Shown here one piece after another: positions 1 to 64,000 of a DNA stretch of 64,000 bases. How positions within the stretch are numbered: the first letter of the stretch is position 1; every line of letters begins with the position of its first letter. This stretch comes from an uncultured Persicobacter sp. (lineage in GTDB: Bacteria > Bacteroidota > Bacteroidia > Cytophagales > Cyclobacteriaceae), in assembly GCA_947498325.1 (NCBI GenBank), contig CANMKE010000012.1, positions 59,165 to 123,164 of the forward strand. Reading direction: 5' to 3'. The notes beneath the pieces are model-generated. The model saw only the letters and a program-made list of their open reading frames with translations. It was not told where the DNA came from and made no database searches. Position numbers and translations under genes: made by a program.

Positions 1-2872
1 CCTGTGCTGCTGCTTGCTTTTCCATGGACAGATCCATATTTGAAGGAATCTGATAAGGAATATCAACCGTAAACACCGAGCCGACCTGCTCCTGACTGCT
101 TACCTTCACATCCCCACCTTGCAGCTCACATAATCGTTTTGTGATGGTCAAGCCCAAACCTGTGCCGCCGAATTTCCTTGTCGTATCAGTACTCACCTGA
201 CTGAAGCTCTGAAAGATGGTATCCAATTTATCTTCAGGAATTCCGATTCCAGTATCGACGACCTGAAAGCGGATTTTGCAGGTTTCTTCAGTAACTTTGA
301 GCGCCTTCACCTTCACCTCTACCGAACCAACAGCGGTAAATTTAATGGCATTGTTGATCAGGTTCACCAAAATCTGCCGAATCCGAACAGGATCCCCAAT
401 CACCGCCTCGGGGACATTATCATCAACACTAAGCTTGAGGCCTATCCGTTTTTCTATGGCCTTGAACTGCAGCATGTCTGTCACCCCTTCAATATCTTTT
501 TTCAAATGAAAAGGAACCTTCTCAATATCCAGCTTACCAGATTCTATTTTTGAGAAATCAAGAATATCGTTGATCAACCCCAGAAGACTTTCTCCCGAAA
601 ACTTCAGCTTACTCAGATAATCCAATTGGTCTTCCCGCGGATTTTCCTCCAGCAGAATATGCGACAAGCCCACTACGGCATTCATCGGCGTACGAATTTC
701 ATGACTCATGGTAGACAGGAACTGCGCCTTGGTTTTCGAGGCTTCCTCGGCCTTCAGCCGCGCTTCAATCAATTCTTCTTTCCGCTGCTTTTCTTCGGTT
801 ACAAATTGAGAAAAAATCAGCACCCCACCGATTTCATAATCATCCGTAAACCAGGGGCGCATCTCCCACTTGGCCCATTCCTCCTTGCCATCGCACCTGA
901 ACACCTGCATTTCCTCTTCTTCCTCATAAACCCCTTTCAGGCCACGGGTAAGTAAAAAATCAATGAGCTGAGAGGTTTCGGGAAAAATCGAATGATAGGA
1001 CTCCCCGATCAGTTGTAATTTTTTTGTGCGATAATCCTCTTTGAATCGATCACTCACGGCCACAAATCGCAGTTCATTGTCCAGCATCGCAATGGCTGCG
1101 GGAGCATCCCCGACAAAAGCCTTCAGCGACACCATATTCTTGCGCAGGTGCTCTTCGGCTTTCTTTTTATGCTGAATATCGTTGAGGGTCAGTAAAACCT
1201 CCTTCACTTTCTCTTTTTCTACTGAAAATGGGCAAATAACCACCTGATACCAATGAATGGCACCTGAGCCTTTATTGACCTGAATTTCTATCGACACCTT
1301 GCTGTCTGTTCCCGAAGAGGCAACATTGTTCACTTCGTACTGTAACAATTCAAGATCGGCACGAGACAACAACTTCCGCCAGCGTTCCATTTCAGGCTGT
1401 TCCGTACCATAGGCCATCTCATTCCAGAAAGAGCGGTTCTCATAAGTAATTTTGTACTTTTTGATGTCCATCACGACAATCAAATTCGGGGAAGATTTCA
1501 TCACCTGCTCCACCGCAAGGTCCTGCTTTTTCAGCCGTTCTTCAGTATCTTTTTGCGCCTGCACATTCTGAATGGTTCCACGAAGTGCCGACACCTGCCC
1601 ATCTGTTTCACTAATTTCCCCCACAATTTTTACCCACACCTGCTCACCACTGCCCAGCGACAATTGCAGTTCTTTATCAAAACAGTGATCGTTGATTTGC
1701 AACATCGACAGAAAATCTTCCACAGTGGCGATAGAGAACATTTGTAGCCATTCTTGCAGGCTGCGCAGCCCTCCCTGACTTACCTTCAGGATATGATATA
1801 CCTGAGCGGTACACCTCACCTGTTGCTTGGCAATATCAACATCGAAGCCACCAATACCCGCAATCGCCTGTGTACCATTTAGCAGGGTTTCCATCTGTTT
1901 TTCGGCTTCCACATTGCGCAAGGTCATCAGAAAAACTGCGTTTTCATCCAATTTAATACACTTGAGCTTGGCTTCCATCCAAATTAATTCCTCATTTCTG
2001 CAAATACACTCGAGGGTAACCTGCTCATTTTCACCTGCCATTACCCGCTGCAAGGCCTCTTCAAAGGGAGGATGATACTTGCTGGCGATAATTGAAGTAA
2101 CGGTACCACGGACGATATCCTCCGGTGCATAACCCAGTTGATCCGAGCAAGAGGGCGAGATATAGTCAACCACACCCGAAGCACTCAGGAGTACAATAAT
2201 CTCTGTAATATTTTCACTGATCGACCGAAAACGATGCTCCTGCAACATCAAGCTGTCTTTGGTTTTTGATAATACCGCCATGGCTTCTTCAAGCTCCATA
2301 TCACGGGCCAAAATCTGCTTATTATTGTCTTCCAAAGTTTTGGATTTGGACTTCACTTTAGCGATCAATGGGCGGGTAACAAAAATATAGCCGACAATGA
2401 GCAGAAAAAAGATACAGAAGATCAGGCCGATGGTCAGCTGGATCAGCTGTTGATTTTGCAGCTTAAAACGCAGGGAAAGAAAATCCCGAAGATCCAGCAG
2501 ATGATTTTCAATACGGCTGATTTTTATCAGGGCCTTCGCTTCGGATTGTGAGCCATTCGCTTTTAACTCATTGAGGGTTTGAATATCATTTTCAATGGCA
2601 TTGATTATCATTTGCCACTCCCCTGAAAAAGCGATGCCTTCAGACTGCTGCATCACCTGTCGGTAACCTGCTTCAATATCCTTCCATCGCAATGGGCTTG
2701 CGTTTAAATGAATGGACTGAATCCTTTTAAGCTGTTGATCGACCACCTCGATCAATAGGTCTTGTTGGTGTTGCTTGCGTGAATAAAAAAATAACACTAA
2801 CTGCGCCCCCACCAAAAGGATGAAAAGGAAATAAGCTAAAATAATATTTAAACGCTTTAATCGATTGGGCAT
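1..2872 (-). CDS. Multi-PAS membrane sensor histidine kinase (3' end outside window)
   Basis: Inner-membrane sensor kinase, partial: about 957 residues are visible and the C-terminus lies beyond the left edge. Translation from the ATG at 2870-2872 gives TM1 (about residues 9-29), a roughly 115-residue periplasmic segment and TM2 (about 146-166). A coiled linker and about four PAS-like domains follow between residues 210 and 690. The kinase core is clear: H-box SHEIRTPMN with the phospho-acceptor His near residue 724, N-box LVNLINNAIKF, G1 DTGIGI, F-box FSQV and G2 GGTGLGL. The HATPase domain is nearly complete, so the edge cuts just after the kinase core. A receiver domain, which would make it a hybrid kinase, cannot be seen or excluded. 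PAS ligands and output are unknown. No partner regulator lies on the visible side. Confidence 0.93.
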   Translation of the reverse strand, partial: MPNRLKRLNIILAYFLFILLVGAQLVLFFYSRKQHQQDLLIEVVDQQLKRIQSIHLNASPLRWKDIEAGYRQVMQQSEGIAFSGEWQMIINAIENDIQTLNELKANGSQSEAKALIKISRIENHLLDLRDFLSLRFKLQNQQLIQLTIGLIFCIFFLLIVGYIFVTRPLIAKVKSKSKTLEDNNKQILARDMELEEAMAVLSKTKDSLMLQEHRFRSISENITEIIVLLSASGVVDYISPSCSDQLGYAPEDIVRGTVTSIIASKYHPPFEEALQRVMAGENEQVTLECICRNEELIWMEAKLKCIKLDENAVFLMTLRNVEAEKQMETLLNGTQAIAGIGGFDVDIAKQQVRCTAQVYHILKVSQGGLRSLQEWLQMFSIATVEDFLSMLQINDHCFDKELQLSLGSGEQVWVKIVGEISETDGQVSALRGTIQNVQAQKDTEERLKKQDLAVEQVMKSSPNLIVVMDIKKYKITYENRSFWNEMAYGTEQPEMERWRKLLSRADLELLQYEVNNVASSGTDSKVSIEIQVNKGSGAIHWYQVVICPFSVEKEKVKEVLLTLNDIQHKKKAEEHLRKNMVSLKAFVGDAPAAIAMLDNELRFVAVSDRFKEDYRTKKLQLIGESYHSIFPETSQLIDFLLTRGLKGVYEEEEEMQVFRCDGKEEWAKWEMRPWFTDDYEIGGVLIFSQFVTEEKQRKEELIEARLKAEEASKTKAQFLSTMSHEIRTPMNAVVGLSHILLEENPREDQLDYLSKLKFSGESLLGLINDILDFSKIESGKLDIEKVPFHLKKDIEGVTDMLQFKAIEKRIGLKLSVDDNVPEAVIGDPVRIRQILVNLINNAIKFTAVGSVEVKVKALKVTEETCKIRFQVVDTGIGIPEDKLDTIFQSFSQVSTDTTRKFGGTGLGLTITKRLCELQGGDVKVSSQEQVGSVFTVDIPYQIPSNMDLSMEKQAAAQ

Positions 2873-3157
2873 AGTTCGAAGGAAATTAATGTACTAATAC
2901 ATAGCATATCGTTAGTTTAAGGAATACCAATGAATTTATACATACTCATTGAATGCTAAAACTTACACCTGAAAACCCCCTGTTTTCCATAACCCGTCGG
3001 GTATTGGCTACCGATCACCAATGTAATATCCGTGCATATTTTTAATCGCTACAAAAAACACCCCTATCGCCACTGAGGGGCGAAAAAAAACTTTTCACTC
3101 AAATCATCTAACCCTCAACCGCTTATCAAAATTTGTTATTTTTTATCCTTTGAACTG
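2873..3157. other. Non-coding spacer between kinase and tRNA-Leu
   Basis: AT-rich spacer between the divergent kinase gene and the tRNA. I see no credible reading frame. It holds one terminator-like hairpin reading to the left (separate entry) and otherwise no recognisable element. Confidence 0.6.
3053..3090 (-). terminator. Orphan terminator-like hairpin
   Basis: On the minus strand CGCCCCT pairs with AGGGGTG across a 10-base loop, including one G-U pair, and is followed by six T after the closing base pairs. No minus-strand gene lies immediately upstream, so what it would terminate is unclear. Confidence 0.35.
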
Positions 3158-3188
3158 TTGGCTATTTGTAAAAAAGCCCTTATGTTTG
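3158..3188 (+). promoter_or_regulatory. Promoter of tRNA-Leu(GAG)
   Basis: A perfect -7 element TATGTTTG at 3181-3188 lies 20 bases after a TTG at 3158-3160, the spacing expected of Bacteroidota promoters. Transcription would start near 3195, about a dozen bases before the tRNA. Confidence 0.6.
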
Positions 3189-3206
3189 CATCGCTTTCAA
3201 ACAAAA

Positions 3207-3290
3207 GCGCACGTGGTGAAATTGGTAGACACGCCATCTTGAGGGGGTGGTGATCTCACGATCGTGGAGGTTCGAATCCTCTCGTGCGCA
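3207..3290 (+). tRNA. tRNA-Leu, anticodon GAG
   Basis: Acceptor strands GCGCACG and CGTGCGC pair perfectly, with A as discriminator. The D arm (GTG...CAC), an anticodon stem CCATC/GGTGG around loop TTGAGGG (anticodon GAG), a long class II variable arm and a T loop TTCGAAT are all present. The 3' CCA is not encoded. It reads leucine CUC/CUU codons. Confidence 0.95.
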
Positions 3291-3462
3291 CACCGACAAA
3301 GAGGTTGTATTTTTTACAACCTCTTTTTTTATGCCCAAAAATCGATGCTTCAGCTCCAGAAATCATTATTTTAGTGCCTTGTACTTTCTGAATAAGCCCA
3401 TCCTAAAAAAGTACCGGAGTGTATTTACACCCCAATCACAAGCTACCACCTGTACAACATTA

Positions 3463-4098
3463 ATGAATTTTATGCCTGAAGAATTAAACATTGACCAATG
3501 GGATCGCAAGGAACATTTTCATTTCTTCAAAGATTTCGACCAGCCGTTTTTTGGCGTCACCACAACAATTGACTGTACCACTGCCTACCAGCGATGTAAG
3601 GAAAATGGCCATTCTTTTTTCCTTTATTATCTGTATCAGTCCCTGAAAGCCGCCAACCAGATCAAACCTTTCAGCTACAGGATTCATGAAGGAAAAGTAC
3701 TTGTCTACGATCAGGTCAATGCCTCGCCAACCATTAATCGTCCCAATGGAACTTTCGGCTTTGCCTATATGGATTATTTCCCTCAGTTTGATGATTTCCT
3801 TCCTGCTGCCGCAACCGAGATTGAACGCATTCAGCAAAGCACTGGCCTTGCGCCTTCGGTTGCCGGAGAAAATGTCATTCATTATTCAGCAATTCCGTGG
3901 GTGAATTTCACCGCCCTTTCTCATGCTTCAAATTCCGCATTCAAGGACAGTTGTCCAAAAATTTCCTTCGGAAAAATGAGCTCAGAAAAAGGGCGTAAAC
4001 AGCTGCCCGTTTCAATTCATGTGCACCACGCCCTGATGGATGGTTACCATGTAGGCCTGTTTGTGGATGCTTTTCAGACACTGATGAATCAGCCATAA
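3463..4098 (+). CDS. Chloramphenicol acetyltransferase-fold acyltransferase
   Basis: About 211 residues, the normal length for the CatA family of trimeric acetyl-CoA-dependent O-acetyltransferases. The N-terminal DQWDRKEHF matches the family's QWxRKEHF opening. The C-terminal HHALMDG contains the general-base His (about residue 189) and the structural Asp-Gly, followed by the family's typical YHVG. Where CatA has WVSFT this protein has WVNFT, so the serine that helps stabilise the transition state is replaced by Asn. That weakens any inference that it acetylates chloramphenicol; the substrate is unknown. The open frame runs back into the tRNA, so the start is at 3463 or 3472; both ATGs precede the family opening. 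It is a lone gene behind the tRNA with no resistance-element context. Confidence 0.85.
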   Translation: MNFMPEELNIDQWDRKEHFHFFKDFDQPFFGVTTTIDCTTAYQRCKENGHSFFLYYLYQSLKAANQIKPFSYRIHEGKVLVYDQVNASPTINRPNGTFGFAYMDYFPQFDDFLPAAATEIERIQQSTGLAPSVAGENVIHYSAIPWVNFTALSHASNSAFKDSCPKISFGKMSSEKGRKQLPVSIHVHHALMDGYHVGLFVDAFQTLMNQP

Positions 4099-4183
4099 AT
4101 CTGACCTGGTGGGTCAAAGAATTTTTGATTTCAACTTCGGGCTTTGATGCTGCTTTTGCATCTTTGTAGTTCAGCAGAATATT

Positions 4184-4903
4184 ATGATGATGGAGAACCA
4201 AAATTTATTATTGATCAGTAACTCGACCATGCCGACAGAGGCCTACCTGGGTTACTGCAAACAAAATATCACCACTTTTTTAGGCGAGGTCAAAGAAGTA
4301 CTGTTCGTACCGTATGCGGGAGTTACTTTTTCTTATGACGACTATGCCAAAAGTGTCGCTGATGCATTGAGCCCGCTGGGGATCAAGGTTACTGGGATTC
4401 ACACGGTGGAAGACAAGCAAAAGGCCGTCGCTGAGGCTGCTTCCATTATGGTGGGCGGAGGTAACACCTTCGAGCTTCTACACCAACTTTACGAGAATGG
4501 ACTTGTGGATTTGATCAACGAAAAAGTCAGCAAGGGCACTCCTTATATTGGCTGGAGTGCAGGATCCAATATGGCCTGCCCGACGATCAAAACGACCAAC
4601 GACATGCCGATTACGATGCCTAAATCCTTCGATGCCCTGAATTTGATCCCTTTCCAGATCAATCCACATTACACCGAAGAGCGCATTCCAAACCACGGTG
4701 GCGAGACACGCCCTTTGCGTATTGAGGAGTTTTTAACCAAGAACACCGACATGGCCGTTTTGGGGCTTCCTGAAGGCTGTATGCTGGAGATTCACGGTAA
4801 ATCGATGAAATACATCGGTGGCCACGCAGGAAAACTATTCATCAATGCCAAAGAAAATAAAACGATTGACGAAAACAGTGACCTTTCTTACCTTCTGGAC
4901 TAA
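4184..4903 (+). CDS. pepE: Peptidase E (alpha-aspartyl dipeptidase)
   Basis: Cytoplasmic serine dipeptidase of family S51, which cleaves N-terminal Asp-X dipeptides. The 239-residue length is typical. The nucleophile sits in the elbow GWSAGSN (Ser about 125), preceded by the glycine-rich VGGGNTF strand. The conserved INPHYTE supplies the candidate catalytic His (about 162). There is no signal peptide. Three in-frame ATG codons lie in a row at 4184, 4187 and 4190, so the exact start is uncertain by two residues. It is a single gene, ended by the strong hairpin just downstream. Confidence 0.9.
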   Translation: MMMENQNLLLISNSTMPTEAYLGYCKQNITTFLGEVKEVLFVPYAGVTFSYDDYAKSVADALSPLGIKVTGIHTVEDKQKAVAEAASIMVGGGNTFELLHQLYENGLVDLINEKVSKGTPYIGWSAGSNMACPTIKTTNDMPITMPKSFDALNLIPFQINPHYTEERIPNHGGETRPLRIEEFLTKNTDMAVLGLPEGCMLEIHGKSMKYIGGHAGKLFINAKENKTIDENSDLSYLLD

Positions 4904-4925
4904 GTAGGATAAACTACTGTAAAGT

Positions 4926-4965
4926 AAAAAAGCCTTGGATCGATAGAGATCCAAGGCTTTTTTTG
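4926..4965 (+). terminator. Terminator of pepE (bidirectional)
   Basis: An 11-base perfect stem GCCTTGGATC(G)/GATCCAAGGC, flanked by A-run and T-run, with a 6-base loop. It can also serve purB from the other side. Confidence 0.9.
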
Positions 4966-5065
4966 TTTAATCAATACCACCGAATGCGCAATGCTCTCGG
5001 TGGATGTTCAGTGTGCACTACCGCAAATATTCCCGGCCTGCCACTTATTTTTATGATTTCAGAAA

Positions 5066-6409
5066 TTAAATTCCTGTGTAGTTCCAAGGTGTGATGGCGC
5101 GCAATTCTTCCTTAATGGCATCAGATACCTCCAGTTCATTAATGAAGCTGCCGATAGAATCTGCTGTGATCCCTTCATTGGTACGCGTCAGTGCTTTCAG
5201 TGCCTCGTATGGATTTGGGTAAGCCTCACGGCGTAAGATCGTCTGGATAGCTTCCGCCACAACAGCCCAGTTTTCTTCCAGATCCTTACGGATAACCGCT
5301 TCGTTCAACTCCAGTTTGTTGATCCCCTTTTTCAAAGAGTTCAATGCAATCACCATGTGCCCGATAGGTACACCAATGTTTCTCAATACGGTAGAATCCG
5401 TAAGGTCACGCTGCAAACGTGAGATAGGCAATTTCGCCGAAAGGTGCTCAAAAACAGCATTGGCAATACCCAAGTTTCCTTCTGCATTTTCAAAATCAAT
5501 AGGATTAACCTTATGAGGCATCGCTGAAGAACCGACTTCACCAGCTTTGATTTTTTGCTTGAAATACCCCATTGACACATATTGCCAAATATCTCTTGCG
5601 AAGTCAATCAGGATGGTATCGATACGCTTGAGGCCATCGAAATAAGCCGCAAGGTGATCGTAATGCTCGATCTGAGTTGTTGGGTGACTACGGACTAATC
5701 CAAGGTAATCAGACACAAACTGATCTCCGAAAGACTTCCAGTGAATATTTGGATAAGCAACATTGTGGGCATTGAAGTTACCCGTTGCGCCACCAAATTT
5801 GGCTGCGAAAGGCACTTGTTCCAATAGCACCATCTGGCGGGTAATACGCTCAGAAAATACTTCAATCTCTTTCCCCAAACGAGTCGGAGAGGCTGGTTGC
5901 CCATGTGTTTTAGCCAACATTGACACCGATTCCCATTCTTTGGACTTCTCGACAATCAAAGCCAGTACCTCATCCATTAAAGGCAACACTTGCTGCTCCA
6001 TCGCTTCTTTCAAAGACAAAGGTATTGAGGTGTTGTTAACATCCTGAGAAGTTAAACCAAAATGGATAAACTCTTTGTACTCCGACAAACCCAATTCATC
6101 AAATTTACCTTTGATAAAATACTCAACCGCCTTCACATCGTGATTCGTGGTTTTCTCAATTTCTTTAATCCCTTGCGCGTCTTCTTCAGTGAAATTCTGA
6201 TAAATTTCACGCAATGAATCATACATTTTGGCATCCACGCCCTCAAGCTGTGGAAGTGGGTATTCACATAAGGCAATGAAGTACTCGATCTCCACACGAA
6301 CTCGGTAATAAATCAAGCCTAATTCAGAAAAATAAGGTGATAATGGCGCTGATTGGGCTCCATAACGGCCATCAATTGGAGAAACAGCTGTAAGACGATT
6401 CAATTTCAT
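5066..6409 (-). CDS. purB: Adenylosuccinate lyase
   Basis: Cytoplasmic purine enzyme of the fumarase/aspartase superfamily. It releases fumarate from SAICAR and from adenylosuccinate, serving both IMP synthesis and AMP formation. It is 447 residues long, similar to the E. coli type. The superfamily signature SSAMPHKVNPIDFENAEG, with the mobile catalytic-serine loop, is intact. So are the N-terminal SPIDGRYG motif and the TTNHDVKAVEY segment that contributes the active-site His. The start is the only ATG placed just before LNRLTAVSPIDGRY. It is a lone gene convergent with pepE and divergent from the reductase at 6631. Confidence 0.96.
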   Translation of the reverse strand: MKLNRLTAVSPIDGRYGAQSAPLSPYFSELGLIYYRVRVEIEYFIALCEYPLPQLEGVDAKMYDSLREIYQNFTEEDAQGIKEIEKTTNHDVKAVEYFIKGKFDELGLSEYKEFIHFGLTSQDVNNTSIPLSLKEAMEQQVLPLMDEVLALIVEKSKEWESVSMLAKTHGQPASPTRLGKEIEVFSERITRQMVLLEQVPFAAKFGGATGNFNAHNVAYPNIHWKSFGDQFVSDYLGLVRSHPTTQIEHYDHLAAYFDGLKRIDTILIDFARDIWQYVSMGYFKQKIKAGEVGSSAMPHKVNPIDFENAEGNLGIANAVFEHLSAKLPISRLQRDLTDSTVLRNIGVPIGHMVIALNSLKKGINKLELNEAVIRKDLEENWAVVAEAIQTILRREAYPNPYEALKALTRTNEGITADSIGSFINELEVSDAIKEELRAITPWNYTGI

Positions 6410-6630
6410 ATCAAAAATAAACGTAAGTAGTATTTTATTTCAGCTGCGAAAATACAATTCCTAAGTAAGAATAACTAAGTGAAAGGCATAAAATGGCACA
6501 AATCCCTGATGGTGGGCAAACAGGCGTGGTTTTATGAAAATAATTTTATTATTGAAAGGACTTTATTTAACTTTCTGCCTTGAACACCCTGTTAAAATCA
6601 AACAAAATCTCGATAAAAAATTCACATTCC

Positions 6631-7707
6631 ATGGCATTTTCATTTTTTAAAAAGAACAGCGAGACCAACAACCCGACAGATGACGGGCTGAAAGTCAAAC
6701 AGATTATCAAGGAAACCACTGATACTGTCAGCCTTGTTTTCGAAAACCCAAACTGGCAATATCAGTCGGGGCAGTTCCTGAGCTTGAGTTTCCCGATCGA
6801 TGGAAAAGAAGAAACAAGATCTTACTCCTTGTGCAGCGCACCCAATACAGATCAGGATTTGGCCGTTACTGTGAAGCGTGTTGAAGGCGGGCTGATTTCG
6901 AATTATATCAATGATCAAGTCAAGGAAGGCGACCACATCAAGGTCATTGCGCCTGCGGGGGTATTTACCCTGCCAGAAAGCAAAGGAAATGCTTTTCTTT
7001 TCTTTGGTGCAGGCAGTGGCATTACGCCATTGTTTTCGATGATCAAGACTATTCTTCATCAGGAAGCGGACACACACATTACGCTCGTTTACACCAACCG
7101 ACATGAGGACAGCATTATTTTCAAGGCCTCATTGGCAGCCTTGGAAGTGCAGCATGCAAACTTCAAGGTCATTCACATTTTAACGCGCCCTACGGCAGAA
7201 TGGCAAGGAAAAACAGGGCGTTTGAATGCCGATGATATTCAGGCGATTTACAATGAATTCCCTGCAAAGGACCAACTGCATGTGTACTCTTGTGGGCCAG
7301 CGCCAATGATGGATTTAGTGGCTGAAACTTTGCAAAAAGCGGGAGTTGCTGAACAGGCCATTCATCAGGAACGATTCACGGCAAGTACAGGTCTCACGGA
7401 GTCGGAATCGGAATCGGAATCGGAAGAGATTGTGAAGCAGCTGGTAAAAATCCGCCTGGATGGCGAAGAACATGAAGTGGAGGTTAATCCTGACCAGACC
7501 ATTCTTGAGGCTGCACTGGACCAGGATATTGACATGCCCTTCTCTTGCCAAAGTGGTTTGTGTACCGCCTGCCGCGGGCGTTGTACCGAAGGAAAAGTGG
7601 TGATGGAAGAGGATGATGGGCTTTCAGAAGATGAGCTTGACGGCGGTTATGTGCTGACTTGCGTGAGCCATCCTAAAAGCGCAGGAGTAGTGATAGAAAT
7701 TGAGTAA
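6631..7707 (+). CDS. Flavin reductase fused to 2Fe-2S ferredoxin (PaaE/HmpC-like)
   Basis: Single-chain NAD(P)H-dependent electron-transfer protein of 358 residues. It has an N-terminal FAD-binding barrel (RSYSLCS), an NAD-binding domain (GAGSGITPLFS; YSCGPAPMM) and a C-terminal plant-type ferredoxin. The ferredoxin cysteines are CQSGLCTACRGRC plus the distal LTC, giving the Cx4Cx2C...C arrangement. This is the layout of PaaE-type oxygenase reductases, but no oxygenase or hydroxylase lies nearby, so the electron acceptor is unknown. The frame extends upstream through a TTG at 6580; the ATG at 6631 is preferred because homologous proteins begin close to the barrel domain. The linker between reductase and ferredoxin is encoded by four copies of TCGGAA. 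Confidence 0.88.
   Translation: MAFSFFKKNSETNNPTDDGLKVKQIIKETTDTVSLVFENPNWQYQSGQFLSLSFPIDGKEETRSYSLCSAPNTDQDLAVTVKRVEGGLISNYINDQVKEGDHIKVIAPAGVFTLPESKGNAFLFFGAGSGITPLFSMIKTILHQEADTHITLVYTNRHEDSIIFKASLAALEVQHANFKVIHILTRPTAEWQGKTGRLNADDIQAIYNEFPAKDQLHVYSCGPAPMMDLVAETLQKAGVAEQAIHQERFTASTGLTESESESESEEIVKQLVKIRLDGEEHEVEVNPDQTILEAALDQDIDMPFSCQSGLCTACRGRCTEGKVVMEEDDGLSEDELDGGYVLTCVSHPKSAGVVIEIE
7402..7425 (+). repeat. Hexanucleotide microsatellite (TCGGAA)x4
   Basis: Four perfect tandem TCGGAA units lie inside the reductase-ferredoxin gene and encode alternating Glu-Ser in the inter-domain linker. Gain or loss of units would keep the frame and change linker length. Confidence 0.95.
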
Positions 7708-7891
7708 AACTCCACCCTAAAAAAGCTGATGATTGATTTGATTATTCAATTAATTCATTGATATTAAGAAGGTCTTACCATTATAGTTAAAGACTGTTAT
7801 TCAATACTTTAGAATTGCACCAATTAACTTTATGGGGTAAATTTTAGTCAGGAGATCAGTGTTTTGCCACGCTGATCTTCTTATCTTTCAC

Positions 7892-7934
7892 AAAAAAAGC
7901 GTCAGAAAAAATCTCTTTTCTGACGCTTTTTTTT
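7892..7934 (-). terminator. Terminator of the PBP1A gene (bidirectional)
   Basis: Stem AGCGTCAGAAAA/TTTTCTGACGCT with A-run and T-run on either side. It lies directly after the PBP1A stop codon and can also stop the reductase transcript. Confidence 0.88.
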
Positions 7935-7935
7935 A

Positions 7936-10368
7936 TCAATCCTTGCCAAACAGCTTCCTGAAGAAACCTTTGCGCTTTTTCTTCTTGCGCGTTTTGGCTT
8001 TTTCCTCCCGACGTTCTTTGCGTTCCTGCTGCTTGATCGGGTCAATTTTAAAGAGGTCTTTGATGGTGTCGACCACATTATCATTCGGCAGCTCTTCCAC
8101 CCAGTCGGCACAATTCATGGCCTTCACCTCATAGCTGGTCAGGGCAGGAAACTGCGCTTTGGTGATCAGGCCAAATTCAGGTGTACGGTTCATCTTTTGC
8201 ATAAACTTACCGAAAATTGGCAGCGCTGTATTGGCTCCCTGTCCCAGTCGGGTGCTTCTCCACCGAATTGCAGGCTCATCATTTCCTACCCAGGTCCCTA
8301 CCACCAGTCGAGGGCTCACCCCCATAAACCAGCCGTCCGTATTGGACTGCGTCGTTCCTGTTTTTCCTGCAAGCTCATTGTTCAGCCCGTAAACTCTTCT
8401 TAACCTGCTTCCTGTTCCTTGATTGACTACCGATTTCATCATGGCTAAAATCTGATGATCCGTAGCCGATTTAATGATTCTATCGCCTCTGCCTGCGCCT
8501 TCATTTTCATAAAGAACATTGCCTTGCCCATCCACAATTTTAGTCAGAAAACGAGGGCTTACCTTATAGCCGCCATTGGCCAGCGCACTGTAAGCTGAAA
8601 CCATCTCCTGAATAGAAACCTGTGGTGTACCTAAAACCGTGGAAGGGGGAATCTGCCCCTCATCATTTTCCATTTTTTCAATCCCCGAAATACCAAAACG
8701 CTTCAGGTAGGTCGCCACATTGTCCAGGCCTGCCTCCAGTTCCACCTGCACCGACACCGTATTGACCGAGTTGGTCAGGGCGCCTTTCATTGAATAATAA
8801 CCATCGTATTTGCCATCAGCATTCCCTGGCGCCCAGGTATCTTCAGGGTATGCGCCATTTTCATCAGGCTTTACCGCATGCCAGCCATTTTCGGCATCGT
8901 TGAGGTAATGTTGCTTAGCCACTGGATAGTAATCACAGGCTTTTGCCCCCTGCTCCAGGGCAGTAGCATAAACCAGCGGCTTGAGGGTAGAACCTACCTG
9001 TCTTTTATAATATTTACTTGCATGGTCAATTTTGAGGTGTTCATGATCTACCCCACCGATATAAACTTTAATATCGCCCGTCTGGGGTTCCATGGCCACC
9101 ATTCCCATATTCAGAAAATGCAAGTAATGCTTAATCGAGTCATTCGGGCTCATTTTCACCAGCTTCTTCTCATAGTCATCGGTCAGGATTTCCATGTTTA
9201 CTGGCGTCGCAAAAGACTGCTCAATTTGTTCAGGGCTTGCCTTGGCTGCCAACAGGCTTTTATAGCGCTGGCTGTTTCTTTTTGCACGTTCAAATACGGC
9301 AGGGTGCCCTTTCCATGGAGTACGCCCCTTCCAGTGCTGATTGAACGATTTTTGTAAATTCACCATATGCTCCTTCATGGCTTCTTCTGCCAGTGTTTGC
9401 ATGCGGGAATCAATGGTCGTGTAAATTTTCAGCCCGTCACGGTAGAGGTCATATTGCTGCTCTTTGGGAAATCCCTCATTAATACTGTCGAGTTTGGCCA
9501 GTACCACCCTTCTGAGTTGTTCCCTAAAATAAGTGGCAATACCCGTATTTTGACCAAAAGAACGGTACTTGGTTTTCAGGGGAAGGCGTTGCAAAGAATC
9601 CTCCTGCGCCAATGTAAGGTAATTGTACTTCTGCATTTGCGAGAGCACAATATTTCGTCGTTTGAAGGCGTGGTCAGGGAATACCCTCGGGTTATAATAA
9701 TAATTGGCCTTGAGCATGCCGATCAACACTGCGGCATCCTGCGTGCTGAGGTCTTTGGGCTCACAACTGAAGAATTTACGGCTCGCCGTCTGAATTCCAT
9801 AGCTATTATCGCCAAAGGGCACCGTGTTCAGGTAAAGATTAATGATTTCCTCTTTGGTGTAAAGATCTTCGATCGTGCGGGCAATAATGACTTCCTTGAT
9901 TTTTGAAGCCACCAAATCCAGCTTGCTGCCTCCCGCTCTTGGAAAGAGGTTTTTGGCCAGTTGCTGCGTCAGGGTAGAGCCTCCACCCGAGGAGCGATTA
10001 CCTAAAAGCAATGTTTTAACAAAAACCCGCGCCCAGGCACGGTAATCCACACCATCATGCTCGAAAAAGCGGGCATCTTCCGTGGCCACCAAAGCATGTA
10101 CCAGATCAGGGGAAAGATCTTTATATTTGATATTGGTACGCTCTTGAACGAAGTATTTCCCCAATATTTTTCCGTCGGCACTGTACACCAATGCCGCCTG
10201 ATTATTCTCAATTTTTTTGAGGTCTGCTGCTGTGGGCAAATCCCCAAAGGCGCCCATTTTTATGGACAATACAAAACCTACAATAAAAATGACACCAGCC
10301 AAGGCTGCTGCCAGCCCGACAATCACTACTTTCCCAAAGTGGGACTTATTCCAAAATTTCTTTAACAC
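7936..10368 (-). CDS. Class A penicillin-binding protein 1A
   Basis: Bifunctional peptidoglycan synthase of 810 residues, anchored by one N-terminal membrane segment (about residues 13-35) with the enzymatic domains in the periplasm. The glycosyltransferase (GT51) domain shows TEDARFFEHDGVD, with the catalytic Glu near residue 97, and GGGSTLTQQLAKN. The transpeptidase domain shows the acylation motif STLKP, the SVN triad element and KTGTT. The C-terminus ends in a very basic Lys/Arg-rich tail containing ARTKKKK-like runs, which is probably disordered. It polymerises lipid II and cross-links the stem peptides. It has its own terminator and is separated by 80 bases from the peroxidase gene upstream. 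The symbol could be mrcA or ponA by convention. Confidence 0.95.
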   Translation of the reverse strand: MLKKFWNKSHFGKVVIVGLAAALAGVIFIVGFVLSIKMGAFGDLPTAADLKKIENNQAALVYSADGKILGKYFVQERTNIKYKDLSPDLVHALVATEDARFFEHDGVDYRAWARVFVKTLLLGNRSSGGGSTLTQQLAKNLFPRAGGSKLDLVASKIKEVIIARTIEDLYTKEEIINLYLNTVPFGDNSYGIQTASRKFFSCEPKDLSTQDAAVLIGMLKANYYYNPRVFPDHAFKRRNIVLSQMQKYNYLTLAQEDSLQRLPLKTKYRSFGQNTGIATYFREQLRRVVLAKLDSINEGFPKEQQYDLYRDGLKIYTTIDSRMQTLAEEAMKEHMVNLQKSFNQHWKGRTPWKGHPAVFERAKRNSQRYKSLLAAKASPEQIEQSFATPVNMEILTDDYEKKLVKMSPNDSIKHYLHFLNMGMVAMEPQTGDIKVYIGGVDHEHLKIDHASKYYKRQVGSTLKPLVYATALEQGAKACDYYPVAKQHYLNDAENGWHAVKPDENGAYPEDTWAPGNADGKYDGYYSMKGALTNSVNTVSVQVELEAGLDNVATYLKRFGISGIEKMENDEGQIPPSTVLGTPQVSIQEMVSAYSALANGGYKVSPRFLTKIVDGQGNVLYENEGAGRGDRIIKSATDHQILAMMKSVVNQGTGSRLRRVYGLNNELAGKTGTTQSNTDGWFMGVSPRLVVGTWVGNDEPAIRWRSTRLGQGANTALPIFGKFMQKMNRTPEFGLITKAQFPALTSYEVKAMNCADWVEELPNDNVVDTIKDLFKIDPIKQQERKERREEKAKTRKKKKRKGFFRKLFGKD

Positions 10369-10448
10369 CTTAACGAACGCTTTCTTTCTAAAAATGCCTC
10401 AAATGGCTGAATTTAAGGGCAAAGATAAGGATAGCGTTGAGAAAATTG

Positions 10449-11474
10449 TTAATTTTTTTCATTCGTATTGAAGGGGTTCGAAAGTTCCTCATTCGAAAGA
10501 TAACTTTCGTCGGTCAGTGTGTTCAGGAAAGCGATCAAATCCACCCTTTGTTGTTGGTTGAGATTAATCCCTCCCTCATGCTTCATTAAAGGGTCGGTGT
10601 ACTTGGTAAAATGAACACCTTCGGCATAAAAATCGACCACCTGCTCCAGGGTTTCAAAGCGGTTATCGTGCATATAAGGAGCAGAAACGGCAATATTACG
10701 CAAGCTTGGGGTTTTGAATTTACCGATATCAACGGAGTCCTGAGAAATAACATACCGCCCAGCATTCCCTAAATTGAAAGTGCTGTCCAAGCCAATATTA
10801 TGAAAATCACTATCAGAAAACAGCACCGTGCTATGGCAGTGAAAACAGTCACCATCTTCACTGAAGAAAAGCTCAAGCCCCCGTTTTTCCTGTTCAGAAA
10901 GCTGAATTTCGCCCCGATTGTACTGATCGAATTTTGAGTTACCGCTCAGCTGTGTTCTTGAAAATTGCGCCAGAGCATAAGCCATCGTCTGATAATCAAT
11001 ATCATCTTTCCCAAAGGCAACTTTGGCCAATCGCTTATATTCCGCATCGGCATTGACATAGCTCAGGTCTGCGGCAAAAAAATCTTTAATCTCGAAGAGC
11101 ATCACATCCTCGAGAATCCCCTGTTCTGCGCCATTCCATAAAAAGGAGGTCTCATAAGCCAAGTTTACATGAGGCATAATTGCCAACTGCCCTTTTTCAC
11201 CAGGACTGCTAAATCCTGCTTTTTGCTGATGGCAATCGCTACAGGCCACCCCCACCTTTTGGGTATTCAATGACCTGTCGTAGTAAATTCTTCGCCCCAT
11301 TGCCACGCCTTCCACCGTCATCGGATTATCTTCAGGGAGACTGATTTTGGGAAATTTTGCAGGCGCTTCCAATGCGTAGGGTGTCGCTACGTTTTCCTGT
11401 GCAGGCTCTTTTTGCCACACACACGAAAATGCCATGGCGGTCAGTGCAATCAACAAAAATGTATATTTTCTCAT
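10449..11474 (-). CDS. Di-heme cytochrome c peroxidase family lipoprotein (MbnH/MauG-like)
   Basis: Exported di-heme protein of 341 residues. The signal sequence ends in the lipobox AFSC (Cys 18), predicting a lipoprotein. Two covalent heme sites are visible: CSDCH (Cys78, Cys81, His82) and CFHCH (Cys210, Cys213, His214). Bacterial cytochrome c peroxidases reduce H2O2; MauG and MbnH instead use the hemes to oxidise protein side chains. The gene lies 7 bases behind an MbnP-like gene, the same pairing as mbnP-mbnH, so modification of that partner is the favoured inference. A plain peroxidase cannot be excluded. The ATG at 11472-11474 is chosen because it begins the signal peptide; a frame extension upstream would overlap the neighbouring gene. 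Confidence 0.88.
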   Translation of the reverse strand: MRKYTFLLIALTAMAFSCVWQKEPAQENVATPYALEAPAKFPKISLPEDNPMTVEGVAMGRRIYYDRSLNTQKVGVACSDCHQQKAGFSSPGEKGQLAIMPHVNLAYETSFLWNGAEQGILEDVMLFEIKDFFAADLSYVNADAEYKRLAKVAFGKDDIDYQTMAYALAQFSRTQLSGNSKFDQYNRGEIQLSEQEKRGLELFFSEDGDCFHCHSTVLFSDSDFHNIGLDSTFNLGNAGRYVISQDSVDIGKFKTPSLRNIAVSAPYMHDNRFETLEQVVDFYAEGVHFTKYTDPLMKHEGGINLNQQQRVDLIAFLNTLTDESYLSNEELSNPFNTNEKN

Positions 11475-11481
11475 CTGCTTA

Positions 11482-12219
11482 CTATTTTTCACGCCATGCG
11501 GTCGGACCATGCTTCACCAATATGGCTTGCTTTTCTACGCTCCCCATAATGCCTGACAATTCCGCAAATGGGTAAGCTTGTGCTGGCTGATCTACCCATT
11601 TCGACACATCGAATACTAAATTCACCTCCCTGGTTGCCTCTGTTGAGGAAGCAATCGGCACATGAACGGTAAAAAAATGATCGTGAACAACGCCATCCTT
11701 CAATAAATTACCACTGTGAATGGCAAAACCATTGGCCTCTTCCTCTCCCTGTGGTGCCTTGAAATAATTCCCTTCAAATTTCATAAAATGAAGTCCACCA
11801 CCCATATGGGCAGGCCACACCATCGCCCTGAACTGATCCAAAGGAACCTTATCCTCCGCATTCCACTGGTCAGGTAATCCGAAAGTAAACTGCACCGCAT
11901 CGAAGCCTCCCACGGGTGCTTCTGGCAGACGAATCTGCTGGTCGGTCTGCGCACCCGAAAGAGAGGTGTACCACAGGCTGTCTTTCACAAAAATGACCTT
12001 TTCATCTTTTAACAGCTGTATTTCACTGATATAATAGTTGAGCTTGGTTACCTCAAATTTTTCTCCACTACGGTTGGTGTACAGGTACTGATTCAGCTTT
12101 AGTGGCTCATCGCCCACCTGGTGTTGAATGTTCAGCTTCAACGACTGCATGTCCAGACTTTCTTTCTTGCAGGAAACAAAAAATGTCAGGACGATAAGCG
12201 AAAAAATTAGCTTTTTCAT
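11482..12219 (-). CDS. MbnP-like lipoprotein
   Basis: Exported lipoprotein of 245 residues (lipobox FVSC, Cys 17). After the anchor it shows the pattern I associate with the MbnP family: L-N-I-x-H near residue 30, a YTNRSGEKFEVTKLNYYIS segment with YYIS-type strand, and MVWPAHMGGGLHF around Trp 135. Characterised MbnP binds copper after its partner di-heme enzyme MbnH converts a tryptophan to kynurenine. Here the di-heme gene follows at 7 bases, consistent with a functional pair. Whether Trp 135 is the modified residue is not something I can tell. The ATG at 12217-12219 starts the signal peptide. Its promoter is not evident, and it may be co-transcribed with the small secreted protein upstream. 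Confidence 0.8.
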   Translation of the reverse strand: MKKLIFSLIVLTFFVSCKKESLDMQSLKLNIQHQVGDEPLKLNQYLYTNRSGEKFEVTKLNYYISEIQLLKDEKVIFVKDSLWYTSLSGAQTDQQIRLPEAPVGGFDAVQFTFGLPDQWNAEDKVPLDQFRAMVWPAHMGGGLHFMKFEGNYFKAPQGEEEANGFAIHSGNLLKDGVVHDHFFTVHVPIASSTEATREVNLVFDVSKWVDQPAQAYPFAELSGIMGSVEKQAILVKHGPTAWREK

Positions 12220-12243
12220 ATCGAGATGGTAAAATATCAAAAA

Positions 12244-12654
12244 TTATATTCCTGGGTTGTAGTCCCCTGTTTGTATCTGGCACTCCTTAAACTGCTTATT
12301 CAGCTTGAGTTTCCACCATGGGCCACGGGTAAAAAACAGCTTGGTTTTCACGCCAAAGTTCTGCCAGAACCGCTGCCATTCGTTTTTATAAGGCTTTCTA
12401 CCTTTGGGCATAATCAAATATTCAAAGCCCATATTGTGAGTAGCCTGCGTAAAACAAGGGTTTCCATAGAGTGTTTTCTTGCTGTTCTTCTTGATGATAT
12501 ACGAGTATTGATTTTGCTTTGATCGATGTTTTTTCGCTAAATATTTACTCGACTGTGCCTCGGTAGCACTGGTTCTTGAGGCCTTCGTCTGCGCCCATGC
12601 CTGCGCAGGGGCGAAAAGGAAAATGATCAGTAGAAAAAATAAAAGATACCGCAT
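12244..12654 (-). CDS. Small secreted protein of unknown function
   Basis: 136 residues with a clear signal peptide (about residues 1-21, ending AWA-QT). The mature part is basic and aromatic-rich (for example WQRFWQNFG and RGPWWKLK), with two cysteines. I do not recognise the family. Its stop is 24 bases before the MbnP-like start, so it is probably the first gene of a three-gene unit with the MbnP-like protein and the di-heme peroxidase. Position suggests a role alongside them, but nothing in the protein itself shows it. Confidence 0.7.
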   Translation of the reverse strand: MRYLLFFLLIIFLFAPAQAWAQTKASRTSATEAQSSKYLAKKHRSKQNQYSYIIKKNSKKTLYGNPCFTQATHNMGFEYLIMPKGRKPYKNEWQRFWQNFGVKTKLFFTRGPWWKLKLNKQFKECQIQTGDYNPGI

Positions 12655-12760
12655 ATTTAGATTAGGAGAGGAATTGATGCCACTAAAGCTAAAACTCTTA
12701 AAATTTGGGCAAAAATTAAAGTTTAACAGACTTTATCTCAGGGCGAGGCCCAAATGTAAA

Positions 12761-12790
12761 TTGAGGAAATGAAAATCTTGGCTATATTTG
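12761..12790 (+). promoter_or_regulatory. Promoter of the methyltransferase gene
   Basis: TTG at 12761-12763, a 19-base spacer, then a perfect -7 element TATATTTG at 12783-12790. The predicted transcript starts near 12797, giving a leader of about 70 bases. Confidence 0.7.
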
Positions 12791-12864
12791 CCTTTCGTGC
12801 TCACTGATTGATCAGTTTTGGCACCGTAAACAATTTTTCAAGCGCCAACAATTTCGCTCAGACA

Positions 12865-13632
12865 ATGAAGAAACTCATCAGTTTTGTCATCAAACATATT
12901 CCAAGAAAATACCTCCAACACTTTGCCCATTTTGGTGCAAAATTTCTGGGTTTATTCTACCGTGGACATGGCGTTCACTGTAATGTGTGCGATCATGAAT
13001 ATCGGGAATTTTTACCTTACGGCCGAACCCCTCCGAGGGCCAATGCCCTATGCCCCAACTGCCTGACCCTTGAGCGTCACCGCCTGATGTGGCGATACCT
13101 TGAAGACAAAACAGATTTCTTTACTGCCCCAAAAAAGGTATTGCATATTGCGCCTGAGCTCTGCTTCATCAAGCGATTTGAAAAAATGCGCAATTTGGAA
13201 TACATCACGGGAGACCTCGAGTCGCCTTTGGCAAAAGTGAAGATGGATGTTCATCAGATCCCTTTTGAGGACCATCACTTTGATGCCGTATTCTGCAATC
13301 ATGTTATGGAACATGTGGAAGATGACCACCAGGCGATGTCGGAAATTTTCCGTGTCCTGAAAAAAGGAGGCTTTGCCATTTTGCAGTCGCCACAGGACAT
13401 GAGCCTCGAACATACTTTTGAGGACCCAAGCATTACGAGCCCACAGGCAAGAGAGGATGCCTACGGACAAACGGACCACGTACGCCTGTTTGGCAGGGAT
13501 TATGGCCAGCGTTTGAAAAAGGCTGGTTTCGATGTTCTCGAAGACACGTTCGTTCAGCGTTTGCCTGAAGAGGAAGTCCGAAAATACGGCTTTCCTGCTG
13601 AAGAAATTGTTTATTTCTGCCGAAAGAATTAA
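12865..13632 (+). CDS. Zinc-ribbon SAM-dependent methyltransferase
   Basis: 255-residue class I methyltransferase. An N-terminal ribbon has two Cys pairs (CNVC and CPNC, about residues 33-36 and 58-61) likely to hold Zn. The Rossmann core follows with VLHIAPE (in the SAM motif I position), DMHQIPFEDHHFDAV-type motif II/III and CNHVMEHVEDD, then LKKGGFAIL. The substrate is unknown. Similar proteins occur in polysaccharide or glycan clusters, which fits the two glycosyltransferases next door. The ATG at 12865 is preferred over an upstream in-frame TTG because it follows the promoter sensibly and gives a compact N-terminus. Its stop overlaps the convergent glycosyltransferase stop by 3 bases. 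Confidence 0.85.
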   Translation: MKKLISFVIKHIPRKYLQHFAHFGAKFLGLFYRGHGVHCNVCDHEYREFLPYGRTPPRANALCPNCLTLERHRLMWRYLEDKTDFFTAPKKVLHIAPELCFIKRFEKMRNLEYITGDLESPLAKVKMDVHQIPFEDHHFDAVFCNHVMEHVEDDHQAMSEIFRVLKKGGFAILQSPQDMSLEHTFEDPSITSPQAREDAYGQTDHVRLFGRDYGQRLKKAGFDVLEDTFVQRLPEEEVRKYGFPAEEIVYFCRKN

Positions 13633-14606
13633 TAGATTTTCATGCCCAGGAGCTTTCGGAAGCCACCGCGAAGGAAGCCCAAGCCATAGCCTGAAAGTTG
13701 GATTGTTGAAGTAACCATACTGAGCAAGCCGACCGTCAGGCTATTGTTTTTTTGGGAAGCATCCAGCAAAATCGCAAAATACCACAGCAACAATACCGAC
13801 AGGCAGAAGCTCCCCAACGGAATGCTCCACAGAAATGAGGTGAAGGTAAAAATCAGCCCAAGCACAAAAACAGAAGGAAAGCAATGAATGGCCTTTAATT
13901 GCCCATGGTGAATACCGCTGAGTATCCATCGGCCATGCCCAAAAGAAAACACCTGTTTGAAAAACTGCCGAAGGGAAGTGCGGCGTTTGTGGTACACCCA
14001 TGCTTCGGGAATTAAGCCGACTTTAAAACCCAGATTACGCATACGAATCGAAAGTTCAATATCTTCACTCAAACGATCCAGATGAAAACCGTGGGTCGCT
14101 TCATACACCTTTCTGCTCATCCCCATATTGAAACTGCGCGGCTGAAATTTCTCATCGGCCTTACTTCCGCCACGTATGCCACCAGTGGTAAAAAATGAGG
14201 TCATGGCGTAAGTCGTTGCTTTTTGCAGGCTGTTAAATCCTGGGTGTGCGGCATCGGGTCCACCGAAAGCATCAAGTTTACGGATTTTCAGCTCGGCATC
14301 TACCGTACTGAGATAAGTTTTGGGCAGAATAACATCACTATCAAAGACCAGAAAGAAATCGCCCTTTGCTTTGGAGAAACCCAAGTTACGACTCGGCCCC
14401 TGCCCTGTATTTTCTTTGTAAAAATACTGAAGTTGCAGGCGGTCGGCAAATTGCTCCGCAATCGCTTTACAATCCTCCGTAGAACCATCCTCCACAATAA
14501 TGACCTCAAAATCGTGGTAAGTCTGCGTGAGCAAACTATTCAGAAATTCTGTAATCTCCTCCGGACGATTATACACGGGAACGATAATCGAAAAAAACGT
14601 GTTCAT
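13629..14606 (-). CDS. Family 2 glycosyltransferase, membrane-anchored
   Basis: 325 residues. The GT-A fold is shown by SIIVPVYNRPEEI, the nucleotide-binding VEDGS, the metal-binding DSD (LVFDSDV) and the acceptor-side SEDIELSIRMRNLG. The FSFGHGRW stretch is in the position of the family's QxxRW-type loop. The C-terminus has two or three hydrophobic segments (about residues 245-310), placing it at the inner membrane with the active site in the cytoplasm. Donor and acceptor are unknown; envelope glycan synthesis is likely. It lies 26 bases downstream of another glycosyltransferase on the same strand and is probably co-transcribed with it. Confidence 0.9.
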   Translation of the reverse strand: MNTFFSIIVPVYNRPEEITEFLNSLLTQTYHDFEVIIVEDGSTEDCKAIAEQFADRLQLQYFYKENTGQGPSRNLGFSKAKGDFFLVFDSDVILPKTYLSTVDAELKIRKLDAFGGPDAAHPGFNSLQKATTYAMTSFFTTGGIRGGSKADEKFQPRSFNMGMSRKVYEATHGFHLDRLSEDIELSIRMRNLGFKVGLIPEAWVYHKRRTSLRQFFKQVFSFGHGRWILSGIHHGQLKAIHCFPSVFVLGLIFTFTSFLWSIPLGSFCLSVLLLWYFAILLDASQKNNSLTVGLLSMVTSTIQLSGYGLGFLRGGFRKLLGMKIY

Positions 14607-14632
14607 GGTTCTTTAACGACGAAAATATTAAA

Positions 14633-15616
14633 TTAACCTTCAACGGGGCCTTCAGTGGTGACCTCATTTTCAATCACATCAGCAACCAAATAATCGTTGG
14701 AATGATCATTTTTCATCACGAGTAACTCAGAAATAAATCCTGCGAGGAACAACTGCATACCGATCACTACGGCAACCAGTGCAATATAAAACAAAGGCTG
14801 ATCGACGATCTCGCGGACGGGCATATGCTGATACAGGCAATAAATTTTATTGAAGATCAGGTAGAGCGTGGTGAAAAAACCCATCATAAAGCTGAGCGTA
14901 CCAAAGACCCCAAAAAAGTGCATTGGCTTTTTCTTGAAGCGCGACACAAAAGTTACTGAGAGCAAATCCAGGAAGCCATGAACAAACCGCTCAAGGCCAA
15001 ACTTGGTTTCTCCGTACTTCCGTGCACGGTGCTGTACAACCTGCTCGCCAATATTGGAAAAGCCCGCCCATTTGGCCAGCACAGGAATGTAACGGTGCAT
15101 CTCGCCATATACCTGCACACTCTTGACCACCTCGAGGCGGTAGGCTTTCAGTCCACAATTAAAATCATTCAGCTGAATGCCCGAAAGTTTTCGGGTAACA
15201 TAATTAAAGAATTTTGACGGAATGGTTTTGGAGATCGGGTCATAGCGCTTTTCCTTCCAGCCAGACACCAAATCGAAGCCTTCTTCGACGATTTTACGGT
15301 ACAGGCCAGGGATTTCATCGGGGCTATCCTGAAGATCGGCATCCATGGTAATGACCACCTCGCCACGCGCAGCTGCAAAGCCACGGTTAAGGGCCGCAGA
15401 TTTCCCATAGTTTCGGTTGAATTTAATTCCCTGAATAGCGGGATATTGCCCACGCAAAGACTTAACGATCTCCCAAGATCGGTCTTTACTTCCATCATCT
15501 ACCATTATCAGTTCGTAGATAAAGTTGTTGGCTTTCATCACACGGTCAATCCATGCGGTCAACTCTGGCAGCGATTCCTCTTCGTTGAAAAGCGGTACAA
15601 TGACTGATATATCCAA
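14633..15616 (-). CDS. Family 2 glycosyltransferase, polyprenyl-phosphate type (DPM1/GtrB-like)
   Basis: 327 residues. The N-terminal GT-A domain resembles dolichol/undecaprenyl-phosphate sugar transferases: ISVIVPLFNEEESLPEL, VDDGSKDRS, NYGKSAALNRGF, MDADLQDSPDEI and SGWKEKRYDP. After it come two transmembrane segments (about residues 232-255 and 270-295), as in GtrB. Such enzymes load a sugar onto undecaprenyl phosphate for later use outside the membrane. The donor sugar cannot be read from the sequence. It is first in a two-gene unit with the glycosyltransferase at 13629, with a perfect -7 element 33 bases upstream of the start. Confidence 0.92.
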   Translation of the reverse strand: MDISVIVPLFNEEESLPELTAWIDRVMKANNFIYELIMVDDGSKDRSWEIVKSLRGQYPAIQGIKFNRNYGKSAALNRGFAAARGEVVITMDADLQDSPDEIPGLYRKIVEEGFDLVSGWKEKRYDPISKTIPSKFFNYVTRKLSGIQLNDFNCGLKAYRLEVVKSVQVYGEMHRYIPVLAKWAGFSNIGEQVVQHRARKYGETKFGLERFVHGFLDLLSVTFVSRFKKKPMHFFGVFGTLSFMMGFFTTLYLIFNKIYCLYQHMPVREIVDQPLFYIALVAVVIGMQLFLAGFISELLVMKNDHSNDYLVADVIENEVTTEGPVEG

Positions 15617-15648
15617 ATTCCTAAATTCCTTAATGATTCAAAAGTTCT

Positions 15649-15656
15649 CAAACTTA
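15649..15656 (-). promoter_or_regulatory. -7 element for the two-glycosyltransferase unit
   Basis: Minus-strand TAAGTTTG is a perfect match to TAnnTTTG. No clear -33 partner is visible at the usual spacing. The predicted leader is about 26 bases. Confidence 0.45.
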
Positions 15657-15868
15657 CGGAAATTTTCCCAAATTGACACTTAAAGACTTACCGATTCCTC
15701 CCTGTACCCACTCTGCCGTTCATTTTACGCCACAGCTGCCAGCACCGCAGGGAATTAATACCTAAACCCTCAAAAGTTACCTTATATTTTAATCCACAGA
15801 TTTACCGATTGTAGCATTAGGCTGTATCTTTATACTGACAAACAATTTGTTCACCAAAAAATGACCCC

Positions 15869-16534
15869 ATGATCTCTCGCTCAACTTTTGACTTCCTGAG
15901 CCAGCTTCAGGACAATAACAACCGCGAATGGTTTCAGGAGCATAAAGCATTATACATTAGTGCCAAGGACGAACTGGCCGCACTTATGGCACAACTGATT
16001 CCCATTGCCGCCAAATACGACCCCTTGCTTGCCCTGGAAGACCCCAAAAAAAGCGTTTTCAGAATTTACAGGGATGTTCGTTTTTCTAAAGACAAACGCC
16101 CCTACAAAACACATTTAGGCGCATGGATCAGCGGTAACCGAAAATCTGACCGTGCGGGAATTTATGTCCACCTCGAACCTGAAAAATGTATGATTGCCGG
16201 AGGCGTTTGGCAGCCGCAGGGTGAACGACTGAAAAGCATTCGGGAGGAAATCTACTATAATGGTGATGCCTTTCGGCAAATTGTTGAAGCCCCCGATTTT
16301 GTGGCACAATTTGGCGGATTGCAAGGCGACACCCTTAAAACTGCCCCACGTGGTTATGACAAAAATGACCCACTGATTGCATTTCTTCGCCATAAAGATT
16401 TCCTGGCGATGAAGCCCATGCCCATGCAGGATTTCATGCAAGAGCGCATCCTGACGCAATGTGATGAGATTTTCCGAGCCATGGCACCGCTCAATCAATT
16501 TCTGAATATCCCTTTTGATCACGATGGGGAATGA
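15869..16534 (+). CDS. DUF2461 / TIGR02453 family protein
   Basis: 221-residue cytoplasmic protein. It has the family's recognisable features: a start with TFDFLSQLQDNNNREWF, the basic RIYRDVRFSKDKRPYKTH block, the GIYVHLEP strand and AGGVWQPQ. Members of this family are widespread and their biochemical role is unknown to me. It stands alone between the divergent glycosyltransferase unit and a convergent gene, and is ended by a shared hairpin. The ATG at 15869 places the conserved NREWF motif at the usual distance; a nearby ATG at 15861 is out of frame. Confidence 0.88.
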   Translation: MISRSTFDFLSQLQDNNNREWFQEHKALYISAKDELAALMAQLIPIAAKYDPLLALEDPKKSVFRIYRDVRFSKDKRPYKTHLGAWISGNRKSDRAGIYVHLEPEKCMIAGGVWQPQGERLKSIREEIYYNGDAFRQIVEAPDFVAQFGGLQGDTLKTAPRGYDKNDPLIAFLRHKDFLAMKPMPMQDFMQERILTQCDEIFRAMAPLNQFLNIPFDHDGE

Positions 16535-16541
16535 TATAAAA

Positions 16542-16572
16542 AAAGGAGCACACTGCTGAAGTGTGCTCCTTT
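16542..16572 (+). terminator. Bidirectional terminator
   Basis: Stem AAAGGAGCACAC/GTGTGCTCCTTT with a 7-base loop, between the convergent DUF2461 and chalcone-isomerase-like genes. Confidence 0.85.
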
Positions 16573-16593
16573 GTATTTATTTTTCAAGGCTTA

Positions 16594-17160
16594 TTATTTG
16601 CCCATCATCGCAGATTTCAATCCTTTGTCTGCTGGTTTGTTTCCTAACCAAATGCCGAACAAAGCTTTCTTGAATTCCATACCTTCGATGGTCGTTAATA
16701 ACTTTCCGTTTTTCAATATTTGTGTTCCTTTACCTGGAATATAATTGAAGTCGAAAGCGTCCTGCTTACTGATATCCTCAGAAAAGGCACCCATAAACTG
16801 ATCGATCTCTGACTTTAAAGCCTCGGTATTTCCATTGGTTGATGCCTCGAACCCTTCTTTGGTAGAGCTGTTGAATTTATCACGGGTTACCAAACCAGAA
16901 ATGATGGTCAATTTCACCGACTGTACTTCATCCGCGCCAACTACTCCAGCGGCATCTTTGGATGACGCGCCCAAATACAACGCACCAACATATAAATCCA
17001 TAAAATATTTAGAGCGAGTTCCCGCACCATTAAGGGTGAGTTTCTGCCCGTCAACAGTTGTGGTTGCTGGTAATTTCACGCCTGAAACCTCTTTCTGCGC
17101 CTTTGCCTGAAAAGCGAAAATCATCGCAAAAGCGACAAAAAATAGTTTAAGTGAGTTCAT
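16594..17160 (-). CDS. Exported chalcone-isomerase-like protein
   Basis: 188-residue protein with a signal peptide (about residues 1-21, ending AKA-QKE). The mature part matches the bacterial chalcone-isomerase-like family (CHI fold, Chalcone_3 type): the strand TTTVDGQKLTLNGAGTRSK, then YFMDLYVGALYL, and the terminal FKKALFGIWLGNKPAD. Bacterial members are not thought to act on flavonoids; fatty-acid or small ligand binding in the periplasm is a guess from the fold. The ATG at 17160 starts the signal peptide directly; another ATG lies three codons upstream. A perfect -7 element lies about 30 bases before the start. Confidence 0.88.
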   Translation of the reverse strand: MNSLKLFFVAFAMIFAFQAKAQKEVSGVKLPATTTVDGQKLTLNGAGTRSKYFMDLYVGALYLGASSKDAAGVVGADEVQSVKLTIISGLVTRDKFNSSTKEGFEASTNGNTEALKSEIDQFMGAFSEDISKQDAFDFNYIPGKGTQILKNGKLLTTIEGMEFKKALFGIWLGNKPADKGLKSAMMGK

Positions 17161-17192
17161 ATTGTTCATTTCAATAAGTTTATAATATTTTA

Positions 17193-17218
17193 CAAAGATA
17201 AATCTTTCATTATTCAAA
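17193..17218 (-). promoter_or_regulatory. Promoter of the chalcone-isomerase-like gene
   Basis: Minus-strand TATCTTTG (17193-17200) is a perfect -7 element. A TTTG at 17215-17218 lies only 14 bases away, short for a -33 box. Confidence 0.5.
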
Positions 17219-17393
17219 AAAAACTACCTGCAACCCTCGCCCATCAAATACCTTTTAATTATACCAATAATACCTGCTAAGTTTAAATTACTTCTGCGAA
17301 TAAAACCACACAATAGCACGCAGTTTCCATTAAGTTAGCGCTTAGTATCCAAAAAAGCACCTATTACAGGGAAAATAAATCTCCATTGGGCAT

Positions 17394-17415
17394 AAAAAAA
17401 CCCGCACGAGGCGGG
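17394..17415 (-). terminator. Terminator of the LysM gene
   Basis: On the minus strand a short stem CCCGC/GCGGG with a 5-base loop is followed by seven T. Confidence 0.75.
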
Positions 17416-17441
17416 ATTTAAGATCTATATTTTTGGATCGA

Positions 17442-18455
17442 TTAAGGCACATAGGTTACCTCTACAGGGAACCGCTGATCGAATGCGCCCAATCGTTCAT
17501 AAGCTGTTTTACTCAGGCTGATCACCAATTTCTTGTTGTCGCCTGTAGGAGGCAACTTTCCAATCACACGAACAAAAACACTGCGATTGTTCATGTCATT
17601 TCTTACCTGCATAATTGTTCCAACGGGTGCCGTAGGGTGCAGGGCCAAATATTTTTTAGTGTCCTCAGAGCCTGTCATAATTCCTGACATTCCGCGTTCA
17701 ACCACTTTCTTGAACTCCGAGCCATCCTGAATTTCTTCGCGGGAATAAGGGATTTCCTTCACCGGCTTATCACTCTTTGCCGCTGTTGCTGGCAATGTTT
17801 TCGTTGGGCTGGCGGTTTCTTTCTTGGCAGGAACATTAACTTCAGCCACCACAACTGGACTGGCTTCTGCTTTTCCCAAACCAACAATCAACTCCTGCCC
17901 CACATCAAGCGAGTTGCCTTTCATGGCGTTCCACGATTTGATATTCGCTACCGAAACCTGATATTTCTGAGCAATGGCATAGAGGGTTTCTCCTCGCTGT
18001 ACCTTATGCTTTTTACTGTTCGCCTTGGCAATTTCACTCGCCACCTTTACCGCATCAGCGCCATCAGATGGGATTTTAAGTTCTTGTCCGGCAGTTAGCG
18101 CAGTAGATTTCAAGTTATTATACTGAATCAACTGATTAGCGCTGACATTATATTGTCTTGAAATACTGTACAATGTTTCCGCAGATTTCACGACATGGAC
18201 TTTCTTCGATGCGGTCGCCTGTGCGGTGCCTGCTGGCACTTTAATCGTTTGGCCAGCCGCAATATTATTGGTCAGGCCAGGGTTCAGCTCTTCAAGCTCC
18301 TTAACAGAAGCATGGTACTGCCTGGCAATGGAGTAAAGGGTTTGCCCCTTTTGAATCGTATGGGTTTTTATCGCTTGCGCTGAGGCATCGGCGACATTAA
18401 ACGTGAATGCAAGTAGGAATGCAGAAACTGCAACTGCTATTTTTTTACAGTTCAT
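17442..18455 (-). CDS. Secreted protein with three LysM domains and RlpA-like barrel
   Basis: 337 residues. A signal peptide (about residues 1-27) is followed by three LysM peptidoglycan-binding domains, each opening with a form of HxxxKGETLYxIAxxY (around residues 33, 87 and 151). A Pro/Ala/Lys-rich linker follows. The C-terminal domain (about residues 255-337) has APVGTIMQVRN, VFVRVIGKLP and ISLSKTAYERLG, resembling the double-psi beta-barrel of RlpA. It is likely a cell-wall-associated protein acting on or organising peptidoglycan; lytic activity is not shown by the sequence. The start at 18455 overlaps the end of the upstream gene by 11 bases, suggesting translational coupling. An ATG ten codons earlier would spoil the signal peptide. 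Confidence 0.85.
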   Translation of the reverse strand: MNCKKIAVAVSAFLLAFTFNVADASAQAIKTHTIQKGQTLYSIARQYHASVKELEELNPGLTNNIAAGQTIKVPAGTAQATASKKVHVVKSAETLYSISRQYNVSANQLIQYNNLKSTALTAGQELKIPSDGADAVKVASEIAKANSKKHKVQRGETLYAIAQKYQVSVANIKSWNAMKGNSLDVGQELIVGLGKAEASPVVVAEVNVPAKKETASPTKTLPATAAKSDKPVKEIPYSREEIQDGSEFKKVVERGMSGIMTGSEDTKKYLALHPTAPVGTIMQVRNDMNNRSVFVRVIGKLPPTGDNKKLVISLSKTAYERLGAFDQRFPVEVTYVP

Positions 18456-19218
18456 ATATAGACAACTGGTTATGACGGTTGACAAAAATCAACTGACCGA
18501 AAAGAACAAAAAAACTCTGAAGTGCTACTGTTGGCAGCGAAGTACCTAAAATATCATGGTGGAGCACTGTTCCTTCACGATCAAAAATGTGAAGTTTGTT
18601 AATCAAATTTTCACCTTCGTAAATATAGTAAGAAATTATAATTCGTCCATCAGATTGAAAATAATCGATTGCTTTTACCGCAAAATCGCCAACTTTTTTC
18701 GACAAAAAGCGGTGGACCTGCTCAAAGTGGGTAGTCCCTTCCACATAATGCGATATTTCGGCGGATTTATCACCATTCTCGTGGTCAGCAACTTTTTCCT
18801 GCGATAAATAACTCGCCGCTGCGGTATCCATGTTTATTTTGGCGAATTTCCCCTCATCCCCTTCAATAAAGTGCCCATAAATCCAAGGCTGATCCACCCT
18901 GTTGGGCAAGAATTTATCCACCTCCCAGAGAATTTCCTGCGCATGCGTATCGAGCAACCATAGTTTTTTGGTCTGCGGATTGGCATGATCCTCATAGCTG
19001 CGCACCAATAATTTTGCCCCAATGACCGCATCAAGCGTTACCCACCACTTTTCGGGCATCTCAAAAGGGCCATGCATTTCCCCTTCAGGGGTAATGAGTG
19101 CAAAGTTAGCTTGCAGGCTGTCCTGTTCCCTGAATTCTAAACCGATCGTACCACTATGCACATCTGCCTGAAGCTTCCATAACCTGGCGGGCAGCTCAAT
19201 GATTTGTAATTTGCTCAA
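18445..19218 (-). CDS. Conserved uncharacterised protein, possibly DUF4905
   Basis: 257 residues, with no signal peptide or membrane segment. It reads as a beta-rich protein of repeated strands with aromatic residues (ARLWKLQAD, KLWLLDTHAQEILWEVD, YFQSDGRIIISYYIYEGENL), like an incomplete propeller. I tentatively associate it with the Bacteroidota family DUF4905 and do not know its function. Its 3' end overlaps the LysM gene start by 11 bases, so the two form one unit. Confidence 0.75.
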   Translation of the reverse strand: MSKLQIIELPARLWKLQADVHSGTIGLEFREQDSLQANFALITPEGEMHGPFEMPEKWWVTLDAVIGAKLLVRSYEDHANPQTKKLWLLDTHAQEILWEVDKFLPNRVDQPWIYGHFIEGDEGKFAKINMDTAAASYLSQEKVADHENGDKSAEISHYVEGTTHFEQVHRFLSKKVGDFAVKAIDYFQSDGRIIISYYIYEGENLINKLHIFDREGTVLHHDILGTSLPTVALQSFFVLFGQLIFVNRHNQLSIYEL

Positions 19219-19384
19219 AATTGGCGATTTTTAACCGAAAACAATTATCCTGCTCAAAAGAGCATTTTTATTAACGTTGTGTTAGATTATTCAAGGATAA
19301 TACTTTTATTCATTATAATAAAGAATTCAGTACCCTTTCAACAGGTATCCACTTAATAAGATCAACCACCTGATATTTATATTC

Positions 19385-20731
19385 ATGAAATTCAACCAAA
19401 CAGGCCGATTCAGGCCTATCTCCCTGACTTTACTTTTCATGCTTGTTCAGCTTACCTGCTGGGCGCAGACGAAAGTTTTTGTCATGAAAATTGACAGCGA
19501 AATTGACCCAAGAATGAACCGCTATGTTGATCTCGCTTTCAAAGAAGCTGATGCCCAACAATCGGATGTGGTCGTTATTGAAATGGATACTTACGGTGGG
19601 GCGGTGAATGATGCTGACGATATCCGCACGAGGATCCTGAATTACGAACAGCCCGTTTATGTATTCATTAATAAAGATGCTGCCTCGGCTGGGGCGCTTA
19701 TTTCGCTGGCCTGCGACAGCATTTACATGACCCAGGGCGCAAGTATTGGTGCGGCCACCGTTGTGGTACAGACTGGCGAGGCTGCTCCCGACAAATATCA
19801 GTCTTATATGCGCTCGATTATGCGCTCCACGGCAGAAGCCAAAGGCCGCGACCCAAAAATTGCGGAAGCGATGGTTGATCAGTCGCTGTATATCAAGGAC
19901 CTTTCAGACTCAGGAAAAGTGCTCACGCTTTCCACCTCAGAAGCTATCAAGTGGAAAATTGCGACTGGTGAGGCGGAGAATATCCCCGAGCTGCTCGAAA
20001 GGGCTGGTATTGATGATTATCAGCTCAGCCATTATGAACTTTCTGCCACAGAAAAAATCATTGCTTTCTTTTTAAATCCTATGATCAGTGGTGTGCTCAT
20101 CATGATCATTTTAGGAGGAATTTATTTCGAGCTCCAAACGCCTGGTGTTGGTTTTCCAATAGCGGCAAGTACGATTGCCCTGACCCTCTACCTGGTCCCT
20201 CACTATTTACATGGCCTGGCACAATACTGGGAGATCCTGATGTTCATTATTGGCGTCGGCTTGTTGGCGGCGGAAATATTTGTGATCCCAGGTTTTGGTT
20301 TTGCGGGGATCTCTGGCCTGATCCTGATTCTTGCAGCCCTCGGGCTTGGGATGGTCAGCAACGATTTCTTTAACTTTGACCACGTCCCGACCACACAAAT
20401 CAATAATGCAATTACCGCAGTGCTGCTTGCTTTTGGGCTGACGACCCTACTGCTTTTGGTGATGAGCTTCAGGCTTCACAAATCATCTTTTATTCATAAA
20501 ATCGCATTGCAGGACACCCAGGATTCTGATGAGGGATACACCGTAAATACCTACGAGCATAATTTGGTAGGCCTACAGGGGCAAGCCTACACCATCCTGA
20601 GACCGAGCGGAAAAGTGGAAATTGAGGGCAAGATTTATGATGCTTTTACTCGCGGCGATTATATTGAAGCCAATAGCACCATTGAGGTCATCAGTCAGGA
20701 AAGTAATACTCTGAAAGTAAAGAAAGTTTAA
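19385..20731 (+). CDS. NfeD-family membrane protein with ClpP-like serine protease domain
   Basis: 448 residues. After a signal peptide (about residues 1-27) comes a ClpP-fold protease domain with TYGGAVNDADDIRTRI and AASAGALIS, where Ser 101 is the candidate nucleophile. Four or five membrane segments (about residues 230-370) follow, then a cytosolic OB-fold NfeD domain (GLQGQAYTILRPSGKVEIEG). Long NfeD proteins are thought to process membrane proteins and often pair with an SPFH/stomatin gene; none is adjacent here. It is a single gene with a strong terminator. Confidence 0.9.
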   Translation: MKFNQTGRFRPISLTLLFMLVQLTCWAQTKVFVMKIDSEIDPRMNRYVDLAFKEADAQQSDVVVIEMDTYGGAVNDADDIRTRILNYEQPVYVFINKDAASAGALISLACDSIYMTQGASIGAATVVVQTGEAAPDKYQSYMRSIMRSTAEAKGRDPKIAEAMVDQSLYIKDLSDSGKVLTLSTSEAIKWKIATGEAENIPELLERAGIDDYQLSHYELSATEKIIAFFLNPMISGVLIMIILGGIYFELQTPGVGFPIAASTIALTLYLVPHYLHGLAQYWEILMFIIGVGLLAAEIFVIPGFGFAGISGLILILAALGLGMVSNDFFNFDHVPTTQINNAITAVLLAFGLTTLLLLVMSFRLHKSSFIHKIALQDTQDSDEGYTVNTYEHNLVGLQGQAYTILRPSGKVEIEGKIYDAFTRGDYIEANSTIEVISQESNTLKVKKV

Positions 20732-20735
20732 AAGA

Positions 20736-20772
20736 AAAAAAGGCGTGCCCCAAACAGGAACACGCCTTTTTT
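20736..20772 (+). terminator. Bidirectional terminator
   Basis: Stem AGGCGTG/CACGCCT, extended by A/T runs, with a 13-base loop, between convergent NfeD and DUF418 genes. Confidence 0.88.
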
Positions 20773-20791
20773 ATGTATTTATCTTTTCGCT

Positions 20792-22048
20792 TTAGGCCGT
20801 TTGTTGTGCCATGCGTTTTTGTTCAGCAATCGTTGATCTGCGGATAGGGAACATGGTTTTATAGGTCAGGCATCTCCATCCCCACTCCAATGGTCCGAAA
20901 GCGAAAACCTTCAACCAAATTCTACTGAAGGCGATTTGGAAGGCATAAAAACCAACGGCCACGATCCAGATTTGTGTCAGGCTCCACTGCCCAAAGTAAC
21001 CAAAGCCTACTCCGTAGAATAAAACAATTCCGAAAATAGTATGTGAAAGGTAGTTTGTAAAAGACATCCGACCAACGTCTGTCAGTCCCTGCAATGCTTT
21101 TTTTCCAAAATTTGATTCGTAAGTAACCACCAACAAACACACATACGACAAGCTTAACAATACCTGTCCGGGCACCTCAATCGCTTTGAAGAGAATATCA
21201 CTCCACTGCGTAGGAATAGCTGACATGCTGCCTCCGATAAGGTATTTACCGGTTAAAGTAAGTGCTATACCAGGAATGAAGAATTTCCAGAAATTGACGC
21301 CTTTTTTAGCGGTAGTATTGAAGAAATTCTGCTCTGCCAAATAGTAGCCCATCAGGAATAAGCCCAGCACTTTCGTTGGTCGGCCCATAGGAACAAAATC
21401 GAACCAGCGCCACATGATATTGTGGGCATTTACTTTCAGTGTTGTCAACCAATCGCCAGACATAAATGCGGCAGAAACTGCCTCAGGTGCCATATCTATA
21501 TAGTGCTTTTTCGCCAGCGCCACATCTGGCACTCCATAACCTGGAGCCACATACATCAGGATCACATCCAACACCAAAGAGCTCATCAGCAAAATCATAC
21601 TGACCTTCAACAAATTTTCTTTGGTCAGGTTTCTTAGCTCAAGCAAGATGAAACCCATCATTCCATAAAGCATCAGGATATCTCCCGACCAGAAAATCAT
21701 GTGAATAAATCCGAATAAAATCAGAAAGCTCATTCTTCGGCGGTAAACATCGACAAATGGCTTTTGATCTGCCTGATTTTTAAATTTCTTAAACTGAAAA
21801 TAAAAACCAATACCAAAAAGAAGGGAAAAGATCGTGTAAAATTTGGTGTCGATAAACACACTCAGGAAAGTCGATATGTAGGAGTCAAATTCGTGCCATT
21901 TCAACCCTTCCATGGCAGTAAAGGGGATGAATTTGTAACCACTCCATGAAAGGATGTTGGCAAACAAAATTCCTAAAATGGCAAAGCCTCTTAGTGCATC
22001 AACCGACGCTACTCGCTGACTCGATGCGGTGGGTTTTATTGTACTCAT
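20792..22048 (-). CDS. DUF418 family polytopic membrane protein (YeiB-like)
   Basis: 418 residues with about nine or ten hydrophobic segments. The N-terminal RVASVDALRGFAILGILFANI is the acyltransferase-3-like opening of this family. The C-terminal part, with GRMSFTNYLSHTIFGIVLFYG and FGPLEWGWRCLTY, is the DUF418 domain. It acts in the inner membrane; function in the family is unknown, though transport or modification of a membrane-bound group is suspected. Translation probably starts at the ATG at 22048. A second in-frame ATG at 22087 would add 13 residues. Confidence 0.88.
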   Translation of the reverse strand: MSTIKPTASSQRVASVDALRGFAILGILFANILSWSGYKFIPFTAMEGLKWHEFDSYISTFLSVFIDTKFYTIFSLLFGIGFYFQFKKFKNQADQKPFVDVYRRRMSFLILFGFIHMIFWSGDILMLYGMMGFILLELRNLTKENLLKVSMILLMSSLVLDVILMYVAPGYGVPDVALAKKHYIDMAPEAVSAAFMSGDWLTTLKVNAHNIMWRWFDFVPMGRPTKVLGLFLMGYYLAEQNFFNTTAKKGVNFWKFFIPGIALTLTGKYLIGGSMSAIPTQWSDILFKAIEVPGQVLLSLSYVCLLVVTYESNFGKKALQGLTDVGRMSFTNYLSHTIFGIVLFYGVGFGYFGQWSLTQIWIVAVGFYAFQIAFSRIWLKVFAFGPLEWGWRCLTYKTMFPIRRSTIAEQKRMAQQTA

Positions 22049-22237
22049 ACAGGGTTGTTGTTGTTTTATGATTGATTTATTACACATAATATGCCAAAAT
22101 CAACACTTTAAAAAGACATTAAAGAATAAATTCAAACTATATCCCAAAACAGTCTAAAAAAACCATGACAACACCCTCAATAATTCAAAATAAGCCTCTT
22201 ATTCAACCACGAATAAGTCAAAAAGTCCCGAAATGAT

Positions 22238-23080
22238 CTAATTTCCTACAAAAATATCTAATAACGATCTTACCTCGTTGGTGCGTTCAGTATCCCCTAA
22301 TTTTTTAAAAGAAAATATCAAATTTCGAAGACTGCGAATAATGATGGCCTGATGTGAACAAGGCTCGAAATACACGGGGTCGATCTTGATATGAAGATGG
22401 CGGACATATTCCTGTAGGTCTTCTTTGGAGAATATCAATCCCTTATTAAAAGCATTGATATAAAAAGGTGTGGTTTCGTGCGGGTAAATCAGGACAAACA
22501 GGTTGGGGAGGTTGACCCCTGCAATCGGCATCCCGAGTTTTTTAGCTACCAGATAATACACGGCACATAAGCTGATCGGATTCCCCCTCTTGTGGTTCAA
22601 CACCTGATTGATCATCGAGTTGGCCGGATTGTGAAAGTTACGGCTGTTGGGGCCAAAACCCATTTGGTCGAAGAGCACTTCATTGATGGCTTTCACTTGT
22701 TTAATGGGGTGACCATCGGGATTGAACTGGTGCCGTACAGCACGAACGATCATGTCAATATCATCCCTGAGTTCCTCCAATACTACATCTGGATAGGAAT
22801 AGCGCGCAATCCAGTAAAGCCCTTCGAGTAAATCTTTCTGATCTCCCGCTTTCCAGGCAGCCATGCCTTCCGTAACGGCGATGAACTGTAACTGATGCAG
22901 GATATCGCCCACCCGCATTTGCAAAGGAGAATCAAAAGGCGCGTCGGCCCATGCCTGTTCCAGCATAGGCAACACATCTGTGCCCATCGACATAATTTTA
23001 TCAGAAATCTGCCCTGAGATCGTCAGGTCCTCATCATCCAAAAGCGATACCATCGCCTTAAATTCTTGCTCATTCACCAT
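22238..23080 (-). CDS. SirB1/transglutaminase-like protein
   Basis: 280 residues, cytoplasmic. The central block NEVLFDQMGFGPNSRNF, then LNHKRGNPISLCAVYYLVAKKLGMPIAGVNLPNLFVL, is the hallmark of the transglutaminase-like superfamily 2 found in SirB1. The Cys in SLCAVY stands where the catalytic Cys of transglutaminases would be. The N-terminal 90 residues look like helical repeats. A C-terminal tetratricopeptide-like tail common in the family is short here (RSLRNLIFSFKKLGDTERT). The biochemical role is unknown. Confidence 0.85.
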   Translation of the reverse strand: MVNEQEFKAMVSLLDDEDLTISGQISDKIMSMGTDVLPMLEQAWADAPFDSPLQMRVGDILHQLQFIAVTEGMAAWKAGDQKDLLEGLYWIARYSYPDVVLEELRDDIDMIVRAVRHQFNPDGHPIKQVKAINEVLFDQMGFGPNSRNFHNPANSMINQVLNHKRGNPISLCAVYYLVAKKLGMPIAGVNLPNLFVLIYPHETTPFYINAFNKGLIFSKEDLQEYVRHLHIKIDPVYFEPCSHQAIIIRSLRNLIFSFKKLGDTERTNEVRSLLDIFVGN

Positions 23081-23131
23081 TGTACCGTAGTCCGTCGTTC
23101 TCCCTCATTTATTAAAAAGAACAATGTAATC

Positions 23132-23164
23132 AAAAAAGGGTTTCTTTACGACAAGAAACCCTTT
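23132..23164 (-). terminator. Terminator of the MlaD-like gene
   Basis: Stem AAAGGGTTTCTT/AAGAAACCCTTT around a 6-base loop, with a T-run on the minus strand. Confidence 0.85.
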
Positions 23165-23203
23165 AATGTAATATTTTAAATGCGTTAAAGCCAAATACAA
23201 GCC

Positions 23204-24163
23204 TTATTCTGCGGTTTCAGTATCAACGGCGCTTTTCACTTCCTTGGGTGCTTTATCCTTCTTTCCAAAAACAGAAAAATGTACATAGCGTTTTGGGTGC
23301 GCTTTAAGGTCCATCAGCAGGCTGTCCATCGATTGTACCGTATGATTGACGTTGTTGTACAACTGTTCGTCTTTCATCAGTTTACCCATACTGCCATTGC
23401 CGTTGTTCACATTATCAAGTACTGCCTGCAAGGATGCCAGATTTTTATCCAGTGCCTCCACGGTTTTCGATAGGTCTGTTTTGGCCATATCAGTGCTCAG
23501 CTTATTGAGGTTTTCCAAAGTAGGTTGCAGATCCGCCAAGGAACGGTTCAGCAGGTAGGTTGTTTGCGCCAAATTGCCCACCAGCTGCGTAATTTTTACC
23601 TGGTTCGCCACAATCAGAGAATCAACACTCGAAGACGTTTTTGTGAAGGAGTGCATCATGTTTTTCGCTTCCGCCCCACTGCCCTGAAAGTCGGTCATGA
23701 GTTTGTCCAGCTTTTCCACCAAAGGCGCGGCTTGATCAGCCACCAGTGCGGTAAAAGGTTTGTCGGCCATCGAGAGCACTCGCGAACCATCCTCTAAAGG
23801 CTGGGTGATATTAGGCTCAATATTTAGATTGATCACTTTACTGCCCAGCAGTCCGTTGCTGGAAAGTTCGGCAACGGTCTTGGGACCAATAGCCACATCA
23901 TTTTTTATCAACAACTCTACTTTCAGCTTATTGCCTTCATCGTGCATAATGTCGATATGAGAAACCATTCCCACATTCAGGCCATTGACCATCACAGGGT
24001 TGGAAGCTACCAGGCCATCTACGTTTTCATAAACAGCATAATAGGTCCTCGATGAGGAAAAGAAATTAATGCCTTTGAGAAACCTCAAGCCGACATATAA
24101 TAAAGCAAAAGCAATGACGACCATCGCGCCCACTTTCAGTTCTTTACTTTTAAATTTACTCAA
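23204..24163 (-). CDS. MlaD/MCE-domain lipid-transport protein
   Basis: 319 residues: one N-terminal membrane anchor (about residues 11-29) and a single MCE domain (about 37-120, with VNGLNVGMVSHIDI and VAELSSNGLLGSKVINLNI). A long amphipathic coiled region of Leu/Asn-rich heptads follows. MlaD-type proteins form hexameric rings in the periplasm that carry phospholipids for an ABC transporter; the MlaE and MlaF partners are not in this window. The gene starts 11 bases after the amidase stop, so the two are co-transcribed. Confidence 0.92.
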   Translation of the reverse strand: MSKFKSKELKVGAMVVIAFALLYVGLRFLKGINFFSSSRTYYAVYENVDGLVASNPVMVNGLNVGMVSHIDIMHDEGNKLKVELLIKNDVAIGPKTVAELSSNGLLGSKVINLNIEPNITQPLEDGSRVLSMADKPFTALVADQAAPLVEKLDKLMTDFQGSGAEAKNMMHSFTKTSSSVDSLIVANQVKITQLVGNLAQTTYLLNRSLADLQPTLENLNKLSTDMAKTDLSKTVEALDKNLASLQAVLDNVNNGNGSMGKLMKDEQLYNNVNHTVQSMDSLLMDLKAHPKRYVHFSVFGKKDKAPKEVKSAVDTETAE

Positions 24164-24174
24164 AACTAAATTTA

Positions 24175-24987
24175 TTAAATTGATTCTATCTCTTTTTTAT
24201 AATCACGAAAGGCTCGATAGATACCTGATGCGATATAGGTCTGCCCCAAAGGGTCTCCCAAATATTTTTCTTCTTTGGGGTTACTCAGGAATCCCGTCTC
24301 CACCAGAACACTCGGCATCGAGGTTCTCCACAACACTACAAAACCGGCTTGTTTTACTCCCCGGCTATGTCTTCCAACCCTTCGTTTAAACTGACCTTCA
24401 ATTTTCGATGCTAAATTAAGACTATTGTCCGAATATGCACTCAAGTAAAGGTTAAATAATATATACGATTCTGGGGAGTTGGGATCAAAACCATCATAAT
24501 TATTATTATAATCATCCTCCATAAGCATAGAACTGTTCTCCCGCATGGCCACATTCAGGTTGCCTTTGCTGGAATGCAGCCCCATCGTGTAGGTTTCAGT
24601 ACCGTGAACCCCATCGTTATGAGGCGAAGAATTACAGTGAATAGAAATAAATACGTCAGCATTATTTTTATTGGCAATTAACGCCCGATCGTTTAATTCT
24701 ACAAAATGATCGGAATCCCGGGTATAAATGACCTTCACATCGGGTAAATTCTCCTTGATGATCTTGCCGAGTTTCAATGCAACACTCAGCGCTACATCTT
24801 TCTCCTTCAAGAGCTTACCATGGGTCCCCTGATCCTTACCACCGTGACCGGCATCAATAACAACGGTCTTCACACTGTATCTATGTGTGTTCAGGGTCGT
24901 ATAGGACATCAGGACAAATCCTATAGAGAGTAAAAATAGTATGCTAAGATTTTTCAATTTTTTTCGCTTGGTATGGCATAAACACAT
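24175..24987 (-). CDS. N-acetylmuramoyl-L-alanine amidase (Amidase_3)
   Basis: 270 residues. A short N-terminal hydrophobic segment (about residues 12-30) is followed by the zinc amidase domain. DAGHGG supplies the first Zn-binding His, LLKEKD the Glu, and SIHCNSS the second His; VETGFLSNPKEE carries the catalytic Glu. It cleaves the amide bond between MurNAc and the stem peptide and acts outside the inner membrane in cell separation. The ATG at 24987 lies only 17 bases from the divergent LptD-like start. A TTG ten codons later is an alternative that would leave more room for promoters. Confidence 0.93.
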   Translation of the reverse strand: MCLCHTKRKKLKNLSILFLLSIGFVLMSYTTLNTHRYSVKTVVIDAGHGGKDQGTHGKLLKEKDVALSVALKLGKIIKENLPDVKVIYTRDSDHFVELNDRALIANKNNADVFISIHCNSSPHNDGVHGTETYTMGLHSSKGNLNVAMRENSSMLMEDDYNNNYDGFDPNSPESYILFNLYLSAYSDNSLNLASKIEGQFKRRVGRHSRGVKQAGFVVLWRTSMPSVLVETGFLSNPKEEKYLGDPLGQTYIASGIYRAFRDYKKEIESI

Positions 24988-25004
24988 TAACTTTACACAA
25001 AATT

Positions 25005-27761
25005 GTGAATTTTTCTAAAAACGGAAAAATAGGAGTGCAAAAAATCCAATACCTATGTCTGTTAGCTTTGATCTCCTTGCTCAATATTGCAGCAATTAGC
25101 GACACAAGCTACCAGATTCCTGTAAATAATTTACGTAGTGACTCAACTGTTGTTGACTCCACCCTTGCAGACTCGCTCTCATTAGACAGCCTTGCGATGG
25201 ACTCGCTCGCTTTGGCGGATTCTCTTCAAAGAATTCCTAAAGGGCCAATCCAGACCAAGATTGATTATGGTGCGACGGATTCTTTGGTGCTAAACTTACG
25301 TACTCAAGATGTAGAAATGTACGGCGAAGGAGCCGTTAATTATGGTAAAATCAAGCTCGATGCAGATCATATTCAGCTCAATTATTCAACAAATTTAGTT
25401 CGTGCCGAAGGAACGGAAGACACCACGGGCAACATGAAGGGTAAACCGGTATTCAGTGATGATGGGCAGGTTTACGAAACAGAAAACATGGCCTATAACT
25501 TTGGTTCCAAAAAAGCGATGATTACCGGCGTAATCACCAAACAGCAGGATGGTTTTATTCATGGCGACACGATCATGAAAAACCCTCAGGATGAGCTGAT
25601 GGTGGATCATGCCCGGTACACCACCTGTGACTTACCACACCCTCACTTTTATATTGAGGCCAATAAGATTAAGATGATCCCGGGAAACAAACTCGTTTCG
25701 GGACCTTTCCAGGTGTATATCATGGATATTCCTACGCCGGCGATTTTCCCGCTGGGGATGTTCCCTATGCCCGACCGGCGATCGTCAGGTATTTTGATTC
25801 CTTCTTTTGGGGAAGAGCGTAACCGGGGTTTCTTTTTGAGGGATGCGGGTTATTTCTTCGACATCAGTGATTACGTCAACCTTACCCTCTACGGAACAAT
25901 TTATTCCCGAGGTGACTGGGGTTTCCGTGCCGAATCCACTTACCGTGACCGTTACCGCTATGATGGTGGTGTAAATATAGAGTATCAGGTAAACAACAGT
26001 CTGGATGGTATCCTGAACGACGGAGGGAGTTCCAACACCTTCCGTTTCCAGTGGCGACACAGTCCAAAATCCCGACCAGGACAGGGGCGTTTCTCTGCCA
26101 ATGTAAACCTGATGTCGAATAACTACAACCAAATTAACCCTGGCTACGGGCAGGGCGGTTTGGACAATAACCTGAGCCAGAACTTTACCTCGAGTGTGCA
26201 GTATTCTGGCAAAATTGGTAATGTTTTCAACTTCAGTTCATCAGCAAGGGTGAACCAGAATGTGCAGACCAAACAAACGGATCTTACGCTGCCCGATCTT
26301 TCGTGGAGTTTAATGAATCGTATTTATCCCTTCCGTGGAAAAAACAGCAAGGGAGATACCTGGTATGAGAAAATCAACCTGAACTATAACGGGGTGATGA
26401 CCAACCAGCTCAGCAATAAGGCGATCAGTTCAAACCCAGGGTTTACGATAGCGAACGAAGACCCTAATGCGGGTGATATTATTGACTTCAACCAGGATAA
26501 CCTTTCGCAACTGTTGGCAAGGGGGCAGTTTGGGGTAAAGCACACCATTCCAGTGTCCACCTCCTTTAATCTGTTCAATTTCTTCACGGTATCGCCGTCG
26601 ATGAACTACACAGAAAGGGATTATGCATCCTCACTGAACTACACTTATATCCCTGCCCAAGAAGCGGTACAGGTAGATACATTGAGCGGTTTCAACAGGG
26701 TATATGATTACAGTGCTTCGGTATCGGTGAATACCCGCCTGTATGGAACCAAATATTTTAAAGGTGGAAATTTACAGGCCATTCGCCACGTGATGACCCC
26801 TTCGGTGAGTTTTAGTGCTGCACCTGACTTTACAGACGATTCCTACGGGTACTATCAGGATGTACAGGTTGCTCCAGGAGAATTCCGCAAGCTGTCCCGC
26901 TATCAGGGTTATGCTTACGGCACACCGAGTGCGAGTAATTCCGCCTCGATGAGCTTCTCCTTATCCAATACTCTCGAAGCCAAGGTGCTGGATAAAAAGG
27001 ATTCTACAGGCGTGAAAAGCAAGAAGGTTTCTATTCTGGACAACTTCTCGTTCAGTTCGGGTTACAACTTTGTTGCCGACTCCTTTAACCTGTCGAACTT
27101 CAATATTGCAGCAAGGACGGCTATTTTCAACAAAAAACTGAACATCAGTTTGAATGCCACTGTCGATCCATACACCTACAAGTTACTCGATGAATACGTC
27201 GACAACACTGGTGAAAGAAGGGTCGATCAGGTAAGAATTAATGAATATGCCTGGAAATCTGGTAATGGTATTGGTTCACTGTCCTCCTTTCGGGCGAGTT
27301 TCAGTACCAACCTGAACCCTAAAGCGCGGGAGAAAGAACAGAAATTCCAGAAAGGGGTGGATGATTCCGACCTCGATATTGCTGACAAGGCCTGGCTGAT
27401 TGCCAACCCCGACGCTTATGTGGATTTCGACATTCCGTGGAGTTTGAGGCTGAATTATGATTTCACCTATAATAAGCGGGGATTTGCAGATGCCACCACC
27501 ACGCAGGCCATCAGGATGTCTGGAGATTTGACCCTGACCGAGCACTGGAAGATCAACTTCAGCTCAGGTTACGATTTCAAGGCCATGGCCATGACCCAGA
27601 CCAACATTGGCGTGAACAGGGATTTACACTGTTGGCAGATGTCCTTCAACTGGATTCCTTTTGGAGCATATCAGTCTTACAATATCACGATCAACGCCAA
27701 ATCGTCTTTGTTGAGAGATCTGAAAATCAACAGAACCCGAAGCTGGCAAGATTTATTCTAA
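25005..27761 (+). CDS. LptD-like LPS assembly outer membrane protein
   Basis: 918 residues, the Bacteroidota form of the LPS transport protein LptD. A signal peptide-like segment (KIQYLCLLALISLLNIAA) is followed by a stretch with repeated Asp-Ser-Leu (about residues 45-80). An OstA/jellyroll domain (about 85-230, YGEGAVNYGKIKLDADHIQLNY) comes next, then a large predicted barrel of alternating aromatic strands rich in Asn/Ser/Tyr. With LptE it would insert LPS into the outer leaflet. No ATG lies near the N-terminus; translation probably starts at the GTG at 25005, or at a second GTG about ten codons on. A near-match -7 element (TAACTTTA, 24988-24995) would give an almost leaderless transcript. 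Confidence 0.9.
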   Translation: MNFSKNGKIGVQKIQYLCLLALISLLNIAAISDTSYQIPVNNLRSDSTVVDSTLADSLSLDSLAMDSLALADSLQRIPKGPIQTKIDYGATDSLVLNLRTQDVEMYGEGAVNYGKIKLDADHIQLNYSTNLVRAEGTEDTTGNMKGKPVFSDDGQVYETENMAYNFGSKKAMITGVITKQQDGFIHGDTIMKNPQDELMVDHARYTTCDLPHPHFYIEANKIKMIPGNKLVSGPFQVYIMDIPTPAIFPLGMFPMPDRRSSGILIPSFGEERNRGFFLRDAGYFFDISDYVNLTLYGTIYSRGDWGFRAESTYRDRYRYDGGVNIEYQVNNSLDGILNDGGSSNTFRFQWRHSPKSRPGQGRFSANVNLMSNNYNQINPGYGQGGLDNNLSQNFTSSVQYSGKIGNVFNFSSSARVNQNVQTKQTDLTLPDLSWSLMNRIYPFRGKNSKGDTWYEKINLNYNGVMTNQLSNKAISSNPGFTIANEDPNAGDIIDFNQDNLSQLLARGQFGVKHTIPVSTSFNLFNFFTVSPSMNYTERDYASSLNYTYIPAQEAVQVDTLSGFNRVYDYSASVSVNTRLYGTKYFKGGNLQAIRHVMTPSVSFSAAPDFTDDSYGYYQDVQVAPGEFRKLSRYQGYAYGTPSASNSASMSFSLSNTLEAKVLDKKDSTGVKSKKVSILDNFSFSSGYNFVADSFNLSNFNIAARTAIFNKKLNISLNATVDPYTYKLLDEYVDNTGERRVDQVRINEYAWKSGNGIGSLSSFRASFSTNLNPKAREKEQKFQKGVDDSDLDIADKAWLIANPDAYVDFDIPWSLRLNYDFTYNKRGFADATTTQAIRMSGDLTLTEHWKINFSSGYDFKAMAMTQTNIGVNRDLHCWQMSFNWIPFGAYQSYNITINAKSSLLRDLKINRTRSWQDLF

Positions 27762-27765
27762 GCCC

Positions 27766-27802
27766 AAAAAAAGCAACGTGCCAAACGCATGTTGCTTTTT
27801 TT
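27766..27802 (+). terminator. Bidirectional terminator
   Basis: Stem GCAACGTG/CATGTTGC (one G-T pair) with A-run and T-run, between convergent lptD-like and phosphopantetheinyl transferase genes. Confidence 0.85.
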
Positions 27803-28427
27803 ATTTCTGCTGATAACAGATCGAAAACATGCCTTCCCCTATTGGCATATAATGCACCTGCAGCGGAATTGAAAACGATTTATAGTTCAGTTCGGCAAGC
27901 AGATCGCCACCCGTGGCCACCAGTTCAAAAGGGGGCACATGAATGTGTTGCTGAAAATCTACCCCACCCAAGCCATACCATTTGTAAACCGCCTCTTTCA
28001 CCGTCCACAGTACTGCCAGTTTATCGAGGTCTTCCCCACAGTAGGCCAACTCCTCCTCATTACAGAATCGCTTGGCCACACGCAGCAGCTTGGGAGAAAT
28101 TTTCTCAAAATCAGCACCAACAGCTGCCCCCTCAAGCCATACCGCAATGGCCAGCCCATGCCCGTGCGTCAGGCTGATCCCCGCATTTGACCCTTTCAGG
28201 AAAGGCTTCCGCCGTTCGTTGTAGTTCAGCCCCAAAAAGGGCAAACCGAGCTTGCTGATCAGTGCTTTGAGCGCCAAACGAACCGCATAAGACTCTCGCT
28301 GCCTTGCCTGATGCCGAATTCGCTCGAGTTCAGGGAAGTCCACCAAGTCCACTTCAATCTTATCCGTAATTTCAACGACACTATAAAACAGGTTTTGCTT
28401 TAATTTTTTTATCTTAGCATCCAACAT
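27801..28427 (-). CDS. 4'-phosphopantetheinyl transferase superfamily protein
   Basis: 208 residues, the pseudodimeric Sfp/EntD-like form. It moves the phosphopantetheine arm of CoA to a Ser of acyl or peptidyl carrier proteins. The two metal and catalytic motifs are present: GADFEKIS (the GxDxE motif) and LWTVKEAVYKWYG (the W-x2-KEAxxK motif). The upstream NERRKPFL and SLTHGHGLAIAV are also family hallmarks. It could be the housekeeping activator of fatty-acid ACP or serve a secondary-metabolite synthase; no synthase or carrier gene lies in the window. Confidence 0.92.
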   Translation of the reverse strand: MLDAKIKKLKQNLFYSVVEITDKIEVDLVDFPELERIRHQARQRESYAVRLALKALISKLGLPFLGLNYNERRKPFLKGSNAGISLTHGHGLAIAVWLEGAAVGADFEKISPKLLRVAKRFCNEEELAYCGEDLDKLAVLWTVKEAVYKWYGLGGVDFQQHIHVPPFELVATGGDLLAELNYKSFSIPLQVHYMPIGEGMFSICYQQK

Positions 28428-28521
28428 TTTGAATCAAGCATTATTGGTGAGCTTCAAAATTACAGAATTCTGTAAACTAACCGTAGAGGTCATCAGAATA
28501 ATCTATCAAAAGGAAAATAAA

Positions 28522-29439
28522 TTGATACAAGTCGATAAAAAATACACCTTCTCAGGTCATAAAGATTGTGTTTATTCCCTTGAAAAAGGCCCTGGCGAAC
28601 AGCAGTTTTTCAGTGGTGCAGGAGATGGCATGGTCGTCGGTTGGGATATCGCCCAGCCTGATGAAGGCAAACTGGTCGCCCGCCTAAAAAACTCCGTTTA
28701 CGCCCTGAGGTATTTGCCCGAGCAGGATATTTTGCTTGTTGGCCACAATTTTGAAGGCCTGCACTTGATCAAGGTGGCAGAAGCCAAAGAAATTGCCAGC
28801 CTGAAATGTACCGATGCCAATATTTTCGATATTCAGGTATATCAGGACAAAGCCTGGGTCGCCTGTGGAAATGGGGAATTACTCCTCATAGACCTGCCCT
28901 CTGTAACGGTACTTGAACGGATTAAAGCCACTGAAAAGGCCGCCCGAACCATTGCCATTTCAGCAAAAAATAAGGAGGTGGCCGTAGGGTTCAGCGATCA
29001 TCAGGTAAGAATTTTCGACCTCCATACCCACGAACTGAAACACACCCTTGAAGGGCACAGCAGTTCGGTCTTCAGTGTGGTGTACTCCCCCGACGAAAGT
29101 TGCCTGCTGACCACTGGCAGGGATGCGCAGATCAAGGTGTGGAAAAGTGAAGACGCGTACCGCATGATCAAGAATATCCCTGCACATATGTATGCCATCA
29201 ATAGCCTTGCATTTGACCCTTCGGGAGATTATTTTGCTTCGGCGAGTATGGATAAATCTATAAAACTTTGGCGATATTCAGATTTTCGCTTACTTAAAGT
29301 GTTGGATAAGTCCCGACATGCGGGGCATGCCACCTCGGTAAATAAATTGATATGGTTAACGCCTTCTGAAGAACTGATCTCTGGGAGCGACGACCGCAAC
29401 ATTTCCATCTGGAACATTAACTTCAACGAAAAGTCATGA
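28522..29439 (+). CDS. WD40 repeat protein
   Basis: About 305 residues forming a seven-bladed-type propeller. Repeat hallmarks are visible: GHKDCVYSL, a GWD end, the full blade LEGHSSSVFSVVYSP...IKVW, then AINSLAFDPSGDYFASASMDKSIKLW and SVNKLIWL...ISIWNI. The protein is cytoplasmic with no fused enzyme domain, so it is probably a scaffold. No ATG precedes the first blade; the TTG at 28522 puts the start directly before IQVDKKYTFSGH. The upstream frame extension to 28429 looks non-conserved. Its stop overlaps the DivIVA-domain start in ATGA, implying coupled translation and perhaps a shared complex. Confidence 0.85.
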   Translation: MIQVDKKYTFSGHKDCVYSLEKGPGEQQFFSGAGDGMVVGWDIAQPDEGKLVARLKNSVYALRYLPEQDILLVGHNFEGLHLIKVAEAKEIASLKCTDANIFDIQVYQDKAWVACGNGELLLIDLPSVTVLERIKATEKAARTIAISAKNKEVAVGFSDHQVRIFDLHTHELKHTLEGHSSSVFSVVYSPDESCLLTTGRDAQIKVWKSEDAYRMIKNIPAHMYAINSLAFDPSGDYFASASMDKSIKLWRYSDFRLLKVLDKSRHAGHATSVNKLIWLTPSEELISGSDDRNISIWNINFNEKS

Positions 29440-30260
29440 AAGTAACCCCTATCGAAATCAGACAAAAATCCTTTGAAAAAGTCTTCAGAGGCTATGACAA
29501 AGAGGAAGTCGATGCCTTTCTTAAATCGCTGTCGGTACAGTGGGAACAAATGCTCGATGAGTCCAAAGAGCTGAAATTCCGAATGGAGGCTGCGGAAAAA
29601 GAAGTTGAGAAGCTCCGAGAGGTGGAAAGTTCGCTGTTTAAAACGCTGAAAACCGCCGAGGACACAGGTGCCAATATCAAGGAGCAGGCCACCAAGGAGG
29701 CTGAGCTTATTTTACGTGAGGCGCAAAATGAGGCAGGGCAAATTATCGGTAAGGCACAGCTTGAGGCGTCAAAAATGGTGAACGATGCGGAGGAGCATGT
29801 CGCAAATCTTGATCATGAACTAAAGCAAAAGACCCATCAGTTTAAACTCAATGCTGAACAGGAGCTGAAAAATATGCAGCTTAATTATGCCGCAACAGAT
29901 GGCATGAGCGAGGACCTTATTGCTGAAATTAAAGCGAATATGGAAGATTTGCAGATTCGTGTCAGCAAAATGGAATTCAAAAAACGGGAGCTGCGCAAAA
30001 AGCATGAGCAGGTATTTGCCAATATGCACCGCCTGAACAGTGAGTTGATTAAAAACAACGACCTCAGGGAAGTGATTACAAATGTACCAGAGGAAGAGGA
30101 AAAAATTATTGCTGAGAAGCCTGAACAATACGGCATGCCTGAGATTGACAGCCCAGAGCCTGCCCCAGACCACCAAAGTGTTCCGCCTAAAAAAGAGGCG
30201 ACCCCTCCTGCTTCTGATCATTCGCAGGAAGGAAGTACTTCATTTTTTGACCAGCTATAA
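29436..30260 (+). CDS. DivIVA-domain coiled-coil protein
   Basis: 274 residues. The first 35 residues (KVTPIEIRQKSFEKVFRGYDKEEVDAFL) match the membrane-binding DivIVA N-terminal domain. Two long coiled-coil segments follow (about residues 40-140 and 160-205), then an acidic, Pro-rich tail. DivIVA in Gram-positives senses membrane curvature and recruits partners; in Bacteroidota its role is little described. It is translationally coupled to the WD40 gene and lies 3 bases before folB. A polar or scaffold function with the WD40 protein is inference. Confidence 0.88.
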   Translation: MKVTPIEIRQKSFEKVFRGYDKEEVDAFLKSLSVQWEQMLDESKELKFRMEAAEKEVEKLREVESSLFKTLKTAEDTGANIKEQATKEAELILREAQNEAGQIIGKAQLEASKMVNDAEEHVANLDHELKQKTHQFKLNAEQELKNMQLNYAATDGMSEDLIAEIKANMEDLQIRVSKMEFKKRELRKKHEQVFANMHRLNSELIKNNDLREVITNVPEEEEKIIAEKPEQYGMPEIDSPEPAPDHQSVPPKKEATPPASDHSQEGSTSFFDQL

Positions 30261-30263
30261 AAC

Positions 30264-30650
30264 ATGGGACAAGTCAGCTTAGAAGGGATGGAGTTTTTTG
30301 CCTATCACGGGTTCCATAAGGAAGAACAGATGATTGGCAACAAGTATGGCGTGGACGTGGTGGTAGACACCAATTTGCTGAATGCCGCCATTGACGACGA
30401 CCTGCAGAAAACCGTCGATTATACCCTGCTTTACAATATTATCAAGGAAGAAATGGCTACGCCCTCCAAACTTCTGGAGAATGTTGCCCAGCGGGTACTG
30501 ATGAAAATTATGGCCAAGATCCCTGCCGTAAAACGATGCAAGGTGGTCATCTCTAAATTTAACCCACCCATTGGCGGTGTTTGTTTCCGATCCAAGATCA
30601 CCATTGACCGATCGAGAAAAGAATATGAACAGCTGATGTTGGAGGTTTAA
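30264..30650 (+). CDS. folB: Dihydroneopterin aldolase
   Basis: 128 residues, the normal length. FolB converts dihydroneopterin to 6-hydroxymethyl-dihydropterin and glycolaldehyde in folate synthesis. The family motif FFAYHGFHKEEQMIGNKYGVD includes the substrate-contacting Tyr-His-Gly and Glu, and VDYTLLYNII and the basic KFNPPIGG are in place. It begins 3 bases after the DivIVA-domain gene stop and so is the last gene of a three-gene unit. Confidence 0.94.
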   Translation: MGQVSLEGMEFFAYHGFHKEEQMIGNKYGVDVVVDTNLLNAAIDDDLQKTVDYTLLYNIIKEEMATPSKLLENVAQRVLMKIMAKIPAVKRCKVVISKFNPPIGGVCFRSKITIDRSRKEYEQLMLEV

Positions 30651-30812
30651 TTGGAAAAAGCGTCTTTCCAAATGGAATTAGCGAAAAATATTACGCCTGT
30701 ATCTTATCAGAAAATGATGAGGGCAGGCCTTTTTTCATGGCCAAAAAGCCATCAATTTTAAAACACCCCACCTTTAATTGCCCTTTTTCTTCTGTGCATT
30801 TCAATATTTTTT

Positions 30813-30820
30813 TAGCTTTG
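30813..30820 (+). promoter_or_regulatory. -7 element of the beta-barrel gene
   Basis: TAGCTTTG is a perfect TAnnTTTG. A -33 box is not clear. It lies 47 bases before the start codon. Confidence 0.5.
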
Positions 30821-30867
30821 CACCACAAAACGATTGTGCATAAACTGCCCGCTCTCATTTCTTGAAT

Positions 30868-31476
30868 ATGAAAAAAATTGCCCTGATTGCCTTCTTTGTC
30901 GTCATCCACCTATCTTCCTTTGCAAGGGCTTGGAAGTTCAATGGTGTCTTTCACAAAATAAGTGTAGAATCTCAAATGGGGCTCAACTATTCGTTTATGA
31001 GTGGTATTGGGCAGGAAGGCGGATCGGGACTTGTCGGCGTACAGTTTGGCTCCATGATTGTACTTCCCCTGAATAATGACATCTATACTAAAGTCGGCCT
31101 ATTTTATATGCAGGGGGGGGCGCACTTCAAATCAGAGGTCGCGACCTTCGATCTCAACTTGCAGTATATTCAGATTCCCGTATGGGGAAAAGTGTCGATC
31201 AACCAAAAAAACCTCAACATGATTGCCGGCCCTCAGTTTGGCTTTTTGCTCAATGCCACAGAGGTAGAAAATGGACAGAAGCGAAATATCACCAAGGTGC
31301 TCAACCCCTTGGATATTTCCGCCAATATTGGCATTGAATATGCCCTTCGCCCCAACTTCCTGATGTCGGTTTATTATTCCATCGGCCTGACTGATGTAAC
31401 CAACAACAGGGAAAACAACAATGCCTTGCTCAATAATGCGCTTACCTTCACTTTAGGCTACTCTTTTCATCTGTAA
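30868..31476 (+). CDS. Outer membrane beta-barrel protein (PorT-like fold)
   Basis: 202 residues. A signal peptide (about residues 1-20) is followed by alternating beta strands of an eight-stranded barrel: SVESQMGLNYSFMSG, IYTKVGLFYMQGGAHF, LQYIQIPVWGKVSI, NMIAGPQFGFLLNA, and a final strand ending in FHL, an aromatic-ended outer-membrane signal. The LQYIQIPVWGK strand and AGPQFGFLL are the hallmarks of the PorT/OMP_b-brl_2 family. It lies in the outer membrane; ligand or partner is unknown. It has its own promoter and precedes an ECF sigma factor gene by 110 bases. Confidence 0.87.
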   Translation: MKKIALIAFFVVIHLSSFARAWKFNGVFHKISVESQMGLNYSFMSGIGQEGGSGLVGVQFGSMIVLPLNNDIYTKVGLFYMQGGAHFKSEVATFDLNLQYIQIPVWGKVSINQKNLNMIAGPQFGFLLNATEVENGQKRNITKVLNPLDISANIGIEYALRPNFLMSVYYSIGLTDVTNNRENNNALLNNALTFTLGYSFHL

Positions 31477-31586
31477 GGAACTCCTCTGCAATCTGACGAA
31501 AACCTAACATATTTGGGTTACCTTTCCTTTTAGCTGACCGTTCATTCGCTCCGTTAGTCTGAAAGAACCAAGTATAGTGATAGGAC

Positions 31587-32210
31587 ATGACAGATAAAGA
31601 TATGCTTAGGCAGATCAAAAACGGACAGAATATGCAAACGGCGATGCTGTCCCTTTACCATAAAAGTTTCCCGAGTGTAAAAAGATGGATATGCTATAAT
31701 AATGGTCGGGTGGAAGATGCCGAGGACATTTTTCAGGAAGCCATTTTAATTCTTATCGACCTGATAAAAAGAAACGACTACAAATACAAGGCAAGTATCA
31801 CCACCATTCTTTATGCCATTTCAAGAAACCGATGGCTACAGCAGCTGAAAAAAAATGAGCGATTTACCGCTGTTGAAAATTTTGAGGAGCTGGTCAATCA
31901 GAAGGTCATCATCCCACGGGTAGAAGATGAAATTGACGAGTCTTTGCAATTGCCCGTCATTAATAAACAGGAAGCGATAGAAAATATTTTCGACCACCTT
32001 CCTGAAGGTTGTAAACAAGTCCTGATGGATTACTATTTTCATCAGCTCCGCTATGAAGAAGCCGTGATCGAAAGCCCTTTCAGCAGTGCTCAGGCGCTGA
32101 AAAACAAAAAGAGCAAATGCCTCAAACGGCTGAAATCGCTTGTCGATGAAAACCCTGCATTCAAACGCCATATACGTCGGCAGCTGGAGGCGCAATCCGA
32201 AACTATTTGA
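31587..32210 (+). CDS. ECF-type RNA polymerase sigma factor
   Basis: 207 residues. Region 2 includes VEDAEDIFQEAILILID, the sigma-70 region 2.2 polymerase contact, and TTILYAISRNRWLQQLKK. Region 4 (from FDHLPEGCKQVLMDYYFHQLRYEEA) carries a helix-turn-helix. A longer acidic linker (about residues 90-125) separates them. No anti-sigma factor, FecR or SusC gene is adjacent, so it appears orphan. The upstream barrel gene is on the same strand but has a separate promoter. Target genes are unknown. Confidence 0.9.
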   Translation: MTDKDMLRQIKNGQNMQTAMLSLYHKSFPSVKRWICYNNGRVEDAEDIFQEAILILIDLIKRNDYKYKASITTILYAISRNRWLQQLKKNERFTAVENFEELVNQKVIIPRVEDEIDESLQLPVINKQEAIENIFDHLPEGCKQVLMDYYFHQLRYEEAVIESPFSSAQALKNKKSKCLKRLKSLVDENPAFKRHIRRQLEAQSETI

Positions 32211-32222
32211 AGGGCGTGATAA

Positions 32223-32264
32223 AAAAAGGGAGCTGTTGCTCATCGGGAGCATGCCTCTCCCGAT
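32223..32264 (-). terminator. Probable terminator of the SDR gene
   Basis: GGGAG repeats and CTCCC allow a minus-strand hairpin directly before seven T (plus-strand A-run near 32221-32227). A competing perfect stem ATCGGGAG/CTCCCGAT lies at 32242-32264. Confidence 0.4.
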
Positions 32265-32311
32265 CAGGAAAACCAAACACCCCATGGCAGCCATGCTCCC
32301 ATTTCTATGGA

Positions 32312-33136
32312 TTATTTATACATGCGGTCGTCGAGCATATTATAATGCCCCATAATGATTTTCTCGTAAAGTTTTGTTGGAAGAAATTTCCTCAGCTTAA
32401 TCGATATTTTCTCTACAAAAGCCCCCACTGGATAACGCAGTGTGGGTTTTTTATTTTCCACAATATTCAATGCGGCAACGCCAACAGCCTCAGGTGTTGG
32501 TGCACTGTCCATCCCTTTCTTAATCAGGACATTCATCTCCTCGATCAGCTTGGCATAAGGGGAGTTGGCATCGAGATCGGCATTTTTTCTTGCACTCGCA
32601 ATATTGGTATTGAAATCCCCTGGCTGAATCATCGACACCTCAATTCCGAAGCCTTTCACCTCCATACGCAAAGCCTCCGTCATCGCCTCTACGGCAAACT
32701 TACTGGCTGAATAGAACCCTCTGAAAGGCAAAGAAACCTCTCCTGCAATAGACGAAATATTGATGATATGCCCAGACTTCTGAGCCCTGAAGATGGGCAA
32801 CACTGCCTGACAAACCCGCAACACGCCGTAAAAGTTGGTTTCAAAAACCTCCTTTATGGTGTCAATAGGCATTTCCTCCACGGCACCAATCGTCCCTAAA
32901 CCTGCCGAGTTAATCACTCCGTCCAATTGGCCCGTTTTTTCGATCAGCTGCTGAATCCCCGCCTTTACGGCCTCATCGTTATTGACATCCATCTGGATAA
33001 ATTCCAACCCCGAAGGATCATTCGCTATCATGCGACGGCTGGTACCAAATACACGGTAGCCATTTGCTTTTAAATGAAGCGCAATGGCCTTCCCAATACC
33101 TGAAGAACCGCCCGTTACTAAGAAGACTTTTTCCAC
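32312..33136 (-). CDS. Short-chain dehydrogenase/reductase
   Basis: 274 residues, a classical SDR. The cofactor motif TGGSSGIG at the N-terminus, the NSAG motif and the catalytic Ser-Tyr-Lys (NISSIAG...YSASK) are all intact. The basic residue in GTSRR after the second strand suggests NADP(H). The C-terminal substrate lid (ANSPYAKLIEEMNVLIKKG) resembles enzymes acting on steroids or retinoid-like lipids, but the substrate cannot be assigned. A single gene. Confidence 0.9.
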   Translation of the reverse strand: MEKVFLVTGGSSGIGKAIALHLKANGYRVFGTSRRMIANDPSGLEFIQMDVNNDEAVKAGIQQLIEKTGQLDGVINSAGLGTIGAVEEMPIDTIKEVFETNFYGVLRVCQAVLPIFRAQKSGHIINISSIAGEVSLPFRGFYSASKFAVEAMTEALRMEVKGFGIEVSMIQPGDFNTNIASARKNADLDANSPYAKLIEEMNVLIKKGMDSAPTPEAVGVAALNIVENKKPTLRYPVGAFVEKISIKLRKFLPTKLYEKIIMGHYNMLDDRMYK

Positions 33137-33186
33137 TATAAGAATTATTTTTTTGACCCCGCTAAACTACGGCTTCATAAGCATAT

Positions 33187-33221
33187 AAAAAAAATCGGCA
33201 GACAAAAATTGCCTGCCGATT
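33187..33221 (-). terminator. Terminator after the LRR gene
   Basis: Stem AATCGGCAG/CTGCCGATT with an 11-base loop, followed by a T-run on the minus strand. It closes the four-gene unit starting at 38203. Confidence 0.85.
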
Positions 33222-33247
33222 CATGCTTCCTGTACTCGTCGGGTTCA

Positions 33248-35881
33248 TCAATAATAATTCACCGACAAGGTTGCGTGTTTTGCCTTAAGCTTCTCGATAT
33301 CCGAGCTTCTTACTTTTGAATTATAACATGAAATTTTCTTCAAGTTAGGGCAATCTGCCAAGCGGGAAATTCCTCGAATTTTAGTATTGTAAAAAGAGAA
33401 GTCCTCCAAACTTTTAAGCATCTCCACCCCATGAATCCGCTTAATGCGGGTACCTGCAATGTTGAGTTGCTTCAGCTGAGGCAGCGTAGCGATAGGGTCA
33501 AACAAAGGCACCTGTGCATTCTCAAGCAACAGCACGTTCAGATGCTGCAATTGACTAACCGTTTCAATATTTTCAATAGGATTATTGGAAATATCAAGGT
33601 AGGTCAGGCCGGGGTGTTTGGCCAAAGGACTGATGTCCATCAGGCGGGTATTGCGAGCCACAAGGCGCTTCAGGTTTACGAAAGGCGCCAAGGCATCGAG
33701 CCGCTGAACATCAGGCATATTGGAGAGGTCGATTTGATCGCTCAAAATCAACTCATGCAACTGCTCTGAGGTGGGCAACAGCCCCAGTCCTGTATTTTTA
33801 TCAAAAGCACTTTTCCATGCCCTTGACATTCCCGACCACCATTGCTTCAGTGCTTTGGTTTTGTAGATCACCATGGCTTTGGGATGCACCTGTAAAAATT
33901 CTTTCACGTCCTGATCTTCCACCCGTGTATCGTCAAAATGGATTTTCGAAAGCTGTTTCAGGCTGTCCAGTGCTTTCAGGTCGCCAACCTGTGTTCCATC
34001 TCCATTAATTTGCTTCAGCTGATGCAAAGATTTCAGGTCGGTGATGGTGGCAATCGGTGTGCCCGAAAAGTCTATTTTCTCCAGCTGCCCGAGGCTTTTC
34101 AATGCGCTCAGGCTGGTAACTTTGGTATCGGAGAGGTTGAGCTCTTGCAAGCTGACCAAATCCTTCAGTGGGTCAAGTCGATAAACCCCTGTATGTGAAA
34201 TATCGAGTTTTTTCAGGTTGACCAGCATCCGCAATGGTTCCAAATCCATGATGTCCTTAGCGTTCACCGCTAAATCTGTCACCCCAAAAACCGTTTGATG
34301 CAACCACTCCCCTGTTGGTTCCTGAAGGCTGTCAGGGAGCATGGCATGGAATACCTCCGCCCAGGCAGAGGGAAGCGTTTGCCACCATTGCTGTAACATT
34401 TTTGAATCTGCCACCACCAGTGTACCCGCTTTTTCACGCATAAACTTCTGTGCATGATTAATATCTACGCCAGAGTTATCGCAATACACCGTTTTTAATG
34501 ACGGCAACTCCTGAAGTGGCGCAAGGTCGGCAACCCTGGTATTCTTGATAAAAAGCACCTGTAGCTGCGTTAGTGGTTTCAGTACCGAAAGGTCTGCAAT
34601 ATTGGTATTGGTCAATTCCAGTTTTTCAAGTTTTTTGAACTGGGCAAGCTGCTGAAAATCAACCAGCGAATCTGACTCCAGATGCAATTCTGTCAGGCTG
34701 TGAACCTCGGCAAGCGGGCTGAGGTCATAGTTGGCCGTTCCGGACAGGTCAAGCACTTTTAAATGATTGTTGTACTTTAGAATATTGAGGGAATCGAAAG
34801 GGGTATATGCTAAATTCAGACGTTGAATCCCCCGAAGCCTACTGAGGGTCAGGGCATTTTCAATGGGGCTGTATTGTGCAGATAATTCCTTTAACGAGGC
34901 CAAATAGCGCAGATTGCCCAAATCACGAACTCGGGTGTAGGAAATGTCCAATCGTTCGAGCTGTGTCATATTTCGAACCATATAAAGCGTATCGATGAAA
35001 GTATGACTCAGGTTGAGGGTACGAAGGTTGGTCAGTTTGTTCAGCGGGTCAAAATCATAAAGCTCCATATGATCTGATAGATCCAAAGCTTCTGTGCTTA
35101 CTGCACGCTTTATCGCATTGATGTAATCAGCCTTCGTGATGGCCACTGCTGATGAATCGACTGGTTGCGTGCTCAGGCTGTCGGTGGCTGGTGCCGGCAC
35201 CTGTTCCGCAACGGCAGAAGAATCGGGGGCAACAAACGGCTGCAGGTCTGCAAGCTTGCTGCTGTCCGCAAGGAAGGTATGGCTTCCAAGAATGGTTTTC
35301 CAGTTTGGCGACAAGGCAAACCACCATTTATAAAGTTCTTCGTCCTCGTTCAGTTTGGTAGAATATACACTGACGATTTTCACGGTTTCATCACTCTGAT
35401 TCACCGTCATTTCAAAATATACCGTTTTGGTATCTTCCACCGCCTGCCGATCCTTCACCAATATCCCCTGCAGGTTGCGCTGGGTTTTAACGATCAGGCT
35501 ATACTCCCCCTGGTCGTTTACTAATGGTTCAATGGATTCTACCGTATAGTTAAATTGCACCTGACGATAAAAGAAGGTAATGTCTTTTAAATAGGCCTGC
35601 GCATCTTTATAATAAGGAACGAGGCGGTTGGCATCCAAATCGTCCTCTATCTGAACTTTGGAATCACGGATTACCCGCAGGTAACTTTCCGACACAATAC
35701 GCTCTTTATCATCCATGGCTTCAGTAGAATCGCCAAGAATATTCACATAAACCTGCCAGTAATTAATCAGGAGGCCAGCATCTTCTTTGTATTTATCGAG
35801 CTTCTCCTGCTGGGCAAAGCCTTTCCCCACCATGCCCAGACAAAGGATCAAAATGATCCAGATTTTATTTCTTCCTTGCAT
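33248..35881 (-). CDS. Large secreted leucine-rich-repeat protein
   Basis: 877 residues. A signal peptide (about 1-23, ending GFA-QQ) is followed by an N-terminal module (about 33-180) resembling the protein encoded at 36820. A Ser/Ala/Pro linker (about 215-250) and three blocks of roughly 22-residue leucine-rich repeats come next (about 275-475, 545-660, 720-855). The repeats have the form LxxLxxLxxLxLSxTxIxDL, as in internalin-like proteins. Before each block stands a segment with tryptophans spaced exactly WW-x6-W (residues 186/194, 499/507, 681/689). Blocks one and two end in a similar helix before the next WW segment. No enzyme domain or cell-wall anchor is visible. It probably acts in the periplasm or at the cell surface in protein binding. 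It is last in a four-gene unit of exported proteins. Function is unknown. Confidence 0.88.
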   Translation of the reverse strand: MQGRNKIWIILILCLGMVGKGFAQQEKLDKYKEDAGLLINYWQVYVNILGDSTEAMDDKERIVSESYLRVIRDSKVQIEDDLDANRLVPYYKDAQAYLKDITFFYRQVQFNYTVESIEPLVNDQGEYSLIVKTQRNLQGILVKDRQAVEDTKTVYFEMTVNQSDETVKIVSVYSTKLNEDEELYKWWFALSPNWKTILGSHTFLADSSKLADLQPFVAPDSSAVAEQVPAPATDSLSTQPVDSSAVAITKADYINAIKRAVSTEALDLSDHMELYDFDPLNKLTNLRTLNLSHTFIDTLYMVRNMTQLERLDISYTRVRDLGNLRYLASLKELSAQYSPIENALTLSRLRGIQRLNLAYTPFDSLNILKYNNHLKVLDLSGTANYDLSPLAEVHSLTELHLESDSLVDFQQLAQFKKLEKLELTNTNIADLSVLKPLTQLQVLFIKNTRVADLAPLQELPSLKTVYCDNSGVDINHAQKFMREKAGTLVVADSKMLQQWWQTLPSAWAEVFHAMLPDSLQEPTGEWLHQTVFGVTDLAVNAKDIMDLEPLRMLVNLKKLDISHTGVYRLDPLKDLVSLQELNLSDTKVTSLSALKSLGQLEKIDFSGTPIATITDLKSLHQLKQINGDGTQVGDLKALDSLKQLSKIHFDDTRVEDQDVKEFLQVHPKAMVIYKTKALKQWWSGMSRAWKSAFDKNTGLGLLPTSEQLHELILSDQIDLSNMPDVQRLDALAPFVNLKRLVARNTRLMDISPLAKHPGLTYLDISNNPIENIETVSQLQHLNVLLLENAQVPLFDPIATLPQLKQLNIAGTRIKRIHGVEMLKSLEDFSFYNTKIRGISRLADCPNLKKISCYNSKVRSSDIEKLKAKHATLSVNYY

Positions 35882-35919
35882 TCTCTATTGATTCTTTATG
35901 GAATAAAAAATGGCACTTG

Positions 35920-36744
35920 TTATTCCTGCTCCTGTATATAAGCCTTGAGCTTTTCTTTTGTTGGCTGATCGGCCTGCACGAGGTTGGTCATCAACCAACC
36001 CGCATTTTTCCCGGCGCGGTTAATCTCTGAGACCTGAAAATACCAGCCCTTCACCTGAAAGAAGTGAAGATTCACCTGCGAGACACGCTCAAACTTCAGC
36101 AACCCTCTTTTCATATCCGCCAGAAAAACCGTCAGTGTATTGGGCTGATACCCTTTTTGAATATAGTCTTCGAGGTTCTCCGGGTGGTTCATCGCTTTCT
36201 CCAGAGGCATAAAATAAAGCTCATGGCTCATGGGATTGAGGAATTTTTTAGGCGCATGGTTCATATTGAACAGTTTGTCGTAAGGGGCAAAATTGATCCT
36301 GTCGATCACCCACTTCCAGCCTCCGTTTACCTCTTCGAGGGTCAGGAAAAAAGTCATGGGCATTTGCTTCCCCTGATAGTCCACCATCGTGCGCACTTCA
36401 GCAAACCAGTTGGGGTTGTAGAAATCCAGAAATTGCGGATCATTGGCATCAAGTACCCGCTCGCCAAAAGCCTGAAGCTGATCGGCCACCTGCTTATTTT
36501 GCTGATCGATCAGCTGTGGCAAAAACCGCTTCCTTAGTCGGTCGCCATGGTAATTCCTGTCCGTAGGCAGTAAACGTTGCCCCCTTAAGGTTTCCTCGCC
36601 GTTAAACCTTCGGATAAACTGATTCACCTGCTTTGTACGGGCATAAAAATCTTCCGCATTGAGGTAGTCACCAATCTGGGCATGCGCCAGCAAATTCGAG
36701 CAAGCACACAGCAGCAATAGCATTAAGCGTTTTAAAGATAGCAT
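35920..36744 (-). CDS. Secreted protein of unknown function
   Basis: 274 residues with a signal peptide (about 1-22, ending AHA-QI). The mature protein has a helical front (FIRRFNGEETLRG), then beta-rich segments: EVRTMVDYQGKQMPMTFFLTLEEVNGGWKWVIDRINF, and later VNLHFFQVKGWYFQVSEIN. The layout (helices then a sheet ending in an Arg/Phe strand) is what one expects of an NTF2/SnoaL-like domain, possibly two. I do not recognise a named family. It lies 38 bases upstream of the LRR gene without a terminator between, so the two are co-transcribed. The terminator-like hairpin in front of it may separate or attenuate it from the first two genes. Confidence 0.8.
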   Translation of the reverse strand: MLSLKRLMLLLLCACSNLLAHAQIGDYLNAEDFYARTKQVNQFIRRFNGEETLRGQRLLPTDRNYHGDRLRKRFLPQLIDQQNKQVADQLQAFGERVLDANDPQFLDFYNPNWFAEVRTMVDYQGKQMPMTFFLTLEEVNGGWKWVIDRINFAPYDKLFNMNHAPKKFLNPMSHELYFMPLEKAMNHPENLEDYIQKGYQPNTLTVFLADMKRGLLKFERVSQVNLHFFQVKGWYFQVSEINRAGKNAGWLMTNLVQADQPTKEKLKAYIQEQE

Positions 36745-36768
36745 AACTGATTATCGTTTTCATCCAAT

Positions 36769-36807
36769 AAAAAAACAGGCAAAACGCACCACGCCTTGCC
36801 TGTTTTT
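36769..36807 (-). terminator. Internal terminator/attenuator in the exported-protein unit
   Basis: Perfect 10-base stem AAAAACAGGC/GCCTGTTTTT with a 17-base loop and T-run on the minus strand. It lies between the second and third genes; no clear promoter follows it, so partial read-through is probable. Confidence 0.75.
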
Positions 36808-36819
36808 CAGAAAAGATGT

Positions 36820-37398
36820 TTACTTATAGGTGTTCGTTACCCGAATATCACCCAACATCACATCCCAAAAACCGATCGTTCTGCCTTGAATCGTGGTCTT
36901 CTTTCGTTCTACATATACGGTAATATCTTTCTTGGTGGTATCGACATATTTCATCCCATCCTTGCGCTTCCCTTCAAATCGCTGATAAATGGTGATGACC
37001 CCCACATAACGGCCGTCGGCCTGTTTTACCAAATCAGAAATATACTGAATGTGAAACCACTCAATATTCACCTGATCGTAATTGAGCAGCTTCAGCCTTT
37101 TAAGATAATCCTTTACGCCGTATGCTTTGGTTTTCTGGGTATTCAATGACGAGACATCAATTTGCGCATCGGCATCGAAGAGCTCTACTGCGCGCTCAAT
37201 AGCCGCATTGGCCTCCACATCACGGGTTTTCTTATCGCCGATGATGGTGATGTACTTACTCAGGTCACGCACTTTCTCCAATGCGAGAGAATCAATGGCC
37301 TGCTTTCGGTCGGGGCTGATGTCTGGCTCTGCAGATTGCGCCCATACATTGGCACTCGCCGTAAGCAGCAGCACCATAAAAAAGAATTGCTTAATCAT
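36820..37398 (-). CDS. Small secreted protein, module shared with neighbouring genes
   Basis: 192 residues. A signal peptide (about 1-20, ending VWA-QS) is followed by one module of about 140 residues: LSKYITIIGDKKT, AIERAVELFDADAQIDVSSL, VKDYLKRLKLLNYDQVNIEW, then GRYVGVITIYQRFEGKR. By eye the same arrangement (GD near the start; YLK-x6-Y-x-QV; LV-x4-G-x-Y; TKK or TKT strand) recurs in the N-terminus of the LRR protein, and a shorter version closes the lipoprotein encoded just upstream. The fold looks NTF2-like; this is inference. The start is the ATG at 37398, with an alternative five codons earlier at 37413. Ten to 25 bases separate it from the lipoprotein gene. Confidence 0.8.
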   Translation of the reverse strand: MIKQFFFMVLLLTASANVWAQSAEPDISPDRKQAIDSLALEKVRDLSKYITIIGDKKTRDVEANAAIERAVELFDADAQIDVSSLNTQKTKAYGVKDYLKRLKLLNYDQVNIEWFHIQYISDLVKQADGRYVGVITIYQRFEGKRKDGMKYVDTTKKDITVYVERKKTTIQGRTIGFWDVMLGDIRVTNTYK

Positions 37399-37423
37399 TT
37401 TTGCTGATATCATAATGCACTAC

Positions 37424-38203
37424 TTATTTTTGAAGTTCCAACAAACGAATTTTACCGCTGGCATCTGTTTCAATATTCTCGATGCTGTACGGTGCTTTTT
37501 TCTGTAATTTCAGGTATTCCAAATATTGCCCAATGGTGGTTGGCTTGTCAAAATCCTTTTCCCCATCGAAAACACCAATAATAATCAGCACATCCACATT
37601 TGGGTTAGAGAACAAGCTCAGTGCTTTCTCAATCTCCTGGTCTGCTTTTGCAGGAGAGCTTGCGCTGCCAATATTGCGCATGTACTCGTTGAGCCTCACT
37701 TTGGTTGGGCGGGCATCCGAAGCACGCTTCTCACGGGCTGTAATCATACTGTCGAGTTGGTTGGCTTGCGCTTTAACTTCGCTGTAAGGAGAGTTGTGGA
37801 GTTTCTCCGTTTCTTCTTTCAGGTAAGCCAGGTCGTAATTTTCAAAATTATCTATCAGTAACTGCGCGTGGTTGAGTTGTTCTTTCACCGACAGCTTTTC
37901 CTCCACTTTTTTGAGAATGGCCTCCACTTGCGCATTACCAGCGGCTTCGGAACGAATTCTGCTGACTTCACTTTTAACATGGTCAACAGACATTTTATTC
38001 ATATTATCATAAAGATATTGCGCCTGCTCGACCAACTCCTGAGTTTTGTTGCTGACCTGACTGACCTCCTGAGCGACAGGTTCACTTTGCGCAGGTTTCT
38101 TTTTACAGGATTGCAGGGAGGCTGCGGCAAATAGCCCAAGTGCAAGCATCATTGGGCGGAAACCGCCTGCGAAGAAGGTAGCGTTTACCAGTGGTTTATT
38201 CAT
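37424..38203 (-). CDS. Coiled-coil lipoprotein, first gene of exported-protein unit
   Basis: 259 residues. The signal segment ends in lipobox LQSC (Cys about 33) followed by KKKP, predicting a lipoprotein. Two helical, charged regions (about residues 45-110 and 105-160) look coiled-coil. The C-terminus (about 185-259: ADQEIEKALSLFSNPNVDV, IGQYLEYLKLQKKAPYSIENIE) resembles the middle of the module in the next gene, as if the module were truncated here. No known family. It is preceded by a good promoter and begins a unit of four exported proteins. Confidence 0.8.
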   Translation of the reverse strand: MNKPLVNATFFAGGFRPMMLALGLFAAASLQSCKKKPAQSEPVAQEVSQVSNKTQELVEQAQYLYDNMNKMSVDHVKSEVSRIRSEAAGNAQVEAILKKVEEKLSVKEQLNHAQLLIDNFENYDLAYLKEETEKLHNSPYSEVKAQANQLDSMITAREKRASDARPTKVRLNEYMRNIGSASSPAKADQEIEKALSLFSNPNVDVLIIIGVFDGEKDFDKPTTIGQYLEYLKLQKKAPYSIENIETDASGKIRLLELQK

Positions 38204-38237
38204 CGGTATGATATTTAATAGTTAGTTTCAAAAAAGA

Positions 38238-38266
38238 CAAAAATAGGATTATGCTCCTGTTTACAA
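38238..38266 (-). promoter_or_regulatory. Promoter of the four-gene exported-protein unit
   Basis: On the minus strand TTG (38264-38266), 18 bases, then a perfect -7 element TATTTTTG (38238-38245). The leader would be about 28 bases. Confidence 0.65.
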
Positions 38267-38526
38267 TTTAGGAGGTATATCAGTGCTATGCAAAAATCAA
38301 TGCAGGTTATCAGCTGATGTGGCTAAATACTATCAAAAATCATGCTTAATATTGCATTTTGACCAATTGATGTGAATTTTACAAGTAGAAACTTCCATTA
38401 AATCACAGAATAATTTCGGGTTAATTATTTCGATTTGGGATGGTAAATTGTTATTTTAAGACATCGTAAATGATTACCTTGTATATATGTAATCTCAGCC
38501 TTTAATTTAATTTTTTTCCGCCATCA
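38267..38526. other. AT-rich divergent spacer
   Basis: With the promoter entry this makes a 323-base gap between divergent genes. I see no reading frame, hairpin or clear plus-strand promoter in it. Confidence 0.5.
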
Positions 38527-38964
38527 ATGATCGACCGCAAGCCATATCCCGTTCTTTTCTCCCTGTGTTTTCTCTTCCTGTTTTCTTCCATGACGTTTGC
38601 TTTTGCGCAACAGCCTTCCGATCAATTGAAGTCTTACATCCTGCCTGCAATTTCACACCTATTACCTGATGAACACATGGACTTTACGGTTTTCGATAAA
38701 GATCAGCAACATTCTTTTTTTCATTTCAGAATTGATCAGCCCATGGATTTGATTCGGTTCAGGGAGCGACTCGCACCCGTGGACAATCAGTCGTTTTGTG
38801 AGGTACTGAAAAAGAAATGTGTTTCGTGGAAAGGGGAAGACCACCTTGAGGAACAGGTGAAAATGGGAATGATTTATACTGGCAAGATGACGATTAACCA
38901 ACAACAGGCACTTGTTGCCCTTGATCGGCAGGGGAATGTGTTCTGTTACGTAGAGAATTTGTAG
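38527..38964 (+). CDS. Small secreted protein of unknown function
   Basis: 145 residues with a long signal peptide (about 1-27, ending AFA-QQ). The mature 118 residues have two cysteines (SFCEVLKKKC), a strand-turn pattern and a closing VALDRQGNVFCYVENL. I do not recognise a family. It is alone, divergent from the exported-protein unit and 68 bases before the FAD oxidoreductase on the same strand. Confidence 0.65.
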   Translation: MIDRKPYPVLFSLCFLFLFSSMTFAFAQQPSDQLKSYILPAISHLLPDEHMDFTVFDKDQQHSFFHFRIDQPMDLIRFRERLAPVDNQSFCEVLKKKCVSWKGEDHLEEQVKMGMIYTGKMTINQQQALVALDRQGNVFCYVENL

Positions 38965-39032
38965 GATTTAACAGGGATGATTTTTTTATTGGCGTCGATC
39001 AATTATTTTTGAGATCAATCATCATAGTATTC

Positions 39033-40223
39033 ATGTACGACGCAATCATCATTGGAGCGGGAATCAGTGGAGTCAGCTTGGCTTTTCATCTTGCTGAAGC
39101 CCAAAAAAAAGTATTGGTTTTAGAACAGTCAGATCAAGTCGGGGGGTGCTTACGGTCAGCAACCTCTTCCGAAGATGATTCCTTCTGGCTGGAAATGGGA
39201 GCGCACACCTCCTATAATTCTTATCAGGCATTTATTGAGCTTATTGAGAAAAGCCAGGGACTTACGGCGCTCAATGCCCGAAAGAAAGTCCCCTACAAGG
39301 TATTGCACAAAAACAAGCTTGCAGGAGTGACCAAACCCATGAGCTGGCTAAATGCCATTACTGCTGTACCGAATATTTTCTTCGCCAAAAAAGAAGAGAA
39401 AACGGTTGCTGAATACTACGGAAAAATTCTTGGCAGAAAAAATTACCAAAACTACTTCAGTCATGTATTTTCGGCTGTTCCCTGCCAGCCTGTGGATGAA
39501 TTTCCCGCCGATATGCTGTTCAAAAAACGTGAGAAACGGAAGGATATTTTACGGAGCTTCACCATGAAAAGCGGCCTTCAGTCTGTACCACGAAGCTTGG
39601 CGCATCATCCCAATATTAAGTTGATTACCAATGCCACCGTCGATAGTATCAGCTATACAGGCTCGGTGGTTACCGCTACGCTGAACAGTGGGCAGGTATT
39701 CGAGGCGCAACAATTAGCCTTTGCCACCCCTCCCGATGAGGCACAAAGGCTCATGACACCCCACCATCAGGCACTCACGATTGCCCTTGCCAAAATCCCC
39801 GTAGCCAAAAGCGAAGCCATGGGGGTGATGGTAAAAAAGAAAGACCTTTCGATCCCTGAAGTGGCGGGTATATTTGCACCCAATGGCAGCTATTATTCCG
39901 TTGTTTCGCGCGATGTGGTGGAAGATGACCGATACCGAGGGTTTACCTTTCACTTCAAGCCACAGCATTTGAGCGATGCTGTCAAGATCGACACCATCTG
40001 CGAGGTATTAAAAATCCGCAAAGATCATATCGTTCATCAGTTCAAGAAAGAGAACATTTTACCGAGCCTGAGACTTGGACATAAAGACATCGTCAGAACG
40101 ATTGAGCAAGAGAGCAAGGCGCTGCCGATTTTCTTTACTGGAAACTATTTCGATGGACTATCGATTGAAGATTGTGCACTTCGATCCAAAGAAGTCGCCA
40201 CACAAATGCTTTATCAGCTTTAA
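39033..40223 (+). CDS. FAD-dependent oxidoreductase, protoporphyrinogen-oxidase-like
   Basis: 396 residues. The N-terminal dinucleotide motif IIGAGISGVSLAFHLAE is followed by LEQSDQVGGCLRS, the FAD-binding pattern of the amine oxidase/HemY superfamily, and EMGAHTSYNS. The C-terminal FAD motif is FFTGNYFDGLSIEDCALRS, with the Gly-Asn and Ser-Ile-Glu-Asp typical of HemY-type proteins. It is shorter than HemY (around 450-470), and the substrate is uncertain: porphyrinogen or another polycyclic is possible. No other heme gene lies near. The ATG at 39033 starts directly before the dinucleotide fold; an upstream TTG extension is unlikely. Confidence 0.82.
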   Translation: MYDAIIIGAGISGVSLAFHLAEAQKKVLVLEQSDQVGGCLRSATSSEDDSFWLEMGAHTSYNSYQAFIELIEKSQGLTALNARKKVPYKVLHKNKLAGVTKPMSWLNAITAVPNIFFAKKEEKTVAEYYGKILGRKNYQNYFSHVFSAVPCQPVDEFPADMLFKKREKRKDILRSFTMKSGLQSVPRSLAHHPNIKLITNATVDSISYTGSVVTATLNSGQVFEAQQLAFATPPDEAQRLMTPHHQALTIALAKIPVAKSEAMGVMVKKKDLSIPEVAGIFAPNGSYYSVVSRDVVEDDRYRGFTFHFKPQHLSDAVKIDTICEVLKIRKDHIVHQFKKENILPSLRLGHKDIVRTIEQESKALPIFFTGNYFDGLSIEDCALRSKEVATQMLYQL

Positions 40224-40273
40224 AAAAACTTTTCGTCCACTGCAAAACAAGGCAGTGGACGACCTCTTTCCTT

Positions 40274-41065
40274 ATGGCAACACCCAACGATCTTCAGCAA
40301 TTGCTCGACACCCACTTTGAGCAATTCCACCAGCCTGATTTCATCCCCCATGATCCCATCAGTATTCCGCATCGCTTCCGTAAAAAACAAGACATAGAAA
40401 TATCGGGGTTCATTGCTGCCGTGCTCGCATGGGGGCAACGGAAAACCATCATCAATAAATGTACAGAACTGATGGAGCGCATGGACAATGCGCCTCATGA
40501 TTTCATCCTTCACCATCAGTCTGCTGACCTGAAAAAACTGCTCGGTTTTAAGCACCGAACGTTCAATGAAGAAGACTTGCTTTATTTTGTTGATTTCCTG
40601 AAATACTGCTACAAAGAACACAGCAGCTTGGAAGAGTGGTTTTGCCTGAAAGATGCCCTGGACGCTCCCAATATAGAACGGGGCCTGGTCTATTTCAATG
40701 AGGCTTTTACTCAGCGAGACACTTTCCCACAGCGAACGGGAAAACATGTCGCTACCCCTGCGCGGAAATCCGCCTGCAAGCGGATCAATATGTACCTGCG
40801 CTGGATGGTCAGAAGTGCTGAAGGGGGCGTCGATTTTGGGCTGTGGAAAAAAATCAGCCCTGCACAGCTTATATGTCCCTGTGATGTTCATGTAGACCGC
40901 ATTGCGCGACGGCTGGGCCTACTTACCCGCAAACAAACCGACTGGCTTGCGGCTGTGGAACTGACAGAAAACCTGAAAGCGTTCGACCCGCTGGATCCTG
41001 TAAAATACGATCTCGCGCTTTTCGGTATTGGTGTCAATGAAAAAAATGGCGACTTCGAGCTGTAG
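40274..41065 (+). CDS. TIGR02757 (DUF2400) family protein
   Basis: 263 residues, cytoplasmic. Recognisable family blocks are DPISIPHRFRKKQDIEISGFIAAVLAWGQRKTII near the start, then KRINMYLRWMVR, CPCDVHVDRIARRLGLL and DPVKYDLALFGIGV. These resemble the helix-hairpin-helix/DNA-glycosylase type of all-helical fold, but no activity is assigned. The ATG at 40274 is chosen because the frame upstream overlaps the previous gene and lacks the family start. It lies about 50 bases behind the FAD oxidoreductase, so co-transcription is likely. Confidence 0.9.
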   Translation: MATPNDLQQLLDTHFEQFHQPDFIPHDPISIPHRFRKKQDIEISGFIAAVLAWGQRKTIINKCTELMERMDNAPHDFILHHQSADLKKLLGFKHRTFNEEDLLYFVDFLKYCYKEHSSLEEWFCLKDALDAPNIERGLVYFNEAFTQRDTFPQRTGKHVATPARKSACKRINMYLRWMVRSAEGGVDFGLWKKISPAQLICPCDVHVDRIARRLGLLTRKQTDWLAAVELTENLKAFDPLDPVKYDLALFGIGVNEKNGDFEL

Positions 41066-41075
41066 CCACAAACAG

Positions 41076-41103
41076 AAAAAAGCCTGCAAAAACAGGCTTT
41101 TTT
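41076..41103 (+). terminator. Bidirectional terminator
   Basis: AAAAAAGCCTG/CAGGCTTTTTT with a 6-base loop, between the convergent TIGR02757 and pyrE genes. Confidence 0.9.
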
Positions 41104-41125
41104 CAATCCTTAATTTTTTTAATCC

Positions 41126-41770
41126 TTATGCACCCCAATTGGCTGGGTCCACTCTCCATGCTTTCAACAACTCAACATCCTCTGCCTTCACATATGCTGT
41201 CGCTAAAGCGGTTTCAATCATATCGCCATAATTTGACAATACCGACAAAGAAACATCCGCAGCCTTGAAGTTATCATCAGCAATCTGGAAACCATAGGTG
41301 AAAATTGCCGCCATTCCCAACACCTGAATACCTGCCTTGCGCAAAGCATCAACGGCTTTCAGTGAGCTTCCTCCAGTGGAGATCAGGTCCTCTAAAACAA
41401 CCACCTTCTGTCCGCCTTTAGGCGCACCTTCAATCAGGTTTTCCATTCCGTGGCCTTTCGGCGACGAACGTACATACATAAACGGCACTCCCAAAGCATC
41501 TGCCACCAAGGCACCTTGTGGTACACCTGCGGTAGCAACACCTGCAATCGCTTCAACTTCTGGATAGTTGGCCTTGATCATCGCCGCCAACGATTCCTTG
41601 ATGAAGGTTCTTGCTGCAGGATAAGCCAAAGAAACACGGTTATCGCAGTAAATTGGGGACTTCCAGCCTGAGCTCCAAGTGAAAGGGCTGCTTGGGCTTA
41701 ACTTGATTGCTTCCACTTCTAAAAGTACAGAAGCAACTTTTTGAGAAATTTCTTTAGGATCCATATTCAT
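41126..41770 (-). CDS. pyrE: Orotate phosphoribosyltransferase
   Basis: 214 residues. PyrE joins orotate to PRPP to make OMP in pyrimidine synthesis. The PRPP-binding motif VVVLEDLISTGGSS is intact, as are the catalytic loop region RSSPKGHG and the N-terminal FTWSSGWKSPIYCDNR. A pyrF partner is not adjacent. The start is either ATG at 41770 or two codons later at 41764. A perfect -7 element (minus-strand TAAATTTG, 41775-41782) would make the transcript nearly leaderless, so the later ATG or another promoter is possible. Confidence 0.96.
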   Translation of the reverse strand: MNMDPKEISQKVASVLLEVEAIKLSPSSPFTWSSGWKSPIYCDNRVSLAYPAARTFIKESLAAMIKANYPEVEAIAGVATAGVPQGALVADALGVPFMYVRSSPKGHGMENLIEGAPKGGQKVVVLEDLISTGGSSLKAVDALRKAGIQVLGMAAIFTYGFQIADDNFKAADVSLSVLSNYGDMIETALATAYVKAEDVELLKAWRVDPANWGA

Positions 41771-41864
41771 GGTACAAATTTAAAAACTATTTTTGGGGAA
41801 CCATTCAAATTTTGGTATTCTATATTCACTTTTGAGAAAAAATTAAGCACAATCCTTACAAAGC

Positions 41865-42545
41865 ATGAAGATTTTCATCAACGATCGAATTATTCGGCTC
41901 ATCAGCAAAAAAAAGGAATATCGTCAAAGTGCTTTTGACCATATCCTCGATGGGACCAAAGAACACCTCAAGACATCGCTTCAGGGGACGGTCTTCATTA
42001 AAAATGCGGGGCTTGTGCATGTTTCGCAAGTGATTGAGATCAGCCGACGCAAAGATGCTGGGCGATGGACCAGCGTAACGATGCAATTTGAGGACCTTGC
42101 GCCTGCAAAGACGTTTTTCAAGGAGCAATTCAATATTGTGGAAGCTGCGGGCGGACTGGTACTGAATGATAAAGGTAAAAAGCTGATGATTTTCCGCCTG
42201 GGCAAATGGGACCTTCCCAAAGGCAAGCTGGAGAAAAAGGAAGCCGCTGCTGATGGTGCCTTGCGGGAAGTTGAGGAAGAATGCAATATTAAGGTGGCAC
42301 TTGCGGAAAAGATTTGCCACACCTGGCATACCTATGTTTATAAAGGCAAAAATGTGCTGAAGAAATCCCACTGGTATGAAATGCAATGCCTTGACGACCG
42401 AAAGATGAAACCACAGCTTGAGGAGGACATTACTGATGTAAGGTGGATGAGCGATGCGGAAATTGATATTGCACTAAAAAATACTTTCCCCTCCATTCAT
42501 ATTGTATGGGAACGTTTTAATGAGAAGACGATAAAAAGTCGTTAA
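41865..42545 (+). CDS. NUDIX hydrolase
   Basis: 226 residues. An N-terminal domain of about 90 residues precedes the NUDIX fold. The Nudix box is GKLEKKEAAADGALREVEEECNI, where the usual EExGU end reads EECNI (Cys in place of Gly). The catalytic Glu residues REVEEE are kept. The preceding WDLPKGKLEKKE loop and the later ITDVRWMS strand fit the diphosphoinositol/Ap4A-type hydrolases, but the substrate is not determinable. It is divergent from pyrE with 94 bases between. Confidence 0.88.
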   Translation: MKIFINDRIIRLISKKKEYRQSAFDHILDGTKEHLKTSLQGTVFIKNAGLVHVSQVIEISRRKDAGRWTSVTMQFEDLAPAKTFFKEQFNIVEAAGGLVLNDKGKKLMIFRLGKWDLPKGKLEKKEAAADGALREVEEECNIKVALAEKICHTWHTYVYKGKNVLKKSHWYEMQCLDDRKMKPQLEEDITDVRWMSDAEIDIALKNTFPSIHIVWERFNEKTIKSR

Positions 42546-42547
42546 AC

Positions 42548-42589
42548 AAAAAAAAGCCAAATGCTGAACGATCGCATTTGGCTTTTTTT
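42548..42589 (+). terminator. Bidirectional terminator
   Basis: Stem AGCCAAATGC/GCATTTGGCT with 9-base loop and A/T runs, between convergent NUDIX and stress-protein genes. Confidence 0.92.
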
Positions 42590-42605
42590 ATGGCTGTTCA
42601 CAGCA

Positions 42606-43373
42606 TTAATGATGGGCAATAAACAGCGGGGTATTTTGCTTTAAAATAATCTGACGTGCTGCAGAAGGCCGCTCTTTGTAAGATTCCAGCTGGCGATCGT
42701 AAGCCCCCATCACGATCAGGGAATCCGTCATGATCTGCGCTACTTTATAAATCTCACTTGAAGCCTCTTCACCATAAACGTGCTTGAGGCCGACGTTCTT
42801 ATATTTACTTCTGACAAAATCCATCAGGTGGCGTTCATAGTAAAACAACTCGTCTTCATCTTCCTGAACAACAGAAAGAATTGTGATTTCAGTATCTTTA
42901 CACTGATCCCCAAAAAGCAGGGTAAACATCTTGATTGCAAATACGGAAGTATCTTTTCCGTCATAAGTGAAAATCAAGTGTTTTAACTCGCTATAATCCT
43001 CCGGGAGAATCATGACAGGGCAACGCGAGCCTTTAAGGATGTACAATAAATTTGCGGTATCGCCTTTATCATCAATGAAAGAAAAGGCCGCATTATAATC
43101 AAATAAGATCATATCATAGAAGGAGGTAACATCTACAACATCTGATGCTTTATTGACCATCAAAGGCTTTATTCGGATATTCAGTGGGGACTCGTCGATA
43201 ATAGCGGAAACTTCTTTTCGACGTTTAGTGCGCAACTCTTCTGTTTGGGATGGTGAAGACAACAGTAAAATATCAAAGTAGGAATCCTTCACTCCGTCAA
43301 GTCTATCTACGATCACACTCAGCCCATTGAGCGCTGCGAAGTCGTCATTTATAACTACTAATATTCTTGCCAT
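42606..43373 (-). CDS. Universal stress protein (two degenerate UspA domains)
   Basis: 255 residues, two tandem UspA-like halves. The first begins MARILVVINDDFAAL; the second begins near residue 135 (LKHLIFTYDGKDTSVFAIK) and ends SLIVMGAYDRQLESYKERPSAARQIILKQNTPLFIAH. The latter corresponds to the family's GxxGxxx-S-x-x-x-x-hhxxxxxPV end; the ATP-binding glycines are poorly kept. Cytoplasmic. The gene has a long leader (over 180 bases to the nearest good -7 element) holding two TTGATTGT copies, and lies next to a Crp/Fnr regulator gene. Confidence 0.85.
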   Translation of the reverse strand: MARILVVINDDFAALNGLSVIVDRLDGVKDSYFDILLLSSPSQTEELRTKRRKEVSAIIDESPLNIRIKPLMVNKASDVVDVTSFYDMILFDYNAAFSFIDDKGDTANLLYILKGSRCPVMILPEDYSELKHLIFTYDGKDTSVFAIKMFTLLFGDQCKDTEITILSVVQEDEDELFYYERHLMDFVRSKYKNVGLKHVYGEEASSEIYKVAQIMTDSLIVMGAYDRQLESYKERPSAARQIILKQNTPLFIAHH

Positions 43374-43476
43374 AATTTCTTTCTATGGTTAGCTCTATTG
43401 TTTCTCTTAAAAAATATTGTTCTTCCTTTTTCAAGGAAGCGTCACAACAAAAGCTGTTTACAATTAATTAAAAAAA

Positions 43477-43507
43477 TTGATTGTCTTGTTTAAGGTCAAT
43501 TGATTGT
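43477..43507. repeat. TTGATTGT direct repeat in the usp leader
   Basis: Two exact copies (43477-43484 and 43500-43507), 23 bases apart start to start. The same octamer is also paired in the glutathione peroxidase leader. Confidence 0.7.
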
Positions 43508-43566
43508 TCTATTACTTACATAAATTATATCTCACTCGTTATCAGGTAGATATAATCCTACTTAAA

Positions 43567-43574
43567 CAAAGTTA
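43567..43574 (-). promoter_or_regulatory. -7 element of the usp gene
   Basis: Minus-strand TAACTTTG is a perfect match. A -33 box is weak. It implies a leader of about 185 bases. Confidence 0.45.
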
Positions 43575-43630
43575 CATCAATTTTATTGCGTAAGCACTGA
43601 CAATTATCAGACCACCTATTGAATATTATC

Positions 43631-43674
43631 AAAAAAAAAGTGGATGCTTAACAAAATAAGCATCCACTTTTTTT
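43631..43674 (-). terminator. Terminator of the Crp/Fnr gene
   Basis: A stem of about 14 base pairs (GTGGATGCTTA/TAAGCATCCAC extended by A/T), 6-base loop, T-run on the minus strand. Confidence 0.93.
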
Positions 43675-43696
43675 AACAATCACACGACTGAATATC

Positions 43697-44425
43697 TTAA
43701 TTAAGCGTTTCGTAAAAATCTGCCGTTTTCACTAACGAAGGCTCGTCGATAATTCTAATCTTCTTGCCCTGAAGTGCGACCATTTTCTCGCTCTTAAACT
43801 CGCTAAGCAAACGAATCACCGTTTCCGTTGCTGTCCCGATAATATTGGCTAAATCTTCACGAGTCAAAGCAATATCCAACAAAACCCCCTGCTCTTCAGT
43901 ATCCATACCGTAAGTTTCTTTCAACATTAACAATGTTGCCGCCAAACGCTCACGAACAGATTTCTGGGCGATGTTCAAAAGCTTGTTCTCCAAAATTCCA
44001 TGAGAGCGAATAATGGCTTTCGTTACTTTAGAGAAAAAGTCGGGATTAGACATTAGCAAACTCAGGAAGTTTGTTTTTGGGATATAACAGATGATCGAAT
44101 CTTCAAGTACCGTCGCCGAAGTTGTATAGAATTCTTCACCGATAAGGTCTTTATATCCCAAAAAATCGCCTGCTTTTGCCAGGTGAACAATGTGCTCTTT
44201 GCCGTCAGAACTCATCTTAAAAACCTTCACCTTACCAGAATTGACACAGAACATCCCCATTGGGCGCGTGCCCTCATAATAGAGCGTCTGGCCTTTCTTA
44301 TACCTGATACAAGATTTATTCTCCGATACTTTCAGTAACTCGTCGCCATTAACACCATTAAAAAGGGTATCCTCCAAGCGAGGGCATGAGTCACAGGTAT
44401 TTTTTGGAACTTTATTATTAGCCAC
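43697..44425 (-). CDS. Crp/Fnr family transcriptional regulator
   Basis: 242 residues. The N-terminal cyclic-nucleotide-binding-type barrel (YKKGQTLYYEGTRPMGMFCVNSGKVKVFK...GDFLGYKDLIG) is followed by a long dimer helix and a winged helix-turn-helix (LTREDLANIIGTATETVIRLLSEFK). The recognition helix has the E-T-V-I-R-L-L-S pattern of Fnr-type regulators. The extreme N-terminus has a C-x2-C pair (Cys 11 and 14) and Cys 39, so metal or Fe-S binding is possible but the FNR spacing is not met. It sits between usp and menA, and its likely targets include nearby redox and stress genes (inference). Confidence 0.92.
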   Translation of the reverse strand: MANNKVPKNTCDSCPRLEDTLFNGVNGDELLKVSENKSCIRYKKGQTLYYEGTRPMGMFCVNSGKVKVFKMSSDGKEHIVHLAKAGDFLGYKDLIGEEFYTTSATVLEDSIICYIPKTNFLSLLMSNPDFFSKVTKAIIRSHGILENKLLNIAQKSVRERLAATLLMLKETYGMDTEEQGVLLDIALTREDLANIIGTATETVIRLLSEFKSEKMVALQGKKIRIIDEPSLVKTADFYETLN

Positions 44426-44504
44426 AATTACCTACTTAAATTTACAACCAACCTGACCTAATGTTCTTATTTTCAATATCCCATTTAGGTCATACACAAC
44501 ATTA

Positions 44505-44537
44505 CAAATTTAATGCTAAAATCCCTATTTATCCAAA
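44505..44537 (-). promoter_or_regulatory. Promoter of the Crp/Fnr gene
   Basis: Minus-strand TTTG (44534-44537), 21-base spacer, perfect -7 TAAATTTG (44505-44512). The leader is about 73 bases. Confidence 0.6.
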
Positions 44538-44564
44538 GTTACACAAAATACTTAACAGGTAGAT

Positions 44565-45485
44565 TTATGACAAAAGGCATACACCAATTAAAATCACAAA
44601 CAAAAAGGTAGAAATCGCAAGCTGCTTTAAATAAGGGTCGAGTGCTTTAGCATCCTGATATCGAGAAACCGCTATTCCATTTTTAAAAAATAAAGGAACC
44701 ACCAGCAAAAAAGCCCATTGCCAAACATGATTAATATTAGCTTTCATATACCACACAGGAGCGAGTACACCAACAGCAAGCAACACCCAATGGTAAACAA
44801 CGGCTTTTGATCGGCCGATACGCACAGGAATGGAGATTTTCCCCGCCTTGCGGTCAGAATCAATATCTCGGATATTATTCACATTTAACACGCCTGTACT
44901 CAGGGCACCAACACCAATAGCAAGCAGCAGCAACTCATTTTGCCACTGCTGGGCATATAAAAAGAAAACGCCCATTACCCCGACAACACCAAAAAAGATA
45001 AATACGGACAAATCTCCCAGCCCCATATAACCATAAGGGCGCACGCCTGCGGTATAAGTAATTGCGGCAATTATTGCGGCCACCCCCATCCCGAGGAAAA
45101 TGAGAAGTAATTTTAAATTGGCACCAAAAGCCACCAAAAGCAGCAAAAGACCGAAAATAAAAGAAAGTGCGGCAAAGGCGATCATGCCCTTTTTCATTTC
45201 CTGGGCAGAAATTAAACCTGCCTGAACGGCCCGCTGTGGGCCTGTACGGTCTGCGGAATCAGCACCATGGATGCTGTCGCCATAATCATTGGCTAAATTG
45301 GACAGCACCTGTAAACAAAGGGTCGTTAGGCTGGCAAGCAGTAAAATTTGCCAATGAAACACCCCTTGATATGCAGCCACGAAGCTGCCTAAAAATATAC
45401 TTGAAAAGGCCAATGGAAGGGTTCGTAACCTAAAAGCAGATAACCATGCCTTGGCTTTACTCGGTGGCGTATGGGTTTGATTCAT
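44565..45485 (-). CDS. menA: 1,4-dihydroxy-2-naphthoate polyprenyltransferase
   Basis: 306 residues, a polytopic UbiA-superfamily prenyltransferase. The first Asp motif NLANDYGDSIHGAD and the second NNIRDIDSDRKAGK, both Mg-diphosphate-binding, are intact. The FRLRTLPLAFSSIFLGS opening and the R-TGPQRAV segment are typical of MenA rather than UbiA. It attaches the isoprenoid tail in menaquinone synthesis in the inner membrane. Other men genes are not in the window. Confidence 0.93.
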   Translation of the reverse strand: MNQTHTPPSKAKAWLSAFRLRTLPLAFSSIFLGSFVAAYQGVFHWQILLLASLTTLCLQVLSNLANDYGDSIHGADSADRTGPQRAVQAGLISAQEMKKGMIAFAALSFIFGLLLLLVAFGANLKLLLIFLGMGVAAIIAAITYTAGVRPYGYMGLGDLSVFIFFGVVGVMGVFFLYAQQWQNELLLLAIGVGALSTGVLNVNNIRDIDSDRKAGKISIPVRIGRSKAVVYHWVLLAVGVLAPVWYMKANINHVWQWAFLLVVPLFFKNGIAVSRYQDAKALDPYLKQLAISTFLFVILIGVCLLS

Positions 45486-45690
45486 TTGAAGTTGAAGATC
45501 GAAATTGTTTATGCTAAAATGAATAAGCGTATGTTTAAAAACTTACCATCCTACTGCAAATTCGAATGATTAGAACTGATTTTGAATTATTGATCAACAG
45601 TAGCGCTGCTATGCACTCAAAAATAATTCTTCATCACTTTTACAATACGGCAAATTTTCGTTGCGAATTTTAAGTATTAAACACACTACA

Positions 45691-45719
45691 AAAAAAAGCC
45701 AGACACAAATGCCTGACTT
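45691..45719 (-). terminator. Terminator of the glutathione peroxidase gene
   Basis: A minus-strand stem of about six pairs (AGTCAG/CTGGCT, one G-T), followed by eight T. Confidence 0.6.
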
Positions 45720-45742
45720 CATTTATAATGCAAATATAATAA

Positions 45743-46357
45743 TTAATCCAATATAGCGTTCACCAATTCTGGCGACATAGGCTTCACTTTCGAACCGAAG
45801 TACTTCACCAACTCCCCTTTTTCATTGATCAAATACTTATTGAAATTCCAGTTTGGCGCTTGATCATTCCAGCCATTTTTGTCTTTATCAGACAACCAGC
45901 TGTAGAGTGCGTTCTGATCCGCCCCTTTAACACTCACCTTTTCCATCATGGTGAACGAAACGCCATAATTACCTGTACAGAACTTCTTGATTTCCGCATT
46001 TGAACCAGGCTCTTGCCCTCCGAAGTTATTGGCAGGGAACCCAAGGATAATCACCTTGTCGCCATGCTGCTTGTTCAAGGCTTCCAAACCTTCATACTGC
46101 GGTGTGTAACCACATTTTGAGGCCACATTGACAATCAAAACTTTTTCTCCTTTGAATTTTGAGAAATCGATCTCATTGCCGTCAATATCATTCATCTTGA
46201 AATCATAAAAAGCGCTGTTGCTTACCACTGCTGCCTTTTCAGGATTTACTGTGGTTGCGGTTGCTGCAGGCTTCGACTTTACGGTTGCGTCGCCACAACT
46301 TGTAAGGATCCCCAGCGCGAAGGCTACTAAGCAAATCCCAATTGCTACTTTTTTCAT
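45743..46357 (-). CDS. Glutathione peroxidase family lipoprotein
   Basis: 204 residues. The signal segment ends in a lipobox (ILTSCGD, Cys 21), so the enzyme is anchored outside the cytoplasm. The catalytic site has NVASKCGYTPQYEGLE (peroxidatic Cys 82), the Gln in GFPANNFGGQEPG and the Trp in NWNFNKYLI, the Cys-Gln-Trp triad. There is Cys in place of selenocysteine. A further Cys (KKFCTGNYG) may be the resolving residue, making it a thioredoxin-dependent thiol peroxidase. The leader has a 14-base direct repeat. Confidence 0.93.
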   Translation of the reverse strand: MKKVAIGICLVAFALGILTSCGDATVKSKPAATATTVNPEKAAVVSNSAFYDFKMNDIDGNEIDFSKFKGEKVLIVNVASKCGYTPQYEGLEALNKQHGDKVIILGFPANNFGGQEPGSNAEIKKFCTGNYGVSFTMMEKVSVKGADQNALYSWLSDKDKNGWNDQAPNWNFNKYLINEKGELVKYFGSKVKPMSPELVNAILD

Positions 46358-46361
46358 GGTG

Positions 46362-46392
46362 TTGTTGATTGTTTGGTATTGTTGATTGTTTG
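46362..46392. repeat. 14-base direct repeat in the gpx leader
   Basis: TTGTTGATTGTTTG occurs exactly at 46362-46375 and 46379-46392 (17-base period), five bases upstream of the start codon region. Each copy contains TTGATTGT. Confidence 0.9.
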
Positions 46393-46416
46393 ATTCAAAA
46401 AATAAGGATCAATTCG

Positions 46417-46424
46417 CAAAGATA
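46417..46424 (-). promoter_or_regulatory. -7 element of the gpx gene
   Basis: Minus-strand TATCTTTG, a perfect match, about 60 bases before the start codon; -33 is unclear. Confidence 0.45.
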
Positions 46425-46441
46425 ATGATGATCTTGGCAAC

Positions 46442-46471
46442 AAAAAACCCTTTCGCTATTACGAAAGGGTT
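46442..46471 (-). terminator. Terminator of argS
   Basis: Stem AACCCTTTCG/CGAAAGGGTT with a 6-base loop, then T-run on the minus strand. Confidence 0.88.
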
Positions 46472-46498
46472 CATGAAAATGTTTTTTTTATTTAGAAA

Positions 46499-48283
46499 TT
46501 ACATGCGATTTGGTGCTTCAACACCCAATAATTGCATTCCTCGACGAATCACCTCAGCAACTTTCTCAGAGAAAGCGACACGGAAGGCCAGTTTTTGAGG
46601 ATCTTCTTCATTAAAGATCGCTACCTCGGCATAGAAACGGTTATATTCTTTGGCTAACTCAAAGCAGAAGTTAGCAATAACCGCAGGAGAATGGTTGCTT
46701 GCCGCTTCCTTGATCACGTCAGGGAAAGTACTTAAAAGACGGATACCTTCAATTTCTGATGGCTGAAGGTCAGTCAACTCACCGATATTCGACGTATCGA
46801 TCCCCTGCTCCTTCGCTTTGCGGGAAATTGCGGAAATCCGTGCGTGCGTGTATTGGATGAACGGGCCTGTATTTCCCTGAAACTGGATAGACTCCTCTGG
46901 GTTGAACATCATTCGGCGTTTCGGATCCACTTTCAGCAAGAAATATTTCAGTGCACCCAAGCCCAGCTGGCGATAAAGTGCTGAAGCTTCTGCTTCTGTA
47001 AAGCCGTCAATCTTACCCAACTCTTTGGTGTGCGCTTCAGCAGTATCAAACATTTCCTGCATTAAATCGTCGGCATCAACCACTGTTCCTTCACGGGATT
47101 TCATTTTCCCTGAAGGTAAATCTACCATTCCGTAAGAAAGGTGATACATTCCTTCAGCATACTCACGACCAACATTTTTCAAAATGCGGAACAACACATC
47201 GAAGTGATAATCCTGCTCATTCCCTACCACATAAATAGACTGATCGAAGGCAAAATCTTTGTGTTTAAGATCTGCCGTCCCCATATCTTGTGTGATATAT
47301 ACCGAAGTGCCATCGCCACGCAATACCAGTTTCTCGTCCAATCCTTCATTCGAAAGGTCAGCCCAAACGGAGTTATCGTCTTTTTTGAAGAAAACGCCTT
47401 TTTCAAGCCCATCATTTACGATGTCTTTTCCCAAAAGGTAAGTATCCGACTCATAGTAGAACTTGTCGAAATCAACGCCCATGGTTTTGTAAGTCGCATT
47501 AAAGCCATCGTACACCCAGCCGTTCATTTTCTTCCAAAGTGCAACCACTTCTTCTTCGCCAGCTTCCCAGTCACGCAACATTTTCTGAGCGCCAACCATC
47601 AAAGGAGCTTCTTTCTTAGCCTCCTCTTCCGATTTCCCCTCAGCAACCAATGCCTGTACTTCTTTTTTGTACTCCTGATCGTACTTCACATAGTAGTTCC
47701 CCACCAGCTTATCGCCTTTGATCCCTGCTGACGAAGGCGTTTCCCCCTCACCAAACTTCAGGTAGGCAAGCATCGACTTACAAATGTGGATACCACGGTC
47801 GTTGACCAAGTTCACTTTTTGCACTTCGTAACCTGCCGCTTTCAAAATCTCAGAAACAGAATACCCCAGGAAGTTATTTCGCAAATGCCCCAAGTGCAAT
47901 GGCTTGTTGGTGTTTGGGGAAGAATATTCCACCATCACTTTTTTGCCATTCGAAGCGGCGAAACCATATTGATCGTCAGCGGCCATCGTTTTCAAGGCAT
48001 CAACCCACACCTGTTGCTCCAGCACCAAGTTCAAGAAACCTTTCACCACATTGAAATCAGCGATCACTTCGCTATTTTCTTTCAGGTATTCCCCTAAAAC
48101 TTGCGCCGTTTGCTCAGGATTTTTCTTACTGATGCGCGCAAAAGGGAAAGTCAGGAAAGTATGTGTTCCTTCAAAATCCTTACGACAAGGTTGAAGCTTC
48201 ACTTCTTCAACAGGTAATTCGGCACCAAATTGCGCCTGAAAAGCCTCAGAAATGGCTTTTTTGATTGCACTATTTATATTCAT
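46499..48283 (-). CDS. argS: Arginyl-tRNA synthetase
   Basis: 594 residues, the usual length. The N-terminal Add-1 domain, the HIGH motif as PLHLGHLRN, and the KMSKS-equivalent region GKMKSREGT are present, together with the class I core. The C-terminal anticodon-binding helical domain ends in LGVEAPNRM, the typical ArgRS ending. It charges tRNA-Arg. A perfect -7 element lies upstream. Single gene. Confidence 0.97.
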   Translation of the reverse strand: MNINSAIKKAISEAFQAQFGAELPVEEVKLQPCRKDFEGTHTFLTFPFARISKKNPEQTAQVLGEYLKENSEVIADFNVVKGFLNLVLEQQVWVDALKTMAADDQYGFAASNGKKVMVEYSSPNTNKPLHLGHLRNNFLGYSVSEILKAAGYEVQKVNLVNDRGIHICKSMLAYLKFGEGETPSSAGIKGDKLVGNYYVKYDQEYKKEVQALVAEGKSEEEAKKEAPLMVGAQKMLRDWEAGEEEVVALWKKMNGWVYDGFNATYKTMGVDFDKFYYESDTYLLGKDIVNDGLEKGVFFKKDDNSVWADLSNEGLDEKLVLRGDGTSVYITQDMGTADLKHKDFAFDQSIYVVGNEQDYHFDVLFRILKNVGREYAEGMYHLSYGMVDLPSGKMKSREGTVVDADDLMQEMFDTAEAHTKELGKIDGFTEAEASALYRQLGLGALKYFLLKVDPKRRMMFNPEESIQFQGNTGPFIQYTHARISAISRKAKEQGIDTSNIGELTDLQPSEIEGIRLLSTFPDVIKEAASNHSPAVIANFCFELAKEYNRFYAEVAIFNEEDPQKLAFRVAFSEKVAEVIRRGMQLLGVEAPNRM

Positions 48284-48328
48284 GAGCTTTCTATTAAAGC
48301 AGTTTTTAATCCATTAAAAAAAGAATGG

Positions 48329-48336
48329 CAAAAATA
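48329..48336 (-). promoter_or_regulatory. -7 element of argS
   Basis: Minus-strand TATTTTTG, a perfect match, 46 bases before the start. The -33 is not convincing. Confidence 0.45.
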
Positions 48337-48398
48337 ACCCTTAGTTGGCAGAATAAAAAACCAACCGACAGACTATTCCTCCACCCACGAGGCTTCGC

Positions 48399-48878
48399 TT
48401 AACCCAAAAGGTGTTCATCGACCAGCTCACGGAAAGCGCAATCGCCTCCACCACGGCTCAAAACGATGTCTGCGGTGGCACGAATTACCTTGACAGCATC
48501 GGCAGGGCAAGCCGACAAACCTACAGACTCCATGATTTCCTGATCATTAATATCATCACCGATATAACATACCTGCGCCGCAGAAATGTTCAGTTCTTTC
48601 AACCAACCTTCAAGCACCTTCATCTTAGGCTCCTGCCCCACATAGCAATATTTCAGTCCAAGACGCTCGGCCCTGTTCAGGACCATATGTGGTGCTTTTC
48701 CGTGGCTGATAATCCCAACCTCGATCCCCGCTTTTCGCAGAAGATTCATCCCCATACCATCTTTGGCATTGAACTTTTTAAACTCATCCCCTTGCTCGGT
48801 ATAATACATCCCACCGTCGGTAAGGGTGCCATCCACATCCGTGATGACCATTTTAATATTATATTTCAATGATTGCAT
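48399..48878 (-). CDS. kdsC: 3-deoxy-D-manno-octulosonate 8-phosphate phosphatase (KdsC)
   Basis: 159 residues, a HAD-superfamily C0 phosphatase with no cap domain, of KdsC length. Motif I is VITDVDGTLTDGG, with the nucleophile Asp. The ISHGKAPH segment holds motif II, and YIGDDINDQEIM is motif IV. It removes phosphate from Kdo-8-P made by KdsA. The other Kdo genes (kdsD, kdsB, kdsA) lie 2.2 kb away on the other strand, which supports the call. The ATG at 48878 is preferred; one seven codons upstream gives an extra tail. Confidence 0.9.
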   Translation of the reverse strand: MQSLKYNIKMVITDVDGTLTDGGMYYTEQGDEFKKFNAKDGMGMNLLRKAGIEVGIISHGKAPHMVLNRAERLGLKYCYVGQEPKMKVLEGWLKELNISAAQVCYIGDDINDQEIMESVGLSACPADAVKVIRATADIVLSRGGGDCAFRELVDEHLLG

Positions 48879-48935
48879 AGTGTTTCGATATTTGTACAAA
48901 GATCGTAAAAATCAAACAGGTAGCCCATATAAAAC

Positions 48936-48965
48936 AAAAAAACCGTTCCTGCTGAAACGGTTTTT
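48936..48965 (-). terminator. Terminator downstream of the lipoprotein pair
   Basis: Stem AACCGTT/AACGGTT with A-run and T-run on either side; it could act in both directions. Confidence 0.7.
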
Positions 48966-49028
48966 CTGTGGTGTGATTTCTCAGAAAATATTTACTTCCT
49001 TATTTAAGGCTAAATCCCGAAAAATTCA

Positions 49029-49060
49029 TTTTCAGCGCTCATGAACTTCAGCGCTGAAAA
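49029..49060. other. 11-base inverted repeat
   Basis: TTTTCAGCGCT (49029-49039) and AGCGCTGAAAA (49050-49060) are exactly complementary with a 10-base loop. It lies downstream of the lipoprotein pair; it has no long T-run, so it may be a weak terminator, an RNA-stabilising hairpin or an operator. Confidence 0.6.
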
Positions 49061-49130
49061 AATGACTGATGAATCGACCATAGGAGTGCATCTGCTACAA
49101 AGCCCCAAGGCTGATCAGCGGCCACGTTCA

Positions 49131-50054
49131 TTATTCAGAATAAGCGGCATTTTTCACAAACTCCTGCCCTTCTGGCCCAATAAGGATTCTTATCGGTTGG
49201 TTTTTGTCGTCATACTCATAAGCGATTGACTCTACAAAACCATCAGCATCATTCCCATCTGATACCGTGTACTGTAATGTCGTCGGGTTATTTACAGCAC
49301 TCGGTAACAGCAAATCGATATTATTACTCAATAGGGTTTCCATGATAAAATAAGAAACGATCTGCGGTAATTTCCCAAAGCTGCCAAAAAGTGCTACACG
49401 GTTATCGTAGGTAAAAGCAAATTTAGTAGACTGAAATATATCTTCTTCACCATCATTAAAATCGTAAATCTGTTCCGCAGACAATAACTGACCGTTATCC
49501 CCGTATTCAAAAACCATTTTCCCCAGGTTAAACTCCCCCTGGTTGAAGTTGGCCTCTTTCATGCGGCCTCCCTGATAAAACGGCTCGTAGGTTAAAACTT
49601 CCACCAATTCCGATGTTCTTAAATTTGAATTTTGGAGATAGAACTGCTTTCCTTGCTTAATACCCAAAAACGATGAATTCTTTTTGAGCCTGGAGGTACT
49701 GTTATCAATATTGATAAAATATTTAATTTCTGAAATTTGCTCATTATTCCCCCAAATTGCCTGGTGCTGCTGAAGGGTGAGCTGCCCATCAAGGCTCATC
49801 AGTCCGTGGGATTCATACCTCCCCTGATCGTCATACTCAAAAGCCCATTTTACACCATAATTTTCTAATATGATCTCCTTGATCGATTTATCTTCATTAT
49901 ACTCAAACTCATACAATGGAATCTCTCCAGTAGTAGAGTTGATGGTCAGCATCGTTGGTGTAGCAATTTCCTGCGGAGCAGCGTCATCAGATTTACAGGC
50001 AGCGAAAGCCACCACTGCAATTAATGCAACAAATACATTTTTAAATAAGGTCAT
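49131..50054 (-). CDS. Lipoprotein of unknown function, paralogue of the next gene
   Basis: 307 residues. Lipobox AFAAC with KSDD after the Cys. The mature part has repeated strands like YEFEYNEDKSIKEIIL, KWAFEYDDQGRYESHG, KMVFEYGDNGQLLSAEQI and KFAFTYDNRVALFGSFGKLP. It ends with IAYEYDDKNQPIRI. This pattern of F-x-Y-D-x-x-G/N-x turns resembles RHS-like or DUF4595-type repeats. Function unknown. The protein at 50103 shares its C-terminal half layout, so the two are tandem duplicates. Confidence 0.82.
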   Translation of the reverse strand: MTLFKNVFVALIAVVAFAACKSDDAAPQEIATPTMLTINSTTGEIPLYEFEYNEDKSIKEIILENYGVKWAFEYDDQGRYESHGLMSLDGQLTLQQHQAIWGNNEQISEIKYFINIDNSTSRLKKNSSFLGIKQGKQFYLQNSNLRTSELVEVLTYEPFYQGGRMKEANFNQGEFNLGKMVFEYGDNGQLLSAEQIYDFNDGEEDIFQSTKFAFTYDNRVALFGSFGKLPQIVSYFIMETLLSNNIDLLLPSAVNNPTTLQYTVSDGNDADGFVESIAYEYDDKNQPIRILIGPEGQEFVKNAAYSE

Positions 50055-50102
50055 AAGTTATGTTGGGTAGAGCGTTATGTAATATAACAGTATTCGTAAT
50101 TT

Positions 50103-50984
50103 TTATCGATAAGTTATAAAATACCTTACAGTATCGAGAACACCAAACCGATCCGTGATAAAATCTAATGCCAAAGGGTAACCCTGCTCATCATAAATGT
50201 ATTCGTAATGGTTCACCTCCTGCGATCTGCGGGTCCGTCTTTGGGTTTCTACCGCCAGTTTTGTCGCATTATTTCCCATGCTGAAAGCACTCAGACGGGT
50301 TTCTTCAAATATATCCAGCAACACCACTTCAGGCAATTGTCCGAAGCGCCCAAAATAAGTTTGCCGATCATCATGTTCAAAATTAATAGTAAATAAAGGC
50401 TGCGTGACCTCAGGGGCCCGACTTATTTCTTCCAGCTTCAGCAAATTACCATTGGGCATACGGTCAAATTTCACCATTCCCACAATGGTATCGGCCTCAA
50501 TATCTCTGAAAGTCATTGATTCCGCATGGTTATTTTCATCAAGCCTTTCAATAATGTTTAAATCTGCGGAAAGTACCTTCATCCTGGATTTCCTGTACCG
50601 CAAGAAAATCTCCTGATCAATAATTTCCTGCCTGAAAAAAATCTGATCGTCCTGCTGGCTAATTTTGTCAATTTTTTTCACATCGTAGCCATCCACACGC
50701 AAGGTATAAGACCTAAACTGCTGTTGCTGATCGAACTCAAAGAAAAAAACATGACGATCCCGCCACCTTGCCTGCACAAATTGGTCGTTTTGCGCATAGC
50801 GGAATGCCAATACAGTGTCGGGCACCCCATCCAATAGCTGTGTAATGACCAGTGGCAGCTTCTCCTCTTGTGGTGGTGGCGGCGGCAGCACAGGCCCGAT
50901 TTGGATGGTTTCTACCGCAGGGCCCTGACAGCTTACCAATCCTAAAAAAAACCATAAGAATACCCCTCTTGCAACAACTTTCAT
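50103..50984 (-). CDS. Lipoprotein of unknown function, paralogue of the preceding gene
   Basis: 293 residues. Lipobox LVSC followed by QGP, then a Pro-rich stretch. The C-terminal half carries FTINFEHDDRQTYFGRFGQLPEVVLLDIFEETRLSAF, aligning with the sister's FAFTYDNRVALFGSFGKLPQIVSYFIMETLLS, and both end in a Y-E-Y...D-x-Q-x-P strand. No known family. It lies 48 bases upstream of its sister on the same strand, so they are likely one unit. Confidence 0.8.
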   Translation of the reverse strand: MKVVARGVFLWFFLGLVSCQGPAVETIQIGPVLPPPPPQEEKLPLVITQLLDGVPDTVLAFRYAQNDQFVQARWRDRHVFFFEFDQQQQFRSYTLRVDGYDVKKIDKISQQDDQIFFRQEIIDQEIFLRYRKSRMKVLSADLNIIERLDENNHAESMTFRDIEADTIVGMVKFDRMPNGNLLKLEEISRAPEVTQPLFTINFEHDDRQTYFGRFGQLPEVVLLDIFEETRLSAFSMGNNATKLAVETQRRTRRSQEVNHYEYIYDEQGYPLALDFITDRFGVLDTVRYFITYR

Positions 50985-51072
50985 ATCCTCCTCCTTTTAC
51001 TTAAGTACTGAGATAACAAGGATTAGCCTGAAAAGGATTGAATGTACCATTTAATTGTTGAACTTATTTTTT

Positions 51073-51080
51073 TAGTTTTG
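51073..51080 (+). promoter_or_regulatory. -7 element of the kdsD-kdsB-kdsA operon
   Basis: TAGTTTTG, a perfect TAnnTTTG, 31 bases before the start codon; a -33 box is not clear. Confidence 0.5.
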
Positions 51081-51111
51081 TAGCTATTATCATTTCTTAG
51101 ATCGATCACCC

Positions 51112-52065
51112 ATGGGTAAACATGAAATATTGGCACTGGCTCAAGAAGTTTTTGAAATTGAAGCCCAGGCCGTTAAGCAACTTGCCAACCAAATCGACAG
51201 TGACTTTGTCGCCACAGTGGAAGCCGTCCTAAAAAGCACGGGAAAATTCATCATCTGTGGGATGGGCAAATCTGGACATATCGGAAAAAAAATTGCTGCA
51301 ACATTAGCGAGTACTGGTACGCCGAGTTTCTTCCTGCATCCTGGCGAAGCATTTCATGGCGACCTCGGAATGGTAACCCCAAACGATACCGTACTTTTGA
51401 TTTCCAACAGCGGTAAAACCGATGAGGTATTGAACCTGATCCCATTCTTCAAGGACAATGGCAATCTTCTGATTGGGATGACGGGCAAGCCCGATTCTAT
51501 CCTGGCAAAAAATGTGCATCACCACCTTAATGTTGCCGTAGAGAAAGAAGCTTGTGCTTTGGCCCTGGCACCGACAAGCTCCACCACGGCCACTTTGGCC
51601 ATGGGAGATGCCCTTGCGGTGGCACTGATGAAAAAGCGACAATTTGAAGCCAAAGATTTTGCACGTTTCCATCCTGGAGGCAGCCTTGGCCGTATGCTGC
51701 TCACCAATGTCGAAACATTGATGCGTAAAGAAAACCTGCCTATCGTTGCGCCTGACACCAGCTCTTTGATGGTCGTACAGCGCGTTTCAGAAGGACGACT
51801 GGGATTGGCGATCGTGATTGAAAATGGACAGGTTGAAGGGATTATTACTGATGGCGACATCCGTAGAAATATGGAAAGCCACGAGGCAGATTTCTTTACC
51901 ATGTCGGCAAAAGACCTGATGAGCGTTCACCCAAAAACCATCAATAAAACCGCCAAACTTGGTGAAGCGGACCAATTGATGAATCAGCATAAAATCAACT
52001 CCCTGTTAGTTACTGAAGACGAACAGCTGTTAGGGGTGATCCAAATTTACGACCTTAACCTTTAG
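51112..52065 (+). CDS. kdsD: Arabinose-5-phosphate isomerase
   Basis: 317 residues. An N-terminal SIS sugar-isomerase domain (GMGKSGHIGKKIAATLASTGT, HPGEAFHGDLGM) is followed by two CBS domains (from TLMRKENLPIV to the end). It converts ribulose-5-phosphate to arabinose-5-phosphate, the first step of Kdo synthesis. The C-terminus IYDLNL is typical. It heads an operon with kdsB and kdsA; kdsB starts 4 bases after the stop. Confidence 0.94.
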   Translation: MGKHEILALAQEVFEIEAQAVKQLANQIDSDFVATVEAVLKSTGKFIICGMGKSGHIGKKIAATLASTGTPSFFLHPGEAFHGDLGMVTPNDTVLLISNSGKTDEVLNLIPFFKDNGNLLIGMTGKPDSILAKNVHHHLNVAVEKEACALALAPTSSTTATLAMGDALAVALMKKRQFEAKDFARFHPGGSLGRMLLTNVETLMRKENLPIVAPDTSSLMVVQRVSEGRLGLAIVIENGQVEGIITDGDIRRNMESHEADFFTMSAKDLMSVHPKTINKTAKLGEADQLMNQHKINSLLVTEDEQLLGVIQIYDLNL

Positions 52066-52069
52066 TCTT

Positions 52070-52831
52070 TTGAAAACAATTGTTGTTATTCCCACTCGGC
52101 TGCAATCCACCCGCCTTCCCCGCAAGATTCTGCTGGAAATTCAAGGCAAACCGATTGTGCAATGGGTCTATGAGAAAGCATTGGCTGCCGATGGCATTGA
52201 TGCTGTATTTATCGCTACGGATGCCGAAGAAATTCGGGACCGCTGCCTGAGTTTTACAGAAAACATCATCATGACGTCCGTTGATTGCCAGAGTGGTACC
52301 GACCGTATCGCCGAAGCGGCACAGCAAATGGAGGCCGAAGTGATTATTAACGTTCAGGGAGATGAGCCACAGATTCCTTCGGAAATCATTACGCAACTCG
52401 CTGCTGAATTTAAATCCGACAGTACATTGCCGATGGCTTCCGTCATGACGCCCATCAAGCGTTGCGAAACTTTGAACAATCCCAATAACGTCAAGGTCAT
52501 CACCAACCAAAGTGGTCATGCCATTTACTTTTCACGTTCCCCCATCCCTTTTTACAGGGACCGCATTGAGGAACTGCAAAGTGGCTATGTCCCTGAAGAC
52601 CTTCAGTATTTTAAACATCTCGGCATTTATGGCTATCGTAAATCATTTTTGCTGAAGTATGCACAAATGGCCCCATCCTACCTCGAAGGGGTGGAAAAGC
52701 TGGAACAACTTCGTGCAATCGAAAATGGTTATGCCATTAAGATGATCGAAACACAACACAGTCCTATAGGCGTTGATACCCTCGAGGATTTTGAAAAAGT
52801 AAAATCCCTGATGGAGACTCCAAACAAGTAA
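52070..52831 (+). CDS. kdsB: 3-deoxy-manno-octulosonate cytidylyltransferase
   Basis: 253 residues. KdsB makes CMP-Kdo from CTP and Kdo. The N-terminal IVVIPTRLQSTRLPRK, NVQGDEPQI and the later GIYGYRKSFL motifs are characteristic. The start codon is TTG at 52070: no ATG precedes the conserved opening, and the TTG lies right behind the kdsD stop, so it is supported by both family and spacing. It is in the same unit as kdsA. Confidence 0.95.
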   Translation: MKTIVVIPTRLQSTRLPRKILLEIQGKPIVQWVYEKALAADGIDAVFIATDAEEIRDRCLSFTENIIMTSVDCQSGTDRIAEAAQQMEAEVIINVQGDEPQIPSEIITQLAAEFKSDSTLPMASVMTPIKRCETLNNPNNVKVITNQSGHAIYFSRSPIPFYRDRIEELQSGYVPEDLQYFKHLGIYGYRKSFLLKYAQMAPSYLEGVEKLEQLRAIENGYAIKMIETQHSPIGVDTLEDFEKVKSLMETPNK

Positions 52832-52843
52832 AAATATACCTTT

Positions 52844-53620
52844 ATGGAACTATATAATAAACTAAAATCGGCACCATTCATTATCTCTGGCCCGTGTGTC
52901 ATCGAGAGTGAAGACATGGTGATGCGACTTGCGGAACAAATTGCCGAAATTTGTGAACGCCAGCATTTAACTTATATCTTCAAGGCTTCTTTTGATAAGG
53001 CCAACAGAACCTCGATTTCTTCCTTCAGAGGCCCAGGCTTGGAAGAAGGCTTACGCATTTTGGAAAAGGTGAAAACGCAATTCAATTTACCGATCACCAC
53101 CGATGTGCATGAATCTTGCCAGGCAGCTCCTTTGGCGGAGGTCATCGACATCCTGCAAATCCCTGCTTTTCTTTGCCGCCAGACCGACCTATTGGTGGCC
53201 TGCGCAAAAACAGACAAGATTGTCAATATTAAAAAAGCACAGTTCCTTTCAGGTAAAGACATGGTGTATCCTGCACAGAAAGTCATTGATTCTGGCAACA
53301 ACAAAGTGATGCTGACAGAGCGTGGCACTTTGATGGGCTATGGTGATTTGGTGGTGGATATCCGTAATTTGGTCGACATGAAAAACCTGGGCTACCCAGT
53401 AGTCATGGACGTTACCCACTCTACGCAAAAGCCTGGCGGACTTGGTGGCAGAAGTGGTGGAAACCGCGAATATGCGCCTTACATTGCTGCTGCGGCTAAA
53501 GCGGTTGGCGTTGACGGCTTCTTCTTTGAAGTACATGAAGACCCTGACCACGCCCTTTCTGATGGGCCAAACATGATCCCATTGCACCAGTTTGAAGACG
53601 TGCTGAAAAAATTAAAATAA
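52844..53620 (+). CDS. kdsA: 3-deoxy-8-phosphooctulonate synthase
   Basis: 258 residues. KdsA condenses arabinose-5-phosphate with phosphoenolpyruvate to Kdo-8-phosphate. Family motifs are [41 protein letters not shown], and the C-terminal [17 protein letters not shown]. The NKLK-type metal-independent loop is not diagnosed here. The gene lies 12 bases after kdsB and closes the operon, followed by a strong terminator. Confidence 0.96.
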
Positions 53621-53628
53621 TTCAGATC

Positions 53629-53668
53629 AAAAAAAGGGAATGCCTTTCATCAGGCATTCCCTTTTTTT
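53629..53668 (+). terminator. Bidirectional terminator of the kds operon
   Basis: Stem AAAGGGAATGCC/GGCATTCCCTTT with an 8-base loop; it overlaps the end of the convergent IscA-like gene. Confidence 0.92.
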
Positions 53669-53969
53669 ATTTTTCCTCAGCACTCGCCGTAAGAAACACG
53701 AACCCTTGAACTTCGCCTTCATCAACATAGTCCAATTTTTTACCAATCAAAAACATCACCTCTTTTTTCTTGATAATCAACTCAATACCTGAAATGGTAT
53801 AGCGCTTGTCTTCTTCTGTTTCTTTATCAAAGCCAAGGTAAGTGTTTACACCATGGCAGCCGCCACCTTTTGCTCCCATACGCAACATGAATCCTTCAGG
53901 GATTTTTTTGGTGGCTAAAGCTTCTTTCAGATACTTTTGGGCTTTTTCGGTGATTTTTATCGGTTCCAT
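53667..53969 (-). CDS. HesB/IscA-like protein lacking the C-terminal Cys pair
   Basis: 100 residues of the A-type Fe-S carrier fold. The first ligand Cys is kept in GGGCHGVNTYLGFD, and the KITEKAQKYLKEAL opening and YVDEGEVQGFVF strand are family-like. The protein ends about eight residues after GFVF with no CGC or other Cys, so the two distal ligands of IscA are absent. It may bind metal differently or act as a scaffold. It is a single gene convergent with kdsA. Confidence 0.88.
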   Translation of the reverse strand: MEPIKITEKAQKYLKEALATKKIPEGFMLRMGAKGGGCHGVNTYLGFDKETEEDKRYTISGIELIIKKKEVMFLIGKKLDYVDEGEVQGFVFLTASAEEK

Positions 53970-54079
53970 ATATTCTTAATTCAAAATTTTAAGCCAAATT
54001 TGTGCTAAAATAAGCTTTTCAGTGCTCATTTAACGAATTATTAAAAGCAAATACATCACCAAAAAGACATTTTTCAATC

Positions 54080-54598
54080 ATGGATTTATTATTTGATTTC
54101 GTAAAGATCATTCTTCCTGCAGCCTTGGTGCTTTACGCCATGTATTTGACCACCCAGTCGTTCCTTCAAAAAGATTTTGAAAAACAATTGTTGAGTCTGA
54201 AAATAAAAAACAGTGAGGTAATCTTACCTAACCGCCTTCAGGCCTATGAGCGCATCTGCTTGTTTTTAGAGCGAATCAGCCCTCATAACCTGCTACCAAG
54301 GGTAAACCAGAGTGGCATGAGCGCCAACGAATTTAAGCAAATTCTTGGACACGAAATCCGAGAGGAGTTGAACCACAATTTAAGCCAACAAGTTTATATG
54401 AGTGACGACGCCTGGAACCTTGTTCGTTCCACTGCCGACCGACTGATTATGCTCATTAACGAGGAGGCTGAAAAACTTTCCCCAAAGGCCACAAGCATGG
54501 AGCTTGCCAAAGCGGTATTTGAACGTATGGCCAAGGAGGAAGATTACATTACCTTTGCGCTCAGTAGTGTAAAAAACGAAATCCGAAGCATCTTCTAA
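54080..54598 (+). CDS. Conserved membrane-anchored protein of unknown function
   Basis: 172 residues. One N-terminal membrane segment (about residues 8-28) is followed by a helical cytoplasmic part: VILPNRLQAYERICLFLERISPHNLLPRV, IREELNHNLSQQVYMSDDAW and a closing VKNEIRSIF. I believe this is a Bacteroidota-specific family; function is unknown. A hairpin terminator lies 40 bases behind its stop, separating it from the next gene. Confidence 0.75.
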   Translation: MDLLFDFVKIILPAALVLYAMYLTTQSFLQKDFEKQLLSLKIKNSEVILPNRLQAYERICLFLERISPHNLLPRVNQSGMSANEFKQILGHEIREELNHNLSQQVYMSDDAWNLVRSTADRLIMLINEEAEKLSPKATSMELAKAVFERMAKEEDYITFALSSVKNEIRSIF

Positions 54599-54639
54599 GC
54601 TCAACATGGAGATCTTTTATTCCGTATAAGTAGGACAGG

Positions 54640-54680
54640 GAGGCGAAGGGAAGAGAATTCCTTCGCCTCTTTTCATTTTT
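54640..54680 (+). terminator. Terminator
   Basis: Stem GAGGCGAAGG/CCTTCGCCTC, 10-base loop, followed by TTTT and a further T-rich stretch. Confidence 0.88.
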
Positions 54681-54691
54681 AAGCAATTAAT

Positions 54692-55132
54692 ATGGGAAAG
54701 AAAAGTAATAATATTCTAAATAAGGCGGTCAATAGCGGATTCTTCAGATATGCCCTCCAGCAGGCCGCCCATATTTTAGCCGACTATAAAAATAGCCAAA
54801 GCCTAATTGATGATGTTAAATTTCACCTGACAGATAAAAAAGGGAAAATCAATGAAATCAAACAAGAGGTCCTGCTGCTGGTCGAGATGGTGGCCGCCTA
54901 CGCCAAGGGAGAATACCGCGATATCCCGTGGAGCTCTATTGTGATGATCGTTGCTGGCCTGATCTATTTCGTCAGCCCTATTGATGTCATTCCTGACTTT
55001 TTCCCTGTCGCTGGACTTGTAGACGACATATCTGTCATATTATGGGTGTATCATTCCCTGCGCCATGAAATTGAACGTTACAAAGATTGGAAACGCAACC
55101 AAAAGACGACAATTTTGGAGCGAGAAGAATAA
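54692..55132 (+). CDS. YkvA/DUF1232 family protein
   Basis: 146 residues. The family core is a membrane-associated helix pair, here IVMIVAGLIYFVSPIDVIPDFFPVAGLVDDISVILWV, with the conserved SPIDxIPD and DD residues. The N-terminal 80 residues are helical and charged. Function in the family is unknown. It starts a group of three close genes on the plus strand. Confidence 0.9.
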   Translation: MGKKSNNILNKAVNSGFFRYALQQAAHILADYKNSQSLIDDVKFHLTDKKGKINEIKQEVLLLVEMVAAYAKGEYRDIPWSSIVMIVAGLIYFVSPIDVIPDFFPVAGLVDDISVILWVYHSLRHEIERYKDWKRNQKTTILEREE

Positions 55133-55162
55133 TCAATTCCCATTTAATTTATCAACACCACT

Positions 55163-55756
55163 ATGGCAATTAATGCAGCGATTTTTGAAAAAGGATATAC
55201 CTACGAGCAGTATCAAGAGTTGGTCAGTCGTTTAACTCAAGAGGGTAAAACCTCAGGAACGGATCAGTCTGAAGCTTTAATTGAATACACCAAACTGAAT
55301 GAACAACGCATGCACCGCGCAGCGAAAACATTCAAACTACAGGACGAAACAGTCGCTGCCCTCCGTCGTATTGAACGACCACAATACTGGGTGGTACTCG
55401 CTGAAGCCTGGTGTGGTGATGCCGCACTTAATTTACCACACATTGCGGCTATGGCGGCCTCGAACCCCAACATACAACTGCGCATTCTGTTAAGAGATGA
55501 GCACTTGCCACTGATGGATCAATACTTAACCAACGGTGGCCGTGCAATCCCTAAATTAATCGCTTTTGATGCTGAAACCATGGACGAACAGTTTCAGTGG
55601 GGACCAAGACCCGCTGCTGCCCAACAAATTGTACTCGACTGGAAAGCCGCTGGAGGCACAGATACCAATGAGAAAGCGGTAAAAGTACAAAAGTGGTATG
55701 CCAAAGATCGAGGAAAAACCATTCAGGAAGAATTTACAGTAATTAGCAACCCATGA
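55163..55756 (+). CDS. Thioredoxin-like protein with single active-site Cys
   Basis: 197 residues, cytoplasmic. The active-site strand VVLAEAWCGDAALNLPHIAAMA corresponds to the thioredoxin motif but has Cys-Gly-Asp in place of CxxC, so only one catalytic Cys. ILLRDEHLPLMDQYLTNGGRAIPKLIAFD contains the cis-Pro. This matches a Bacteroidota thioredoxin-like family of unclear redox role. The stop overlaps the next gene in ATGA, implying coupled translation. Confidence 0.88.
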   Translation: MAINAAIFEKGYTYEQYQELVSRLTQEGKTSGTDQSEALIEYTKLNEQRMHRAAKTFKLQDETVAALRRIERPQYWVVLAEAWCGDAALNLPHIAAMAASNPNIQLRILLRDEHLPLMDQYLTNGGRAIPKLIAFDAETMDEQFQWGPRPAAAQQIVLDWKAAGGTDTNEKAVKVQKWYAKDRGKTIQEEFTVISNP

Positions 55757-56409
55757 GTAAAAAAACGGCAGTAGTCATCGGAGCCACTGGGCTTATCGGA
55801 GGACATTTAATGAAACACCTGATCCAGGATGATCAGTACCGTGAAATTGTGGTGCTTGGCCGTCGGCCACCAGCCTCGAGTCATCCGAAAATTCATTTTG
55901 TGACCAGCAATTTTCAGCTATCACATCTCACCCATGAATTGCCCGCACACTTCGATGAGGTTTTCTGTTGTATTGGAACTACCATTAAAAAAGCGGGGAG
56001 CCAAAAGGCCTTCCGCGCAGTGGATTATAACATACCACTGCACCTTGCCAAGGCAGCCCATCACAAAGGTTGCCCCCATTTCCTTCTGATCTCCTCCCTC
56101 GGAGCCTCGCCAAAATCAAAGGCTTTTTATAGTAAGGTGAAAGGAGAGCTCGAAGAGGCTATTAAGGAAGTCGGCTTCGAGCAGTTCAGTGTTTTGCGCC
56201 CCTCTTTATTGCTTGGCGATAGGAAAGAAACCAGACTGATGGAAGAAATTGGCAAGCTGCTCAGCCCTGTACTCAACCTGATATTGGTGGGTTCGCTAAA
56301 AAAGTACCGAGCTATTGAAGCCTCCACGGTTGCTGAAAAAATGTACCAGGTGGCACAATATGAAACCTCGGGCAACCATGTTTATGAAAATCAAGAATTA
56401 CTAACCTAA
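55753..56409 (+). CDS. NAD(P)-binding epimerase-like protein (TIP30-like)
   Basis: 218 residues. The Rossmann start TAVVIGATGLIGGHLMKHLI binds NAD(P). The SSLGASPKSKAFYSKVKGELEE segment has the Tyr-x-x-x-Lys pair and is typical of the HTATIP2/TIP30-type extended SDR. Reaction unknown. It is translationally coupled to the thioredoxin-like gene. Confidence 0.85.
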   Translation: MSKKTAVVIGATGLIGGHLMKHLIQDDQYREIVVLGRRPPASSHPKIHFVTSNFQLSHLTHELPAHFDEVFCCIGTTIKKAGSQKAFRAVDYNIPLHLAKAAHHKGCPHFLLISSLGASPKSKAFYSKVKGELEEAIKEVGFEQFSVLRPSLLLGDRKETRLMEEIGKLLSPVLNLILVGSLKKYRAIEASTVAEKMYQVAQYETSGNHVYENQELLT

Positions 56410-56410
56410 A

Positions 56411-56440
56411 AAAAAAGCTTGTCAAACGACAAGCTTTTTT
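56411..56440 (+). terminator. Bidirectional terminator
   Basis: Stem AAAAAAGCTTGTC/GACAAGCTTTTTT with a 4-base loop. Confidence 0.92.
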
Positions 56441-56443
56441 GTT

Positions 56444-56860
56444 TTATGCTTTAAGCCACGCAATGGCTTGATCTCTTGCTGAAAAGTACTGATAAAATTC
56501 CTTGGTGTTCATTGCACCCATCAAATCCACCGCCTGCTTCAGGGAGCAATTGCTCAGCATATCTATCGGCTCAACAATGGCTACTTTTTTTACTCCAAGT
56601 CGGTAAAGTGCAGGAAACCAATGATCCCTGAGATATAATTGATTTGAAGGCTTCAGTACATTTAATACCTCGCAACTGAGGAGCATCCTTTTTACACCTC
56701 GTTCCTCAGCAATACGGAGCAGCGCTTCTCCACGCTCCTGAAATACATCTTCATACATGTAACCAGTCGCTATCCCCTCCAGAATACCTTCAGAGGGGTG
56801 ATATTTCATGAAGATTTCCTCTTCCTGTAACGTTTGGGTTTTAATGAGTTTGTAATTCAT
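56444..56860 (-). CDS. SpoIIAA/STAS-like protein
   Basis: 138 residues. The pattern of an early strand (YHPSEGILEGIATGYM), a helix (DVFQERGEALLRIAEERG), a strand (VKRMLLSCE) and later helices with W-x-x-x and F-x-x-x-DQAIAWLK is that of the SpoIIAA-like superfamily. No phosphorylatable Ser is certain. Function is unknown. The ATG at 56860 is chosen; one four codons earlier is possible. Confidence 0.65.
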   Translation of the reverse strand: MNYKLIKTQTLQEEEIFMKYHPSEGILEGIATGYMYEDVFQERGEALLRIAEERGVKRMLLSCEVLNVLKPSNQLYLRDHWFPALYRLGVKKVAIVEPIDMLSNCSLKQAVDLMGAMNTKEFYQYFSARDQAIAWLKA

Positions 56861-57008
56861 AATCTTACTCAACGAAGGCTTCTTTAAATTGTTTGTTTTT
56901 TAATATATATTTCATCAATAATTGGCGCTTTTTTCTAAAAAAATACGCCAAGCCTTACATCTTTACGAAGAAAAGAACTTTTAACGGTTTTGAATAAAAA
57001 TTATTAGC

Positions 57009-57461
57009 ATGCGGATTATCATACAAAGAGCCAAAAATGCAAATATTGTGGCCAATGGCACCGACCGAGGCAGTTTCAGCAACGGACTGGTGGTTTTAGT
57101 GGGCATAGAGGATACCGACAGTCAGGAAGACATTCAGTGGCTGGTCAAAAAAATCACTAATCTGAGGGTCTTTAACGACGAACAGGGCGTAATGAATCTG
57201 AGCTTACTGGACACTGGCGGAGATTTAATGATCGTAAGCCAGTTCACCTTACACGCCTCGACCAAGAAAGGCAATCGCCCTTCCTACATTAAAGCAGCTA
57301 AACCTGCCATCGCCATCCCACTCTATGAAGCCTTTGTTGAAGAAGCGCAGCGTGTTATGAACAAGCCTGTTTACACGGGAGAATTTGGCGCAGACATGCA
57401 GATAAACTTCACCAATGATGGCCCAGTTACGATCATGATCGACAGTAAAAATAAAGAATAA
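57009..57461 (+). CDS. dtd: D-aminoacyl-tRNA deacylase
   Basis: 150 residues. It removes D-amino acids mischarged on tRNA, and glycine from tRNA-Ala. Both diagnostic motifs are present: SQFTLHA (the SQFTL active-site strand) and NDGPVT (the NxGPV-T cross-subunit motif). The first residues MRIIIQRAK also fit. The next gene begins 1 base after its stop, so they are co-translated. Confidence 0.96.
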   Translation: MRIIIQRAKNANIVANGTDRGSFSNGLVVLVGIEDTDSQEDIQWLVKKITNLRVFNDEQGVMNLSLLDTGGDLMIVSQFTLHASTKKGNRPSYIKAAKPAIAIPLYEAFVEEAQRVMNKPVYTGEFGADMQINFTNDGPVTIMIDSKNKE

Positions 57462-57462
57462 T

Positions 57463-57810
57463 ATGAACGAACCACAAGCAATAACCATCCGTGAGGCTCA
57501 GGAGCAAGTCGATCACTGGATTAAAACAGTTGGCGTACGCTACTTTAGCGAACTGACCAATATGACCATCCTGACCGAAGAGGTTGGGGAACTTGCCCGC
57601 ATCATGGCGCGAACCTACGGAGATCAATCTTTTAAAAAATCTGACCTTGACAAAAATCTTGGAGATGAGATGGCCGATGTGCTCTGGGTATTGATTTGCC
57701 TGGCTAACCAGACGGGAATTGACCTTACGGAAGCACTACAAAAAAATTTCGAGAAAAAGAACATCAGAGATATTAATCGACACAAAAACAATCCTAAGCT
57801 GAAAAAATAG
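57463..57810 (+). CDS. MazG-like nucleotide pyrophosphohydrolase
   Basis: 115 residues, an all-alpha NTP pyrophosphohydrolase. The metal-binding motif EEVGELAR and the downstream LGDEMADVLWVL (the second E-x-x-D) are intact. Members hydrolyse non-canonical or excess nucleoside triphosphates to monophosphates; the substrate here is unknown. The tight linkage to dtd fits a role in quality control, but that is inference. Confidence 0.9.
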   Translation: MNEPQAITIREAQEQVDHWIKTVGVRYFSELTNMTILTEEVGELARIMARTYGDQSFKKSDLDKNLGDEMADVLWVLICLANQTGIDLTEALQKNFEKKNIRDINRHKNNPKLKK

Positions 57811-57926
57811 TTTTCGGATTTTCACTTCATTTCTGTAACTTTAAGGGTCTTGTCAAACAACAGACCGCCTTTTTTATCCAGAAAAAGGACTTTTTAATTA
57901 ATTATCAGCTAAATAATACCACAAGC

Positions 57927-59558
57927 ATGGCTAAAGGAGTTTTTAATGTCCCGACACCGATCAACGAACCTATTCTTTCATATCAGCCAGGATCAGCCGA
58001 GCGCGAGACCCTGAAAAAAGCGATTGAAGCGGCACGAGCAACACAAGTTGACGTTCCGATGTTTATTGGTGGAGAGGAAGTACGCACCGAGAAGAAGCAC
58101 CCGATGTCGCCCCCACACGACCATCAGCATATTCTTGGCTATTACCATGAAGGAGATGCAGGACACGTTCAGCAAGCCATAGACGCCGCTTTGGCCGCAA
58201 AACCAGAATGGGAAGAATTGACATGGGAGCACCGTGCGTCGATCTTCCTGAAAGCTGCCGATTTAATTGCTGGACCATATCGGGCAAAAATCAACGCAGC
58301 CACGATGCTTGGCCAGTCGAAAAATGCTTTTCAAGCAGAAATTGATTCTGCCTGTGAGATTGTTGACTTCCTGAGATTCAACGTTTCTTACATGACAGAA
58401 ATTTATAAGCAACAGCCACAATCCACTCCTGGAGTTTGGAACCGTCTGGAGCAACGTCCACTGGAAGGTTTTGTGTTTGCCCTTACGCCATTCAACTTCA
58501 CGGCAATTGCGGGCAACCTGCCTACTTCAGCTGCCATGATGGGTAACACCATTGTATGGAAGGCTTCCAACACACAAATTTACTCTGCCAATGTATTGAT
58601 GGAGGTTTTCAAGGAAGCGGGTGTTCCTGACGGGGTAATTAACCTTGTGCATGTCGATGGCCCAACGGCAGGAGAGGTGATCTTTAATCATCCAGAGTTT
58701 GCAGGAATTCACTTTACGGGTTCTACAGGCGTATTCCAGCACATCTGGAAAACTATCGGTGAAAACATTCACAAGTATAAATCTTACCCTCGCATTGTTG
58801 GGGAAACAGGCGGTAAAGACTTTATCCTTGCGCATGAGTCTGCAGACATTGATGCTCTGGTTGTAGGGCTTGTTCGTGGTGCCTTTGAGTTCCAGGGACA
58901 AAAATGTTCGGCATGTTCTCGTGCTTACATCCCGCATACGATCTGGGAGGAGGTTAAAGAAAAACTGACGGCGACCCTGAAAACAATCAAGATGGGCCCA
59001 ACAGAAGACTTCTCGAACTTTGTGAATGCGGTCATTGACGAAAAGTCATTTGATAAAATCGCTAAATACATTGATGGCGCCAAAGAAAATGCCATGGTGG
59101 AATTGGTTGCTGGAGGAAACTACGATAAATCCAAAGGGTATTTCGTAGAGCCGACTGTTTTCCTTTCGCATGATCCACAATCGACTACAATGGTAGAAGA
59201 GATTTTTGGTCCTGTATTGACGATCTATGTTTACGATGCCAATGATTTCGATATGGCATTGGAAATCGTCGACCAAACTTCTCCTTATGCACTTACTGGT
59301 GCTATTTTCTCGCAGGATCGCTATGCGGCATCCAAAGCAACAAAAGCGCTTAAAAATGCTGCAGGAAACTTCTACATTAATGACAAGTGTACTGGCGCAG
59401 TCGTAGGGCAACAGCCGTTTGGTGGTGGCCGTGCTTCAGGAACGAACGACAAAGCGGGATCGATGATCAACTTGTTACGTTGGGTTTCACCACGTACTAT
59501 CAAAGAAACATTCGTACCAGCAAAAGACATTCGCTACCCATTTATGGATGCTGAATAA
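57927..59558 (+). CDS. pruA: L-glutamate gamma-semialdehyde dehydrogenase (P5C dehydrogenase)
   Basis: 543 residues, the monofunctional length. It oxidises the proline-derived semialdehyde to glutamate with NAD. The catalytic Cys is in FQGQKCSACSRAYI and the general-base Glu in VGETGGKDF. The P5C-DH-specific NFTAIAGNLPTSA and the C-terminal VGQQPFGGGRASGTNDKAG are present. The proline dehydrogenase partner is not in the window. A near-consensus -7 element (TAACTTTA at 57836-57843) lies about 85 bases upstream of the start. Confidence 0.95.
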   Translation: MAKGVFNVPTPINEPILSYQPGSAERETLKKAIEAARATQVDVPMFIGGEEVRTEKKHPMSPPHDHQHILGYYHEGDAGHVQQAIDAALAAKPEWEELTWEHRASIFLKAADLIAGPYRAKINAATMLGQSKNAFQAEIDSACEIVDFLRFNVSYMTEIYKQQPQSTPGVWNRLEQRPLEGFVFALTPFNFTAIAGNLPTSAAMMGNTIVWKASNTQIYSANVLMEVFKEAGVPDGVINLVHVDGPTAGEVIFNHPEFAGIHFTGSTGVFQHIWKTIGENIHKYKSYPRIVGETGGKDFILAHESADIDALVVGLVRGAFEFQGQKCSACSRAYIPHTIWEEVKEKLTATLKTIKMGPTEDFSNFVNAVIDEKSFDKIAKYIDGAKENAMVELVAGGNYDKSKGYFVEPTVFLSHDPQSTTMVEEIFGPVLTIYVYDANDFDMALEIVDQTSPYALTGAIFSQDRYAASKATKALKNAAGNFYINDKCTGAVVGQQPFGGGRASGTNDKAGSMINLLRWVSPRTIKETFVPAKDIRYPFMDAE

Positions 59559-59598
59559 TAAATCAACAATGAGCTGCTGAATCACGCAGCAAAAAAGG

Positions 59599-59637
59599 AA
59601 GCCCCTTACTGACCACCGTGTCGGAAAGGGGCTTTTT
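59599..59637 (+). terminator. Terminator of pruA
   Basis: Stem AAGCCCCTT/AAGGGGCTT around an 18-base loop, then T-run. Confidence 0.85.
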
Positions 59638-59712
59638 GCTGATTGATCGCCCGAAGGTTTCGCCGTCTGTTATTTTTTTTCTTTATTTGCTTTCGTAACC
59701 TTAAGAACCATT

Positions 59713-60198
59713 ATGGGGAAAGAAATTGAACGTAAATTTTTAGTAGATACTGATGCCTATAAATCACTTGCTGAAGGGGTTTATTACCACCAAGGCTACT
59801 TATGCGCTGAGGCCGAACGAACTGTTCGTGTCCGCATTGCTGGAGATACTGCCTTCATGACCGTCAAAGGGCCAACCGTAGGTGCCAGCCGACCAGAATT
59901 TGAGTATGAAATCCCCTTTGAAGAGGCTGAGGAAATCCTGAATGACCTGTGCCTTCGTCCAACGATAGAAAAACATCGATACAAATTACCCTGGGCGGGA
60001 TTCCTGTGGGAAATTGATGAATTTCACGGAGACAACAAAGGGCTGGTTGTGGCGGAAATTGAACTCCCTGCAGAAGATACCGAATTTGAAAAACCAAACT
60101 GGATTGGCGCAGAAGTAACTGGCGACCCGAAGTATTACAATGCTTCGCTGATCAGTTACCCTTTTAAAGACTGGCCAACCGAAGCCGAAAAGAAATAA
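59713..60198 (+). CDS. CYTH domain protein
   Basis: 161 residues, one CYTH domain. The EIERKFLV opening supplies the ExExK motif; further charged strands (RTVRVRIAGDTAFMTVKGP, EFEYEIPFEEAEEIL, EKHRYKLPWAGFLWEIDEF) form the triphosphate tunnel. Such proteins are usually inorganic triphosphatases, sometimes adenylyl cyclases of class IV. The HD partner domain is not present. A single gene. Confidence 0.92.
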   Translation: MGKEIERKFLVDTDAYKSLAEGVYYHQGYLCAEAERTVRVRIAGDTAFMTVKGPTVGASRPEFEYEIPFEEAEEILNDLCLRPTIEKHRYKLPWAGFLWEIDEFHGDNKGLVVAEIELPAEDTEFEKPNWIGAEVTGDPKYYNASLISYPFKDWPTEAEKK

Positions 60199-60234
60199 AA
60201 AAAAGTCAGTGGAAAACCCACTGACTTTTTTTTT
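60197..60234 (+). terminator. Terminator of the CYTH gene
   Basis: Stem AGTCAGTGG/CCACTGACT, 5-base loop, nine-T run. Confidence 0.9.
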
Positions 60235-60376
60235 CACGGCACATAACTCATGGCGTGTTTAAGCCTTAAATTCGTAACAAGAATTTGGCATTTTGCAGAA
60301 GTGATAAATCATTTAAAATCAACTCCAATCATCCGAATTTGAGGTAGGATGGCCAATTTTTAAATACGCTCCAAAG

Positions 60377-62119
60377 CTAAACTTCAGCACCTATTTCCTC
60401 AAGTTTTGCCTTCAGCTGTTGTACTTCCGTTGTTTCGTACTGAATACACAACAAACCCGTTTCCTTCAGGTGATCGATAAAAAAGGGCATTTTCATGGAT
60501 TTAAAATGGCGCTCTTGCCCATCAATCCACTCCACTTTATCATAGATTTTTCGCTCCGTGCCATTCATAATTTCCTGATCGAGTGCCAGAATTTTTTCCC
60601 CGATTTCTTTTCCCGCCACATCTACTTCAGTCAAATTACGAAGCTCCTTTTCCGTACGGTTGTGCAGTTCACATACCACCTTATTGGCCAGTACAAACTT
60701 ATGCTGACTATCTTTCAGTGCAACCCGATTAGGCATTTCATCAATAATTTTCAAAAAGACTTTATTGCGCTCATCAATCTCCCTGAGCATTTTCTCATGC
60801 TGTTCCTTTTGCGTTGCCTGAAGTTTTTCCATCTGCTCATGAGCCGCCTGTAATTCCTCCATATTCTGGCGCACCTCTTCTTCCTGTGTCCGCATTTGTT
60901 CCGCAGCAATCTGTGAAGCCCTCAGTAATTTCTTGATTTTGGAATTGACCTTTTGGTTAGTAACAAAAGAAGCCAAGGCCACCGACACTTTTTCTACATA
61001 CTCAAAATGATGCGCCGTAAACGCTCCAAAAGAAGCCATCTCAAGCACTCCGACCACTTTCTCATTCCACTTTACAGGAAATATCAATACTGAACTTGGT
61101 TCGGCAGCACCAAGGCCTGAAGTAATTTTCATATAATTCTGCGGCACCTCGGTCAGGTGGATATATTCCTGTTCCTGATAACACTGCCCCACCAGCCCCT
61201 GCCCTGGCTCAAGCTTATCGCTAACAAATTTTTTCCGACCGTAGGCATAACAAGAGGTCAGCTCCAAAATGGATTCTTCAGCTTCAAAATCCTCCACCAA
61301 ATACAATGCCCCCTGCGTGGCATCAAGGTACTTCAATATCGCCTTGATCACCTCTCCTTCCACTTCGGTGGATTCCGCATCCTGCCGCAGAATATCCTCC
61401 ACCTCAGCAACACCAGAAATCACCCACTGCCTTTTCTCATCTTTTTGCTTTTGCTCCTTTACCCGTTGAAATTGCTGATCAAACTCCTGTTGTTTTTCAA
61501 CAACCGTTTTCTTCACCGCCACTAATTCAGTCCGAAATCGCTGCTCAACCTTATAAAGCACCAACTGAATGCGATGCGCAAGCGATACAATCGGAATAAA
61601 AAGAGCCGTCAATATCATGATGCTCATCACAGGACTGCTCCATTGCAAATCTGCCCCTGCGAATGCCTCTCCAAGTATATAAGGCAACACTATTCCCGCC
61701 ATAATCAGCAACTGTAACAACAACTCCAGACTTCTTTTTTTCGCAGGAAACAACATGCTGAAGATATAAAATAAAATGACTTGCGCCTGCAGCACAAGGA
61801 CAGAAACTGTTCCAGCAGTGATCAAAACCACTGACAGCGCCGACAGCCCCACTCCCTGCCCTGCCAACAATAGTATAGTTAACAACGGCTTTCTGAACCG
61901 CAAATGCGTTAGAAGTAACGTAACCATTGGAAGTAACATCAGGAATGCCAAAACCGTACTGACGGTTTGTATTTCTTCCCAATATGTGGTCAATAAAATG
62001 ATTGCCTGAATCAAGAAAAAAACGTCCACAAGATGCGTTAAACTTCGCAGCGAGGCGTATTCCTTCTTATTCAGCCCACCTTCTTCCTTTTTTAAATATT
62101 CCAAAAAATACATGCGCAA
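60377..62119 (-). CDS. Membrane sensor protein with GAF and PAS domains, no output domain
   Basis: 580 residues. The N-terminus has about six membrane segments (residues 30-190). A coiled coil, a GAF domain (about 235-390, with LDATQGALYLVEDF and PGQGLVGQCYQE), a long coiled coil (about 395-465) and a C-terminal PAS domain (about 468-570) follow. The protein ends directly after the PAS; there is no histidine kinase, GGDEF, phosphatase or DNA-binding domain. It may signal through a partner. The PAS ends in IDHLKETGLLCIQYETTEVQ. The start is the ATG at 62119; one two codons later is possible. Confidence 0.85.
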   Translation of the reverse strand: MRMYFLEYLKKEEGGLNKKEYASLRSLTHLVDVFFLIQAIILLTTYWEEIQTVSTVLAFLMLLPMVTLLLTHLRFRKPLLTILLLAGQGVGLSALSVVLITAGTVSVLVLQAQVILFYIFSMLFPAKKRSLELLLQLLIMAGIVLPYILGEAFAGADLQWSSPVMSIMILTALFIPIVSLAHRIQLVLYKVEQRFRTELVAVKKTVVEKQQEFDQQFQRVKEQKQKDEKRQWVISGVAEVEDILRQDAESTEVEGEVIKAILKYLDATQGALYLVEDFEAEESILELTSCYAYGRKKFVSDKLEPGQGLVGQCYQEQEYIHLTEVPQNYMKITSGLGAAEPSSVLIFPVKWNEKVVGVLEMASFGAFTAHHFEYVEKVSVALASFVTNQKVNSKIKKLLRASQIAAEQMRTQEEEVRQNMEELQAAHEQMEKLQATQKEQHEKMLREIDERNKVFLKIIDEMPNRVALKDSQHKFVLANKVVCELHNRTEKELRNLTEVDVAGKEIGEKILALDQEIMNGTERKIYDKVEWIDGQERHFKSMKMPFFIDHLKETGLLCIQYETTEVQQLKAKLEEIGAEV

Positions 62120-62432
62120 AAATTAGTTAGCCACATAAAAATAAAGATCAAAGAGAATATGATATATGTTTAATATCAAATATTACCACCTAATTCAATA
62201 ACCTTCTTCATTTAAAACTAAGGGTAAATTTAATGAATAAACTGAATACCGTAAGTATTATTTCTAATAATTGAAATACATACACAACCTTTATCAGTGA
62301 TTTATCTTTTAAATTATGATAATTATCATTAATTTATTTAAGAGCGGGTTGATCAACTAACCACCCAACCGCAGTTTTAGTTTCATGAACGCTCTAAACT
62401 CATTACTGACACCCCAAAACAACTGACCACTT
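62120..62432. other. AT-rich divergent spacer with operator-like palindrome
   Basis: 313 bases between the sensor protein and the acyl-CoA dehydrogenase. I see no gene. It holds the perfect palindrome listed separately; no clear -7 element is evident. Confidence 0.5.
62316..62329. promoter_or_regulatory. 14-base palindrome ATGATAATTATCAT
   Basis: Perfect inverted repeat 104 bases upstream of the acyl-CoA dehydrogenase start. Its halves resemble Fur boxes (TGATAAT/ATTATCA) but lack the central spacing. Confidence 0.45.
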
Positions 62433-63593
62433 ATGAATTTTGATTTAACCGAAGAGCATATTGCCGTAAGGGATGCCGCCAGGGACTTTGCCAAAACTGC
62501 ACTCCTGCCTGGCGTGATCGAACGTGACAACGCACAATCCTTTCCCGCGGAACAGATCCAGGAAATGGGCGCTTTAGGCTTTATGGCCATGATGGTAGAC
62601 CCCAAATATAATGGAGGAGGAATGGACACCATCTCCTACGTTCTGGCCATGGAGGAGATCTCTAAAGTTGATGCCTCCGCATCGGTTTCGATGTCTGTGA
62701 ACAATTCCCTGGTGTGTTGGGGGCTGGAGAAATACGGCACGGAAGCACAAAAAGAAAAATACCTGAAACCACTGGCCAGCGGAGCACTTATCGGCGCCTT
62801 CTGCCTTTCAGAGCCTGAAGCAGGTAGCGATGCCACAAGCCAACAGACCGAAGCCATTGACATGGGGGACCATTACCTGCTCAATGGAACAAAAAACTGG
62901 ATTACCAATGGCAATAGCGCCTCCATTTATTTAGTCATAGCACAAACGGACCGAGAAAAAGGGCACAAGGGAATCAACTGCCTGATTGTTGAAAAAGAAA
63001 TGGAAGGCTTCGTGGTAGGTAAAAAAGAGGACAAGCTGGGGATCCGAGGTTCCGATACCCATATGCTGAGTTTTACAGACGTTAAGGTACCAAAAGAAAA
63101 CAGAATTGGTGAAGACGGCTTTGGCTTTAATTTCGCCATGAACACCCTGAATGGCGGACGCATCGGTATTGCCGCCCAGGCGCTCGGTATAGCCTCTGGA
63201 GCCTTCGAGCTGGCCCGAAACTACAGCCTCGAGAGAAAGACCTTCAACAAGCCCATTGCACACCATCAGGCGATCTCTTTTAAACTCGCTGACATGGCCA
63301 CTGAAATTGAAGCCGCCCGCCTCCTGGTACTGAAAGCCGCTTATGAAAAAGATCAAAAAAGGGACTTTTCGAAGTGGAGCGCCATGGCCAAGCTGATGGC
63401 CTCTGAAGTGGCCATGAAAACCACCGTAGAAGCCGTACAAATACACGGCGGCTATGGCTTCGTAAAGGAATACCATGTAGAGCGACTGATGCGTGATGCG
63501 AAGATTACGCAGATTTATGAAGGGACCTCGGAAATTCAACGGATTGTGATCTCTCGAAAGATCCTCACTGAGCTCGACGGACTTTACGTTTAA
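62433..63593 (+). CDS. Acyl-CoA dehydrogenase (short-chain type)
   Basis: 386 residues, normal for the family. It introduces the alpha-beta double bond of acyl-CoA with FAD, passing electrons to ETF. The signatures GAFCLSEPEAGSDA and QIYEGTSEIQRIVISRKI are both intact; the Glu in YEGTSEIQ is the catalytic base in short-chain enzymes. The FAD-binding ITNGNSA and AIQIHGGYGFVKEYHVERLMRDAK-type region are present. A single gene with its own terminator. Confidence 0.95.
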   Translation: MNFDLTEEHIAVRDAARDFAKTALLPGVIERDNAQSFPAEQIQEMGALGFMAMMVDPKYNGGGMDTISYVLAMEEISKVDASASVSMSVNNSLVCWGLEKYGTEAQKEKYLKPLASGALIGAFCLSEPEAGSDATSQQTEAIDMGDHYLLNGTKNWITNGNSASIYLVIAQTDREKGHKGINCLIVEKEMEGFVVGKKEDKLGIRGSDTHMLSFTDVKVPKENRIGEDGFGFNFAMNTLNGGRIGIAAQALGIASGAFELARNYSLERKTFNKPIAHHQAISFKLADMATEIEAARLLVLKAAYEKDQKRDFSKWSAMAKLMASEVAMKTTVEAVQIHGGYGFVKEYHVERLMRDAKITQIYEGTSEIQRIVISRKILTELDGLYV

Positions 63594-63612
63594 CAAACCA
63601 CAAGAAAAACAG

Positions 63613-63638
63613 AACCTCTCCCCACGAGAGGTTTTTTA
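63613..63638 (+). terminator. Terminator of the acyl-CoA dehydrogenase gene
   Basis: Stem AACCTCTC/GAGAGGTT with a 5-base loop and T-run. Confidence 0.88.
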
Positions 63639-63658
63639 TTGCCAAAAAAATCAGGCAT

Positions 63659-63689
63659 AAAAAAAGCACAAACCTTTCGATTTGTGCTT
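63659..63689 (-). terminator. Terminator of the tRNA-Leu array
   Basis: On the minus strand stem AAGCACAAA/TTTGTGCTT with an 8-base loop, followed by a T-run, just behind the last tRNA. Confidence 0.85.
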
Positions 63690-63691
63690 CG

Positions 63692-63773
63692 TGCGGATGG
63701 AGGGACTCGAACCCACACACCTCGCGGCGCTAGATCCTAAATCTAGTGCGTCTACCAATTTCGCCACATCCGC
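63692..63773 (-). tRNA. tRNA-Leu, anticodon TAG (copy 1)
   Basis: 82 bases. Acceptor GCGGATG/CATCCGC, discriminator A, D loop AAATTGGTAGA, anticodon stem CTAGA/TCTAG around TTTAGGA (anticodon TAG), a class II variable arm and T loop TTCGAGT. CCA is not encoded. It reads CUN leucine codons. Confidence 0.96.
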
Positions 63774-63791
63774 AGATTCTTCATAACGTAG

Positions 63792-63873
63792 TGCGGGCGG
63801 AGGGACTCGAACCCACACACCTCGCGGCGCTAGATCCTAAATCTAGTGCGTCTACCAATTTCGCCACGCCCGC
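63792..63873 (-). tRNA. tRNA-Leu, anticodon TAG (copy 2)
   Basis: 82 bases, as copy 1 but with acceptor GCGGGCG/CGCCCGC: two base pairs are changed on both strands, so pairing is kept. The body is otherwise identical. 18 bases separate it from copy 1. Confidence 0.96.
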
Positions 63874-63924
63874 AGGCATTATCGTTATTGAAGAATCAAT
63901 ATTATTTTCGATTTAATGAATTAG

Positions 63925-64000
63925 TGCGGATGGAGGGACTCGAACCCACACACCTCGCGGCGCTAGATCCTAAATCTAGTGCGTCTACCAATTTCGCCAC
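63925..64000 (-). tRNA. tRNA-Leu, anticodon TAG (copy 3, cut by window end)
   Basis: Identical to copy 1 over the visible part (acceptor 3' strand CATCCGC); six bases of its 5' acceptor strand lie beyond the right edge. 51 bases separate it from copy 2. Confidence 0.93.

Follow-up and report, generated by a model that had tools for sequence, protein, structure and literature searches.

A conserved cassette for four exported proteins in Persicobacter, three of which share a predicted NTF2-like module

We analyzed a 64,000-nucleotide stretch of the genome of an uncultured Persicobacter sp. (the window), which contains four minus-strand genes that we refer to as D, C, B, and L (Table 1). The products are predicted to be exported and D to be lipidated; the lipobox of D was identified by eye, and its Cys33 column is invariant across 20 aligned rows. 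Upstream of D lies a pattern that we take to be the Bacteroidota promoter consensus, making it a putative promoter. An earlier note on this DNA described one promoter-to-terminator operon. The four-gene cassette is indeed conserved, but the terminator-like hairpin between C and B is strong: none of 200 shuffles folded equally stably, and a counterpart is present in relatives L051 and L087 (one and the same place). This counts against one uniformly transcribed operon.

Table 1. Genes and putative control signals of the cassette, given in window coordinates
Feature	Position	Strand	Description
Promoter-like motif	38238..38266	-	TTG...TATTTTTG; pattern search; 42-63 bases 5' of the ATG of D
D, coiled-coil lipoprotein, 259 aa	37424..38203	-	ORF; Cys33; residues 165-259 resemble half of the shared module
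C, secreted protein, 197 aa	36820..37413	-	Stand-alone, predicted NTF2-like module; best-conserved part
Terminator-like hairpin between C and B	36770..36808	-	-29.2 kcal/mol, z -7.7
B, secreted protein, 274 aa	35920..36744	-	Constant neighbour of C
L, secreted LRR protein, 877 aa	33248..35881	-	Residues 24-205, putative shared module; then LRR blocks
Terminator-like hairpin 3' of L	33192..33222	-	Fold -23.6 kcal/mol, z -3.9

Profile comparisons support one module common to C, the N-terminus of L, and, as a half, D. The earlier note had aligned C with the L N-terminus by eye over about 130 residues; BLASTP of C against L yields no match, but hhalign bears the alignment out, pairing C collinearly with L residues 24-205 over 130-139 columns in every profile version. 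The hhalign probability ranges from 26 to 95% depending on the rows used (P down to 4.8e-8): 85-95% with LRR- and TPR-type rows and 26-71% with LRR-type rows alone. The real score exceeded the shuffles wherever shuffles were run. Four of the six non-LRR rows in alignment A7 had been added by position and by eye, a possible circularity; repeated without these four rows, the comparison gave 85-92%, and a profile built without them, which spans the signal peptide, recovered all four (E 8e-26 to 1e-7). Each family also finds the other: a C profile without the other family's rows recovers the window's D (8e-7) and L proteins (from 3e-6), and an L profile without C rows recovers C proteins (from 3e-6). 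For D, the resemblance noted earlier at its C-terminus holds in part. The last 95 residues match C at 88.6-95.5% (hhalign, with shuffle controls), but only about half of the module aligns (64-80 columns), and direct comparison of L with D gave no hhalign match (at most 1.7%).

The NTF2-like fold, initially a guess, is now confidently predicted for C. Its predicted structure shows helices lying against a sharply curved sheet, as in NTF2-like/cystatin-like proteins, and structural matches agree with this assignment. L residues 24-205 would belong to the same fold through their hhalign homology to C. Searches of C against solved chains by phmmer and profile found no significant match (best E 0.32 and 0.15), nor did the B profile. 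The divergent module copy proposed in B is not supported: hhalign found no link, and we rejected B as a module homologue by sequence; its predicted structure gives weak hints of an NTF2-like fold. Unlike the NTF2-like superfamily, the window's module is repeated across adjacent exported proteins, and in relatives it recurs in kinase tails.

Behind its module, L carries three blocks, each a WW cap followed by LRRs (caps at 186, 499, and 681; LRR_4, E 3e-48). This arm is exchangeable, with LRRs here and TPRs in relatives: TPR proteins replace LRR-type L in L065, L067, L075, and L076. Their N-termini match the L module, both with LRR-type rows alone (L076, 1.7e-12; L075, 6.5e-7) and after the L076 and L075 rows are added (L067, 8e-26; L065, 8e-22).

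The anchor D is exchangeable as well, between a lipoprotein and a kinase. In L065, L139, and L140, its place is occupied by a transmembrane Ser/Thr kinase. These kinases contain a hydrophobic, TM-like segment and carry a tail resembling D, which was found in three of the 98 genomes searched. The kinase tail profile matches D at P 1.3e-6 (score 38.0; 100 shuffles reached at most 18.1), and the D profile alone misses the tail of L139. Ser/Thr kinases with an extracytoplasmic domain have FHA and PP2C proteins as partners, for example in T6SS threonine phosphorylation pathways. The cassette family resembles such systems in the kinase at D's place in three relatives and in the FHA, PP2C, and kinase genes near C, OmpA, and L in others; the window differs, its D being a lipoprotein and no kinase.

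Two observations argue for the periplasmic side of the envelope. The export signal that sends lipoproteins to the surface requires acidic residues after the Cys, according to PMC5080379. The window's D reads CKKKPAQ from this Cys, and none of 29 D proteins has an acidic residue (D/E) at +2 to +5, a set preselected from 32 for Cys followed by K/Q, with three unscored and one place counted twice. No T9SS cargo tail (Por_Secre_tail, CHU_C) turned up in any of the four proteins at E<=1.

Most relatives possessing these genes keep them adjacent, which goes against the refutation by scattered genes that the earlier note had set out. For linkage, co-occurrence, and TssC proximity, we used 150 listed matches each for C and L. 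Among the matches listed in 390 genomes of the order, 95 have both short C and LRR-type L, two have C only, one has L only, and 292 have neither, counts that are uncorrected for phylogeny. C lies upstream within 6 kb of 82 of the 96 LRR-type L genes among the matches listed (a class assigned by score, not by confirming LRRs gene by gene), and of 14 genomes whose L has no C nearby, 13 nevertheless carry both genes. B directly follows C in all 51 B genes counted, second fragments of genes in one genome (G039) having been removed beforehand. The order D-module gene, C, B, L-type protein was found at 31 of the 53 C loci read, a chosen, non-random set in which L051 and L087 are one place, hence 30 of 52. 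A count of 213 of the 390 order genomes among the matches listed, made with alignment A5, was inflated; 59 were judged weak-match only (E about 1e-11 to 1e-5), such matches in 10 re-examined genomes falling on an N-terminal extension and off the module, and about 154 remain. Nor is the spread over the phylum broad, with matches in just 11 of the 395 genomes examined (threshold E<=1e-5). Flanking genes vary between clades, so there is no fixed neighbour to name a client. PADLOC gave no match that would suggest a phage-defence role, and our search of openly accessible literature found no paper on this cassette.

Linkage and co-occurrence indicate functional coupling, not physical contact; from them we infer, reasonably in our view, that D, C, L, and B are parts of one complex. 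Of the picture drawn in the earlier note, the shared module in C, L, and half of D, the predicted fold of C, and the conserved neighbourhood stand, while the copy in B lacks support and the uniform operon is doubtful. We therefore favor, at a probability of roughly 0.5, a conserved four-gene cassette whose D, C, and L products share a predicted NTF2-like module and likely form a periplasmic, D-anchored scaffold, with the LRR arm likely binding a client or ligand. C would be the core module of this scaffold, with the N-terminal module of L and the half-module of D packing on C or on each other, and B would be an obligate partner of C. The C-terminal repeats of L would act as the exchangeable reading arm. 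The D module would be a docking piece, by which the lipoprotein ties the scaffold to the membrane; in the three relatives, this piece would sit on the transmembrane Ser/Thr kinase, so the scaffold there would be the outer half of a sensor.

Relatives of the cassette also occur in T6SSiii loci. One family has C next to genes for an OmpA protein and an L-type protein inside such loci, e.g., with PAAR, TssC, two TssD, VgrG, and a ClpV-like gene (L122) or with ClpV-like, TssC, VgrG, and TssN genes (L131/L132). Of the 53 long-C genes among the matches listed, 19 lie no more than 30 kb from TssC; all belong to a single family, in which they make up 19 of 30. A Runella rosea plasmid combines T6SS genes with C, OmpA, and an L-like gene. 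In addition, PMC10781749 reports that some systems, notably those of Spirosoma, Hymenobacter, and Flavobacterium, have T6SSiii membrane-complex genes that are absent or not recognised, and that other genes may have been co-opted. The cassette, as may its relatives in T6SSiii loci, could serve structurally in a machine that secretes or spans the envelope, its NTF2-like modules forming a periplasmic ring or cage rather than a sensor. We regard this as unlikely. The window's genome (99.87% complete) has no TssC match, and TssC is found in only four of 97 short-C genomes among the matches listed, never on the contig of C. The TssN, TssO, and TssR Pfam models had no match in the four window proteins at E<=1, a search in which HMMER filters lose most weak matches. 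Replacement of TssR by the cassette, which we considered and rejected, is at most suggestive: TssR occurs in 10 of 64 TssC genomes, at one site each, and at 0 of 19 cassette-bearing TssC loci versus 10 of 56 others (Fisher P 0.057, not significant). The FHA, kinase, and PP2C genes in the same loci suit regulation equally. Like TssNQOPR (PMC10781749), the proposed scaffold would be a membrane-anchored, periplasmic, multi-gene assembly that includes a lipoprotein, but the window cassette is free-standing. More tentatively than the scaffold itself, we suggest that the window holds a free-standing, T6SS-less form of a modular Bacteroidota envelope sensor, with an anchor swapped between lipoprotein and kinase and an arm between LRR and TPR, which one family may have placed in T6SSiii loci, where OmpA stands in for B, to serve as an envelope part outside the published TssNQOPR inventory.

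It is improbable, in our judgment, that C and B act as enzymes or bind small ligands as NTF2-like proteins merely co-regulated with the LRR protein, the module likeness reflecting old fold kinship and no complex. The structural matches of C do include LinA and ketosteroid isomerase, enzymes of this fold, and the superfamily has catalytic as well as non-catalytic members (PMC3924330). However, C matches no enzyme family model, C and L co-occur even when unlinked (among the matches listed), and the recurrence of the module in L, D, and kinase tails suits docking more than catalysis. Last, L is very improbably an internalin-like surface adhesin with D, C, and B as its export or display helpers: internalin A is the best NCBIfam match of its LRRs, and internalins (Listeria LRR proteins) rank among its top solved structures, behind bacterial Rab-family (Roco-type) LRR chains, but the score is 134 bits against a curated cut-off of 1600, the three capped blocks stand behind an NTF2-type module, TPRs replace the arm in homologous cassettes, and both the T9SS tail and the surface-export signal are lacking as described above.

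Under the scaffold reading, C, with 4728 homologous protein clusters and no Pfam domain among the 120 listed, would be a widespread envelope component without a name. If this reading is true, the cassette would offer a testable handle on envelope sensing or bracing in some Bacteroidota, and its relatives would be candidates for the envelope parts that PMC10781749 reports as absent or not recognised in certain T6SSiii systems.

The four genes lie consecutively on the minus strand and encode a coiled-coil lipoprotein (D), a secreted stand-alone module protein (C), its secreted neighbour (B), and a leucine-rich repeat (LRR) protein (L), in that order, with intergenic gaps of 10, 75, and 38 bp, respectively. 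No Pfam or NCBIfam family scored above cut-off for D, C, or B, and L matched LRR models only. L has three LRR blocks, each opening with a WW-L-W cap (residues 186, 499, and 681); at least two WW occur in 31 of the 32 LRR-type L proteins from the retrieved loci. One copy each of C, B, and the L N-terminus was found in the window's own genome, and among named relatives the closest is Persicobacter sp. CCB-QB2 (L087), whose C is 82% identical. Next to the cassette, both here (38527-38964) and in a relative (L051, 4565-5002), is a 145-aa ORF that is transcribed divergently and begins with a signal-like sequence.

Features of the cassette in the window
Feature	Position	Strand	Description
D	38203-37424	minus	259 aa ORF
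C	37413-36820	minus	197 aa ORF
Terminator-like hairpin with U-run, C-B gap	36808-36770	minus	-29.2 kcal/mol, z -7.7
B	36744-35920	minus	274 aa ORF
L	35881-33248	minus	877 aa ORF

The strong hairpin between C and B lies inside the single promoter-to-terminator unit proposed in the earlier note and speaks against its uniform transcription. Because of this hairpin, D and C may be made in excess of B and L. Persicobacter CCB-QB2 carries an equivalent hairpin; elsewhere among the relatives, the C-B junction sometimes holds a different hairpin, and in many of them the genes overlap instead.

BLASTP gave no match between C and L, but profile alignment bore out the module proposed for C and the L N-terminus. 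With LRR-type L rows alone, the probability varied by version (59.5%, 26.3%, 46.4%, or 70.5%), and the alignment was collinear each time over 131-139 columns. The LRR-type L profile itself picks up two tetratricopeptide repeat (TPR)-type proteins (L076, 1.7e-12; L075, 6.5e-7), and adding these raised the probability to 85.3% or 92.4%. All 24 L rows gave 94.8% (P 4.8e-8, score 53.5; maximum of 60 column shuffles, 22.7) or 93.8%. Among proteins of the loci retrieved by then, hmmsearch with the C profile recovered proteins of both the D and L families, and C proteins were recovered in turn with the LRR-type L profile, with E reaching about 3e-6 or better in both directions. The suggested resemblance of the lipoprotein C-terminus also held: the last 95 residues of D align with C at 88.6-95.5% (score 39.6; shuffles ≤21.5). 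Direct profile alignment of D and L gave no match (≤1.7%). The divergent copy suspected in B was not recovered by profile alignment (≤0.6% against module-bearing profiles).

Module-like sequences also occur in other contexts. In L061, an additional 125-aa protein between D and C (10503-10880) matches the C profile and is perhaps another module copy. In a 468-aa protein (L079, 8141-9547), the C module is preceded by an N-terminal half that is caspase-like by eye and has no Pfam match. C-like 223-aa proteins occur in genomes outside the window's class (L115, 5852-6523; L116, 6299-6970), in L116 near family B DNA polymerase and lumazine synthase genes. Long C forms have an N-terminal extension (L122, 5631-6746; L067, 8885-10075), weak matches to which are dispersed across many genomes of the order.

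The four genes are neighbours in many related genomes. At 53 C loci picked for diversity, with surroundings read, the full order of D-module gene, C, B, and L-type gene is present at 31, or at 30 of 52 distinct loci because L051 and L087 are one place; these 30 include L065, with a kinase in place of D. C was found in 49 and B in 48 of 98 relatives searched. All 51 counted B genes lie 3-257 bases downstream of a C and in the same orientation, and B is absent for 6 of 57 C genes. Among matches listed for 390 genomes of the order, C lies upstream within 6 kb of 82 of 96 LRR-type L genes (assigned by score); raw genome counts, ignoring kinship, were 95 with short C together with LRR-type L, 2 with C only, 1 with L only, and 292 with neither. 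For 14 L loci without a nearby C, 13 genomes carry C elsewhere. C is the best conserved of the four (53-63% identity to most orthologues aligned); outside the genus, identity is mostly 34-45% for B, 26-34% for L, and 19-35% for D.

Both ends of the cassette vary. In L065, L067, L075, and L076, TPRs replace the LRRs of the large protein and the N-terminal module is kept; in L072, the large protein is short (345 aa). In three genomes (G028, G812, and G031), a Ser/Thr kinase gene occupies D's place. The L065 kinase matches PF00069 (E 9.6e-30), and a comparison with its kinase portion identifies the remaining two (1.4e-76 and 8.5e-74). Each has a hydrophobic, transmembrane-like stretch and a tail of ~90 residues, and the three-tail profile aligns end to end with the D module (P 1.3e-6, score 38.0; maximum of 100 shuffles, 18.1); the D profile alone detects just two of the tails (3e-3 and 5e-4). 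A search of 98 genomes turned up such tails in just 3. Downstream of the kinase, L065 and L139 have C, B, and a large protein that carries the L module (with TPRs in L065, where these were checked); L140 has a 291-aa gene and then an L-type protein there, with neither C nor B. Upstream of the kinase in L065 (11948-14688) and L139 (10766-13650) are a secreted ~354-aa protein and a larger protein whose C-terminal domain is gliding/T9SS-like by eye.

Some relatives carry C and L-type genes near type VI secretion (T6SSiii) genes. In L122, genes for a long C (371 aa), a member of the OmpA family, and an L-type protein adjoin PAAR, TssC, two TssD, VgrG, and ClpV-like genes. In L131/L132, the C-OmpA-L-type trio lies ~13 kb from ClpV-like, TssC, VgrG, and TssN genes, separated from them by FHA, kinase, and PP2C genes. 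TssC is within 30 kb of 19 of 53 listed long-C genes, all 19 in family f11, which holds 30 of the 53; OmpA directly adjoins C in 11 of 12 f11 genomes searched (coordinates compared by eye). In Runella rosea (Spirosomataceae), a 76-kb plasmid (NZ_CP030851.1; L134, L135) has C (E 1.9e-32), OmpA, and an L-like gene, with FHA, PP2C, kinase, and caspase genes clustered around this trio and T6SS genes at other positions of the same record; the L-like gene encodes a WG-repeat protein that scores E 4.5e-9 when 12 proteins are searched with filters off and escapes a search with default filters. In L070, an 802-aa TPR/CARDB protein (8985-11393) whose residues 533-613 weakly match the L module adjoins C and B, with ClpV-like and TssC genes close by. 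TssC was not found in the window's genome, and among short-C genomes it occurs in only 4 of 97, in none of the 4 on the same contig as C. On the Bacteroidota T6SS membrane complex TssNQOPR, PMC10781749 describes systems in which TssO, Q, and R are missing or go unrecognised, notably in Spirosoma, Hymenobacter, and Flavobacterium, and reports that no genome without the other T6SS genes has the complete TssNQOPR set. By Pfam (TssN, TssO, and TssR models), the cassette proteins are not TssNQOPR, so they do not contradict that rule.

The assignment of signal peptides and of the lipobox was made by eye. D Cys33 is invariant across 20 aligned rows, and lysines come next. Positions +2 to +5 after the Cys are free of acidic residues in all 29 D proteins scored, whereas surface lipoproteins carry acidic residues there, according to PMC5080379. 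A Pfam search found no T9SS tail in the cassette proteins. Together, these sequence features suggest that the cassette proteins are periplasmic.

Altogether, these observations best fit a periplasmic scaffold anchored by a lipoprotein, in which L would be the exchangeable reading arm and D the exchangeable docking module. What the comparisons across relatives show is genetic and evolutionary. We infer the scaffold's assembly, client, and output; in relatives whose docking module is part of a kinase, the scaffold would act as a sensor.
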